Virus record (IMG/VR): IMGVR_UViG_3300033571_026502
Span: 1 to 47,280 of that record
Source: a virus
Direction: 5' to 3' (one strand)
DNA: 47,280 bases
A program made the position numbers and the translations under genes. The notes under the pieces are model-generated. The model searched no databases. It saw only the letters and a list, made by a program, of their open reading frames with translations, and was not told the origin of the DNA. Shown in pieces: positions 1 to 47,280 of the stretch; position 1 is the stretch's first letter, and each line of letters opens with the position of its first letter.

Positions 1-1
1 A

Positions 2-3000
2 GGTGAGGGTTCGTCAGGAGCAAATGCCGGACATTCTTCTCAAGGAGCTGGACGAACAACTGGTAATGTAACAACTAACTTTTCTAATTTATTAAATATT
101 AATTTTAGTTATATGGTTAATTATGAATTTTTTGATGATTTAACTAGATTACAATTATTTATTAAGAATTTACATGATACATATTATGGTCAAAAATACG
201 CAGTATCTTTACCAGCAGTTTCTGTATATAGAGATAGACAATATGCTGATATTCAATTACCAGTAAATGGAGATACAATAGGAGTTTATCAAGGTAGCGG
301 TAAATTATTTTATAGTTATAAGCTTGCAGATGGAGCATGGGAAGAATTTGGAAATACAATTGATGATCATATAGTGGTAGGAAGTCCAAATTATTATACT
401 TTTTTAAATGATAGTAATCTAATAGAACCAATTTTAGGATACAATGCCACAGCAGTAAAAGATTACACAACAGAAGCTTGGTGCGATCTGAATGTTGATC
501 AAAGAAACAGAGAGATGAAAAAAGCGTATACACTAAGTCTTCCTTCTGGCTATCTAGCAAGCTTGGAAGCCTCCACCTCCCTACCGACTAGCCCCTTTAG
601 CCCCGGCTTCGTCGCAAGCGAACGCAGTTCGCAACCAAACGTCTCCTGGACTTCTGAAAGAGCATGTTCTTTTATCAAAAAAAGCTTTGAATTGTCTGCA
701 TTGGCTAGATATTTTTCTTGCGATAAAAGTATTACAGCTTCGCTTGATTTAGGATCATTATCAGATGCAGAATCATATATTGTTATTCCTGTTGTTGGAG
801 ATAGCGGTAGAGAAGATGCTTACGGAAAAAGATTGCTTGGAAATAAAAAAGATCCTTGCGGAATATCTAGTAGTGGTACGACTATACCAACAGAAAAACT
901 CTACATAAAAACATCATTCGATAATAGTGATATAGTTTTTTATGACCCACTAAATTTAGCTCTACCAAAAGCCATATTATCTTCTCCAGGAATTAATTTG
1001 GCTATTAGTAGCACCTCTTTTAAAGAGGATCCTAATAGGACAGTAATAAGCACAGTTTCTGCTGAAGATCTAGCCATAGTAACATATTTTGCTAAATATC
1101 TTGCTCCTGACGATGTTTATACTCTCATAGCTAGCGCTACTGAACAAATGAATATTACCAGTATCGTAGACCCCCCACAATCAACACAAGATGAACTTAA
1201 AGATTTTGGAGTTTTAGATAAGGACTGTGCCGAGTTCGGAGAAATTTGTTTTACAACTTGGGCCGATTTTTCAAAGGCCCTAAATGGACAATCGGGAGAC
1301 GCTAAAAAAGGAAAAGCTAGACTACGAATGCTAAAGTATCTTTTGCATAAACGAATTATTCCATTAACATCATCCAAATTTTTAATTCCAGCATCTAATT
1401 CTAGTAATCAATCTCTTAATCATTATATGATGGCTCCTAAAAAGGCTAATCCTGTATTTGCAGCTGTTCCTCTACAAGATAATTTATCAACTTATGGTCC
1501 TTGGACAAACTATCCATCGTTAGATGATTTATCTTATGTATTTCCTGGTATAACAGATATTGATGATGCAATCGAACAGATGATTTCTGATACAGACATA
1601 GACAAGCAAGAAGAGTGGGCCCCTTGGGAATGGGGAGGTATGGCATTTTTAGACAGAAAAATACTGTATGAAATTTCTTCTAGAACATCTTTTCAAACAC
1701 GATCAGAATCTGGAGAGTTTACTATAGCAGGATTTCCTATTTTTAGTATGGGTGGTAATTTAAGAATAAAAAAAACAGATCAAGATATTAACAAGCGAGT
1801 TGTTAAAAATTGGTTTAGCTTTCCCTATCATGCTTTAACATTTGACACGGGATACGAGGATCTTTCTAATTACTCTGGACTAACTCTTAGCGATATCAGA
1901 CTATCTGTTGGCGGAGGAGGTATTTCAACAACATACTCATTCAGAACCTATTCTGCAAAAAGAGGATTATATAGCAAAGAAAATAGCGATAGACTAAAAC
2001 AACTATCTACAGATTCGCTTAGTGTTGCTAAAAAAATAAATAATGTTAAATTGAATATAGAATCAGATATTCGAAAACAAATTTCTGATATTATGAATAA
2101 AAGAAGAGCTGGTGGCAAGGATACAGATATTAGTGACTATCATAGCAAATTCTATGGAACAAGTCCCGCTACAATGATAGTTGGAAAAGCAAGACATTAC
2201 TGGCCACTTGGTAATTATTCTACAAATATAGAACAAGGAAATAAAGATGCTCAAACTTTAAGATGGGAAAAATCAAGATTTGATGCTTGGGCAGGTCTAT
2301 TTGATACCAAAGAAGGTTTGAATGAAATGACTTTTGGATATAGTTCTCAGGCAGCAATGAGTTTTGACGGATTGTATTCTCCAATATCTTTTTATCCAAC
2401 ACCACAAGGCGGAACATATCCAATATCTTCTAGATTCGCCACACAAGCTGATAGAAGCAGAGCAATAAATTGTCCAGGATGTTATAATACATTCGAAATA
2501 GATATTAATGGTGTCAAATTCCCATGCCCACTGTGCCAAAAAAGCAAAATTTTTCCTACTGTAAGTGGTAGCATAAATAATGAAGATGAAGAAACTGTTG
2601 CTGATATAAACTTTTTATCTTTAAATCCTATAATTATGCCAACAGGAGATTTTGTAAATCCAAATGCACAGCCTAAAAAATCTGGAGAAAGAAATCATCA
2701 TAATATTTCATTTGTTTTGAGAGATGAGAGTCATATAACAGATAGAAATATTCTTATTAATCAGAATTTAACAAAATTTAAAGATGACGATACTGATCCT
2801 CATCCTGATTGGAGTGATATAGATATAGCGTATAGTGGAGATAATAATGTTAAAATATTAAATAATCATAGATTCTTCTCTTTTAGAGGCCCTATGATGT
2901 TACATGGTTGGGGTTACGATACCGATGGATATCCTGTGCCAAATGCTGCTGATGAACCAAAAGAGCTTGATGCTGAAGGAAGACCAAAAAGATTTTTCTT

Positions 3001-3790
3001 AACAACATCTGGCACAAATGATTTAACTTTAGATGGCGCGTTTTTACCAACAGCAACTAATCCATTAGGAGATATTATTGGAAAAGGATGGACTAAAGAT
3101 GGTGGTGAATGGACAAGAACTCCGAGTAATAAATTTTATCTTAACTGGGGCGAAAGGTCAGACTTATGGCCAGTTGGCCCTATTGATTTAAGATGGGACT
3201 ATGAAAGAAAAGTATGGGTAGGAGGTGGAGGATGCACAGATATTGATCCACCATATATTATAGCATCTGGAAATAGTAGTGTAATATTATCTCAATTTAT
3301 ATCAAGTAGTAATAAGAAGAAAAAAGCACAATGCACATATAAAATGGTTTATGCTATTTTAGAACAAAATCTAACTAAGCTAGAAAATAGCCTAGAAACA
3401 TTTCCTGCAAGAGCCTTTTTAGATGATTTAGAGTATGGATTGAAACCATTGCCAGAAAATATTAGACGATTAATATATGTTATAGACAGAACAGGATATA
3501 GTGCTCCAAGAGGAGCTAAGCTATTGGTTCGATATAATGTTGACACTGGATTTTATGAGCCAGTTAGCAAACAACAATATATAACATATGGAGTATTAAA
3601 TGAAAACTCTACTGCGGCAGTAGATTTAACATATATGCCAGGATATAAATCTGGAGACAGTACATATAGGGATACCATTAACTACAGAGATCCATTAAAC
3701 TTAATGTCTAATTTAGGATCTAGTACAGTTCGCAAAGGAGCCTTTATATATGATAATTATGGATGGATTTTAATATCAGTATCAAAATAA
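2..3790 (+). CDS. Giant phage structural protein, 5' end outside window
   Basis: The frame is open from base 2 to the TAA at 3788-3790, so the ATG at 113 is internal and the gene starts before the window. The 38 residues ahead of that Met are Gly/Ser/Thr/Asn rich (GEGSSGANAGHSS...), like a flexible linker. About 1263 residues are visible, rich in Ser, Asn, Tyr and Asp, with no enzyme motif I recognise. A CxxC...CxxC zinc ribbon is encoded at 2471-2536 (CPGC, then CPLC). A GC-rich in-frame stretch lies at about 541-660. It is followed one base later by an even larger gene on the same strand. Size and position suggest a virion (tail, baseplate or capsid decoration) protein; this is inference, because no family match is visible. 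Confidence 0.7.
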   Translation, partial: GEGSSGANAGHSSQGAGRTTGNVTTNFSNLLNINFSYMVNYEFFDDLTRLQLFIKNLHDTYYGQKYAVSLPAVSVYRDRQYADIQLPVNGDTIGVYQGSGKLFYSYKLADGAWEEFGNTIDDHIVVGSPNYYTFLNDSNLIEPILGYNATAVKDYTTEAWCDLNVDQRNREMKKAYTLSLPSGYLASLEASTSLPTSPFSPGFVASERSSQPNVSWTSERACSFIKKSFELSALARYFSCDKSITASLDLGSLSDAESYIVIPVVGDSGREDAYGKRLLGNKKDPCGISSSGTTIPTEKLYIKTSFDNSDIVFYDPLNLALPKAILSSPGINLAISSTSFKEDPNRTVISTVSAEDLAIVTYFAKYLAPDDVYTLIASATEQMNITSIVDPPQSTQDELKDFGVLDKDCAEFGEICFTTWADFSKALNGQSGDAKKGKARLRMLKYLLHKRIIPLTSSKFLIPASNSSNQSLNHYMMAPKKANPVFAAVPLQDNLSTYGPWTNYPSLDDLSYVFPGITDIDDAIEQMISDTDIDKQEEWAPWEWGGMAFLDRKILYEISSRTSFQTRSESGEFTIAGFPIFSMGGNLRIKKTDQDINKRVVKNWFSFPYHALTFDTGYEDLSNYSGLTLSDIRLSVGGGGISTTYSFRTYSAKRGLYSKENSDRLKQLSTDSLSVAKKINNVKLNIESDIRKQISDIMNKRRAGGKDTDISDYHSKFYGTSPATMIVGKARHYWPLGNYSTNIEQGNKDAQTLRWEKSRFDAWAGLFDTKEGLNEMTFGYSSQAAMSFDGLYSPISFYPTPQGGTYPISSRFATQADRSRAINCPGCYNTFEIDINGVKFPCPLCQKSKIFPTVSGSINNEDEETVADINFLSLNPIIMPTGDFVNPNAQPKKSGERNHHNISFVLRDESHITDRNILINQNLTKFKDDDTDPHPDWSDIDIAYSGDNNVKILNNHRFFSFRGPMMLHGWGYDTDGYPVPNAADEPKELDAEGRPKRFFLTTSGTNDLTLDGAFLPTATNPLGDIIGKGWTKDGGEWTRTPSNKFYLNWGERSDLWPVGPIDLRWDYERKVWVGGGGCTDIDPPYIIASGNSSVILSQFISSSNKKKKAQCTYKMVYAILEQNLTKLENSLETFPARAFLDDLEYGLKPLPENIRRLIYVIDRTGYSAPRGAKLLVRYNVDTGFYEPVSKQQYITYGVLNENSTAAVDLTYMPGYKSGDSTYRDTINYRDPLNLMSNLGSSTVRKGAFIYDNYGWILISVSK
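541..660. repeat. GC-rich in-frame insertion-like islet with a hairpin
   Basis: By hand count about 57% G+C (68 of 120), inside an otherwise strongly AT-rich gene. It contains a perfect inverted repeat GCGAAC-GCA-GTTCGC at 618-632 and a short direct repeat TAGCCCC (589-604). The encoded segment (residues LASLEASTSLPTSPFSPG and following) is Ser/Pro rich and unlike its neighbours. The reading frame is kept. I see no second copy in this window. Confidence 0.5.
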
Positions 3791-3791
3791 T

Positions 3792-6700
3792 ATGAGTACA
3801 AATAATTTAGATTGCACATTCTACAATAAATCATTTTTTGAAAATTTATATTCACATAATATAGTTTCAATTGATAATAATAATGATAAATTTGAAATAC
3901 ATTTTGATATTAATGGAACAATCTCTAAGATACCAATTGAATATGAAAAGCCCTCTTTGCTTTTAGGAACATTTAATAATGAATATTGGACCCCAATATT
4001 TATAAATCTAAATAATAGTATAATATCAAATAATTATCTTGCATCTGGATTTGTATTATCTTCTGAAAATTTAGGAATAGAATCAATTATTAAATTTAAT
4101 CCTAAGCTTAAAGATTGGACAATTACTGATGGCGCTAAAATGGTAACAGATTGGATACTGACTTCTCCTCTGTATCCATATTTGCCTGAGTATGGACTTT
4201 TATGTTGGGCCAAAACAAAAACATATAGTGCGGATGTTAATGGAATAACTATAGATAAAATACCGTACAATACTGTTGTATATAGCACAACGAATAGAAC
4301 TTATACAATAGATAATCGAACTGTTTCGATTACAACCTCAACTAAATTACTTAAAAAAACAGATGATGTGCTATTAATAATTGATAATGATATTGTTAAA
4401 AAAAATACAGACGGAGAAATTAGACCAACAACATCTAATAAATATTTTATATTAAGCGAATTAATAAAATTTAGCAATAATTCTATAAATAAAAATAATA
4501 TTTTATTTCTAACAAATCCAAATCGAAATAGTAATAATAATACTATATATCATATTAGTCATGGAGAGGCTTATTCCTATTATGAATCAGATAATGTTAA
4601 AACAATTTCTTTAAGAGATGGTATTCCATCACAAACCTATATTTCTCCAGTTTTACATGATATATATAGACAGATATATCATAATCTAACCTTTAAATTA
4701 AAAAAAGAATTTGATAATAAAATACCGAGACCAATTTTTAATAGAGTTCATGGCAGAAAATTTAAAAAAATCTGCTACTTTCTTGCTACACACCCTCAAG
4801 TAGATAGGACCACAGTATCTATACTACAACACCCAGATATTTATGAAATAGTTAATAGCTATATAAATAGTCCAGAGGACACGTCTGATCCCAACAGGAA
4901 TGAAACAAATACTAGACAAGCATTGATTGATATTAGTAAATATTTTAAAGATCTAAACATAGATGAGGTCATTTACCAAGATCCTACTTATATTCCAAAA
5001 AAGCTAATACAAAAATATGGAGCAAAATTACAGTTTGAGGGACCCAATAATTATACTCTAACATATAAAGATAATCTACCTAATGGACCACATCTTAAAG
5101 TATCATCAGATATTAGATCATTAAGTTCAAGAGATATATCAAATAGTACTTTATCCGATAATATTACTGTTACAGTAGGTCCATTTGCAGCAAAAACAAT
5201 TCTAGATTCTGAGCAATCTGTATTAGAGATATCATCAACATTAGATGATAAAAAAACCATTGTTCCATTATGGGATATTCAAAAAACTAGAGTAATAGAT
5301 CAGGGAGCACCATTTACAGCTGGACCAGATATTGAAGTAAAATTTGATGATGCAAGCCATACTCAGAGCAAATTTTTTATAGCTAGAAAACAATCAAGAA
5401 GTGAATTAGCAATAGATCTTAAGGTTGGTTTGAACTTTGATTTGGAGGATTCCGCACTAGCAGGCGTAAATGTTGAATTTAATTGGAAAAGAATATCAGG
5501 ATCAGACTGTTTAAGATTTAGTAATAAAAATTTAACCAATGTTAATAGTGGTGTTATTGCAGAAGGGGATTCTGCGGATCTTAGATTTGAAACTAGTGAT
5601 GATGAGTCGCCTACAATATATATTAAAAAATCAGGAAAATATATTATTCAATTTACTATTAGAACTCCATTCGGGGTAAAAAGTCAAACAGTTAATTTAT
5701 ATATCACTGATGATGATTATTCTAGGCCAAGAAATGAAATTCCAAGAAATGAAAGAGTTGAAGATTTATTACCATTAAGCAAAAATGTTGTGATGGTTCA
5801 TGGCCTAAAAGAGTTTGTTTTTGGTAAACAAGGTATTTTTTGGCCAATATATAGCGATCTAAGCGTATACGAACCAAAATACACATCGGTACGATCACAG
5901 CTTCCTGGTTTAGATAAAAAAACAAGAGTGGGTAATGCTGTTAAGCCTTTAGGATCAATATTAAATAAATTTTTAATTGAGTTTGATAGAGAATCAACTA
6001 AAGCAAAAAAACTGATGGATAGTGATAGAGAGGATAAATTATCTTTTAATATTAATCCATCATCTAATGTTATATCAGAAATAAATAGAATAAAATTAAG
6101 TAATATAAATAGCGAAACTAATCCTCATTGTGAATCAATATACAGAGAAACTTTTGATAATTCATTAACAGATCTGGAACTTGATCAGTCTAAGATTGCT
6201 ATTGATCCTATTACAGAAAAAGAGTTCGAGGTTAAACGACCAAATAAAATTGGCACCACTTCTATTCAGCTATTTAGCAATGAGGAGCCGAAACTAAAAG
6301 ATGCTATGTTTGGTAATACGGTTGAAAATCTTTTTTTTAATTCATTTGATTATGATTCAGATATATACGGTCCGGATGTTTCCGGATTCAGCAACGCGGC
6401 AAATCCTGTTATATGCTATGAAACCTATAGTAAAAATGAGGAGCTAAATAAATTATTAACAATACCCATGCAAAAAGGATTTTTTCATCCAAATTCTGGA
6501 TGGGTTTCACAAGAAACTATTAGAGATAATGTTAATTTTAATAATAGAACATCAATTATTATAGGAGATGGATTAAAAAGAAATTGTAAAACATTTAAGG
6601 GTTTGGGATTTGATGCAATTAATAATAATTTTACTGATGGTAATGTTAAGATTTATAAAAGCAGTATCACACTAAGAACAGAAAAAATCGCACACGATTT

Positions 6701-9700
6701 TTTTGAGATAAAAGAGATTGCTAATCCAAATATTAGCATGAATGAGAAATTAGCAGGTCATGATAAACAAGAAGCAAATGATCATATGCCTAATCATGGA
6801 TATAGAGATTTAAGTGGAAGAGTTACATCATTATACAAATATAATGATGAATTTGTAGTAGCGCCATCTACTAGGCCAGATGGTCTAGTTGGTAGTTATG
6901 ATTATTGTAATGATGCTGTTGATATTGATAGCGACCGAACATCAATCGTTTATGGTTATCCAAAACCGGGTCCAATATTTGTAAAACCTACAGGAATCAG
7001 ATCTGACAGCAATAATCCTTCGGGAATCAGATTTGACAGAGATTTTGGTAGAAAAATTGGAGATCTAGAAATAAAATTAAATTATTTAAATTATATAAAT
7101 CCAAAAGAATTGGTTATATGGTTAACTATTGATGGTCCAGAAGATGTTATCAGATCTATGACAAGAGTAGAAGACCCTGGTCCTGCTGATCCTTTTTATT
7201 TTTCTAAGAACAGAGACGAATATCTTAATGAAATTACTAGCATATCTAATAGTGGTATTCAAAAATTTGCACTAGATTTATTTAATTTGAATGATAATCC
7301 TTTCAAACAAGAAGAAGCACAACGCCCCGCACAACAACAAGAAGGAGGAGGAGTAGGAGGACAAAATCGCACTCCATTAAGGAGTAGTCTCAATTATTAT
7401 CTATATTTATTAAATCAAGATCACATAGATATATCTTTATATAATAATATATTAAAATTTACAGATAATACTTTTACTAATAATAGTAATATTAATGCAA
7501 ATGAATTTATTACAGCTGATACAACTCAAGCAAGATTAAAAAATGGTATAATAGAAATTAATCCAACATTATCTCCATCTGGATATAGTGATGAAGAAAT
7601 AAGTAAATATAAAACTATTATTAATTCAAATCAACTATCAAGCTATATACCAGCTAAATTTAGTAAATTTAAAAATATGCCATTGTTTCAGCAGTATGAA
7701 GACCCTAGGGATCCTAAAGCGCGTAACTCTTCTAGTATTACATTTACATTAAATATAGCAGTTATAGGAGAATCGGATGATAGTTCAATTTATGATAGGG
7801 TTTTATCAACAGATAATATTATAAATATCAATAGTGTAAAAACTAAATCGATATCTTCTATATTAACAAATAGTTTATGCTCTTGGGAGATTATACTACA
7901 TAACGATAAAAGCTTACTTAATTATGAAGACAAGGATGTTTTTGGTCAAATTGATTATAGATCAGAAACTCCAAGATACGAAGGATATAATTTTATTGCA
8001 AAAATTCCATCAGGAATTATTCCTCCTATTAATAGAGATGCTCCGAACAAATCCATATACGATCTTACTAAATGTTTTTATAGTAGAGAAAGTATTACTA
8101 GTCCAAGAATATATCCAACGCCTCAGTTAAGCGTAAATCCTATTGCATATTTACCATCGTTCTCATTAGTTGGAGAAATAGCTTCTGCTGTTGGAATAGT
8201 TGGTCAGTTAAATCTTCAAGCCGCTAGTTTTTTTAATTTTTTTAATGATCTTCGTAGAATAAATTTATCTGAAGAATTTAATAGAGAAATATATATTCCA
8301 AGATACACAGATTTTCCCACAGGAAGAAGCGATAAAGCTCTAGTTAGTATATCAAAAGATAACATAGTATGGTTCAAACTAGAAGCTGGTATATTAAGAT
8401 ATAATAATTGTCCAATATTTAAAAAGAAAAAATACGTATATAGACATGTACATTATTTAAATGAATTTAAAAATCTATGTAAATTTACGCTCAATAATAT
8501 TAATGATATATCAATTTTAATAAATTATAAAACAAAAACTATCAAGCCGATTGTTTCACAAGTTTCTGGCTACAGCTTAACAATAGACAACATAAAAGCA
8601 AATACTAAGGAGTTATTAGATACAGTCAAAACCAAGATATATGAGCTACATAATAATATTAAATCATTGACTGAATCTCAAAATCCCGATCAAAATAGAC
8701 TTTCTAATCTACAGCAAACACTATCAGAATATAAAACACTACTTAGAATAATTGGACCAGAAGGAATAAAACAAGATGATATTATTAAATTTGAAACCAC
8801 AACAACAGATCAAGAATCAGGTGTCCAAACCACAACCATATCATATAATCTAGTTAAGGACGATGATTCATTATTAGAATTTACCGATTTATATACTTTG
8901 CTTGAACATAATAAATCATTATTTATAGACAATAATTTAACTAGAATACATGAATCACTAGAAAACTATCCCTTAACATTAACAATAGTTTCTAATGTCA
9001 CAAGCCAAGTGCCGGAAACATCATCTATTGTGTCAATAAAAGGAATAAGAGCGTATAGCGTATATAAAAATGATGAATCAGTAGAAATTTTTACTGCTAA
9101 ACAATTATCCGAAAGCGATAATAATCAAATTAATACTATTAACCAAACAATATCAGAGAAAAAACAAAGATTATCAGATGCAATTAGTAGGCAACCTCAG
9201 AATCAAGAAAATATTTCTAGACTTAGTAAAGAAATTCTTGATTTAGAAAATACAATATTTTTAATTAAACATGATAAAACTGAAAATAAAATCATAAATA
9301 AAGGAATTATTAGAAATAAAAAATCATATTCAACAATTATTGCATTAGAGAATCCAGTAAAAGATAAATCAATATTAGTTATTAAGCCATCTGATAATAG
9401 AATTATTGCTTGTGATAATGATTATTTTGCAATAGAAGATAATAACGAAATATTTAATCCATGGTCTTTTGTAAATCAAACAGAATTGATTAACGATAAA
9501 ATTGCTAAACCGTTAACAAATATTTATAATGCTGGTATGTATGGTAGTGGTTCTATTAGTAATAATTCATTAATACTTTATGATCCAGAAATTATAAATT
9601 ATGTAAAAGATTTTATAGAATATCTATATGGAAATATGGATAAAGACGATACTTTTAAAGATGACTGTATCATATATAATGACAATGTAAAATATTCAGC

Positions 9701-11141
9701 ATTGATAAATAAAATTTTTACATTTGGATCAATAGATACTAGTATGCTTACTAAAAAATATGATAGCTATATCAAAATGAAACCTAAAAATACTAATACT
9801 TTTCAATTTCAAGATATTTTAGATATATTTAATAATATATTAACATATGAAAAATATAATGTATTTTTTAAAGAAGAAGCTTTAAAGTTTTTAGTAGAAG
9901 GGTCATTGAACATAGATCTATCCACACTACCACAAAATAGTGGGACTATAGAATTTTCAAATCATGCCACAACATCCATTGTATATAGCGCAGAAAATCT
10001 TGATCAGTATGATCAAATATTAGAAAGAGTAGAGAGTAGTGGTATTCCATTGAATATAACAAATAAACAAAATTTAATAAAAAGTAAACTATCAGAGATT
10101 AGTTCGATATCAAATGAAAATAACACATCAAGAAGAACAGAGATAGAGGAAGAAATCAAATCTTTAAAACAAGACATAGCAAAACTGCATTTAGAATATA
10201 ATAAATTATCATATTATGTAGAAAATTTTAATAATAATAATCCAGAAAATAAAATACTTGGAAATATAGTACTAAGTACTACAACAAATGAAGATGGATC
10301 ACTATCTATTAAAGAAGAAGCTAGTGATGATTTATACATATTAAATATAGATGCTGAGCAAGGATGCTCCCTAGATACTGATAAATTACCAAAAATATTA
10401 GTACAAATTGAATACGAATGTTTCAGCGTTCTTAGTCCATTTTATGTTGACCCATTCAGATTTTGTCCCGGTGTTAAGGGTGGTGTTCCTCAAACAAAGT
10501 TTGGAGATTATACTATTGATATTGAACAAACAAAAACAACCTATACTTTATCAGAAAGCAAGATAGAAGAATTAAAAACTGAAAATGATCATCCTAATTT
10601 GGTATGGGGTAGAAGAAGAGGATCATCGACAAGGACATTTTTTCTTAATGGACAAGATAATAGAGGAGGTATAGTTAAAGCAACTTATGTATATATAATT
10701 CCAAACTATGTACCAAATCCACCAATTGATTCAAATGGAGAATTAATAAATAAAGTAAAATATCTTTTTAATCTAAATACTACTGATGAAATATTTATTG
10801 ATTTTAGAAAAATAAATAGAAATTTACGAAATATTGATCCCGTATATCATAAATATGTACCAACTGTTGATGGATTATTAGTTAAAAGTTCAAGCTTATT
10901 TCCTGGCGGACCAATAGATAATACATTAAAAGTTTGGGAATGTTATGGAATTCAGAATGGCTCTAAATTACCACTACCAATTAATTTTAAATGGATGAAT
11001 TTTGTTAAATATATGACTTTTTATAATCAATATTTAATTACTAATAAAGCTATTGATGAGCCAATGTTTGATCTAAATCAAGGCTTAGACTCAATTAAAG
11101 TAAGAGATGAAATGGGGTTAATTCCTTATGATTATAAATGA
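3792..11141 (+). CDS. Giant phage structural protein, 2449 residues, with Ig-like and coiled-coil segments
   Basis: Starts one base after the preceding stop and ends with TGA. I recognise no enzymatic domain. At about residues 530-645 there is a PKD/Ig-like beta segment (GKYIIQF then VNLYITDDD). A Gln/Gly-rich linker lies near 7300-7370 (QEEAQRPAQQQEGGGVGG). Three helical heptad-like segments are visible at about 8620-8760, 9120-9270 and 10070-10240, each with an E/K/L/I pattern typical of a coiled-coil hairpin and each embedded in beta-rich, Asn-rich sequence. Its length and its pairing with another giant gene suggest a tail fibre, baseplate wedge or other large virion component. Composition matches its neighbour. 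The exact role is unknown. Confidence 0.7.
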   Translation: MSTNNLDCTFYNKSFFENLYSHNIVSIDNNNDKFEIHFDINGTISKIPIEYEKPSLLLGTFNNEYWTPIFINLNNSIISNNYLASGFVLSSENLGIESIIKFNPKLKDWTITDGAKMVTDWILTSPLYPYLPEYGLLCWAKTKTYSADVNGITIDKIPYNTVVYSTTNRTYTIDNRTVSITTSTKLLKKTDDVLLIIDNDIVKKNTDGEIRPTTSNKYFILSELIKFSNNSINKNNILFLTNPNRNSNNNTIYHISHGEAYSYYESDNVKTISLRDGIPSQTYISPVLHDIYRQIYHNLTFKLKKEFDNKIPRPIFNRVHGRKFKKICYFLATHPQVDRTTVSILQHPDIYEIVNSYINSPEDTSDPNRNETNTRQALIDISKYFKDLNIDEVIYQDPTYIPKKLIQKYGAKLQFEGPNNYTLTYKDNLPNGPHLKVSSDIRSLSSRDISNSTLSDNITVTVGPFAAKTILDSEQSVLEISSTLDDKKTIVPLWDIQKTRVIDQGAPFTAGPDIEVKFDDASHTQSKFFIARKQSRSELAIDLKVGLNFDLEDSALAGVNVEFNWKRISGSDCLRFSNKNLTNVNSGVIAEGDSADLRFETSDDESPTIYIKKSGKYIIQFTIRTPFGVKSQTVNLYITDDDYSRPRNEIPRNERVEDLLPLSKNVVMVHGLKEFVFGKQGIFWPIYSDLSVYEPKYTSVRSQLPGLDKKTRVGNAVKPLGSILNKFLIEFDRESTKAKKLMDSDREDKLSFNINPSSNVISEINRIKLSNINSETNPHCESIYRETFDNSLTDLELDQSKIAIDPITEKEFEVKRPNKIGTTSIQLFSNEEPKLKDAMFGNTVENLFFNSFDYDSDIYGPDVSGFSNAANPVICYETYSKNEELNKLLTIPMQKGFFHPNSGWVSQETIRDNVNFNNRTSIIIGDGLKRNCKTFKGLGFDAINNNFTDGNVKIYKSSITLRTEKIAHDFFEIKEIANPNISMNEKLAGHDKQEANDHMPNHGYRDLSGRVTSLYKYNDEFVVAPSTRPDGLVGSYDYCNDAVDIDSDRTSIVYGYPKPGPIFVKPTGIRSDSNNPSGIRFDRDFGRKIGDLEIKLNYLNYINPKELVIWLTIDGPEDVIRSMTRVEDPGPADPFYFSKNRDEYLNEITSISNSGIQKFALDLFNLNDNPFKQEEAQRPAQQQEGGGVGGQNRTPLRSSLNYYLYLLNQDHIDISLYNNILKFTDNTFTNNSNINANEFITADTTQARLKNGIIEINPTLSPSGYSDEEISKYKTIINSNQLSSYIPAKFSKFKNMPLFQQYEDPRDPKARNSSSITFTLNIAVIGESDDSSIYDRVLSTDNIININSVKTKSISSILTNSLCSWEIILHNDKSLLNYEDKDVFGQIDYRSETPRYEGYNFIAKIPSGIIPPINRDAPNKSIYDLTKCFYSRESITSPRIYPTPQLSVNPIAYLPSFSLVGEIASAVGIVGQLNLQAASFFNFFNDLRRINLSEEFNREIYIPRYTDFPTGRSDKALVSISKDNIVWFKLEAGILRYNNCPIFKKKKYVYRHVHYLNEFKNLCKFTLNNINDISILINYKTKTIKPIVSQVSGYSLTIDNIKANTKELLDTVKTKIYELHNNIKSLTESQNPDQNRLSNLQQTLSEYKTLLRIIGPEGIKQDDIIKFETTTTDQESGVQTTTISYNLVKDDDSLLEFTDLYTLLEHNKSLFIDNNLTRIHESLENYPLTLTIVSNVTSQVPETSSIVSIKGIRAYSVYKNDESVEIFTAKQLSESDNNQINTINQTISEKKQRLSDAISRQPQNQENISRLSKEILDLENTIFLIKHDKTENKIINKGIIRNKKSYSTIIALENPVKDKSILVIKPSDNRIIACDNDYFAIEDNNEIFNPWSFVNQTELINDKIAKPLTNIYNAGMYGSGSISNNSLILYDPEIINYVKDFIEYLYGNMDKDDTFKDDCIIYNDNVKYSALINKIFTFGSIDTSMLTKKYDSYIKMKPKNTNTFQFQDILDIFNNILTYEKYNVFFKEEALKFLVEGSLNIDLSTLPQNSGTIEFSNHATTSIVYSAENLDQYDQILERVESSGIPLNITNKQNLIKSKLSEISSISNENNTSRRTEIEEEIKSLKQDIAKLHLEYNKLSYYVENFNNNNPENKILGNIVLSTTTNEDGSLSIKEEASDDLYILNIDAEQGCSLDTDKLPKILVQIEYECFSVLSPFYVDPFRFCPGVKGGVPQTKFGDYTIDIEQTKTTYTLSESKIEELKTENDHPNLVWGRRRGSSTRTFFLNGQDNRGGIVKATYVYIIPNYVPNPPIDSNGELINKVKYLFNLNTTDEIFIDFRKINRNLRNIDPVYHKYVPTVDGLLVKSSSLFPGGPIDNTLKVWECYGIQNGSKLPLPINFKWMNFVKYMTFYNQYLITNKAIDEPMFDLNQGLDSIKVRDEMGLIPYDYK

Positions 11142-11499
11142 AGATTCTATTTTCTGTAGTTTTGTACAAACAGATTCATATACTTATGAATGTTATAAAT
11201 GTGGAATAAGTTTGGTAGTACAAGATAAAATAGAAGAACCTCCACTTATCCCATGTTCGGCCGGATTGGCTAAATATTCTGCTGGTGATGTGAGAAATTT
11301 TATTTCTAATAACACATCAGCAAATATAGAGGATTTATGCTCAGAGGAAGAAATACAACAACGACACACTATTTGTAAAGGTTGTGAATTCTTTTCTAAT
11401 AATACTTGTACAGAATGCGGCTGTGTTCTTAGCAGAGATAAAATTTATCTTAATAAGTTAGCTATTAAGAACCAATCTTGTCCCAAGAACAAGTGGTAG
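11128..11499 (+). CDS. Small zinc-ribbon protein downstream of structural genes
   Basis: 123 residues; the start overlaps the giant gene by 14 bases, so translation is probably coupled. Cysteines are arranged as CYKCG (about residues 22-26), an isolated PCSAG, then CKGCEFF, CTECGC and a terminal SCPKNKW. The CxGC...CxxCGC...CPxxKW pattern is a recurrent small phage protein type found near tail genes; its function is not established. It is the last plus-strand gene: its TAG (11497-11499) directly abuts the stop codon of the convergent minus-strand gene, with no spacer and no clear terminator. Confidence 0.75.
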   Translation: MIINEDSIFCSFVQTDSYTYECYKCGISLVVQDKIEEPPLIPCSAGLAKYSAGDVRNFISNNTSANIEDLCSEEEIQQRHTICKGCEFFSNNTCTECGCVLSRDKIYLNKLAIKNQSCPKNKW

Positions 11500-11823
11500 T
11501 CAATCATCCTTCTTTTGATACTTGTGCCAGCCTTTGTTGGGTAGATAATTCCCATTGTCATCTTTTCTTTTTGGAAACAATGTGCCACCCTTTTTATGCT
11601 GACCGAATGATAAAATAGCCCCGCAGTCCGCACATCTTAGTTCGTAGTAATCATTGCCATCCACATTTCTAACAATAAATTTAAGATTGGTACTTCCGCA
11701 TAATCCACATTTTTCTTCGCTAAAAATTTCTTGAATTAGTGCTAATTCTTTGAAAATTTCTTTTTGACCGCTGCCTTCGAGTTCAAATGTTAATTTATCA
11801 TTAGCTTTGTAGGTGACTTTCAT
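11500..11823 (-). CDS. Zinc-finger protein next to annealing protein
   Basis: 107 residues from the ATG at 11823. This start is chosen because GGAAG lies 5 bases before it; an in-frame ATG at 11835 would overlap the upstream gene and has no visible Shine-Dalgarno. A four-cysteine zinc finger is clear (CGLCG, then CADCG about 25 residues later), followed by a basic tail (FPKRKDD, HKYQKK). It sits two bases after the Rad52/ERF-like gene, so a role in DNA binding or recombination is a reasonable inference but not shown. Small zinc-finger partners beside phage annealing genes are common. Confidence 0.7.
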   Translation of the reverse strand: MKVTYKANDKLTFELEGSGQKEIFKELALIQEIFSEEKCGLCGSTNLKFIVRNVDGNDYYELRCADCGAILSFGQHKKGGTLFPKRKDDNGNYLPNKGWHKYQKKDD

Positions 11824-11825
11824 AA

Positions 11826-12554
11826 TTACTTCCATTCGTTAGAGTAGCCCAATATATCTTTTGGAATATCCGAAATATTGGTTTGATATTTAGATAACAA
11901 TCTTATTATATCAACAGCTTTGTCATGATGCAAACTGTATATATTCTTATGTTCTAAATTATTTGACTCTAATAGTTTAAGCACATTAATATTTAATCTT
12001 TGAGCAATAACATCTATAAAATTAATCTGATTATTGGTTATTTTATCAACCGTATTAGCATCAGGATGATCATCAATTTCATTAGTAAGCTCCTCTGCTG
12101 CAACAACCTTTCTTAATCTTAGAGCCCTTCTTAGTGCTCTGCCTTCGGCTCTGGTTTCTGCCACAGCAACGGGATGATTCCTATAAACCTTGTCGCAATT
12201 ACCCCAGTAAACGTCCGCAGAGCCATCCACAACTACAGTATTTAAATTAGTAGTGTCACCAAAGGCTTGATTTAAATAGAGCGTTAGTGTGTGAGTTACA
12301 GTTGCTCTTTTTTCATTATCCGGACTAGGAGATTGTACAACATTAGTGGTTGATTGTATTATTCTACAATCCATAACTTTTTCAATAATTCTTCGTAAAC
12401 CGTCTGTGGTAGGATTTCCTTTGATTTTTTCATCATCTGACAACATACTCAACACATAATCTGTCCATTCAATATCATGAATAGATGGTTTTGCAACCGT
12501 CTCTTGAGTTTCTTCCACAACATTTTCAGATTCTGTTTTTTTAGCCTTTGCCAT
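11826..12554 (-). CDS. Putative single-strand annealing protein (Rad52/ERF-like)
   Basis: 242 residues. The central part carries a His-Pro-Val-Ala...TRAEGRALRRALRL segment followed by VVAAEEL, a pattern I associate with phage Rad52/ERF-type annealing proteins, which pair complementary single strands during recombination and replication restart. The C-terminal 60 residues (ITNNQINFIDVIAQRL...IIRLLSKYQ) resemble the small helical tail domain common on such proteins. The N-terminus is a Lys/Glu/Val low-complexity extension. AAGGA lies about ten bases before the ATG. The neighbouring zinc-finger and endonuclease genes fit a recombination module. The family assignment is by motif memory only. Confidence 0.55.
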   Translation of the reverse strand: MAKAKKTESENVVEETQETVAKPSIHDIEWTDYVLSMLSDDEKIKGNPTTDGLRRIIEKVMDCRIIQSTTNVVQSPSPDNEKRATVTHTLTLYLNQAFGDTTNLNTVVVDGSADVYWGNCDKVYRNHPVAVAETRAEGRALRRALRLRKVVAAEELTNEIDDHPDANTVDKITNNQINFIDVIAQRLNINVLKLLESNNLEHKNIYSLHHDKAVDIIRLLSKYQTNISDIPKDILGYSNEWK

Positions 12555-12557
12555 AAA

Positions 12558-13358
12558 TTAGTTATCCTTAATAAGTCTTGTTTTACATTCTTGATTAGTA
12601 TTAATATAGTCGATATTTTCTATTAGCTCAGAATAGATCACATCAGCCCTGCTTTTAGAAAAGTCCTTTGTCTGTTTTATTCTTATGAGTTTCCACCCCT
12701 TACCAATAATCAAACCCTCTTTTTTCGCATCATACTTTTTATTCCTATTTAAAGAATCATCACCCCAAACCGGTTCAAAATGACTAGGGCCGTCAACCTC
12801 TATAGCTATATTAAAGGTTGGAAGAAATAGGTCAATCTGCAATTTAGTATTGAGCAGCGTTTGTTCTTTGTGAAACTCAACCTTGTGTCCGTCGGCCAAT
12901 AGTTTGTCCATCAAATACTTTTCTAATTTGGATCCTGTTTTACTAGTTGCCCTAACAGCATCATTTGCCATTTTTAGTATATTATTTTTTGTATCTTCAT
13001 CTAATGATTCCCATCTATCTCTACTTTTAGTTTTTCTATCATTAAGTTCTTCGTCGGACAGTTTATCCCACGACTTCATTACAGAATTACCAATTTTATC
13101 TTTGGTTTTTTGGGGTCTTTGTTGACCTTTTGTTGGGTGTTTATGAGATCCTGTTTCGATAGCATTTTTTTGAGCTTCGCTTTTATCCCTAATTTTAATT
13201 TTAAATTTTACAGCATCTCTTCTTAACTTATTGGCATAAGTATTATATTGTTTTGCTATATTCGCAAAACTTAATTTTTGTTTAAGATACAAATCTTCTA
13301 AAATATTTTTTTTATCAACATCTTTTAGATTGTCATATAAATTGGCAGAATTTTTCAT
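12558..13358 (-). CDS. VSR/DUF559-like endonuclease with NUMOD-like segment
   Basis: 266 residues from the ATG at 13358, which has a strong CGGAGGA Shine-Dalgarno 8 bases upstream; an ATG at 13385 would add nine residues but has no such site. The N-terminal third resembles a helix-turn-helix (KLSFANIAKQYN). A NUMOD3-like segment follows (HPTKGQQRPQKTKDKIGNSV). The C-terminal third is a PD-(D/E)XK/VSR-type core: QIDLFLP, then IEVDGPSHF, a charged helix, then GWKLIRIKQ. This is the layout of phage homing or free-standing endonucleases. Its 5' end overlaps the next gene upstream by 26 bases. No intron or intein is visible nearby. Confidence 0.7.
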   Translation of the reverse strand: MKNSANLYDNLKDVDKKNILEDLYLKQKLSFANIAKQYNTYANKLRRDAVKFKIKIRDKSEAQKNAIETGSHKHPTKGQQRPQKTKDKIGNSVMKSWDKLSDEELNDRKTKSRDRWESLDEDTKNNILKMANDAVRATSKTGSKLEKYLMDKLLADGHKVEFHKEQTLLNTKLQIDLFLPTFNIAIEVDGPSHFEPVWGDDSLNRNKKYDAKKEGLIIGKGWKLIRIKQTKDFSKSRADVIYSELIENIDYINTNQECKTRLIKDN

Positions 13359-13788
13359 AATTAATATCCTCCGATATACCCACACTATTATTCCATACTA
13401 TATTATATATATCATGAATATATTGATTAGCAGATATAACCTTTATTTTTTTGTTTCTAAAAATTCTCTCCCAATCAGAATAATTATTGTAAGATATTTT
13501 CCAAGGAATATTCTGAGCATAGTAATAAATATTTTTTGAATTTATACTATTGCTAGCCAATATCAAAGAAGGTATATCAAATACAACTATATCTCCTGTA
13601 TAGTATTTTGCATAACTCAATGGTAATAGTGGTATATTATTTGTATTTATTTTTTCACAATAGTGATTGAATATAACAATTTGGCTGTTTTTATTATTAA
13701 AGATATATTTTTCTATTAGAGAGCACATATTGTCATGTATAGTATTGTTCTCTAGTGTTATAGCAAAAAAACCAAGGTCACTCTGCAT
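13333..13788 (-). CDS. Unknown protein of the glycan cluster
   Basis: 151 residues with no family I recognise. It has alternating hydrophobic and Asn/Tyr-rich segments (IVIFNHYCEKI, DIVVFDIPSLILASN) that look like alpha/beta Rossmann-type strands, as in glycosyltransferase or related N-terminal domains. It overlaps the upstream GT-like gene by 11 bases, and its 3' end covers the Shine-Dalgarno and start of the endonuclease gene. The very AT-rich codon usage matches the rest of the cluster. Its role in surface-sugar chemistry is inferred from context only. Confidence 0.5.
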   Translation of the reverse strand: MQSDLGFFAITLENNTIHDNMCSLIEKYIFNNKNSQIVIFNHYCEKINTNNIPLLPLSYAKYYTGDIVVFDIPSLILASNSINSKNIYYYAQNIPWKISYNNYSDWERIFRNKKIKVISANQYIHDIYNIVWNNSVGISEDINYEKFCQFI

Positions 13789-14536
13789 CGCATAATTCCT
13801 TTACAAAATCAGTATAATATATAATATTTTCTGGTTTATATGTTTGATTATTTTTAAGTTGGTATTCGAGATCATTATCAGAATCTATATTTACAGGCAC
13901 ACATCCACAAATTAAAGCTTCGGTCAAATAGTAATTTGATGAATTATGCATATAATATTTTGATTCAATCAATAGGTCTCGTCTTGAATGTTCATTTAAA
14001 TATCCTAAGTTCTGTGCGTCCTGGAACTTATCGCTGTCAAACAGCTTTATAGGTAGCTTAGAATTTGGATACAAATATTTTTGAATTTTACTCAAAACTG
14101 CTTGATCATCATTATAAATGAAATATACTATTTGATCAACTTTGTGTTTAATATTTATATTATCATATAGATCTTTATTAACAATATACTCTGGTATAAT
14201 CTTACACTTAGCATCTATATTTATTGGGTTATGACTAATATACTTTATGTTCGAGTGATAGTCCGATAAAGTATTATCTAAAAATACCCAAATATTAACA
14301 GTATTTGAAAAATTATTAATAAAATCATATACTTCATTATTAATAATTGAACTATTAAAAATAAAAGTATCAACAAAATTATCTGTAATATTTTTTGTAT
14401 AAAAATACTTATGAATACTTTGATTATTAGGTATATTCATAACAGAAATATTTGGATTATTTGTTTCAAATATATTTTTATTAAATTTATTATCAACAGA
14501 GTATAGATGAATATTTTTTGTATATTTTTTTTGCAT
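13778..14536 (-). CDS. Glycosyltransferase-like protein (GT-B C-terminal signature)
   Basis: 252 residues. The C-terminal part has a YYLTEALICGCVPVNID segment, which fits the E-x-x-x-x-G-x-x-P pattern of GT-B transferases, where the acidic residue contacts the nucleotide sugar donor. The N-terminal part is poorly conserved and Asn/Tyr rich. Its 5' end overlaps the nucleotidyltransferase-like gene by 44 bases, and no clear Shine-Dalgarno precedes the ATG, so the exact start is uncertain. Likely transfers sugars in a phage-encoded glycan pathway; donor and acceptor are unknown. Confidence 0.5.
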   Translation of the reverse strand: MQKKYTKNIHLYSVDNKFNKNIFETNNPNISVMNIPNNQSIHKYFYTKNITDNFVDTFIFNSSIINNEVYDFINNFSNTVNIWVFLDNTLSDYHSNIKYISHNPINIDAKCKIIPEYIVNKDLYDNINIKHKVDQIVYFIYNDDQAVLSKIQKYLYPNSKLPIKLFDSDKFQDAQNLGYLNEHSRRDLLIESKYYMHNSSNYYLTEALICGCVPVNIDSDNDLEYQLKNNQTYKPENIIYYTDFVKELCDAE

Positions 14537-15194
14537 ATGAAATATCTTTTATAGAATTGATTTTGAAAGCATTGATGTTGTCGATTTTGATAAAATCTAT
14601 GGAATTTGTGTTTCTTAGCTTATTTATCCATTCAAACAAAAATAGTTGTGTTAATTTATTGTTTTGCGATAGTTTTTTAATTTTATTTATATCATAATTA
14701 TTAAGGTATAGCATTTCTATCCATTTATTTTCCAAATCATAGAACAAGTATCCATCACTACTTATAGTACTTGTTCCGATTTCAAAAGTATTTTTTTTAT
14801 GATCATTTTTAATAAAATATGTTGATGAATTATTACCTAATTTAATTTTATTAAACAATATAACTCCATTTGTAATAATCAGAGCATTGTTTATGTTTAT
14901 GTTTTTGATGCATCCTATTAAGGATCCAGCTTGATTTTCATTAATATAATTATTATTGTGCCAATATTGTATATTCTTATATTTTTTTGTAGCGATAACA
15001 ATTCTATCATGATCAAATCCAGTACACAGTATAATTTTTTCAGGATTATAGTGTTTTTTTATATAGTGTATTTGATGATCCAATATAGTTATATTATCCA
15101 CTATGTTAAGCAAAGCTTTTGATCCAATAGATTTCATTCCTTTTGTTATTTCTGAGATTAATATTATTGCTGTGTCTAGTTTATTTGATTTCAT
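14493..15194 (-). CDS. Degenerate sugar nucleotidyltransferase-like protein
   Basis: 233 residues. The N-terminus (TAIILISEITKGMKSIGSKALLNIV) follows the layout of NTP-transferases (hydrophobic strand, Gly-rich loop with Met, Lys, Ala-Leu, Val), and ILDHQIHYIKK plus EKIILCTGFDHDRI match the next elements of that fold. The usual LAAGxGxR loop is degenerate, so NTP binding may be altered or lost. A strand ending ALIITNG stands where the metal-binding Asp is usually found. Overlaps the upstream gene by 14 bases and the downstream gene by 44. Probably sugar or alditol activation, or a non-catalytic descendant. Confidence 0.5.
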   Translation of the reverse strand: MKSNKLDTAIILISEITKGMKSIGSKALLNIVDNITILDHQIHYIKKHYNPEKIILCTGFDHDRIVIATKKYKNIQYWHNNNYINENQAGSLIGCIKNININNALIITNGVILFNKIKLGNNSSTYFIKNDHKKNTFEIGTSTISSDGYLFYDLENKWIEMLYLNNYDINKIKKLSQNNKLTQLFLFEWINKLRNTNSIDFIKIDNINAFKINSIKDISYAKKIYKKYSSILC

Positions 15195-15924
15195 AAGTTT
15201 CTAGAACTATTTCCGGAGTGGATTCTATAGCCTTGAGAATGTTTCTATCCACCGTAGAAACCAATGTTTTATAAACCATACAATTCAAGCACATCATGTG
15301 TAATGAATCATCATACTTAATACCATAAAAGTTTGTTTGTTTTACAATGAATGTGTCTTGCATATAATTAATAGTATCGTTAATATTTTTATTTAAGTTA
15401 TTTGCATCTAAAAATAAAAGACACCATGATTCTGAGTTTGCTAAATTTGTATCTAGTATTATATTAACACAATCGTTTAAAGGTAGCGTTTCTATAAAAA
15501 CATGAATTGTCCATTTGTTGCACGATAAATTATGTCGAATATAATTATATATTGCATCAGGATCTTTTGGATTAATGATAATTGATAAGCATTTTGGTTT
15601 AATTTCTAAATTATTAATCTCATCAATAATTTCATATATTCTATCTTCTGAAGTCTGTCTAGTATCTAGTATCAAATAATATTTTATATTAGTTTTTTCT
15701 TTAATAGATTTATAAATATCTATATCTTTAAAATTTTCTATATGTTGATTGTACTGATTTTTGCTAAATCCATATAAGCAGCGATAGTTTTCTATTTCAT
15801 AGAAATTATCAGTAACTGTTAAATTTTTAATATTCTTTATTTTACTTGGAATATTAAATTCGCATGGTATATCGGAAGACACTACATCTCCAAACATACA
15901 TTTATTACATTGTGTTTTTGTCAT
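15181..15924 (-). CDS. Unknown Cys-containing protein of the glycan cluster
   Basis: 247 residues. The first 20 residues hold CNKCMFG and a third Cys (IPCEF), possibly a metal site. The remainder resembles a degenerate GT-A fold: YYLILDTRQTS, then CLSIIINP, then a strand ending LLFLDANN where transferases carry their DxD. I cannot name a family. It starts 3 bases after the methyltransferase-like gene and overlaps the nucleotidyltransferase-like gene by 14 bases, so it is co-translated with the cluster. Confidence 0.45.
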   Translation of the reverse strand: MTKTQCNKCMFGDVVSSDIPCEFNIPSKIKNIKNLTVTDNFYEIENYRCLYGFSKNQYNQHIENFKDIDIYKSIKEKTNIKYYLILDTRQTSEDRIYEIIDEINNLEIKPKCLSIIINPKDPDAIYNYIRHNLSCNKWTIHVFIETLPLNDCVNIILDTNLANSESWCLLFLDANNLNKNINDTINYMQDTFIVKQTNFYGIKYDDSLHMMCLNCMVYKTLVSTVDRNILKAIESTPEIVLETYEIK

Positions 15925-15927
15925 AAA

Positions 15928-16344
15928 TTATGGCTTTGTTTTTGTTATTGTTATATATGTATTATACTGATCTGTTTTTGTTTCGATCACAACCGCATTT
16001 GATAATGATTGCATATATTTTATGATATCATCAGCACCAAAATAATTATAAATATTTTTAATATTGATAAAAAATTGTTGATTATTTATTTTTTTATGTA
16101 TATAATCATAGCATAGCTGTCTATAGTCTATTACTCCTAATACTAATTGCCCTTGAGGTCTTATTTTATCGAATAAAGCCGCAATGGCTTGTTCAACAGA
16201 AGTATTATCTATAGCATAGAAATATTTACAAATTAATAATTCGCATGAATAGCTAAATATAGAATCCAAACTATTTAATGTTATATTTTCTATATTTTCT
16301 ATCTTTTGTGATTCGTTTAATATAAGATTTATTTTTCTGTTCAT
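15928..16344 (-). CDS. Short methyltransferase-like protein lacking the SAM-binding loop
   Basis: 138 residues. The segment IAALFDKIRPQGQLVLGVIDY matches the post-motif-II part of class I SAM methyltransferases (LxPGGxLxL). The Gly-rich SAM loop (motif I) that should lie about 50 residues earlier is absent: the sequence there is INLILNESQ. So this is either a truncated or decayed methyltransferase, or a protein that needs a partner. It starts within an ATGA overlap (4 bases) with the upstream GT-like gene. Confidence 0.45.
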   Translation of the reverse strand: MNRKINLILNESQKIENIENITLNSLDSIFSYSCELLICKYFYAIDNTSVEQAIAALFDKIRPQGQLVLGVIDYRQLCYDYIHKKINNQQFFINIKNIYNYFGADDIIKYMQSLSNAVVIETKTDQYNTYITITKTKP

Positions 16345-17207
16345 AAAATTATAGCTCTATTACATGTGTTTTTTACAATATTACTTATCGTATTAACAAA
16401 AACAGAGTAATCATATTTTTGTACAATACTACTTGATATCTTAGCGTGGTCTTCTATTTTATAGTTTTTTAGTATCAAAGATAATTTATCCAAGACTTCT
16501 TCAAAACTACTCACCTTTTGATAGAATGGAATTTCACGATTATCTTCAAGAGATGATATTATAAAACAACCATTAGCGGCTGCCAATAAATTATTGTATA
16601 TAGAATTCATAGAAATGCAAACCTTGTAGTTTGTTAAAGTATTGCTAATATCTGTATTGCTTACTTTGTCCATATTTATAAAATCTATATCAGAGTATAT
16701 TTGTTTGATTTGATTGTGAACAACCATATCAATATTTTGTTCATTGCCTAAAAATACAATAGATTTATTTCTGCTTTGAGATATGTTACTAGGAGACTTG
16801 AATCCGTAGTTCAGTGGATAAGCATCATTTATTACTGAACAAACTCTATGATCAAATGTAAATTTTGTATATTTTGATAGTTGTTGCCTAAATAGGAATA
16901 AATCTTCTTTTTTCATTTTTAAAATTCTGTCATCATGAAAAAATACAATTTTATTCAAGATAGTGGTATTGAAATATTGTTCGTTATTTATTAATTCAAT
17001 AGGATCATTTATAAATAAGACCTGGGCATCTAAGCAACTGTCAGATAATGAGTATGGAATAAAATTTATATATCTATCATTAGAATTATTTAGACAACTA
17101 TCATATAAACTATTAGATTTGCTAAATTTAATAGTAATTGGAGCTATATTATTTGTATATAGTAGTTTTCTATAAATAGCAGATATTTGAGATGTTTTTA
17201 CTTGCAT
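16341..17207 (-). CDS. Glycosyltransferase-like protein of the glycan cluster
   Basis: 288 residues with alternating beta strands and helices. KSIVFLGN near the middle looks like the start of a GT-B C-terminal domain, and ISMNSIYNNLLAAANGCFIISS resembles the donor-site helix region (E replaced by N, then A-A-A-N-G-C). The C-terminal SFEEVLDKLSLILKN matches the usual terminal helices of GT4-like proteins. The N-terminal half is Asn/Ser rich. Overlaps its neighbours by 10 and 4 bases. Donor and acceptor are unknown, and the missing acidic residue leaves catalysis in doubt. Confidence 0.45.
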   Translation of the reverse strand: MQVKTSQISAIYRKLLYTNNIAPITIKFSKSNSLYDSCLNNSNDRYINFIPYSLSDSCLDAQVLFINDPIELINNEQYFNTTILNKIVFFHDDRILKMKKEDLFLFRQQLSKYTKFTFDHRVCSVINDAYPLNYGFKSPSNISQSRNKSIVFLGNEQNIDMVVHNQIKQIYSDIDFINMDKVSNTDISNTLTNYKVCISMNSIYNNLLAAANGCFIISSLEDNREIPFYQKVSSFEEVLDKLSLILKNYKIEDHAKISSSIVQKYDYSVFVNTISNIVKNTCNRAIIL

Positions 17208-18181
17208 ATAACTTCGTCTAGTGTTGGGATATTATCTATTTTATGAATGGATTTTGTTCTCACGATATTTTTTATCTTATTTACTAAAGAAGATACGCTT
17301 AACTTAGGATATAGATTATAAAAATCTTGATCATTATCAATAGTTGGTTCATATGAAAAATCTAAGTTTTCATTGGTAATAAAAGTATTGTTGCATTCTT
17401 TAGCTATAAAAGTATGAAAATGAGAATTTGTTGTTTCTCTAAATTCTATATAGCAGTCACCTGTCTTATGCATAGCAATAACATTGTCTGGTTTGTTTGG
17501 AACAACTACTATTTTAATAGAATTTTCAATATTATTAATTTTTGTCTTTTTTATAATATCATCTAAAATTGTTTTTGCTTGTGGTGCAAGATTATCGCTA
17601 TCAACAGCCAGCACCAATGAACAATTTGCAGCATCTTGACTAGCGATAAAAAATGCTAAAAATATCTTATGTAGATTATGAATATTTTTTTTATTTATAA
17701 AAGTATATAGCTTATAGTTTTTATTATGATAAAATAAATTCACTTGTTTATTATTGTCATAATGATTTGTATAATTAAATAATTTAACCTTCTTTGACTT
17801 ATTTCCTATGCAACTATTAATAAAATCAGCATCGTACTTAGAATCAGATAATATCAAATTAAAATCTAGTAATTTATTTATATGTCTTGAATCAATATTC
17901 TTACAATATTTTATAATAGGTATGCAATAGTTATTTTTAACTAAACCAGAAAAAGGAACCAAATATTCAACTGGCGCATGTTGTAATACAATATCATAAT
18001 TTTCTGAACATATATTTTTAGATTCTAGAGTTTTTATTTCTTGATCTGGATCTATTAGTTCTGAATCTAGATACACTGGATATATTGTTATAGACGATTT
18101 GGTATTCAGAGTTTTTATATTATTTAGACATTCGTTATATATCACACTATTCCGATATGGAGCTATATATAGTATATTCAT
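17198..18181 (-). CDS. GT4-like glycosyltransferase, divergent
   Basis: 327 residues. The N-terminus MNILYIAPYRNSVIYNE is a typical GT-B first strand and glycine-poor loop, DIVLQHAPVEYLVPF follows as in GT4 acceptor domains, and LILSDSKYDADFI fits the strand and helix before the domain junction. The C-terminal domain keeps the fold pattern (LYTFINKKNIHNLHKIFLAF), but the E-x7-E donor motif is not obvious. It overlaps the strong GT4 gene upstream by 4 bases (ATGA type). Likely a cytoplasmic sugar transferase acting with that enzyme. Confidence 0.5.
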   Translation of the reverse strand: MNILYIAPYRNSVIYNECLNNIKTLNTKSSITIYPVYLDSELIDPDQEIKTLESKNICSENYDIVLQHAPVEYLVPFSGLVKNNYCIPIIKYCKNIDSRHINKLLDFNLILSDSKYDADFINSCIGNKSKKVKLFNYTNHYDNNKQVNLFYHNKNYKLYTFINKKNIHNLHKIFLAFFIASQDAANCSLVLAVDSDNLAPQAKTILDDIIKKTKINNIENSIKIVVVPNKPDNVIAMHKTGDCYIEFRETTNSHFHTFIAKECNNTFITNENLDFSYEPTIDNDQDFYNLYPKLSVSSLVNKIKNIVRTKSIHKIDNIPTLDEVICK

Positions 18182-19845
18182 AGACTAGCCTTTAATTCTG
18201 CATATTTAATAAAGTCATCATCAAATTTAACATTATTAGATCTTATGTATTCTATTTGATTGTTATTATTAATAATAGCATTAATATTGTCTATTATATC
18301 TTTATTATTAAATTGATTGAACGATGTTGAGAATTGATTAAATCCATAACCAGCATCTTTGCACATATCCAATATCATCATAGAGGATGCTTTATGAATA
18401 TCTCCTAAATTATTAGAACAAATATTTATTATATCTATCATTGCATTTTTAGAATTATTTATTTCATTATTATATTTTGGCATTATCGTTGGAGCAGAAT
18501 TCCAAGATTTTTTGGTTTTAAATAACAATGGGTTGTCAAAAAACTTCTCCCATTTTTCTGCTATTTTATCCCAACAGTAATGTTGGGTTGTTAGTAATCT
18601 TGTTCTATTTGATTTTTCTTGTTTTTCCTTATCAGACATATGAATATGTTTGTATATTATATATTCTAAATCTTTTTGATCAGGATAAACTCTAATTGCT
18701 TTTGTCTCTAATTCTTTAAAGTAAGAAGCTATTTTTATAGGATAAGCTTCTAGTTTTTTTACAACATCTATCATAGCACTATAATTAACAGTAGCTATCG
18801 GTATACCGCAAGCTCCTGCTTCTATTTGAGGCAGTCCAAAACCTTCGCATATTGAATATTGAACATACAAATCAAACAGGTTGTATATTTCTGATAATGT
18901 CTCATTACTAACACCATTAGACACACTGCTAAATTTACTAGACATAGTGAAGCATTTACGACAAACTTTAAGAGGATGCGAAAATACGCCACACTCAACA
19001 GCATTACACTTGGAACACTTGTATGTAAATAGAGTTCTATTCGATAATCTATTTTCTTTAATTAATTCGGGTATATCCCACCCAGCGTCTGGATAGCTGG
19101 TATGTAAATATAGATAAACTTTATCAGCATACGGAGAATTTTCTGCATACAACCTATCTATTAGATTTCTAACAGAAGATATAAGCTCTGGAAATAATTT
19201 GCGTTTTTGATTACGCATAACAGAACCTATAATTATTGCGTCTCTTGGTATATTGTATTTATCTCTCAATGAGTTTTTGTCATCTATTGGTTTGAAAACA
19301 TTCAAATCAACGCCAGGAGAAGCAGTATCAATATAGTTGATCTGATTGTTGCTTTGTGTTTTTATAACATCTGCGGCCCAATCAGAGTATGTAAAAATAG
19401 CATCCGCATTAATAAAAGTATCAATCCAACCTTCTTGCTGTGGCGCAGAGTCTACTGTTGGCATTAGTACCCAGTTAAAGAATGGTCTTGCTGGTGATAG
19501 GTATTGATAGTATGACATCCAAAAATCTCTAATATCAACATTTACATGAGGCTTAAAGTCATAAACTACCTTGTCGAACCTCCATCTTCCGAATTGATTA
19601 TCGGTTCTGGACATATATTCTTGATATCTACTATCTCCTTCTCTAACAGCATTTGCATAGTATCTCCAAGGGATAGATGAATCTCTTGGATCATTTACAA
19701 AACCATAACAAGCAAATTCTGCTATTTCATATTTATTAAGAGAAAATAATCTATTGAGAAGTTCTTTGGTATAATTACCAAAACCAGAATTTATAAAACT
19801 GGCTTCTGAAGTAAATAGTATTTTAAGTTTAGATTTTGTTGTCAT
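18178..19845 (-). CDS. GT4-family glycosyltransferase with inserted zinc ribbon
   Basis: 555 residues. The N-terminus has the GT-B loop FINSGFGNYTKELLNRL. Mid-protein NIPRDAIIIGSVMRNQKRKLFPEL is the start of the C-terminal Rossmann domain, and EGFGLPQIEAGACGIPI (about 333-350) is the intact E-x7-E donor-binding motif. An unusual CSKC...CRKC zinc ribbon sits between these at about 278-297. The last 130 residues are a helical extension rich in Asn. It is first in the glycan cluster on the minus strand. The start codon directly follows the T-tract of a terminator-like hairpin, and no Shine-Dalgarno is visible. Best-supported sugar transferase of the cluster. Confidence 0.88.
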   Translation of the reverse strand: MTTKSKLKILFTSEASFINSGFGNYTKELLNRLFSLNKYEIAEFACYGFVNDPRDSSIPWRYYANAVREGDSRYQEYMSRTDNQFGRWRFDKVVYDFKPHVNVDIRDFWMSYYQYLSPARPFFNWVLMPTVDSAPQQEGWIDTFINADAIFTYSDWAADVIKTQSNNQINYIDTASPGVDLNVFKPIDDKNSLRDKYNIPRDAIIIGSVMRNQKRKLFPELISSVRNLIDRLYAENSPYADKVYLYLHTSYPDAGWDIPELIKENRLSNRTLFTYKCSKCNAVECGVFSHPLKVCRKCFTMSSKFSSVSNGVSNETLSEIYNLFDLYVQYSICEGFGLPQIEAGACGIPIATVNYSAMIDVVKKLEAYPIKIASYFKELETKAIRVYPDQKDLEYIIYKHIHMSDKEKQEKSNRTRLLTTQHYCWDKIAEKWEKFFDNPLLFKTKKSWNSAPTIMPKYNNEINNSKNAMIDIINICSNNLGDIHKASSMMILDMCKDAGYGFNQFSTSFNQFNNKDIIDNINAIINNNNQIEYIRSNNVKFDDDFIKYAELKASL

Positions 19846-19873
19846 AATAAAAATGGGGGATATTTCACCCCCA
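19846..19873 (-). terminator. Rho-independent terminator between ssb and the GT4 gene
   Basis: On the minus strand TGGGGG pairs with CCCCCA across an 8-base loop and is followed by TTTTTATT (plus-strand 19846-19853). This is a textbook intrinsic terminator at the end of the ssb transcript. The ATG of the next gene begins immediately after the T-tract, so it could also act as an attenuator or partial readthrough point. Confidence 0.8.
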
Positions 19874-19909
19874 CTTAAAAAATCCTTTTAATTCACTAAG
19901 ACATCACTA

Positions 19910-20284
19910 TCAAAAAGCTACCGGTTCAGATTCTGACGAATTCTTACCAACTTTTGATAGTCTGGTTATCTTGGAGAAATTATTTACTCTTACCTTAAGA
20001 GTACTATGCTTTACTCCATCCTTTTCCCAAGAATCGTTTCGTAAAGATCCCTCGATCATTACTAAATCGCCCTTCTTGAATGAGGATCCTATAACCTCTG
20101 CACCACTATCCCAAGCTTCACAGTTAATAAAAGAAGTAATCTTATCCTTTTCTCCATTAGCTTTGGTATACTCTCTAGAAGTAGCGACTGTAAAATTAAC
20201 TACAGCAGTTTGCTTACCATTAGAACTGATAGTCCTCATTTCTGGATCACGAGCAAGATTACCTTTCAATAACGTAATATTCAT
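19910..20284 (-). CDS. ssb: Single-stranded DNA-binding protein
   Basis: 124 residues from the ATG at 20284, chosen because AAGGAG lies 6 bases upstream and MNITLLKGNLARDPE is the family's standard start; an ATG 36 bases earlier has no such site. The OB-fold follows the bacterial pattern: L-x-G-N-L-x-x-D-P-E, VNFTVATSREY, INCEAW, F-x-KGDLVMIEGSL and the final VRVNNF. The acidic tail of bacterial SSB is reduced to SSESEPVAF. It coats single-stranded DNA during replication and recombination. It has its own promoter upstream and a strong terminator downstream, so it is probably expressed as a separate, abundant unit. Confidence 0.95.
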   Translation of the reverse strand: MNITLLKGNLARDPEMRTISSNGKQTAVVNFTVATSREYTKANGEKDKITSFINCEAWDSGAEVIGSSFKKGDLVMIEGSLRNDSWEKDGVKHSTLKVRVNNFSKITRLSKVGKNSSESEPVAF

Positions 20285-20326
20285 ACAAATCTCCTTAGAG
20301 TTACAAAAGTTTAAAACCACTAGTAT

Positions 20327-20354
20327 ATAGTATCGGATGCTCTGGTTTTGTCAA
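20327..20354 (-). promoter_or_regulatory. Sigma70-like promoter of ssb
   Basis: On the minus strand a perfect TTGACA (20354-20349) is separated by 16 bases from TACTAT (20332-20327), about 45 bases before the ssb start. The -35 overlaps the TGA stop of the polymerase C-terminal gene. The -10 sits in the sequence CGATACTATA, which recurs in the gap upstream of phoH. TACTAT matches the consensus at 4 of 6 positions. Confidence 0.65.
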
Positions 20355-21964
20355 GCCGCCGGTACAAAACATTTTTCTACAACAAATCCATCCTTAGTTT
20401 TGGCTCTTGAGCCAGAAAAAACTAATATATTTTCTTCAAACAAATGGTGCTTATATGCTTCATATGTATCGGGAAAGAATATTACAGAATCTAAACTTCC
20501 TGTTTGATCTTCTATGGTCAAAAATGCCATTTCTTTGCCAGGATTTTTTCCTGTTTTTGTTTTAATAATATTTACATATGTTATTTCACCAGCTAGTAAT
20601 ATTTTTTTGGTATTACTCACTATGCTATTTTTAAAATCTTTGCATGTACTATTTGTCATATTAATATTATATGAATCTAATTTTGAACAAGAAATAGCGG
20701 TTCCTAAATAAGATGACTCGCTATCCGCTAGCCATTCAATTTTATCTACTAAAGAATATGGAGGACTAATATATGTGTGCAATAATGCTTGAATTGCTAG
20801 TTTTCTATTTTTATTAACTTTAATATGACTTATAAGAAATTGAAATATATCTTTAAGAGATACTTTTGTATCTGTTAATAATGGTAGTATATAACCTATT
20901 TCTTTGGCCGTTAGTGATGACGACAGTTCAAAATCAAATAGCACTTCTGTTCTATTTTTACCATAAAAATCAATAGCTCCAGCACTTATGATTGCTTTTG
21001 ATGCACTAGAGTTTATTTTATGCAAAACGTAAAATAACATTTGCAAATAATTCATTTTATTAATTGCATAATTTTTATTTATATCTTCTATTTTATTATA
21101 AACAGATAAACCCAAACCTTTTATATCTGTTAATCCAAAATATATTTTATTATCATATATTTCAAATAGCTTATTCATTAATCTTATATCTGGTAAGCAT
21201 ACTTGTATATCCATTTCATTTGCATTTTTAATGAGTTGCTTTATCTCTTGTTGTGGGTCTATCTTGTCCTTAGCAAATCTTAGATACGAACAAAAGAAGG
21301 CTTGTGGAAAATGCGCTTTAGTATATGCAGATAAATACGCATTCATAGCGTAGCTTACTGCATGAGATTTATTAAAACTATATCTTTGACTTTTTTCGAT
21401 CCATCCAAAGATTTCTTGGGCATCTTCTTCATCTACTATATTTTCTTTTTTACACCCATCTAAAAATTTACCTTTAATTTCGGCCATTAATTTAACGTCT
21501 TTTTTACCAATACTCTTTCTCAGAGAGTCGCTTTCTGATAAACTAAACCCGGCTATGTCTTTTGCTATCTGAATAGCCTGTTCTTGATAGATTAATTCTC
21601 CTAGCGTAGTATTTAGTATCGGCTCTAAAGACGGATGAAAGTAGTCGATACTCTCTTTAAGATTTTTCTTATCTATATAGTGATTTGTTACACTTTTACC
21701 ATCTCTCATAGCCTCAAGAGATCCTGGGCGAAGAATAGAAATAAGAGCAGATAATTGTTCTATATTTTCTGGTTTTAGCTTTTTAGCAATACTTTGTCCT
21801 AGTCTACTTTCTAATTGAAATACTCCTTTGGTATTTCCGTCAGATAGCAATTCCCAAGTTTTTTTACAATTCAAATTTATATTCTCTATTTTGGGAGAAA
21901 ATATAATTTTATTATCATCAAAACACTCAAAAGAACACCCGCAACTAAATTGTAATCTAGACAT
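20351..21964 (-). CDS. dnaE: DNA polymerase III alpha subunit, C-terminal half (fingers to OB fold)
   Basis: 537 residues. After a short N-terminal segment with CGCSFEC (residues 8-14), the fingers domain starts at TKGVFQLES (about 45-53), the canonical entry after the palm. SLRKSIGKK and RYSFNKSHAVSYA (about 194-205) are conserved fingers motifs. The C-terminal 100 residues form the OB fold (ILLAGEITYV...EMAFLTIEDQTGSLDSVIF). It lacks the PHP domain and palm, which are encoded by the separate gene at 22824-24668; together the two pieces total about 1150 residues, the normal DnaE size. Its ATG overlaps the exonuclease stop by 8 bases, so translation is coupled. The two proteins must associate to polymerise; that is inference. 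Confidence 0.9.
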   Translation of the reverse strand: MSRLQFSCGCSFECFDDNKIIFSPKIENINLNCKKTWELLSDGNTKGVFQLESRLGQSIAKKLKPENIEQLSALISILRPGSLEAMRDGKSVTNHYIDKKNLKESIDYFHPSLEPILNTTLGELIYQEQAIQIAKDIAGFSLSESDSLRKSIGKKDVKLMAEIKGKFLDGCKKENIVDEEDAQEIFGWIEKSQRYSFNKSHAVSYAMNAYLSAYTKAHFPQAFFCSYLRFAKDKIDPQQEIKQLIKNANEMDIQVCLPDIRLMNKLFEIYDNKIYFGLTDIKGLGLSVYNKIEDINKNYAINKMNYLQMLFYVLHKINSSASKAIISAGAIDFYGKNRTEVLFDFELSSSLTAKEIGYILPLLTDTKVSLKDIFQFLISHIKVNKNRKLAIQALLHTYISPPYSLVDKIEWLADSESSYLGTAISCSKLDSYNINMTNSTCKDFKNSIVSNTKKILLAGEITYVNIIKTKTGKNPGKEMAFLTIEDQTGSLDSVIFFPDTYEAYKHHLFEENILVFSGSRAKTKDGFVVEKCFVPAA

Positions 21965-22655
21965 TAATAAAAGAATCCTTAAACTTAACTTTTTTACTCA
22001 AATTTCTGTGTAGCTTTAAAAATCTTATCATAATCTCTGCTGTATCTTTAACGTCTTTCAGAGCATCGTGAGCACCATCTTTTGATATGCCCAAATAATC
22101 TCTAAGATTATCTAATGTATAATTCTTAAGCTCATTGTTTCCTTCAAACCAATAGAATACCAAATTCATTATATCCACAACATCTCTGGGATAAAATAAT
22201 GAAGTAGCACCCTCTTTATTTACATTATTATATTTTTGACTTAATCTATTAATGATTTTCATATCAAATCTATTAATGTTATAGCCAGCAGCTATAGGAG
22301 CAGAAAAACAGCTTTTCTTTGATTTAGTTTTTGTATGATACAGCTCAAGATAAGACACAAATCTTTCCCAACTATTTTTTTGGTCAGGATATTTCTTCCA
22401 ATCGCTGAGAATATCTTCTTTAGAACATCCCCTAACTTTAGAATGAAAATCTAAAACATCGCTATCTCCATATGTATAACTACTATCTTCCGAAACTTTT
22501 TCTGGCTTAAGATTAATATTAAATTCAGAATTGTTAATTATTTCTAAATTTATTGGATCAATCATTATGGCCGCTATCTGAACCGGACTACAAACCTCTG
22601 GATCTGATCCATCGGTTTCCATATCAAAAACACAAATTTTTTGCAAATTAGGCAT
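21957..22655 (-). CDS. DEDDh 3'-5' exonuclease (DnaQ/epsilon-like)
   Basis: 232 residues from the ATG at 22655; a longer frame upstream merely overlaps the small gene before it. ExoI is VFDMETDG (Asp11 and Glu13), ExoII is YNINRFDMKII with its Asp, ExoIII is HDALKDVKDTAEIM, which makes it DEDDh. It probably proofreads for the split polymerase: it lies between the two polymerase halves and overlaps both the small gene before it and the dnaE-C gene after it. A weak GGTGG precedes the start, so reinitiation after the upstream stop is likely. A 3'-5' exonuclease located elsewhere in nucleotide recycling is the alternative. Confidence 0.88.
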   Translation of the reverse strand: MPNLQKICVFDMETDGSDPEVCSPVQIAAIMIDPINLEIINNSEFNINLKPEKVSEDSSYTYGDSDVLDFHSKVRGCSKEDILSDWKKYPDQKNSWERFVSYLELYHTKTKSKKSCFSAPIAAGYNINRFDMKIINRLSQKYNNVNKEGATSLFYPRDVVDIMNLVFYWFEGNNELKNYTLDNLRDYLGISKDGAHDALKDVKDTAEIMIRFLKLHRNLSKKVKFKDSFINV

Positions 22656-22827
22656 TAACCACCACTGATGTTCCTGGTTGAATATATGTTGTATTATTAC
22701 TATCATTAGATGCTTTTGCATTAATTGTGCGACAGCAGCTAACTCTAATATCTTCTGTCTTTACAAACTCTTGACCATTATAAAGAAAACGATCACCCAC
22801 TTTTAAATCTTGAAATAATTTATTCAT
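22648..22827 (-). CDS. Small conserved phage protein between polymerase halves (59 residues)
   Basis: Found by reading the gap: ATG at 22827, TAA at 22648-22650. The start overlaps the stop of dnaE-N (ATGA) and AAGGAG stands 7 bases before it. The protein begins MNKLFQDLKVGDRF, continues YNGQEFVKTEDIRVSCC, and ends with an Asn/Thr-rich strand and PGTSVVVNA. The LKVGDxFxYNGxE...CC pattern is a recurrent small all-beta phage protein; no function is established. Its placement between polymerase halves and ahead of the exonuclease could mean a polymerase accessory, but that is inference. Confidence 0.8.
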   Translation of the reverse strand: MNKLFQDLKVGDRFLYNGQEFVKTEDIRVSCCRTINAKASNDSNNTTYIQPGTSVVVNA

Positions 22828-24668
22828 AATTGAACTCCTTGACTATATAGAATATCTGAAATATGCATGGCTTTGTCTAAGAACGCTAGTCCTAGAACGT
22901 CAAATTTTATTACCCCAAGAGCCTCTAAATCGTGCATCTCCATTCCAGCAATTATTTGGTCATTTTTATTGTCGTATATCATAGGACAAATGTCCTCCAA
23001 ATTTTCTTTTGAGATAACAACACCAGCCGCATGTTTGGACTGATTGGATTTTGTACCCTCCAATCTTATAGCCTGTTCGAATCTTTTTGCAAGCGGCCCA
23101 TCTAGAGTATTGTCATCTTTTATAGAACACCACTCTTTCAGTTTATCAGGATTGTTTTCTAAAGCCCACCGTATAATACTGGATTCTCCGGTCTCTTCTT
23201 TCATTTCTTGCAATTCATCTGCTATTTTTGCTTCGTCAGGAATGTATTTTGTTATATTATTCATCTCTTCGAAACTAATATTACCGTATACTCTTAGTAC
23301 TTCTTTTAGAGCTCCTCTGCCTTTCATCGTATTAAAAGTTAACATTTGAGCAACTCTTTTTTCTCCATACTTTGATTTTACATATTCGATCACATTATCT
23401 CGTTTATTGATAGGAATATCTATATCAATATCCGGTAATGATACTCTATCTTTTGTTGATCTGCCAATATTATAAAATCTTTCAAAAATTAAATTATATG
23501 GAATAGGATCTATATTAGTAATTCCAATCAAATAAGACACCAAACATCCAGCAGCAGATCCTCGTCCTGGGCCGGCTAACCAATTATTATTCTTTACATA
23601 ATTAACTATATCTTGAACAATAAGAAAATAACTACTTAAACCAGCACCTTGAAGAACATCTAGTTCATTCTTAATTCTATCAACATAATATTGCTGATTA
23701 TCTTTGTCTACTCTTGGTCCTATTTTATCTCTCCACCCGTTTCTGCATAATTCTCTTAAATACTCATCCGGCTTAAGATTATTAGGACAATCAAATATCG
23801 GCAAAAGAGGCTTATTGGTTATGTCGTAATTCTCACATAAATCTGATACATAGTTGGTATTTTCTAATTCTTCTGTTTGATGAATATCTAATAATTCCTC
23901 ATAAGATGGAATATGATACTTATCAGACTTGAAAAAACATCCCATAGGAACAGATTCATTGGAGATAATTTTTCTATTTATTTCTGATAATGTTAATTTT
24001 AGATTATTACATATTAGAATTCTTTGATCAACAGAATCTTCTGTCCTGCAATAATGAGCATCCGGAGTTGCAATTACTTTAGTGTTTGTTTTAGAAGCTA
24101 TTCTTCTAATAGTCTCCGTTAGCTCAACTTGTTCTGTGCAGTTTTCTTGATCTATTAATTGTGCTTCTAAATAGAAATTATCCTTGCCAAAAATATCTTT
24201 CATTTTTGATACAAAATTTACTCCTATACTCATCGGATTTTCTTGATCTTGAATCAAATTGGCTAGTGTTGATCCAAGATGACCACAAAATCCAATAATA
24301 TTACCATCTAATAGATTCTTTAGATGATCAAAATCCAATCTGGGTTTGTGATAGAAAAAATCAGGATTATTCGATTTTGAAACAATCTTGATTAATGTTT
24401 TCCATCCATCATAATTTTTAGCTAATAGTAAAAAGTGAGATAACTTACTATTATCTTTAGTTTTTTCTGAGGGATCTTTTTCTGATACGTAAATTTCACA
24501 ACCAAGAATAGGCTTTATACCATTCTTCTTCATGAGAGAATGAAATTGTACAGCACCTGAAATTGTGCCGTGATCGGTTAATGCACAAGATTTTGCTCCA
24601 ATCTCAATGCATCTTTCTGCGATCTGCTGCGGCTTGCTTAGTCCATCCAAAAGTGAGTAATGAGTCAC
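22824..24668 (-). CDS. dnaE: DNA polymerase III alpha subunit, N-terminal half (PHP and palm)
   Basis: 614 residues counted from a GTG at 24668. PHP domain: ALTDHG, ILGCEIYV, and ATPDAHYC are metal-site motifs. Palm: LPDIDIDI near residue 412 and IKFDVLGL near 589 supply all three catalytic aspartates. The protein stops about 20 residues after the last Asp, where DnaE normally runs on into the fingers. The usual first PHP motif (HxHS/T) is encoded just upstream (24672-24713) in the same frame but is cut off by TAA at 24669-24671. A good TAGGAG site precedes the upstream ATG, none precedes the GTG. So the true product may involve readthrough or bypass, or be a restart product lacking two metal ligands. 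Confidence 0.88.
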   Translation of the reverse strand: MTHYSLLDGLSKPQQIAERCIEIGAKSCALTDHGTISGAVQFHSLMKKNGIKPILGCEIYVSEKDPSEKTKDNSKLSHFLLLAKNYDGWKTLIKIVSKSNNPDFFYHKPRLDFDHLKNLLDGNIIGFCGHLGSTLANLIQDQENPMSIGVNFVSKMKDIFGKDNFYLEAQLIDQENCTEQVELTETIRRIASKTNTKVIATPDAHYCRTEDSVDQRILICNNLKLTLSEINRKIISNESVPMGCFFKSDKYHIPSYEELLDIHQTEELENTNYVSDLCENYDITNKPLLPIFDCPNNLKPDEYLRELCRNGWRDKIGPRVDKDNQQYYVDRIKNELDVLQGAGLSSYFLIVQDIVNYVKNNNWLAGPGRGSAAGCLVSYLIGITNIDPIPYNLIFERFYNIGRSTKDRVSLPDIDIDIPINKRDNVIEYVKSKYGEKRVAQMLTFNTMKGRGALKEVLRVYGNISFEEMNNITKYIPDEAKIADELQEMKEETGESSIIRWALENNPDKLKEWCSIKDDNTLDGPLAKRFEQAIRLEGTKSNQSKHAAGVVISKENLEDICPMIYDNKNDQIIAGMEMHDLEALGVIKFDVLGLAFLDKAMHISDILYSQGVQL

Positions 24669-24670
24669 TT
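24651..24670. repeat. Inverted repeat at the dnaE-N stop/GTG junction
   Basis: AAGTGA-GTAATGAG-TCACTT: a perfect 6-bp stem with an 8-base loop. It covers the GTG and two bases of the in-frame TAA, so the hairpin would form directly after the HxHS codons in the mRNA. The position is notable given the interrupted motif; a role is inference. Confidence 0.5.
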
Positions 24671-24713
24671 AGGAATGGACATGCAGAGGCGTATAGCCTT
24701 TGGACACGTCCAT
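24669..24713 (-). other. 14-codon leader carrying the first PHP motif, ended by in-frame TAA
   Basis: The ATG at 24713 has TAGGAG 8 bases before it, next to the stop of the nuclease gene. It encodes MDVSKGYTPLHVHS and then TAA, in frame with the following dnaE-N sequence that continues VTHYSLLDG. In DnaE proteins HxHS/T is followed directly by xYSxLDG, so this leader is clearly the polymerase N-terminus, separated by nine extra bases that include the stop. Confidence 0.75.
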
Positions 24714-24724
24714 TTTTAAAACTC

Positions 24725-25723
24725 CTATTCTGTTGATCCGGGGGATTTATACGAGCCAAACGAGTGATTTGGCGACTTGTATCTTTCTACCACATAGTCC
24801 ATACCATGCAAGTCCAAATCATGACGAATTTGTTCACATTTTGTCATATACAAGCCGTGTTGACTAATCTGATTATCTCTATACTCAATAATTGGATTTA
24901 TCGATGTATTCTCAAATGTTGTTTTGCCAAAATGGCACAGTTTTGTACACATCCAACATTTATTTAATCTTGGTTTTTTAGTAAGTTTTATAATCTCAAA
25001 TTTTCTTCTTAGCATATCTTCTGTTGCAGCCAAATCTTTTTTATCAAAACAAATTGAGAAAGGTCCGCCGTCATTGATAAAGTAGATAGAGAATATAATA
25101 TGATCTATGTGAGGATATAGCTTACTTATGGCATAATGGTAAATTCTTAATTGTGGATCTTTTTCTAATTTCTCTAGAGTCTTTTCCTCTCCGGTTGCCC
25201 AATCAAGTCTTCTACCAGTTTTCCAGTCTATTATCTCTATCGTATTTTTATTGGCCAGAGTAATTAGGTCTATTGTTCCTTTTAATCCTAAATGCCCAGA
25301 TAAATCGCCATCTGGTGTTTTAAAATCATATTTAGCCCAAGGTTTTTCTATTATAAAATCAAAATGCTGCTCTGGAGATATTATATCTCTGTTTCTAGGA
25401 TCAAACATACCATTGTTAAATTCTATTGCTTTATAAACCCAGGACTTGCAATCTCTCAAATCTTTATCGGACCATTTATGGTGACTATTAGCAGAAGTAT
25501 AGAATTTATATGTTTGATTAATAATTGTGTCTAAATCATAGTTTGATACATCTACTTTGCCTATAGTATCATCATCAAAAAATGGCACATTATCTTGTTG
25601 GCACTTTTTGATTACTGCCAAAATTTCTAAAACCTTATGGGTAATTGTGCCTTTATCTGCCTTTTGTCCTGATGGCCCTCTCCAGCCGAGAACATATTCA
25701 ATAAAATATTGTTGTTCGCACAT
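24725..25723 (-). CDS. PD-(D/E)XK nuclease, RecB/Cas4-like
   Basis: 332 residues from the ATG at 25723. The core reads GTIDLI, then IEIIDWKTGR about 15 residues later (D...D/E-x-K), then QLRIYHYAI, the standard RecB-family order. CWMCTKLCHFG near residues 255-265 could help hold a metal cluster as in Cas4-like nucleases, although a four-Cys set is not complete in what I see. The frame is open upstream for about 19 more codons without an ATG, encoding TTYFRSSSYNTHG; such an SSS...MCEQQYFIEYVLG start is what this family normally has, so a non-ATG start (ATT at 25768, with AAGGGG about 9 bases before) is plausible. It overlaps or abuts the dNMP kinase stop. Likely acts on DNA ends in replication or recombination. 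Confidence 0.8.
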   Translation of the reverse strand: MCEQQYFIEYVLGWRGPSGQKADKGTITHKVLEILAVIKKCQQDNVPFFDDDTIGKVDVSNYDLDTIINQTYKFYTSANSHHKWSDKDLRDCKSWVYKAIEFNNGMFDPRNRDIISPEQHFDFIIEKPWAKYDFKTPDGDLSGHLGLKGTIDLITLANKNTIEIIDWKTGRRLDWATGEEKTLEKLEKDPQLRIYHYAISKLYPHIDHIIFSIYFINDGGPFSICFDKKDLAATEDMLRRKFEIIKLTKKPRLNKCWMCTKLCHFGKTTFENTSINPIIEYRDNQISQHGLYMTKCEQIRHDLDLHGMDYVVERYKSPNHSFGSYKSPGSTE

Positions 25724-25761
25724 TCCATGAGTATTGTAACTAGAGCTTCTAAAATATGTTG

Positions 25762-26412
25762 TTATAATGGTAGTAGCCCCTTCTTAGTAAGAAATTTATT
25801 TAATTCGTAGCATTGTTGTTCTATATTCATTAGCTTATTATCAATAATAAGATCAAAATTAGTTTGATCATAATTATCAGGATCCAAAGCAGTTTCGCTA
25901 GAGTGATCAGAGTTAAATGGGTTTCGTGTTAGTTTAATTACTAATCCACCTATATTTTTAAATTTCTCAACCTCATTAATAAATCTTATGTCACAGCATA
26001 AGGCTACGGATATTTGTTCTCTTTTTATTTTATTTAACATTCCATTGACCCAAATATCACTATCAATTTTTCTAAATATATCGGTACCAATAAATTGCAT
26101 AACTTGCCTTGCTGTCATGAATCCACTAGGATCATAATCGTTAGCAAACGTCCAGGATTGTTCGAATCCCGGCATATTTTTCCATTCTAAATGAGTTAAA
26201 CTATTTTTTTCTTCATCGCTTCCGTAGCACTGATCATTACTTAATCCAAAAAGATTCATACAAATATCTTGTTTAAGAGGATCAGCTAGACTATAAATTT
26301 TTGTAGGAATATTATTTTGATTATATAAATTAGATACATAATCAGCACATGTATTTTTACCAGACTGTTTTCTTCCGGCAAAACCTATAATTATTTGTTT
26401 ACTATTAGTCAT
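25762..26412 (-). CDS. Deoxynucleoside monophosphate kinase
   Basis: 216 residues. P-loop GFAGRKQSGKNT at about 10-21, then YSLADPLKQDI with the LADPLK motif typical of phage dNMP kinases (T4 gp1 type), RQVMQFIGTDIFRK, and IRFINEVEKFKNIGG (the substrate or lid region). Phosphorylates dNMPs to dNDPs, feeding dNTP synthesis together with the dUTPase, dCMP deaminase and NrdAB encoded about 10 kb away. Starts at the last base of the primase stop (1-base overlap). The adjacent nuclease overlaps its end. Family assignment is firm; the exact substrate range is not visible. Confidence 0.88.
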   Translation of the reverse strand: MTNSKQIIIGFAGRKQSGKNTCADYVSNLYNQNNIPTKIYSLADPLKQDICMNLFGLSNDQCYGSDEEKNSLTHLEWKNMPGFEQSWTFANDYDPSGFMTARQVMQFIGTDIFRKIDSDIWVNGMLNKIKREQISVALCCDIRFINEVEKFKNIGGLVIKLTRNPFNSDHSSETALDPDNYDQTNFDLIIDNKLMNIEQQCYELNKFLTKKGLLPL

Positions 26413-27572
26413 TATGCTATATTATTAATTTGTGGAAGTATATGTTCTTTAATTTGATTTGCTGTCATTTCTCCAATATCATTATGAGATATAGATAATT
26501 TATGAATATTATATATCTTATGACATTTTGACACAATCGATTCTGCCGCTTTGTGTCCGGGTTCATCATTATCCATAGCTATAATAAGTGTCATAGCACC
26601 AGAAGTGTCTAATAACATTTTCTGGTAATTCGACAAATTAGTTCCAAATATAGCAACAGAGTTGTGGATACCAGCTTCTTCTAGCTTCCAAACATTTCCC
26701 GGACTTTCTACTATTATTGCCTTTTTACTATCTTTGATATGTTCCTTAGCGAACCAAAAATTATATAGATTATTCTGTGATTTAAAGTTTAAGCTATGTC
26801 TCCATTTGCTATGCTTATACATTTCATAGTCCGATGGGCAGTCGCTGTCGTGATAGTGATCACATTTATCGCATTTGCCAAAAATACTACGACCAGAACA
26901 TCCTGTCATAAATTTATAGTCAATATCATATACAGGAACAACGGATCTATTATGCATTTCTTTACCAGGATTTATACAATCTCCAACATCGTACTTATCC
27001 AGTATTTCGGAGCTAAATCCCCTATCTATAAAATATTGTGATGGTATAGATAAAGAATTTCTAATTTGCTGTCTTTTTACACAGTTCGTGTTTTGATTAG
27101 TGTTCTCAGAAGTGGATATTACTGATACTGTGTTAGAAAAATTGGTCTTTTCTATATGAGATTTATCGACCTTAATATCTGATACTCTTTGATTTAGAAA
27201 CTTTTCAGCAAATTGTACCGCTTCGTCAAACGAATATGCTTTGTCTCCATTTTTGGTCCAACCATAATCTTGATGAGATAACACACCACGAATAAATCCT
27301 AATATGGAGGATTTAAAAACTTCTTCACAGCCATGAGATCTACACTTCCAATTACCTCTATATTTTTCTCCATCTGGATATAAATTAAATGCAGATATAT
27401 TATCGCCACCATGAATTGGACAACTCATAGAGATAAATCTACCTGTAATTTTATACTCAAGACTGAAATAAGATAGTAAATCTTCTACCCTATCACATAC
27501 TCTATCAGATAAAATCTTTAATTTGTGTTGATTATGCGAACGAGATTGTTTCTTCTGTATCATTATTGTCAT
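26412..27572 (-). CDS. DNA primase (CHC2 zinc finger plus Toprim)
   Basis: 386 residues. Zinc-binding CPIHGGDN (Cys51, His54) pairs with WKCRSHGC (Cys77, Cys82), as in DnaG/CHC2 domains. The Toprim core follows: AIIVESPGN with its Glu near residue 289, and IIAMDNDEPGHKAA near 335 with the DxD. It synthesises RNA primers for replication, partnering the DnaB helicase whose gene it overlaps by 41 bases; the start could be at residue 1 or 4. The C-terminal helicase-binding domain of DnaG is short or absent. Confidence 0.92.
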   Translation of the reverse strand: MTIMIQKKQSRSHNQHKLKILSDRVCDRVEDLLSYFSLEYKITGRFISMSCPIHGGDNISAFNLYPDGEKYRGNWKCRSHGCEEVFKSSILGFIRGVLSHQDYGWTKNGDKAYSFDEAVQFAEKFLNQRVSDIKVDKSHIEKTNFSNTVSVISTSENTNQNTNCVKRQQIRNSLSIPSQYFIDRGFSSEILDKYDVGDCINPGKEMHNRSVVPVYDIDYKFMTGCSGRSIFGKCDKCDHYHDSDCPSDYEMYKHSKWRHSLNFKSQNNLYNFWFAKEHIKDSKKAIIVESPGNVWKLEEAGIHNSVAIFGTNLSNYQKMLLDTSGAMTLIIAMDNDEPGHKAAESIVSKCHKIYNIHKLSISHNDIGEMTANQIKEHILPQINNIA

Positions 27573-28992
27573 TTATCATGAATCCATCTTTTTTTGATGC
27601 CATACCACTAGATATTTCTAATTTAGTTTTACCTTCCATAATTTTAGCACACCAGCCCTTCATATGAAAATTTATATAATCATTCTCATCTAATCCAGCA
27701 CCGTGTCTACTAATTAGTGGAATTAATTTACGATTTCCATAATCTGGTCCGTCTTCTGCTATTTCTTCATCGCTTTTTCGTTTAAAGATACTAAAATTAC
27801 TACATAGCCAAATAATTCTATCAGATCCACTTGCTGTATCTGTTGTCTCTTTGGTTATGCCGTCTCTATTTAGTTGTATAAAAGCTAAAACAGGAATTTG
27901 ATATTTCACAGCAAAATTATGAAGGGATGTCATCATAAATCCAAGAACTTGGTATTCTTTCATATCTTGAGATATTCCGCTGCTATCCATGAGCTTAAGA
28001 TAGTCATAAATTATTAAGCAATCTTTGGCTGTGCCATCTGAGTTTAGTCCCACGTCTTTGTGTAGCCATCTTCTCATAAGTCCAACCTGTTCATCAAAAG
28101 GTTTGCCAGCAATAGATTTGTAATAAATTGGCATACTATTTAATTTTGCACTAGCTTCTTTAATTTTCTCATACTGATTTGGGGATTTGGAAAACTTTCC
28201 ACTTTCAATATTATTGATTTCTATTTCTGTCATCATGGCCAAAATTCTATGGATGTGATCTTTGTGATTCATCTCAGTATCCATATTTAGTACTGGTATG
28301 CCAAGTTTTCCAGCAACGTGTAAACTCACATTATCGCACCATAAACTTTTACCTACTTTTGGCCTAGCCGCTATTACATTAATAGTTCCTTTTCTAAAAC
28401 CTCCGCCAATAGATTGATCGTAGATTGGATACCCACTTGAAATTCCAATTTGATCTATAGGATTTTCTATTAGATAATCTAGATACGAATCAATATCTTT
28501 GCCTAATACTATTGGTTCATTATCATTAGTTAAATTAGATCCGAATTCTAAGAGAGTATCTTCGGCAATGCCTAGAATAGAAGATATTGGTTCAGATCCC
28601 GTCACATCAAGTAATTTTTCTTGAGCATTTTCTAATTCTTTATGCAGAGATCTGGCTATTTGCAATTTCTTAATTTTGGCTGCAAATTTTTTAACATTAT
28701 CTATTTCTGCTGGAAAATCTTTAACAGCCTTTAGGTGCTGGGCTTCTTCCTTTTTGCCAAGAATATGATTTATGCCGAGTTCTTGGGCGGCTGAATATAT
28801 TGAAGCTATGTCTATAGTTTTAGCTTCTTCCTTATCAAATATATGTTTAATACAACTATAGATTAGTTGATTACTATCTATCGTAAAGGAATCTTGATCA
28901 ATAAGATCGCTAATTTCCAAATAAGCCTTATCTCCATATTGAAGAATACAGCTTAGTACAGCTCTTTCAGAAGAGGGGTCACACAAAATCAT
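27532..28992 (-). CDS. dnaB: Replicative DNA helicase, DnaB-like
   Basis: 486 residues. The N-terminal domain (about 1-105) has the DnaB pattern SSERAVLSCIL...IYSAAQELG. The RecA-type motor follows: PIYDQSIGGGFRKGTINVIAARPKVGKS (Walker A near 209-217), LNMDTEM, DCLIIYDYLKLM (Walker B) and the conserved PVLAFIQLNRDG before ASGSDRI. Ring-forming 5'-3' helicase that unwinds the fork and recruits the primase. It starts 7 bases after the upstream zinc-ribbon gene ends and overlaps the primase gene by 41 bases. Confidence 0.95.
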   Translation of the reverse strand: MILCDPSSERAVLSCILQYGDKAYLEISDLIDQDSFTIDSNQLIYSCIKHIFDKEEAKTIDIASIYSAAQELGINHILGKKEEAQHLKAVKDFPAEIDNVKKFAAKIKKLQIARSLHKELENAQEKLLDVTGSEPISSILGIAEDTLLEFGSNLTNDNEPIVLGKDIDSYLDYLIENPIDQIGISSGYPIYDQSIGGGFRKGTINVIAARPKVGKSLWCDNVSLHVAGKLGIPVLNMDTEMNHKDHIHRILAMMTEIEINNIESGKFSKSPNQYEKIKEASAKLNSMPIYYKSIAGKPFDEQVGLMRRWLHKDVGLNSDGTAKDCLIIYDYLKLMDSSGISQDMKEYQVLGFMMTSLHNFAVKYQIPVLAFIQLNRDGITKETTDTASGSDRIIWLCSNFSIFKRKSDEEIAEDGPDYGNRKLIPLISRHGAGLDENDYINFHMKGWCAKIMEGKTKLEISSGMASKKDGFMINDNNDTEETISFA

Positions 28993-28998
28993 AATATT

Positions 28999-29409
28999 TT
29001 ATCCAGGAATTTTTGAACATTTATTACATTTATATCTGTTTCCAGAATCATAAGCAAGAGCCGGGTTGATAGAATCATGCTTACCACAAACTCTACAAAC
29101 AACATCCATCAGATTAAACTCTCTAGTTCTTTGAGTAGGAGAATACTGACTTAGCATTTTATCTATTTTTGTGTCGTCTTTGTGCATGTTTCGTTCTGGC
29201 ATACTCTCAAACTTATTGTATACGGAATCCTGACGATTGGCCACTTTTGTATTTTTCCTTGGGCCCGCTATTTTTCTTGTATCTGGCTTTGTATGTATAG
29301 AATCTCTCTCTGTATTGATTTCTTGCTCAGGAGTTGATTCTTGATCTTCTACCAAAGCCTTTTGTAGTATATTAATTAGCTGTTTAATATCATCATTATT
29401 AAGTGGCAT
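28999..29409 (-). CDS. Zinc-ribbon protein upstream of dnaB
   Basis: 136 residues. The N-terminal 100 are charged and low in complexity (Lys/Asp/Arg/Thr rich, probably disordered). The C-terminus forms a four-Cys ribbon: CRVCG at about residues 105-109 and CNKC near the end, closing with SKIPG. Overlaps the upstream hypothetical gene by 11 bases and ends 6 bases before dnaB. Possibly a replication accessory or loader-like adaptor by location, but no such family is recognised. Confidence 0.6.
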   Translation of the reverse strand: MPLNNDDIKQLINILQKALVEDQESTPEQEINTERDSIHTKPDTRKIAGPRKNTKVANRQDSVYNKFESMPERNMHKDDTKIDKMLSQYSPTQRTREFNLMDVVCRVCGKHDSINPALAYDSGNRYKCNKCSKIPG

Positions 29410-29890
29410 GTTTCACCTTGGTTTTCTGAATATTAAGTAACATATCTGCTAAATTTTTAATTGTATTAGAAATATACGATAATCTATCAATTCTCTGTTT
29501 AGCATATTTTTTTATAGAATTGAGATTGCTTGCTCTTTCGTTGTGTTTTACTGCTTGATAAAATTTTTCTACATATCCATATCCTTTGTAGTTGTTTATT
29601 TCATCAGCTATTACCTCTTTTACTGTTTCATCAGCCCAATTATGTCTAGCAATTTCTCTATTTAAAGTTCTTTGCACATGAAATGCAAATTGAGTTAATC
29701 TATAGGATATTTGAGCACAGTCTTCTGGACTTAATTTTTCTAAACTATCTCTATTCATAGTAAAATATGAATTTAGTTCTGTTTCTGATAACATTCCTGG
29801 ATAATACTTATGAAAACCCATTGTCGTTTCATAGTCATCAAGAATATTATCCCATTTTTCTAGTTCTTCTTTGCTTGCTGTTTTATGCAT
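29399..29890 (-). CDS. Hypothetical helical phage protein
   Basis: 163 residues, strongly helical and charged. Recognisable features are EELEKWDNILDDYE at the start, LSPEDCAQISYRLTQFAFHVQR in the middle, and a basic C-terminus ending TKVKHAT. No enzyme motif. It overlaps the VSR-like endonuclease gene by 8 bases and the zinc-ribbon gene by 11, so it belongs to the recA-dnaB block. I recognise it only as a type of conserved phage protein that accompanies replication genes. Confidence 0.6.
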   Translation of the reverse strand: MHKTASKEELEKWDNILDDYETTMGFHKYYPGMLSETELNSYFTMNRDSLEKLSPEDCAQISYRLTQFAFHVQRTLNREIARHNWADETVKEVIADEINNYKGYGYVEKFYQAVKHNERASNLNSIKKYAKQRIDRLSYISNTIKNLADMLLNIQKTKVKHAT

Positions 29891-30287
29891 TTATAATTCT
29901 TTCTTTCCACTGATTTTCATCTTCATCGTATGGTAATTCAATATATTTTATGTCGTTTAGTTCGCACCATTCTTTTTTATCACTATCTCTTTTTTTTGAT
30001 TTTAAAAAACCCATTAGATTTTGATGATAAAATCCAACTAGTTTATAGTGTTGTTCTCCATGAACTTCTATACAATATTTTTTTAAGGGTAAATAAAAGT
30101 CTAGATATAGTACTTCGGATTTTCTTACAGGAATCGGCACTTCTTCTAACATTTGTAATGTTGGAAATAATTCAATGAGTAATTGTCTTGTTTTTATATG
30201 GAGTGCAGATTTATTCTTTTGATTTTTAGATATTGTGCCAATTAAAGACCATTTTTTAGTATCTCCATCAAGAGTAATAACATTCAT
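29883..30287 (-). CDS. VSR/PD-(D/E)XK-like endonuclease
   Basis: 134 residues. The catalytic core is visible as LYLDFYLP, then CIEVHGEQHY, then a basic helix with SKKRDSDKKEWC, ending IKYIELPYDE. The D...E-x-H order is that of VSR/DUF559-type nucleases and some free-standing phage endonucleases. Overlaps the recA-like gene by 4 bases (ATGA). Given its place between the recombinase and helicase, it may process recombination intermediates or mismatches. The gene is short, so only the nuclease domain is present. Confidence 0.7.
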   Translation of the reverse strand: MNVITLDGDTKKWSLIGTISKNQKNKSALHIKTRQLLIELFPTLQMLEEVPIPVRKSEVLYLDFYLPLKKYCIEVHGEQHYKLVGFYHQNLMGFLKSKKRDSDKKEWCELNDIKYIELPYDEDENQWKERIINA

Positions 30288-31300
30288 TTAATCCCCATTG
30301 TTTCTTTAACCTGAGAATACAATTTTTCATAAACATCATTATTTTCCATAAGATAATTTCTAACCTTCTCTACTCCTTGAAATTTAGGCTTATCTTCTAA
30401 TGATGTTATTGTATACCAAGCACCACCCTTATGTATAATCCCCAAATCTGATGCGAGATTAATAACCTCTGTTTGTCTATCGATTCCTTGTCCGTACCTG
30501 ATATAACTGGTTATATTACCTCCGGGAGGACCAAGAGCAGAACATATAACTTGCCACTCTATCTCTTGTCCTATTTGAGAACCTTCTGTTCCAACAGTCC
30601 AAGGCCTGAATGTTTTGGCTCTGAGCTTAATATCTGTTTGATAAGCAATAGCCTGTCCACTCTTCTCTTTAAATTCCGCTCCATATCCTGTTGGATTTCC
30701 CATTAAATGAGTAATGCCTATAACTATATTTTTATTCACAGGAATCACGTTGGCTACTTTACGACAAAATTTTGCCAATAGTTTTGCACCGTCTGCTCTT
30801 TGCATTTTATCCATTTCACTAGTAATTTCTGCTTCTGTACATAAAGCAGAGTATGAGTCTATGATTAGAACACTACCAGGAATCTCATTAATTATTTTTT
30901 CGGCAATCTGCAAGTATTCTTCTGCATGTAAAATTTTGCCTTGTTGACTTCCTATTATGTGGAATCTAGCTAGATCTAGTCCAGGAATTCCTTCTAAGTC
31001 TCGTTTTTTCAATCTACCTTCAATATTTAGGTAATACACTTCTCTGCCATTTTTAAATGTTGAATGAGCATAGTCTAACTTTTGTGCGGTAGCAGCAAAG
31101 TCTAGGGATGATGTTGTTTTACCGCATTTTGGTTGTCCGGTTAGAACAACAAAACTGCCTTCCGGAATACCTCCTCCTAAAACTATATCTAAAGACGGAC
31201 TTACTGGTATTGTCAATACTTTCTTATCGACTAAAGCATTGCCAGATAATATAATTTCATCGCCAAATTGTTTGGTTACTTCTTCCTTTAGTTTAGTCAT
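30284..31300 (-). CDS. RecA/UvsX-like recombinase
   Basis: 338 residues. GGGIPEGSFVVLTGQPKCGKTT (Walker A, residues 55-62) follows the RecA linker. GSVLIIDSYSAL near 142-153 is Walker B, and IGITHLMGNPTGYGAEFKEKSG contains the conserved loop around DNA-binding L2 and the following KxG...A strand. The C-terminal DKPKFQGVEKVRNYL resembles UvsX tails. It forms nucleoprotein filaments on single-stranded DNA for strand exchange. Co-transcribed with an endonuclease, SSB and annealing gene in the same direction. Confidence 0.92.
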   Translation of the reverse strand: MTKLKEEVTKQFGDEIILSGNALVDKKVLTIPVSPSLDIVLGGGIPEGSFVVLTGQPKCGKTTSSLDFAATAQKLDYAHSTFKNGREVYYLNIEGRLKKRDLEGIPGLDLARFHIIGSQQGKILHAEEYLQIAEKIINEIPGSVLIIDSYSALCTEAEITSEMDKMQRADGAKLLAKFCRKVANVIPVNKNIVIGITHLMGNPTGYGAEFKEKSGQAIAYQTDIKLRAKTFRPWTVGTEGSQIGQEIEWQVICSALGPPGGNITSYIRYGQGIDRQTEVINLASDLGIIHKGGAWYTITSLEDKPKFQGVEKVRNYLMENNDVYEKLYSQVKETMGIK

Positions 31301-31709
31301 TGTCTTCTAGATCCTCTAAGGTGGATATAATATTTTTATTAGTAATATGTTTACGAAATTTTACTTTATCTTGCCTATCGAAATTTTTGGATAAAGTTTT
31401 ATTTTTCTTGCTATTTTCTTTACTTGCTTCTTCTATGATAGGTTTTAGAAAAGGAGCACGCAAAGAATAAATTTTCTGTGCATTCTGACTATTAAGAGCT
31501 AAAACAATATCTTCTGCACTATAGTCTTTTAATAATTTATTTGCCGAGCTAATTTGGTCTCTATAAAATCTAGACCAATATGGAGTTGTCCAGAATCTAT
31601 AGTGAAGATCTTTTTTGTCTTTTTTAGCTTTGTGTTCGCAAATAATTTCTGTTATGTATTGTGCCGCTGATACTGTTTTGCCATTAGAATATTTTGACAA
31701 ATATTTCAT
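31293..31709 (-). CDS. Hypothetical phage protein upstream of recA-like gene
   Basis: 138 residues, basic and helical: KTVSAAQYITEIICEHKAKKDKK, LHYRFWTTPYWSRFYRDQI, then LNSQNAQKIYSLRAPFL and a Lys-rich C-terminus. Trp/Phe/Tyr/Arg density suggests DNA contact but no fold is recognisable. Overlaps the recA-like gene by 8 bases and abuts the upstream HTH-like gene with a 1-base overlap. Confidence 0.6.
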   Translation of the reverse strand: MKYLSKYSNGKTVSAAQYITEIICEHKAKKDKKDLHYRFWTTPYWSRFYRDQISSANKLLKDYSAEDIVLALNSQNAQKIYSLRAPFLKPIIEEASKENSKKNKTLSKNFDRQDKVKFRKHITNKNIISTLEDLEDND

Positions 31710-32038
31710 TAGTTCTTTGGTCTGTGAATTGCATCTGAACGCAGATTATTACCCACAATCTTTGATCTCACAGCATCATTTCTCTCTGATGCTTCCCTGG
31801 TCATGATAGATACGCCGGAGTTTCCTTTGCCAGCGGTCTTATTAATCATAAGGTCCGGTTTGGGTTGTGCAACTGGTTCTGATCCTGTTTTTACTGGCTG
31901 GTTAATAGATGCTTTTTCCAGACTTTTTGTAACCTGTTCTATATTAAGTCCAAGCTCATTAGCTATATCATCAACATTTTTATTTTGACTATGCAACCAA
32001 TTTATAGCATAGGTTTGTGCTTTATTTAATCTTGACAT
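31709..32038 (-). CDS. Small HTH-like protein
   Basis: 109 residues. The N-terminus (AINWLHSQNKNVDDIANELGLNIEQVTKSL) fits a helix-turn-helix of the MarR/sigma-4-like kind: helix, LA/IANELGLN turn, second helix. The C-terminal half is polar and probably disordered (Gly, Ser, Lys, Pro). Could be a small transcription factor or a DNA-associated adaptor. It ends 1 base into the next gene and begins 2 bases after the upstream gene ends. The function is not known. Confidence 0.55.
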   Translation of the reverse strand: MSRLNKAQTYAINWLHSQNKNVDDIANELGLNIEQVTKSLEKASINQPVKTGSEPVAQPKPDLMINKTAGKGNSGVSIMTREASERNDAVRSKIVGNNLRSDAIHRPKN

Positions 32039-32039
32039 T

Positions 32040-32426
32040 TTAAAAATCCTCTCTTTCTGCGTTATGTATCCATGATTGATTTGCTGTTCTTAGAAATGTT
32101 ACATAGTAATCAAAAACTCTTTGAGATACTTCTTTGAAACAACTAGAGTCAGCACCATATTGTTCTAGTAGTTTATCTCTTTTATTTTCTGATAATGGTA
32201 ATGATGGATTAAATAGCTTCTTACTATTATCAATTCTGATAAGAAATTTTTCTTTACCATCGGCCTTGTACTTAATTTTTGCCAATACTCTAGGATCTTT
32301 TTCTAGATTTATTCGTGGATTATTTTCTTTATCAACAAAATCATAATCTTGAATTATTCCATAAAATTTATCATCACTTTTGGATGTAGTATTTTTTGAT
32401 GGAGTATATATGAAGCTGTCACTCAT
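32040..32426 (-). CDS. Hypothetical phage protein
   Basis: 128 residues. Shows a charged, partly beta centre (RVLAKIKYKADGKEKFLIRIDNSKK) and a C-terminal helix ending HNAEREDF. No recognisable motif. Overlaps the upstream gene by 8 bases and ends 2 bases before the HTH-like gene, so it is in the same transcript. Confidence 0.55.
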   Translation of the reverse strand: MSDSFIYTPSKNTTSKSDDKFYGIIQDYDFVDKENNPRINLEKDPRVLAKIKYKADGKEKFLIRIDNSKKLFNPSLPLSENKRDKLLEQYGADSSCFKEVSQRVFDYYVTFLRTANQSWIHNAEREDF

Positions 32427-32796
32427 TTTTATTTAATTCCTTATTGTCTTGTGCTGTTTCGTTAGAGTCTGATACGGATTCCAAAATTTTCTTTTCTAAA
32501 TAATCAAAAAAGACTTCCATATAATTATGATAATCTTTATCAATCGGAACCGGAATATGATAATTTTTTACGCAAATATCTTTGGATTCTATAATTTCAC
32601 CCTTATCATTTTGACTTAATGTTTGTGCGGTGATTGTAAATATGATCTCGTGTGGACAATCTATTAATTTTTTTGTCTTGAATTCATCTGCTGGATTATC
32701 TAATTCTTTTCTGTAATCTAAAATAGATTCCAAAATATCTGGTGAATCTACTAGCTTTTTAAAAGATTCTATGTGATCAGTGTTATTTATGTCCAT
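32419..32796 (-). CDS. Hypothetical acidic phage protein
   Basis: 125 residues, rich in Asp, Glu and Lys. The middle (CPHEIIFTITAQTLSQ, then IPVPIDKDYHNYMEVFFDYLEKKI) is conserved-looking but unassigned. Overlaps the FmdB-like gene by 10 bases and the downstream gene by 8. No catalytic signature is seen; composition fits a small cytoplasmic accessory protein. Confidence 0.55.
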   Translation of the reverse strand: MDINNTDHIESFKKLVDSPDILESILDYRKELDNPADEFKTKKLIDCPHEIIFTITAQTLSQNDKGEIIESKDICVKNYHIPVPIDKDYHNYMEVFFDYLEKKILESVSDSNETAQDNKELNKNE

Positions 32797-33131
32797 TTAA
32801 TTTTTTTCTGTTTTGGTATTCTGTTCATACCCTTTGGTAAGGGTTTCTCTGGTTTATTGTCTTTGTATTCATTGTGTTTAGTGTGCAATTCGTTTCTTTG
32901 ATCATCGCTCATTCTATCTCGATTTCTATTTGCCAAGTCTCCAAGAGTTTTTAATTCCCCATCACTCTTTTTAACGGTTGTTGATTGTGTAGAAACATCT
33001 TTTATATATAATCTATGAGTTTCTTTCGAATTACATTCAGCACACTTTGGACTTTCTATATAGTCTTTAATATAGAAGAATAATTCAAAATCTTTTTTAC
33101 ATCCTAGACAATGATATGTGTATGTTGGCAT
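32787..33131 (-). CDS. FmdB-like zinc-ribbon protein
   Basis: 114 residues. The N-terminus MPTYTYHCLGCKKDFELFF...PKCAECNS is the FmdB/zinc-ribbon-8 signature: CxxC, then CxxC about 20 residues later. The rest is a basic, disordered tail (KKIKWT at the end). Such proteins are found in bacteria and phages as putative regulators, with no defined activity. Starts 4 bases after the HNH gene stop and overlaps the next gene by 10 bases. Confidence 0.75.
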   Translation of the reverse strand: MPTYTYHCLGCKKDFELFFYIKDYIESPKCAECNSKETHRLYIKDVSTQSTTVKKSDGELKTLGDLANRNRDRMSDDQRNELHTKHNEYKDNKPEKPLPKGMNRIPKQKKIKWT

Positions 33132-33135
33132 AAAT

Positions 33136-33726
33136 TTATATATAACTATATGATTCTGGTAAATATGCTTTCCATTCTAATGGAATGCTATGCTTTATAT
33201 TAATTAGAGACTGAACAACTGGCAAGAATTTATAATTTTTCTGTGGTCTAATAGGTATATTTTTAAGTTTCATTTTCGCTTCTGATGGAGTCTTATTTCC
33301 TTTTTTTCTATTACATTTAATACAACATGTAACTATATTAGTCCAATTAGTTGGACTAGTATTTTGTTTCCATAAAGACTTAGGGATAACATGATCATAA
33401 GTTAATTCATCAATATTAAATATATTACAACAATATTGACAAGTATAGTTATCTCTTATCAAGATATTCTTACGACTAAAATTAACTCCATAATCATTTA
33501 TCTGAAAAAACTTTTTTGTTCTAGCAACAGCAGGAACAGGAAATTTTTTATTGGTTCCTTGAATAAAATCATGCTTATAAAAATCAATAATTTCTACCGG
33601 ATAGCAGTCATCTGCTTCCTCTATTTTAAAACTCCATACTATAGCCTTAGTCCAGTCTATAATGCCGAATGGACTATAATCAGCATTCAACAACAGACAT
33701 TTACTATGTTTTACGATTTCCTTCAT
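33136..33726 (-). CDS. HNH endonuclease
   Basis: 196 residues. CQYC, then YDHVIPKSLW, then TCCIKCNRKKGNKTP form the HNH nuclease with two zinc-binding CxxC pairs. The His of DHV and Asn of N-R-K-K-G fit the catalytic layout. The N-terminal 90 residues (LLNADYSPFGIIDWTKAI) are the domain typically fused in phage and bacterial HNH proteins of this family. Cuts DNA; a homing or DNA-processing role is possible. The start lies inside phoH (23-base overlap). Confidence 0.88.
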   Translation of the reverse strand: MKEIVKHSKCLLLNADYSPFGIIDWTKAIVWSFKIEEADDCYPVEIIDFYKHDFIQGTNKKFPVPAVARTKKFFQINDYGVNFSRKNILIRDNYTCQYCCNIFNIDELTYDHVIPKSLWKQNTSPTNWTNIVTCCIKCNRKKGNKTPSEAKMKLKNIPIRPQKNYKFLPVVQSLINIKHSIPLEWKAYLPESYSYI

Positions 33727-34438
33727 AGTGCTCGTAAGTTTCTAACTTTTCCATTATTTTTGCAATAATTGGATTTCTAACAATATCTCCAGCGGTGAGC
33801 TTGCAGATCCCTATGTTCTCTATATTATCAAGAGCCTTCATCATGTGCAGGAAGCCTCCTCTTAGATGCATAGATAAATCTGATTGTTCTATATCTCCGG
33901 TGAGCACCATTTTGCTATTGTTTCCTATTCTGGTAATTAACATTTTAAGTTGATCATATGAAGCATTCTGGCACTCATCGGCAACTATAAAACAATTATG
34001 AAAATTTCTACCTCTCATATATCCTAATGGAACAATTTCAATTCTATTATTTAGTTTTAGATATGCATTATACGATGGACTAATAAAATAATTGATTTCA
34101 TCTTCTATTGGTAGTAGATAGGGAAATAGTTTAGAATTAGCATCTCCAGGTAAATATCCTATCTTCTCTCCAGCTTCTACTACTGGTCGAGTTATAATAA
34201 TTTTTTTTACTTTGTTTTCTAATAGATGCTCTAGTCCAACGCCAACCGCAATATGTGTTTTACCAGATCCGGGTAGTCCTTGACAAAATGTTATAGAGTT
34301 CTCAATAATATTTCTAATATAATTTTTTTGATTTTCTGTTCTTGGTTTTAATTTATTTTTAAATGACGAGTCTACTGGATTCTCCAAATTGTTTGTAAGA
34401 TCGATAACCTTAGATTTACTATTTTTCTTTTTTCTCAA
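33704..34438 (-). CDS. phoH: PhoH-like ATPase
   Basis: 244 residues. Walker A FCQGLPGSGKTHIA, then IIITRPVVEAGEKIGYLPG, Walker B CFIVADECQNA, and the downstream KMVLTGDIEQSDL are the PhoH signature set. It is a superfamily P-loop ATPase with RNA-related activity in bacteria; its role in phages is undefined. Starts shortly after a 60-base gap with a palindrome, so it may head its own transcription unit. The HNH gene overlaps its end. Confidence 0.92.
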   Translation of the reverse strand: MRKKKNSKSKVIDLTNNLENPVDSSFKNKLKPRTENQKNYIRNIIENSITFCQGLPGSGKTHIAVGVGLEHLLENKVKKIIITRPVVEAGEKIGYLPGDANSKLFPYLLPIEDEINYFISPSYNAYLKLNNRIEIVPLGYMRGRNFHNCFIVADECQNASYDQLKMLITRIGNNSKMVLTGDIEQSDLSMHLRGGFLHMMKALDNIENIGICKLTAGDIVRNPIIAKIMEKLETYEHYEGNRKT

Positions 34439-34498
34439 ATTACATCCTTTATAATAAGGTGCTTATAGTATCGATTCATACTATTATTATACACCATA
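34439..34498 (-). promoter_or_regulatory. Intergenic gap with palindrome and -10-like element upstream of phoH
   Basis: A perfect inverted repeat ATAGTAT-CGATTC-ATACTAT occupies 34465-34484. Minus-strand TATAAT lies at 34491-34486, next to it, but no good TTGACA is seen at the right distance. The minus-strand CGATACTATA inside the palindrome is identical to that at the ssb -10. Likely promoter or operator for phoH and the genes after it; the assignment is tentative. Confidence 0.45.
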
Positions 34499-34924
34499 TT
34501 ATTTATTACCACTTGATCCGAAACCGCTTTCTCCTCTCTCGGAACTGTCCAGTTCTTCAACCTCATTAAAATTAAAATTGAAATGTTGTTCGATAATTAA
34601 TTGAGCTATCTTATCTCCATATGTAACTTCAAAAGGAGTTTCTGTGTCAGTATTAATTAATACTACTTTTATTTCTCCTCTATAAGAACTATCACAAACA
34701 CCAGCCAATACGTCTATTCCATTTTTAACAGCTAGTCCTGATCTGGGGGCTATTCTTCCATAGAATCCTTCCGGAATCTCTATGCTAATGCCTGTTGATA
34801 CTAAGGCTCTAGACAATGGTGGAATAATTAAATCTTGAACCGAATAAAGATCCGCCCCAGCATCTGTTGGAGTATTTCTTTTTGGTATTAATGCTAATTC
34901 ATGTAACTTTTTTATTTTAATCAT
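34499..34924 (-). CDS. dut: dUTP diphosphatase
   Basis: 141 residues with all five trimeric dUTPase motifs in order: DAGADLYS, RIAPRSGLAV, GVCDSSYRGEIKVVLIN, GDKIAQLI and the C-terminal ERGESGFGSSG, which closes over the active site. Hydrolyses dUTP to dUMP, protecting phage DNA from uracil and supplying dTMP synthesis. Two bases separate it from nrdA, and dCMP deaminase is close by, so the block forms a nucleotide-supply unit. Confidence 0.97.
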   Translation of the reverse strand: MIKIKKLHELALIPKRNTPTDAGADLYSVQDLIIPPLSRALVSTGISIEIPEGFYGRIAPRSGLAVKNGIDVLAGVCDSSYRGEIKVVLINTDTETPFEVTYGDKIAQLIIEQHFNFNFNEVEELDSSERGESGFGSSGNK

Positions 34925-34926
34925 TA

Positions 34927-36579
34927 TTAACTTTCACAGCTTGTGCAGGATAAAATATTTCTAACTAATTCTTGTGCCGGATTGGCGCTTCTCTGATAGT
35001 AAAATGTCTTGATTCCCATCTTCCATCCCTCTATGAGAAGATCGCTAACTTGTTTTGGTGGTGTGCTAGGACCTATCATAATATTTAATGATTGAGATTG
35101 ATCAATATATTTTTGACGTTGAGATGCCTGGATTATAATCTCTTTCTGGCTAATTTCTCCAAATGTTTTGAATACATCTTTTTCTTCTTGAGTCAAGAAG
35201 TCAAGATGCTGTACAGATCCTCCCTTTATTAAAATACTCTTCCAAGTATCATCTTCATTTTTATGATATTTTTTGAGTACTTCTTTTAGGTACGGATTTT
35301 TATATGTAAATTTACCTTTAGCTAAATTCTTAACAAAGTAATTACTATTTAAAGGCTCTATGCTTGGACTAACTTGACCAAGAATAAAACTACTACTGGT
35401 TGTAGGAGCCACTGCCAAAGTAGTCACATTTCTACGACCATATCCTTCTAATAATGGCGCTTCTCCAAATTTATCTGCTAATTCTACAGATGCTTTATCT
35501 GATTTTTCTCTTATCGTTGACCAAATACTTCCATTGAGCATTTTTGCTTTCATACTTTCAAAGCTAATCATTTTGCTTTGTAGGTAAGAGTGCCATCCTA
35601 ATACTCCCATTCCTAGTGCTCTTTGATTAAGAGCAAAATTTCTTGCACTTTTCATAAATTTAATATTTTCTGTTTTATTTATGAATTCTTGATTAACACT
35701 ATCTAAAAAATATATCATAGTTTCAATAGCATCTGTTTTTTCTATTTCGTCCCAATGTAATAAATTTAGCGACGATAACACACAAACAAAGCTATTATTT
35801 TCATCTGAATGTAAACAAATCTCCGAACATAAATTAGAGGCATGAACTTTTAATTGTTTGTCTTTATATGTTTGTGGAGCATTATTATTTACCGTATCCG
35901 TAAAGAAAATATAAGGATATCCACTTTCAAAACGTTTTTGTATAATTTTTGCCCAAATTTTTCTTTTATCTTTGTCTCCTTCAACCATGCTTTGCATCCA
36001 ATCATCTGTGATTGTTACAGCAAAGCTCATATTTTGAATAGAGTGTCCCTCGTTTCTGATTTGTAAAAATTCTTCTATATCTGGATGCTCTACTGGTAGA
36101 TACGCCGCAAAACTACCTCTTCTAGCAGAACCTTGGCTTATAACATCAGCAACCTTGTCAAACATTTCCATAAAATGTACAGGCCCGCTACTTTCTCCGC
36201 CAACACTAATTTTAACTCCTCTACCTCTTAAAGATCCAAAATAACCACTTGTTCCTCCACCCATTTTACTCATCATACCAACTTCTGCCACTTTATATAA
36301 GATACTAGTTATTGTATCATCTATATAACTACCAAAACAACTTACTGGTAAGCCTCTTTTATTTCCAAAATTATTCCATACAGGAGTTGACAATGAATAA
36401 AAACCTAAGCTCATATAGTGTTCAAATTTTGATGCAAATCCTGGGATACCCAGAATTGTTTCAGCGTGTTGGGCTATCTCCTTTATTCTATCTTCTGGAG
36501 ATATATTTTCTGATAAATATCCTCGCTCAAGAAATAGTCTGCTATGAGAATTTAGCCAATAGTACGGTTTATAATTCAT
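34927..36579 (-). CDS. nrdA: Class I ribonucleotide reductase, alpha subunit
   Basis: 550 residues. VSCFGS supplies the first redox Cys, SNLCSEI the thiyl radical Cys with its Asn and Glu, and FVCVLSSLNL the second redox Cys. KTFYYQRS carries the Tyr-Tyr radical-transfer pair, and CTSCES at the end is the CxxC re-reduction pair. The N-terminal ATP cone is missing, so allosteric activity control is probably absent, as in many phage enzymes. With NrdB it reduces ribonucleoside diphosphates. A 59-base gap separates it from nrdB; AGGAAGG lies 15 bases before the ATG, farther than usual. Confidence 0.96.
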   Translation of the reverse strand: MNYKPYYWLNSHSRLFLERGYLSENISPEDRIKEIAQHAETILGIPGFASKFEHYMSLGFYSLSTPVWNNFGNKRGLPVSCFGSYIDDTITSILYKVAEVGMMSKMGGGTSGYFGSLRGRGVKISVGGESSGPVHFMEMFDKVADVISQGSARRGSFAAYLPVEHPDIEEFLQIRNEGHSIQNMSFAVTITDDWMQSMVEGDKDKRKIWAKIIQKRFESGYPYIFFTDTVNNNAPQTYKDKQLKVHASNLCSEICLHSDENNSFVCVLSSLNLLHWDEIEKTDAIETMIYFLDSVNQEFINKTENIKFMKSARNFALNQRALGMGVLGWHSYLQSKMISFESMKAKMLNGSIWSTIREKSDKASVELADKFGEAPLLEGYGRRNVTTLAVAPTTSSSFILGQVSPSIEPLNSNYFVKNLAKGKFTYKNPYLKEVLKKYHKNEDDTWKSILIKGGSVQHLDFLTQEEKDVFKTFGEISQKEIIIQASQRQKYIDQSQSLNIMIGPSTPPKQVSDLLIEGWKMGIKTFYYQRSANPAQELVRNILSCTSCES

Positions 36580-36638
36580 ATTAAAAACAATTGACCTTCC
36601 TAAATATAGTCATAAAAATTTATAATTGCTCTGGTATT

Positions 36639-37610
36639 CTAGAATAAAGCTTCAGCATCAAAAACTAAAGCTTTTTTAGCATATTCGACGGGTCTAGAAT
36701 GGAAAAAGTCCGTCATATTATTTCCTAATATTTGTTCATCAAACCATAGAGTTTTTGATATTTCTTCTCTGTTCACATCAAAAACAGGTTGGAATCCTAT
36801 TTGGCTCAAAGAATCATTAAGTCTATTTTTAATAAACTCTTTTAATAGATTAGAATTTAGATATTCGTGATTATATCCGTTAACAATCCAATCTATAATT
36901 TCACACTCATATTTTACAGCTTCTCTTGATTCGAAAAGAATTTTATTCTCTAATTCTTCATCGAATAGTTCGGGATATTCCTCTCTTATACTATTGATAA
37001 TTTTAATACCAATCATTGAGTGAAGGTTCTCTTCTCTGCTTGTATATTCTACTTGTTTATTTGTATCTTTTAGCATATTCTTAAATCTGCCAAAATAGCT
37101 AATAGTATAGAACTGCGAAAATAGTGCAATATTCTCAACAAATAGAGTAAATAATATTAATGAATAGATAAATTGTGTTTTATGATTATCAGAAAATTTT
37201 TCAAGATGCTTTCTAAGATAGTTTACTCTGCTTTTGATAATATCTAATTCAAGTATTTTTTCAAAATTATCATCTATTCCTATTACTTCTAATAGTCTTT
37301 CATAAGCATCTCCATGAATAACTTCAACATGCGCCATAGTATATCCAAGATCATTTAGCGATGGGTGAGGCAGGTTCTCTCCTAATTTCGCCCAGAATTT
37401 CTTAACACTAATTTCTAACTGTCCTATTGTTGATAATGCTCTTATTACTATCTGTTTTTCTTGATCTGTTAAATTAACCAAAAAATCTTGTACGTCGCTT
37501 TGAAAATTAAATTCTCTATGAGTCCAGAATCCATTGTGCATGGCCTCAATAAAGTCTTGAGTCCAAGGATAGTGGTCGGGCTTTCTAGCAATTTGTTCAT
37601 TAAAAATCAT
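36639..37610 (-). CDS. nrdB: Class I ribonucleotide reductase, beta subunit
   Basis: 323 residues. Metal ligands are visible: Glu in QLEISVKKFW, EVIH near the middle, Glu in FVENIALF, and REENLHS. The first ligand is Glu rather than the Asp of E. coli. The radical Tyr is kept (EVIHGDAY, four residues after the His). This is the compact type (QxExxVKxFW) common in phages and some bacteria. Generates the radical for NrdA. Preceded by a short membrane-protein gene and followed by nrdA, so the pair is co-transcribed. Confidence 0.95.
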   Translation of the reverse strand: MIFNEQIARKPDHYPWTQDFIEAMHNGFWTHREFNFQSDVQDFLVNLTDQEKQIVIRALSTIGQLEISVKKFWAKLGENLPHPSLNDLGYTMAHVEVIHGDAYERLLEVIGIDDNFEKILELDIIKSRVNYLRKHLEKFSDNHKTQFIYSLILFTLFVENIALFSQFYTISYFGRFKNMLKDTNKQVEYTSREENLHSMIGIKIINSIREEYPELFDEELENKILFESREAVKYECEIIDWIVNGYNHEYLNSNLLKEFIKNRLNDSLSQIGFQPVFDVNREEISKTLWFDEQILGNNMTDFFHSRPVEYAKKALVFDAEALF

Positions 37611-37612
37611 AA

Positions 37613-37762
37613 TTATTTATTCTCTCTTTTTGTTGTTATTATTGCTAGTAGACCGAGTATAACCAAATTGGCAAACTCTTGTCCAATAGGATTAAAATTA
37701 TCTGTAAACCAAATTCCAAAATAATAAAATATCACAAATATATAAAAAAGTAGATGAATCAT
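37613..37762 (-). CDS. Small membrane protein (49 residues) before nrdB
   Basis: Found in the gap: ATG at 37762 overlapping the deaminase stop (ATGA), TAA at 37613-37615. Two hydrophobic stretches are visible (LLFYIFVIFYYFGIWF and LVILGLLAIITT) separated by TDNFNPIGQEFAN, giving a helical-hairpin membrane topology, with a KRENK tail. Two bases separate it from nrdB. No family recognised; could be a small virion or host-modifying membrane peptide. Confidence 0.6.
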   Translation of the reverse strand: MIHLLFYIFVIFYYFGIWFTDNFNPIGQEFANLVILGLLAIITTKRENK

Positions 37763-38244
37763 ATTACACCAGATAATTGTCTCAGCCATTCAAGATTTGG
37801 TTGAACTCTATAAATTTTTATGTTACTCATTTCTATAAATGTATCGAATATTTTTTTTGAATTGTCGTCAAAGAGTTTTGTTCCGTGATCATCTATCATA
37901 TAGACTGTATCTATCCCCTCTTGATATAATGCTATGATACAATCATTACAACATTGTCCTGTTACATATGCTGTTCCATTATCTGGTCTAACAACGCAAT
38001 TGGCCAATGCGTTTCGTTCACTATGAACCATCCACGAATATTTTTCTGGTCTTGTTAATGGTAATTTAGAATCATCTAGACCTTTTGGAAAGCCATTATA
38101 TCCAACTCCTAGTATTCTATGATTTTTATCAGTAATAATACAACCATGTTTTGTGTGAACGTCATGACTTCGTTGTGCAACAACTTTACACAAGCCTAAA
38201 AAATACTCTGTCCACGATGGTCTGAGATTCGATGTTTCATTCAT
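37759..38244 (-). CDS. dCMP deaminase
   Basis: 161 residues from the ATG at 38244, giving MNETSNLRPSWTEYFLG, the usual family start; a TTG 36 bases earlier is an alternative and neither has a clear Shine-Dalgarno. The zinc site is HSERNA (His and catalytic Glu) plus GQCCNDC (two Cys). KHGCIITDKN and GYNGFPKGLDD are conserved dCMP deaminase segments. Converts dCMP to dUMP for thymidylate synthesis; the thymidylate synthase is not in this window. Neighbours are dut, nrdA and nrdB. Confidence 0.92.
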   Translation of the reverse strand: MNETSNLRPSWTEYFLGLCKVVAQRSHDVHTKHGCIITDKNHRILGVGYNGFPKGLDDSKLPLTRPEKYSWMVHSERNALANCVVRPDNGTAYVTGQCCNDCIIALYQEGIDTVYMIDDHGTKLFDDNSKKIFDTFIEMSNIKIYRVQPNLEWLRQLSGVI

Positions 38245-38272
38245 AGACCATATGATAACGAGAGACTGCCCA

Positions 38273-40900
38273 TTAGTCAAACAGCATTTTATTGGGAAAC
38301 TTGAATTTTATTTTAGGTTGTAAGCTGTGCCATTTCCCTGTTTCGGCGAAGTTTATCCACTCATCAACACAATGCTTTGAGTCTCCAGAGTATTCTTTTA
38401 GAGCATCCATATTGTTCCAATTGTCTCCTAGTCTAGCAAATAGTTTTTGCTTAGTATTTTGCATCCATCTCTTTTTTGATCTAAAATGAAAATGACAATA
38501 TGATATGTCTATATTTTGTATATTATTTGTGGTTGTTGATCCTTTATGAAATCCATTGTCAACAGCTAAAAATCCATCGTGAGCAAAAATCATTTTGGTA
38601 TAATTACTATTTATATCCCAGTAGTCAGTATTATCAGGATATGTTTCATATATATTTTTAATACAGAATTTATCTCCCGACTCAAATGTTAAATTAGACA
38701 AATACTGTTTGATCATTTTTTTGCTAAAAATTTTCTTAGAGTTTGGTTCTAAAAACATAAACTCATCAATATCCATCGGTAGTAGAATATTCGATCTACT
38801 ATTTTTCATTAAATCAGATACTATTAAAGCTTTATTTTTAAAATCAGAATCATTACTAATAATTTTAATTGGATACTTTTTAGCAATATCTAGTGACTTG
38901 TCTGATGATCCATTGTCAATAATAGTTATATTATCAACAATCGATAAATGATATTCTATAAAATATTTAATAATATCTTCTTCATTTTTCATCATACAGA
39001 AAATTTCTGTAATATTTTTATTATGATATTTTTTTATTTTATTTATTTTTACTAGTTTATTAAGATTTTTATTGCATTCTTTATGTATTTTTTTTCTATC
39101 TTTATTTTTACATACATTTGTTGCATTATTATCATTCTGAGGAAATGATACATAATTCATAGTATCAGATAAATAGATATCATATTTATTGCTTTGGTAT
39201 AAATATATAGTTTCCCATAATTTTTTATGATCTATAAATTCATTATATTTTTTAGCAACGTATCTTTGTATTAATTCTATATCCATTCCGTATCTGTATT
39301 GTTCGTTCCACAATCCATACTTATCAAAAAAAGTTTTTTCCACAAAAAGAGTTGGTAAGCCGAAGCGAAATTTATACTCCCAAATTGTATTATGGCCATA
39401 CAAATAAGGTTTATCTTCTGATTCTGTAAATAGGTGTTGTTTTCTTTCTTTGTCTATCTGTTTAAGAATCGATGTATCGAGAACAAATTTATTGAAATTT
39501 ATTTTTTGAGATCGATACATATTACTAAAGAATATTTCATATGAATGATGATTAAAATAATTATAGATATCTATTTCTAATTTTTTAGATAATAATATAT
39601 CATCAGAATCTAACATAGAAATAAAAAATCCATTACTATTTTTAATACCTATGTTTCTACAAGCATATGCTCCGATATTCTTGTCGAGTTCTATTAATTT
39701 AATACGATTATCTTTTTGAGCATTATCTTTAATAATTTTAACAGAATTGTCTGTGGAGTTGTCATCAATAATAATTAATTCAAAATTTGGATACGTTTGA
39801 TTTATGACAGACTTTATGCATCTATCTATTGTATTTTCGCTATTATAGTTCGCTAGTATTATAGAATTTTTGAGAGTACCTCTATTAAATGATATGTTTG
39901 ACAAATCCCAATTAACATTGAATCTATGAGTTCTTAGATTTCTAGACTTATTAGATATTGAACTAATTGGTGTTGTATCAGCTATGGCTATATTAGGGTA
40001 TATAACGTAACTATTTTGTTTTTTTAGAATTGATCTAATAGGTCCTGAATCTATTGGTGCATTAATATTTTTCATATTATCTAATAATTCTGGTAGTATT
40101 TTACAATTATATACTATTCCAAAAGTACCATCTAATATATTTGGCGCCTGATAATAATTGGTTATTGTATTTGGAATATTTAAAATTTCAGGATTATTCC
40201 AACAGTGATGAGACGCGCCAAGAAATAATAAATCAAAATCATTTTTGAATTGTAAAAAATTATTTAGATGTAAATTAATATTTTTATCAAATAAACAATC
40301 TTCCTCAAATATAAGAATATTTTTATACTTATTTTTTATAGCGATTTTGAATATTTTTTTATATGTTAAAAACAGTCCTATTGCGCCAGGACCTAGTATC
40401 AATCTTCTATTAGGATCGTTATCTAAATAATGCCTTCTTGTATCATTCAAAGGCCAAGATAAATAATCTTTGTAGTAATCTAATATTTTTTTATCTATTT
40501 TACCGTTTATGCCATCTATAAATTCAAACGGTATTTTAAATTTATCAAAATATTGTTTTATTAATTTTTGATTGTGAGAATTTTTTAGAGCTATAACATA
40601 TGTTTTGTCGAATAATTTTTTAAGTGTTTTTTGTTTATATATTTTGGTGTTTGTTGTTGTTGTATTTTCTTTAACAATATTATTAAATAGTTCTGGATTA
40701 GTATTGTAATATAATCTACCTTCTTTTTTTCCAAACAATATATAATGCTCTATGGCCTCTTCTTTTGTTGTGATTCCGGCTTCTACAAGATCCGGATACA
40801 ATAAAAGATAAAGCTTATAATCAAAATTATCTGGTACAAGATTATGTAGGGATCGTATTTTCTCTTTTAGATCCGAAGGTATTGTCCAAAAGGCGGTCAT
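38273..40900 (-). CDS. Triple-domain glycosyltransferase
   Basis: 875 residues. Domain order: an N-terminal module (about 26-63) with FDYKLYLLLYPDLVEAGI and YILFGKKEGRLYY, seen in other glycan-related proteins; a GT25-like domain (about 95-310: YVIALKNS, GAIGLFLTYKKIF, ILIFEEDCLF); a GT2 domain (about 345-600: IILANYNSENTI, LIIIDDNSTD, MLDSDD); and a third GT-A domain (about 633-860: EIFCMMKNEEDI, ITIIDNGSSD, LPMDIDEFMFL). Each keeps its acidic metal-binding motif, so three transfers by one protein are plausible. It lies between the deaminase and the RgpF-like gene, with ATGA overlap to the latter. Sugars and acceptor are unknown. Confidence 0.85.
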   Translation of the reverse strand: MTAFWTIPSDLKEKIRSLHNLVPDNFDYKLYLLLYPDLVEAGITTKEEAIEHYILFGKKEGRLYYNTNPELFNNIVKENTTTTNTKIYKQKTLKKLFDKTYVIALKNSHNQKLIKQYFDKFKIPFEFIDGINGKIDKKILDYYKDYLSWPLNDTRRHYLDNDPNRRLILGPGAIGLFLTYKKIFKIAIKNKYKNILIFEEDCLFDKNINLHLNNFLQFKNDFDLLFLGASHHCWNNPEILNIPNTITNYYQAPNILDGTFGIVYNCKILPELLDNMKNINAPIDSGPIRSILKKQNSYVIYPNIAIADTTPISSISNKSRNLRTHRFNVNWDLSNISFNRGTLKNSIILANYNSENTIDRCIKSVINQTYPNFELIIIDDNSTDNSVKIIKDNAQKDNRIKLIELDKNIGAYACRNIGIKNSNGFFISMLDSDDILLSKKLEIDIYNYFNHHSYEIFFSNMYRSQKINFNKFVLDTSILKQIDKERKQHLFTESEDKPYLYGHNTIWEYKFRFGLPTLFVEKTFFDKYGLWNEQYRYGMDIELIQRYVAKKYNEFIDHKKLWETIYLYQSNKYDIYLSDTMNYVSFPQNDNNATNVCKNKDRKKIHKECNKNLNKLVKINKIKKYHNKNITEIFCMMKNEEDIIKYFIEYHLSIVDNITIIDNGSSDKSLDIAKKYPIKIISNDSDFKNKALIVSDLMKNSRSNILLPMDIDEFMFLEPNSKKIFSKKMIKQYLSNLTFESGDKFCIKNIYETYPDNTDYWDINSNYTKMIFAHDGFLAVDNGFHKGSTTTNNIQNIDISYCHFHFRSKKRWMQNTKQKLFARLGDNWNNMDALKEYSGDSKHCVDEWINFAETGKWHSLQPKIKFKFPNKMLFD

Positions 40901-41844
40901 ATTTTAGTAATGGTATTGTTAGATAATTTTTTATATTTTTGAAGTTTTTCAGTTTTCATATGTAGCCAATTTATAGATAATTCTTTATTCTCATCAGAAA
41001 TTATCATTCCATAAACATTAGGATCATCAACTAGATAACATGTATTATTATACATTTTTATCAAAGAAAAATATTGTCCATTAGGAGCATTAGAATTTAA
41101 TATTTTTGTAATTTTATACTTAGGATAACAAAATATCATATTATTGTATTCAACAATATATCCAAATATTCTTTCCATAGAGTGAGAGTATGTACCATTA
41201 GCACTATCGCTCACTTTACCTTTTTCATTATAAAGAAGTTGCTGTATGTTGGGAATGTGCCTACAAAAGATTTTTTTGTAAAAATCGGTTTTTCCAGCAA
41301 ACATATTTCCAGCAATAAACTGAGAATTCTTAACTAGATTGTAGTCTATATCTATAATATCGCATATATCTTTTATTTTTTCAGAATTTAGAAACTCTCT
41401 GTTATTCATTAAGATTGTTGGATTACATAAAACAACTCTTTTTTCATCTGATAATAAAGTATTAATATTGGATCTAAAAATTCTAGCAGATCCTATCAAA
41501 TCATTTAGTAATAATTGTCTCCAATTAATATGAAACTTAAACCCCCATGAGCTTTTTTTAGAATGGAGTTTTATAAAAATTGGTTCTTTTATTTGTTGTA
41601 GCTGATATAAAAATGGAGCAACATCAACTCCATAATTATCGTGAAACGAAATAGAACAATTAAAATTATCTAAATCATTGATAACATTAGTATTATCGCA
41701 CTCATTAGATAGTGCTATATATAACTTGATATATTTTTTGAGAGGAGCTAATAGCTGTTTAAATTCTGGCCATAAATCCGTATGATACAAATACAGACAA
41801 ACAGCAACTTTATTGTTTTGTAGCCAATTTGTTGTACAGAACAA
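40897..41844 (-). CDS. RgpF-like rhamnan-synthesis-type protein
   Basis: 315 residues from a TTG at 41844, chosen because GGAGGAG stands 9 bases before it inside the upstream gene. VAVCLYLYHTDLWPEF, then FHDNYGVDVAPFL, then FIKLHSKKS with a W-R-Q-L-L-L-N-D-L motif and a later GNMFAG are the RgpF-family landmarks. In bacteria RgpF proteins act in rhamnose-rich polysaccharide assembly. ATGA overlap with the triple glycosyltransferase suggests the two act on one glycan. Confidence 0.75.
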   Translation of the reverse strand: MFCTTNWLQNNKVAVCLYLYHTDLWPEFKQLLAPLKKYIKLYIALSNECDNTNVINDLDNFNCSISFHDNYGVDVAPFLYQLQQIKEPIFIKLHSKKSSWGFKFHINWRQLLLNDLIGSARIFRSNINTLLSDEKRVVLCNPTILMNNREFLNSEKIKDICDIIDIDYNLVKNSQFIAGNMFAGKTDFYKKIFCRHIPNIQQLLYNEKGKVSDSANGTYSHSMERIFGYIVEYNNMIFCYPKYKITKILNSNAPNGQYFSLIKMYNNTCYLVDDPNVYGMIISDENKELSINWLHMKTEKLQKYKKLSNNTITKI

Positions 41845-42061
41845 GACTTACAACTCCTCCGGCAATTCCCATAAACAATCCGGCCGGACTCAGACTATCG
41901 TATTGGCCCACCAGATACATTATAGCGCCTCCCATATAAGACCCAGCGACTCCGAGAGCCACAGTTTTAATAAACCCAAAATTTTCATCGCCGGGTACTA
42001 AGGCTTTGGAAACACTACCCACAAGAAGACCATATACTAACCATGTTAATAAACTAAGCAT
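41810..42061 (-). CDS. GlsB/YeaQ-like small membrane protein
   Basis: 83 residues with three or so hydrophobic helices: LTWLVYGLLVGSVSKALVPG, TVALGVAGSYMGGAIMYLVG and AGLFMGIAGGVVSLVLY. The G-L-L-x-G-x-x-x-K-x-x-x-P-G entry and glycine-rich helices are those of the GlsB/YeaQ/YmgE (transglycosylase-associated) family, whose function is uncertain. Possibly a membrane component of the lysis-like block that follows. Its 3' end contains the Shine-Dalgarno and start of the RgpF-like gene (35-base overlap). Confidence 0.75.
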   Translation of the reverse strand: MLSLLTWLVYGLLVGSVSKALVPGDENFGFIKTVALGVAGSYMGGAIMYLVGQYDSLSPAGLFMGIAGGVVSLVLYNKLATKQ

Positions 42062-42452
42062 TATTTGATGCCTCCATTAAAGTGTATACTTCATCCTCCG
42101 TGAGATTAATTCCAGTTCCCATTATACTGTGTTGTAAAGCTTTACCATAAGCCCTATATTGATCTTTGGTAATATTTTGTTTGATAATTCTTTGTAGTCT
42201 TAATCTATTTAGCCACGAGTCTTTTAGAACAAGATCTTGAATATCTTTCTTCATTATAGAAGCATATTCATTTTTATCTTTTACTAATTGACGATTTTTT
42301 TTACATTCTTGAATAACTCTAATAAGACTAAGAATAACACTTATAACAATAATAATAGTTATTGGATCTATACCATAGTCTTTTTCCTTTGGTAATTCCA
42401 TATTGTTAAGAACTTTTTTAGCTATTTTTTCTAGAGCAGCATCCTTTTTCAT
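42054..42452 (-). CDS. Membrane-anchored hypothetical protein
   Basis: 132 residues. One transmembrane helix near residues 28-45 (GIDPITIIIVISVILSLIRV), followed by a basic, helical soluble part (KKNRQLVKDK, SWLNRLRLQRIIKQN) ending LTEDEVYTLMEASNNA. Overlaps the GlsB-like gene by 8 bases. Topology resembles a small envelope-associated phage protein; no family identified. Confidence 0.6.
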   Translation of the reverse strand: MKKDAALEKIAKKVLNNMELPKEKDYGIDPITIIIVISVILSLIRVIQECKKNRQLVKDKNEYASIMKKDIQDLVLKDSWLNRLRLQRIIKQNITKDQYRAYGKALQHSIMGTGINLTEDEVYTLMEASNNA

Positions 42453-42455
42453 AAA

Positions 42456-42809
42456 TTATTTCTCCACAGAAGGTACGCACCCACAATTTTTACATTTGCA
42501 ATTTTTACACTTGCAATTTGGATTAGTGCATGATTTTGACTCTGCCATATTTGTATTTGGTGATTGTTCTTTTGAATCTGATTCACAATATCCACAATCT
42601 ACCATTTTGATTCCGTCTCCACTTAGATATTTTCCAGTACCTTTGCATACTGGACAATCCTTACGAGGATATTTTTTTTCTTTGTCAATATGCTTAGATT
42701 TTATAATTCCTCCAACAGTAGCTACAACTGCTGTTGTTGAACCATTATAGTCATAATCTGAAAAAACCACGACCGAACCAATCAATAATAAACATAAAAG
42801 TTTATTCAT
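42456..42809 (-). CDS. Secreted Cys-rich protein with DnaJ-type zinc motif and metallothionein-like tail
   Basis: 117 residues. A hydrophobic N-terminus (LLCLLLIGSVVVFS) looks like a signal peptide or lipoprotein-like leader. CPVCKGTGKYLSGDG followed by VDCGYC matches a DnaJ central-domain zinc unit (CxxCxGxG...CxxC). The C-terminal tail CTNPNCKCKNCKCKNCGC is metallothionein-like, coded by a 15-base tandem repeat. The two Cys-rich parts suggest metal binding outside the cytoplasm, if the leader is real. The start overlaps the upstream 52-residue gene by 8 bases. Confidence 0.65.
   Translation of the reverse strand: MNKLLCLLLIGSVVVFSDYDYNGSTTAVVATVGGIIKSKHIDKEKKYPRKDCPVCKGTGKYLSGDGIKMVDCGYCESDSKEQSPNTNMAESKSCTNPNCKCKNCKCKNCGCVPSVEK
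42484..42513. repeat. 15-base tandem repeat encoding CKNCK units
   Basis: CAATTTTTACATTTG then CAATTTTTACACTTG, with a third, partial copy after. On the minus strand this encodes the repeating Cys-Lys-Asn-Cys-Lys of the metallothionein-like tail, so the tail probably grew by slippage. Confidence 0.7.
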
Positions 42810-42960
42810 CTGTTTTTCTCCATGGAAAAATTTTTCTTTTTGGCTTTGGCGTATCTATCGTATCAACATTATTAGGTGCTAATATTTTAATAATACCTAA
42901 TATAAAACTAGCTATTATACTTAGTAATCTATTGAGAGCAACTTTATCTAAGAATTTCAT
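42802..42960 (-). CDS. Small membrane-associated protein (52 residues)
   Basis: Found in the gap: ATG at 42960, TAA at 42802-42804. Begins MKFLDKVALNRLLSIIASF, continues with a hydrophobic helix ILGIIKILAP, and ends in a basic KPKRKIFPWRKTDE. The pattern LDKxALNRxLxIIxxFILxIIK is one I associate with small phage proteins near cysteine proteases; the function is unknown. It overlaps the protease gene stop by 4 bases and the Cys-rich gene start by 8, so it is co-translated. Confidence 0.65.
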   Translation of the reverse strand: MKFLDKVALNRLLSIIASFILGIIKILAPNNVDTIDTPKPKRKIFPWRKTDE

Positions 42961-43883
42961 AAATAATCCTCAAAACCATAAGAAGGAAGTTTTTGAACAG
43001 GAAAGCCGTCGAACTGACTAAAAGCATAAGCCCCATTTTGACTTAGCATCCCTGCTGCCACATCGGCATGAATCAAAAACGATCCGTCTGGTATTTTACC
43101 CCAATCTGGATGACCACCATCATTCCATTTACCCCAACTGTTTTGAACCAAGAAAGCTGGTTCGCTTCCAGTATCGTCGCAAGCAATCCAAGCCATAGCA
43201 TGAGCCCAACTACCACTAACTCTTGCGAATCCTTTACTATCTCTTTTATTACTAAATCCATAGCTAGAACATACGGCTAAACCATATCCATTAGCTAATG
43301 CATCTCTAGCCTCTTCTACAGTTTTAACAAGACTAGCAGTTTTTATTTGATGATCATTAGCAAGATCGATTACAGGATCTGGTAAACCTCTGCTGCCCCA
43401 TCCTGCTCCTAAATTACCATTGTACTTACTAAAATCAGCAACGCCTTTGTAGTTTTTTCTTACTAACACGCCGCCACTTTGACTAACAAATGTAGCCGCT
43501 CTTGAGCAACTCATACCTTGGCCACCATGACCCCTGGCTCCATAGATAGCTTCTGTTGCTCCTCGTGCTATCCAAGATTCCTTATGTCTATGTACATCAA
43601 TTTCTACTGCTCTACTAACATCTACAGCATTTCGTGTTGCGTGACTAACACAATCTCCAGTGGTTTGTCTTTCATTATAAGGATTACTATCAAACTTTAA
43701 CACACTTTTGTATGGTGTGCTTAGTTTGCCCTTACCACTGTTTTTGATTCTTTTTGCTCCATCATAAAAATAACCGTACTTAGAATTTTCTAAAAGTTCA
43801 TCAAATACGTGCTGCTCCCAAAGACATCCTTGAAAACCTTTTCTGTATTCGTTATAAAGATCAGATGGAGATAGTTTTGCCAT
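42957..43883 (-). CDS. Papain-like cysteine protease
   Basis: 308 residues. The catalytic triad of a C1-type protease is recognisable: QTTGDCVSHA (Cys78, preceded by the oxyanion Gln), GSWAHAMAW (His near 226), and QNSWGKWND (Asn near 247), in the standard order and spacing. GFQGCLWEQHVF and FDSNPYN precede the core, replacing a classical prodomain. It may cleave host surface or virion proteins, or aid lysis. No signal peptide is visible. It abuts the upstream membrane gene (1-base overlap). Confidence 0.85.
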   Translation of the reverse strand: MAKLSPSDLYNEYRKGFQGCLWEQHVFDELLENSKYGYFYDGAKRIKNSGKGKLSTPYKSVLKFDSNPYNERQTTGDCVSHATRNAVDVSRAVEIDVHRHKESWIARGATEAIYGARGHGGQGMSCSRAATFVSQSGGVLVRKNYKGVADFSKYNGNLGAGWGSRGLPDPVIDLANDHQIKTASLVKTVEEARDALANGYGLAVCSSYGFSNKRDSKGFARVSGSWAHAMAWIACDDTGSEPAFLVQNSWGKWNDGGHPDWGKIPDGSFLIHADVAAGMLSQNGAYAFSQFDGFPVQKLPSYGFEDYL

Positions 43884-44371
43884 TATTTACTTCCCTCATT
43901 ACATGCCCATGCTAGTGCTCTAAATGCTTCCGCAGACTTTTTTCTTAGATCAGAGTCTAGAGGAATAATATCATCTCCTATTTGAGTAATAATTACAGAT
44001 TGTGCAGCGTCTGGTAGACCTGGATATTTTCCTTTAATATTCATTCGTAACATAGCTCCACAAAGACTATTAGCCTGACGAACTTCTTCTGTTGTTTTTA
44101 CAACCTCATCTTCTCCGTCAAGTTCTATAAGAGTTGCCAAATCCATATATAAATCGGATAGTCGAGTACCATCTTTTTTTCTATCTGTTGAGCCATCAGC
44201 AAGAGCATTAATAACTAATTGACACTTGTCCTTTAGATCCTTTTCTTGAGGCGGCGTTACAACAACTATTGTGTTATTATTTGGATTAACAACAGGAAAA
44301 TTTAAGTTAGGCTTAAATAAGCCAAACAATACTAAAGCTATTCCTACGCCTAATAATAGTTTATTATTCAT
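43883..44371 (-). CDS. Membrane-anchored hypothetical protein
   Basis: 162 residues. One N-terminal transmembrane segment (LLLGVGIALVLFGLF) then a soluble region (NTIVVVTPPQEKDLKDKCQLV...EVRQANSLCGAMLRM) with a few Cys. Probably exported by an uncleaved anchor. Overlaps the upstream gene by 4 bases and abuts the protease, which suggests a common function, possibly as substrate or partner of the protease. Confidence 0.6.
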   Translation of the reverse strand: MNNKLLLGVGIALVLFGLFKPNLNFPVVNPNNNTIVVVTPPQEKDLKDKCQLVINALADGSTDRKKDGTRLSDLYMDLATLIELDGEDEVVKTTEEVRQANSLCGAMLRMNIKGKYPGLPDAAQSVIITQIGDDIIPLDSDLRKKSAEAFRALAWACNEGSK

Positions 44372-44748
44372 ACTTTATCCTTATTACATACTACTGGACT
44401 TAAATATGGAAACATTTGATCGGCCACTTTGATAGCCTCAACACATTCTGCTTTTACCGCCAAGTCTCTTGTTTTTTTCCAACTTGTAACAAGTTCAAAA
44501 AATACATCTTCTTTGGTTTCAACAGAAGCACTGCTATTATTAGTTGCTGCTGGAACCTGTTTTGTAACAGAAGTTCGTTGTCCTAGTAGGCCAGTTACCT
44601 TGTCTACTAATTGCTTAACAAATAACGAAACAGGATTTAGTTTGTCCTTAAATAAAACCCAAGCAACTACCGCTGCTCCTGCATATAGGGCTAAGTCCGT
44701 TGGCCCAAGAGAGGATGCAAATTCATTAAAACTCTGAGCGTAATTCAT
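44368..44748 (-). CDS. Membrane-associated hypothetical protein
   Basis: 126 residues. A hydrophobic helix (DLALYAGAAVVAWVLF) near residue 20 is followed by a soluble, Lys/Glu-containing part ending CNKDKV. ATGA overlaps link it to the upstream and downstream genes. Likely part of an envelope-associated block with the protease; no known family. Confidence 0.55.
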   Translation of the reverse strand: MNYAQSFNEFASSLGPTDLALYAGAAVVAWVLFKDKLNPVSLFVKQLVDKVTGLLGQRTSVTKQVPAATNNSSASVETKEDVFFELVTSWKKTRDLAVKAECVEAIKVADQMFPYLSPVVCNKDKV

Positions 44749-45128
44749 ACATTACCTTTCTGTAGAAAAATTCCTGTTTGTCTGAAAATTGAAACTGTGG
44801 CATCTATGCTAGATGATACTAGAATCATAAGTACCTTTTTGACATAACTATGTATTATAGGTTCTAAAAAGTTGGGAACAAGGGGAATATCTATTATTGT
44901 AAATGTGGTATCATAAAACTTATTAATAAATTCAACAGCAATAGCTTTTTTGTCTTTACCTTCTAAGTCTTTAGCTATTGCTTCTATTATTTGTACCGTA
45001 CTAGCCACTACTAGTTGTAGAGATTTCCATGCCTCACTTAGAGCCACGCTTTTTAGATTTTGTAGAGACTTTTTTAGTTCTGCTGTTGTTTTTTCTGCTT
45101 TTTCCAGAATTAGCTCTTTTACTGTCAT
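44745..45128 (-). CDS. Hypothetical helical protein with hydrophobic C-terminus
   Basis: 127 residues from the ATG at 45128, supported by GAGGAG 7-8 bases upstream, inside the preceding gene. The N-terminus is a heptad-rich helix (LILEKAEKTTAELKKSLQNL). The second half has hydrophobic stretches (FTIIDIPLVPNFL, VLMILVSSSIDATVSIF). Shares 95 bases with the 3' end of the upstream gene in another frame. The layout fits a small membrane-associated protein, with no assignment. Confidence 0.6.
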   Translation of the reverse strand: MTVKELILEKAEKTTAELKKSLQNLKSVALSEAWKSLQLVVASTVQIIEAIAKDLEGKDKKAIAVEFINKFYDTTFTIIDIPLVPNFLEPIIHSYVKKVLMILVSSSIDATVSIFRQTGIFLQKGNV

Positions 45129-45414
45129 TTGTAATCTCCTCTTGTGATGGTGAAGGTGTTGGTGTTGGCATTTCGACTAATTTATTTTGTTCAACTATTT
45201 TCTTAACTTCTGATCGACCTTTAATATATTTAGCTAATATCCATACTTGTCCGCTAATTAGAATAATACTTTCAACAGCATGAGATACAATAGTTATTAA
45301 TTCTTCTTTTTGTTGATTTTCTTTTAATAGTCCTGTTAGATATAATCCACTAAATAAAAAACTAACTAATGTAAACCAAAATTCACTTGTTTTGTATCCG
45401 GCTTTAGCTGTCAT
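45034..45414 (-). CDS. Holin-like membrane protein with basic tail
   Basis: 126 residues. Two hydrophobic helices (FWFTLVSFLFSGLYLTGLL and a second around ESIILISGQVWILAKYIK) separated by a short loop, then a long polar tail rich in Pro/Thr/Lys/Arg/Ser ending SKKRGSK. Two helices with a charged C-terminus is a holin-like topology, but this is inference only. The last 95 bases are also coding for the next gene. It lies among protease and membrane genes, which supports a lysis or envelope role. Confidence 0.55.
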   Translation of the reverse strand: MTAKAGYKTSEFWFTLVSFLFSGLYLTGLLKENQQKEELITIVSHAVESIILISGQVWILAKYIKGRSEVKKIVEQNKLVEMPTPTPSPSQEEITNDSKRANSGKSRKNNSRTKKVSTKSKKRGSK

Positions 45415-45427
45415 ATTATATCCTATT

Positions 45428-45676
45428 TTATAGAGAAGACTCTAAACTAAATAATAAATTATTGGATTTATTAAAAATATCTATCTTAGATACTCCGCTA
45501 AATTCTGATAATAATTGAGCAACCTCAATAGCTGTTTCCTGATTATTTAATTCTATTAGATTATTATTTATTGTAGTTTCATCAACAACTTCTCCAACAT
45601 AATCATCAAATTTATATATTGAAGCATTAAATAAATTTAAATTTATATTTTTTATTAATATATAGTGTTGTGACAT
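45428..45676 (-). CDS. Hypothetical small protein
   Basis: 82 residues, beta-rich and acidic: HYILIKNINLNLFNASIYKF, then YVGEVVDETT and IEVAQLLSEFSGVSKIDIF. No motif recognised. It begins 13 bases after the FGE-like gene ends and ends 13 bases before the holin-like gene, on the same strand. Confidence 0.55.
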   Translation of the reverse strand: MSQHYILIKNINLNLFNASIYKFDDYVGEVVDETTINNNLIELNNQETAIEVAQLLSEFSGVSKIDIFNKSNNLLFSLESSL

Positions 45677-45689
45677 ATTTTTTTCCTAT

Positions 45690-46832
45690 TTATAAGGTTC
45701 CATCCCCGCTAGCGTTAGCAGATATACAAGTTGGAGCAGTGTTGCTTTGAGTAGCATAGTCCCAGTATCCAGCATTTGTTGAGCCAGATTTATAAAATGC
45801 TGCTTTTTGCCATTCGTCTGCGCTCGGAATAAAATAAATAGCACTAAATTTTCTTGATGGTAGTCCTGTGTTACCTGTTAATTGATACGCACCATCTTCT
45901 GTTGTTGTATTATTTTGTAATCCAGATGGTTTTCCATTATGCAGCCAGTTACAGTATCTGGCAGCATTATACCAACTTATACATGTTGCTGGTTTATTGG
46001 CATAGTTAGTTTTTACACTATAAACATAAGACCCATTAGATCCGGATCTCCATATCCCACCCCTATCTTCGCTCATTAATGATGAATAAACTTCATATGT
46101 GTCTGTGACACCTATATTGTTTAGAAATTCGACATATTCAGTATTGGTAACCTCAAATTTACCCATTTTGAATTCGTAAGAAACACTACCTATTCCAGCG
46201 CTATCATTTTGATTATTAATATCTCCAATAGTACCATATTGGAATAATGGAGTACTAGCAACAGTGGCCACTCTGAATCCAACAATATTGGATGTGAATG
46301 TTGGTGGTTGGTATGCTTCAAAAGACCTATTAAGTCGTGTGCTATCGCTAGACCATGCTCCTCCCTTTAGACCTTTGCTTGATGAGAACCATGTTCTTTC
46401 TGTCCATTCATAAATACTTGCTGCCATATCGTATATATTATATGCGCTAGGATTACCATTAGAGCCAATGGTAGTCACATTACCTCCTAAACTATCCCAA
46501 CTAGCACAATTGCTATAATTAGCAGTATTACTTGTTTTGAATAGTGATGAAGCTGAGCTTGGCGTTAAAGTTATGGTCGGAGTTAATGATGGTGTGGCTG
46601 TTAATGTTATGCTTGGAGTAGGTGTGATTGTTACTGTTGATGTTGGCGTAGGAGTTGAAGATGAAGTAATTGATGGAGTTGGAGTAGAAGTTCTTGTTAG
46701 AGTTGGCGTTGGAGTGGGTGTTCTAGTTAATGTTGGAGTGGGGGTTACTATACTCGAATTAAATATTCGAAAAGATCCACTGTCGTATCTAATTTTATAA
46801 TTATTATTTGTTACGTATAGTTTATATGACAT
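45690..46832 (-). CDS. Tail protein with Thr/Pro stalk and circularly permuted FGE/SUMF1 domain
   Basis: 380 residues. N-terminus (1-28), then a Thr/Pro/Ser repeat stalk (about 30-95), then an FGE-sulfatase domain whose halves are swapped. First comes the normally C-terminal half (about 100-190): SWDSLGGNVTTIGSNG, YNIYDMAASIYEWTE, LKGGAWSS, GFRVATVA. Then comes the normally N-terminal half (about 197-380): YGTIGDINNQND, KMGKFEVTNTEYVEFL, ISWYNAARYCNWL, FIPSADEWQKAAFYK. The catalytic Cys pair of active FGE is not present, so it is probably a binding fold. A Thr/Pro stalk and neighbouring fibre-like genes suggest a receptor-binding or display protein. Confidence 0.85.
   Translation of the reverse strand: MSYKLYVTNNNYKIRYDSGSFRIFNSSIVTPTPTLTRTPTPTPTLTRTSTPTPSITSSSTPTPTSTVTITPTPSITLTATPSLTPTITLTPSSASSLFKTSNTANYSNCASWDSLGGNVTTIGSNGNPSAYNIYDMAASIYEWTERTWFSSSKGLKGGAWSSDSTRLNRSFEAYQPPTFTSNIVGFRVATVASTPLFQYGTIGDINNQNDSAGIGSVSYEFKMGKFEVTNTEYVEFLNNIGVTDTYEVYSSLMSEDRGGIWRSGSNGSYVYSVKTNYANKPATCISWYNAARYCNWLHNGKPSGLQNNTTTEDGAYQLTGNTGLPSRKFSAIYFIPSADEWQKAAFYKSGSTNAGYWDYATQSNTAPTCISANASGDGTL
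46556..46745. repeat. Degenerate Thr/Pro-coding repeat (stalk)
   Basis: On the plus strand this is a GT-rich, degenerate repetition of GGAGT, GGCGT, GTTAATG and similar units; on the minus strand it encodes alternating Thr-Pro, Ser and Arg residues. It is the stalk of the permuted FGE protein, likely extended by slippage. Confidence 0.75.
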
Positions 46833-46873
46833 TATATAAAATCAATTTGTTAAAGTTTGATACCTTGTCCGAT

Positions 46874-47119
46874 TTAAATAGCGTTGATAGTTAGAGTATT
46901 ATTTCCAGAATTGTAGACAAAATTTATACCACTTCCCGCTACTAGTGATGTATTAAAATATCCAGAAATATTCCCACCTCCAATAACACTGCTAATTTCA
47001 TCTAAGCTTGCCTTTTTTGTAACGCCGCTACCAGACGGATCATCCATAAATAAGAAAAGATCATCCGAAGATAAACTACCGCTAGCTTCTGGAAATTGAT
47101 TTATACGATAGATTGGCAT
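46874..47119 (-). CDS. Small tail-fibre-like protein
   Basis: 81 residues with AGGAGG before the ATG at 47119. MPIYRINQFPEASGSL, then DDLFLFMDDPSGSGVTKKASLDEI, then VAGSGINFVYNSGNNTLTI resemble the repeats at the N-terminal end of tail-fibre or collar-type phage proteins. Ends without a long tail domain, so it may be a connector or a short fibre subunit. The 41-base gap that follows before the FGE-like gene holds no hairpin that I can see. Confidence 0.6.
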   Translation of the reverse strand: MPIYRINQFPEASGSLSSDDLFLFMDDPSGSGVTKKASLDEISSVIGGGNISGYFNTSLVAGSGINFVYNSGNNTLTINAI

Positions 47120-47121
47120 AT

Positions 47122-47280
47122 TTAGCCTCCTACTATGGTTGAATTACCAAGATAATAGTATCCAACATCATCAAATCTATCGTCATATTTTGATTCTATA
47201 TCTGATATTGTTGGTTTGTTGCTAACATAAGAATCTATAGTTTTATTATTTCCTGTTTTTGCACATGTTGATACTACAAT
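47122..47280 (-). CDS. C-terminal end of a gene running off the right edge
   Basis: Open on the minus strand from the window edge to the TAA at 47122-47124; 52 residues are visible (SYVSNKPTISDIESKYDD, then a Tyr-rich YYYLGNSTIVGG). Its stop is 2 bases before the next start. Likely another structural or tail protein, given its neighbours. The start is outside the window. Confidence 0.6.
   Translation of the reverse strand: MVVSTCAKTGNNKTIDSYVSNKPTISDIESKYDDRFDDVGYYYLGNSTIVGG

Follow-up and report, generated by a model that had tools for sequence, protein, structure and literature searches.

How a phage might make its replicative polymerase from a gene that is divided in two, and whose first part is interrupted by a stop codon, is the question raised by one locus in a viral DNA sequence of 47,280 nucleotides (IMG/VR record IMGVR_UViG_3300033571_026502, positions 1 to 47,280; hereafter the window). 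The original prediction was of a DnaE-type polymerase III alpha subunit in two pieces, with a small protein and an exonuclease encoded between them. Here we consider first the split, then the interruption in the first piece and the ways in which it could be read.

A DnaE polymerase encoded in two pieces

All features described here lie on the minus strand of the window. The four genes are placed as originally predicted: dnaE-N ends at 22824 and is followed by a conserved small protein of 59 residues (22648–22827), a DnaQ-like DEDDh 3'-5' exonuclease (21957–22655) and dnaE-C (20351–21964). The coupled overlaps claimed for them are also present, with 4 nt between dnaE-N and the small protein gene, 8 nt between the small protein and exonuclease genes, and 8 nt between the exonuclease gene and dnaE-C. 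A Shine-Dalgarno-like AGGAG (24722–24726) precedes the ATG of dnaE-N by 8 nt. The exonuclease start that is conserved in relatives is the ATG at 22655 rather than 22721; the product matches RNase_T in Pfam, and D11, E13, D131, H196 and D201, the DnaQ-like DEDDh residue set, are invariant in 20 of 20 aligned sequences. Pfam assigns PHP and DNA_pol3_alpha to the N half and finger, HHH_6 and OB to the C half, which begins with a Cys-containing N-terminal extension. Across the two chains, Pfam, PHROG, PDB and fold matches together recovered every feature of a DnaE-type Pol III alpha subunit (PHP, palm with catalytic Asp residues, fingers, HhH and OB), and fold comparison matched the predicted C half, for the greater part of its length, to structures of Pol III alpha. 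The small protein had no Pfam match; it is predicted to be a compact small beta-barrel (pLDDT 92), with weak and non-significant best fold matches to EF-P/eIF5A (E 0.17 and higher).

The two pieces do correspond to one DnaE. They tile the PHROG DNA polymerase profile phrog_405 (positions 51–606 and 622–1059 of 1190), and on T. aquaticus DnaE (2hpi) the N half ends at residue 642 and the C half starts at 647; conserved order, catalytic residues and fold give good support to a break at the palm/fingers junction. The FNKSH motif lies at residue 197 of dnaE-C, as had been stated; TKGVFQLES, which had been placed just after the dnaE-C start, begins at residue 45. The observation that no intein residues are visible at the junction held for the window and for 25 aligned C halves, and we reject a split intein at the break.

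The division into two genes is genuine and conserved. N half, small protein, exonuclease and C half follow one another in this order in 129 loci brought in by two protein searches, and the halves are separate in all 129 of the loci having both halves and the exonuclease, which rules out a chimeric or faulty assembly as the origin of the arrangement. A contiguous relative differing only by a frameshift, one of the two findings that had been named as fatal to the prediction, did not appear: outside the clade, relatives mostly have a single-ORF DnaE, and these contiguous homologues are so distant (about 23–35% identity) that the split is not a frameshift of one locus. A first scan of cellular genomes gave no match, and a second returned mostly contiguous DnaE of low identity together with one split locus, lacking the interruption described below, on a Flavobacteriales MAG contig. 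Searches of ten large related contigs (157–224 kb) returned one DnaE palm family match each and no match to a family A or B polymerase. The Cys-containing extension of the C half is absent from three basal sequences and present in the others, and so probably arose later than the split. In sum, there is good comparative support for a two-chain DnaE broken between palm and fingers whose operon also includes a proofreading-type exonuclease.

A split Pol III alpha is not without precedent in jumbo phages, and the present form is new in variant only. In group 2.2 jumbo phages the catalytic subunit is contained in two proteins (PMC7824862), but that alpha subunit is a minimal version whose genes lie far apart and which is accompanied by a family B polymerase, whereas the DnaE described here is nearly full-length, with PHP and OB domains, and is encoded in one operon with the exonuclease between its halves; a family A or B polymerase alongside it was not found. 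The cyanobacterial split-intein DnaE is likewise encoded by two genes; in contrast to it, the present DnaE has another break point, no intein at the junction and both halves in one operon.

A stop codon within PHP motif I

The N half had been taken as open. Read from its ATG at 24713, it gives MDVSKGYTPLHVHS, then a stop, then VTHYSLLDG; the stop is a TAA (24671–24669) directly 3' of the Ser14 codon, within PHP motif I (PLHVHS-stop-VTHYSLLDG). ORF1 (24669–24713), which consists of MDVSKGYTPLHVHS and the TAA, contains HVH, the metal-ligand motif of the PHP domain. ORF2 (22824–24662) runs from CAU (HYSLLDG) and encodes the rest of the PHP domain, the palm and the thumb, with the catalytic Asp residues. 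Uninterrupted relatives have PLHVHSHYSLLDG at motif I, and in these non-carriers PLHVHS is followed directly by HYSLLDG or MYSLLDG. We infer a fused ORF1–ORF2 product from this homology.

The interruption is shared by 70 other viral contigs, 55 from one pattern scan and 15 from a relaxed codon pattern, giving with the window 71 records and 46 distinct sequences from many metagenomes. A further 16 pattern matches were judged to be chance and set aside, and in cultured phages there was no convincing match. In all 46 distinct sequences the stop is TAA or TAG and directly follows a Ser codon. The insert is 8, 9, 10, 11 or 12 nt long, so that all three frames occur, and skipping it restores motif I (HVHS followed by H/M/E-Y/F/D-SLLDG) in every carrier, the main ORF encoding the second part of the motif in every insert class. 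Coding constraint on ORF1 and ORF2 is shown at the level of sequence: PLHVHS is invariant as protein in ORF1, with synonymous variation in the P, L, first H and S codons, including CTN and TTR leucines. Some columns are set by the scan patterns themselves, and their invariance is partly ascertainment, a bias that is less or absent in the relaxed scan and in 18 distinct carriers (the window and the protein-search loci). Carriers also have an extra spacer and an AGGAG-like site of their own upstream; most non-carriers have a dnaE ATGA that overlaps the stop upstream of it.

A proposed reading across the interruption

We consider it highly probable, on sequence evidence, that the first DnaE chain is made by programmed translational bypassing, and that the locus encodes a two-chain DnaE replicase with a DnaQ-like exonuclease. 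In the window the candidate take-off codon is UCC (Ser14, 24672–24674) and the candidate landing codon is ACU (24663–24665), the 9-nt insert consisting of UAAGUG and ACU. Among the 46 distinct sequences the last three bases of the insert are UCN in 28, ACU in 9, GCU or GCC in 8 and UUU in 1, with C as the middle base in 45. The match to take-off is imperfect, because 18 distinct sequences have ACU, GCU/GCC or UUU instead of UCN. Such landing codons fit re-pairing by a tRNA-Ser that would be tolerant at the first position, and they are a weaker match than the exact one of T4 gene 60. Shine-Dalgarno-assisted landing was considered and is unsupported, the gaps of the second hairpin type described below having no such site. 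With its 13–14 codons, ORF1 could hardly place a nascent-peptide signal deep in the exit tunnel as gene 60 does, and this, like the imperfect landing match, counts against bypassing.

Two predicted RNA hairpins flank the take-off codon. In SL1 (24675–24713; AUGGACGUG paired with CAUGUCCAU, 9 bp) the start-codon region AUGGACGUG pairs with CACGUCCAU immediately 5' of the take-off codon, the hairpin ending at the codon that precedes take-off. SL2 (24646–24674) starts at the take-off codon and consists of UCC/GGA outer pairs and an AAGUGA/UCACUU stem, with the landing site in its loop; in a second type of SL2 the stop is UAG and lies within the stem, and one pair is seen as AU, UA, CG and GU. Over 34 sequences 98.3% of cells are paired, falling to 29–51% when the partner is slid by 1–3 columns, and the covariation score was reached by none of 500 shuffles (shuffle counts are not probabilities, and some columns are fixed by the pattern scans). 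As in gene 60, there is a 5' stem-loop, with 98.7–100% of SL1 cells paired and G-C to A-U double changes, and a predicted, covarying take-off stem-loop at the stop codon. The element of the window has a folding energy of −26.2 kcal/mol (z = −5.67), which no synonymous recoding out of 2000 equalled; mean folding energy is −26.5 ± 2.3 kcal/mol in carriers and −7.3 ± 2.7 kcal/mol in non-carriers, without overlap. The RNA model (R1) scores sequences from outside its building set that have different stems, and finds only the dnaE 5' end strongly; the element occurs once per genome.

In the mechanism that we propose, a ribosome starting at 24713 meets UAA after 14 codons; UCC would then occupy the P site and UAA the A site, and SL2 would hinder termination there. 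The peptidyl-tRNA-Ser would release UCC and the ribosome would advance over 5–9 nt plus the landing codon, with SL1 refolding behind it, until the tRNA re-paired at a Ser or near-Ser codon inside the SL2 loop. Decoding would then resume at CAU, so that the chain would read HVHS-HYSLLDG with its PHP domain intact, and the resulting N chain (PHP, palm, thumb) would pair with the C chain (fingers, HhH, OB).

Four other readings were weighed against bypassing. Decoding of the insert, by stop readthrough or conventional frameshifting, would leave 3–4 extra residues in the PHP motif, and we regard it as improbable. A stop codon followed by a 3' hairpin is a typical setting for readthrough or frameshifting; moreover the 9- and 12-nt classes would retain frame 0 under simple readthrough, which is a point against bypassing. 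However, the insert classes differ in frame, so that neither readthrough nor a single frameshift direction can serve them all. The 8-, 10- and 11-nt inserts would need differing shift directions, and on this reading each class would add different residues between HVHS and HYSLLDG, where no uninterrupted relative has extras.

Slightly less probable again is that ORF1 is a regulatory leader peptide and that dnaE-N is re-initiated downstream, without PHP motif I. The TAA of the window is followed directly by GTG (24668), a possible restart codon that also counts against bypassing, and some carriers have an ATG at the start of MYSLLDG, but in several the stretch of the main frame from the last stop to the HYS motif contains neither ATG nor GTG nor TTG. 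ORF1 ends exactly in the PHP motif, with synonymous variation only there, and re-initiation would cost the protein its HVH metal ligands although the rest of the PHP domain is conserved. Loss of the insert from DNA or RNA ahead of translation, through some minimal form of excision or splicing, would explain the precise restoration of the motif in every class and the inverted repeats at the insert site. It is nevertheless very unlikely: coding sequence from both sides is part of the hairpins, the position of the stop codon is constant, as in gene 60, and removal of 8–12 nt matches no splicing system known to us. A pseudogene or sequencing error at the 5' end, which a stop inside a conserved motif resembles, is extremely unlikely given 71 records across many metagenomes, covariation and one polymerase per genome.

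Relation to known bypass systems and spread among phages

Programmed ribosome jumps are known from few genes, and to our knowledge the only natural bypass in bacteria or phages to have been studied thoroughly is that of phage T4 gene 60. There the take-off codon is preceded by a 5' stem-loop and followed by a stop, a second stem-loop forms at take-off, and the landing codon is matched (PMC5009743, PMC11194080). The dnaE element resembles it in the stop directly after the take-off codon, the 5' stem-loop, the take-off stem-loop containing the stop and a putative landing codon that is matched or near-matched, and in residing in a phage replication gene whose family is also split (gene 39/60 in T4). 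The two differ in gap length (50 nt in gene 60, 5–9 nt plus the landing codon in dnaE) and in the take-off and landing codons (Gly and Ser, respectively). Unlike gene 60, the dnaE element places its landing site inside the take-off hairpin loop, and it has an ORF1 of only 13–14 codons, a landing codon that is not always cognate, and a gap that differs between relatives in length and frame. Synthetic "stop-hops" in E. coli constructs likewise involve a stop flanked by similar codons and a short distance (PMC5009743), whereas the dnaE element is natural, structured and conserved. According to the same 2016 review, no natural in-frame stop-hop was known and shorter counterparts of bypassing had long been presumed (PMC5009743). 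The byps of Magnusiomyces mitochondria are also short non-coding inserts in coding sequence with imperfect codon matching, but they are largely context-independent and occur in 81 places, in contrast to one structured site in one gene. Bypassing has also been proposed for another phage gene, the terminase of Streptomyces phage Hau3, where it is linked to a UUA codon. The literature searched, which was incompletely covered, yielded no account of a DnaE gene read by bypassing.

Mapping the 36 carriers onto a tree of 125 N halves requires 20 changes, against a mean of 31.6 for shuffled labels, and L093, the sister of the window, has no element. Because of this patchy distribution and the sister without it, the element appears to have been gained, lost or transferred many times. 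Between distant carriers high identity is confined to the element, being 92% over 18 nt at YSLLDG and 67% just after it; a wide co-conversion tract around the element was not seen, identity being near background within about 20 nt downstream. Homing pressure on the element is plausible, because inteins or endonuclease ORFs occupy other conserved motifs of related dnaE genes, and such pressure has been proposed for T4 gene 60 (PMC5009743). No nuclease specific to the motif I site was identified. We suggest tentatively, and with somewhat less than even confidence, that this is a frame-independent, hairpin-guided and very short bypass, with re-pairing that is often near-cognate in the take-off-hairpin loop, and that the element moves between phages and possibly shields the conserved PHP motif from homing endonucleases of the kind seen to attack dnaE elsewhere.

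Several of the related loci contain other insertions. Inteins at PGRG^SAAG in dnaE-N (L034 5090–6362, L051 4391–5675, L061 5120–6313 and L077 5123–6453) consist of an N part and then a separate nuclease-like ORF, and resemble fractured genes with split inteins. Intein-like inserts in dnaE-C at FNK^SHA (L093 11245–12703, with a LAGLIDADG ORF by Pfam, and L151 11244–12408) lie near, but not at, the cyanobacterial split-intein site, and dnaE-C inteins at RPG^C were seen in L123 (7928–8724, with an HNH-like stretch) and L128 (10849–11684). In L051 an ORF resembling a free-standing homing endonuclease, with no Pfam match (6389–7102), lies exactly at the split, between dnaE-N and the small protein. 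In L111 a DUF1559 prepilin-like gene and a ThyX gene (11133–12215 and 12494–13171) are found between the exonuclease and dnaE-C; we take the DUF1559 family to be associated with Planctomycetes, possibly a hint to the host of L111. In Bacillus phage vB_BpsS-140 (L232 3022–6638) the dnaE region is unannotated and its frame is broken between PHP and palm, either an error or another case of recoding.

Between the two results, we regard the putative bypass element, for which the sequence evidence is strong and from which we infer the mechanism, as the stronger and more important. On a practical level, automatic gene callers will misplace the start of these polymerases and so miss the PHP metal-binding motif. 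With the split DnaE, the known split polymerases gain a two-chain replicase that is nearly full-length and encoded in one operon. Dozens of natural variants of one gene, differing in gap length, frame, stems and landing codons, amount to a natural experiment on the features that bypassing requires, and the family could reveal how ribosome bypass works and evolves.
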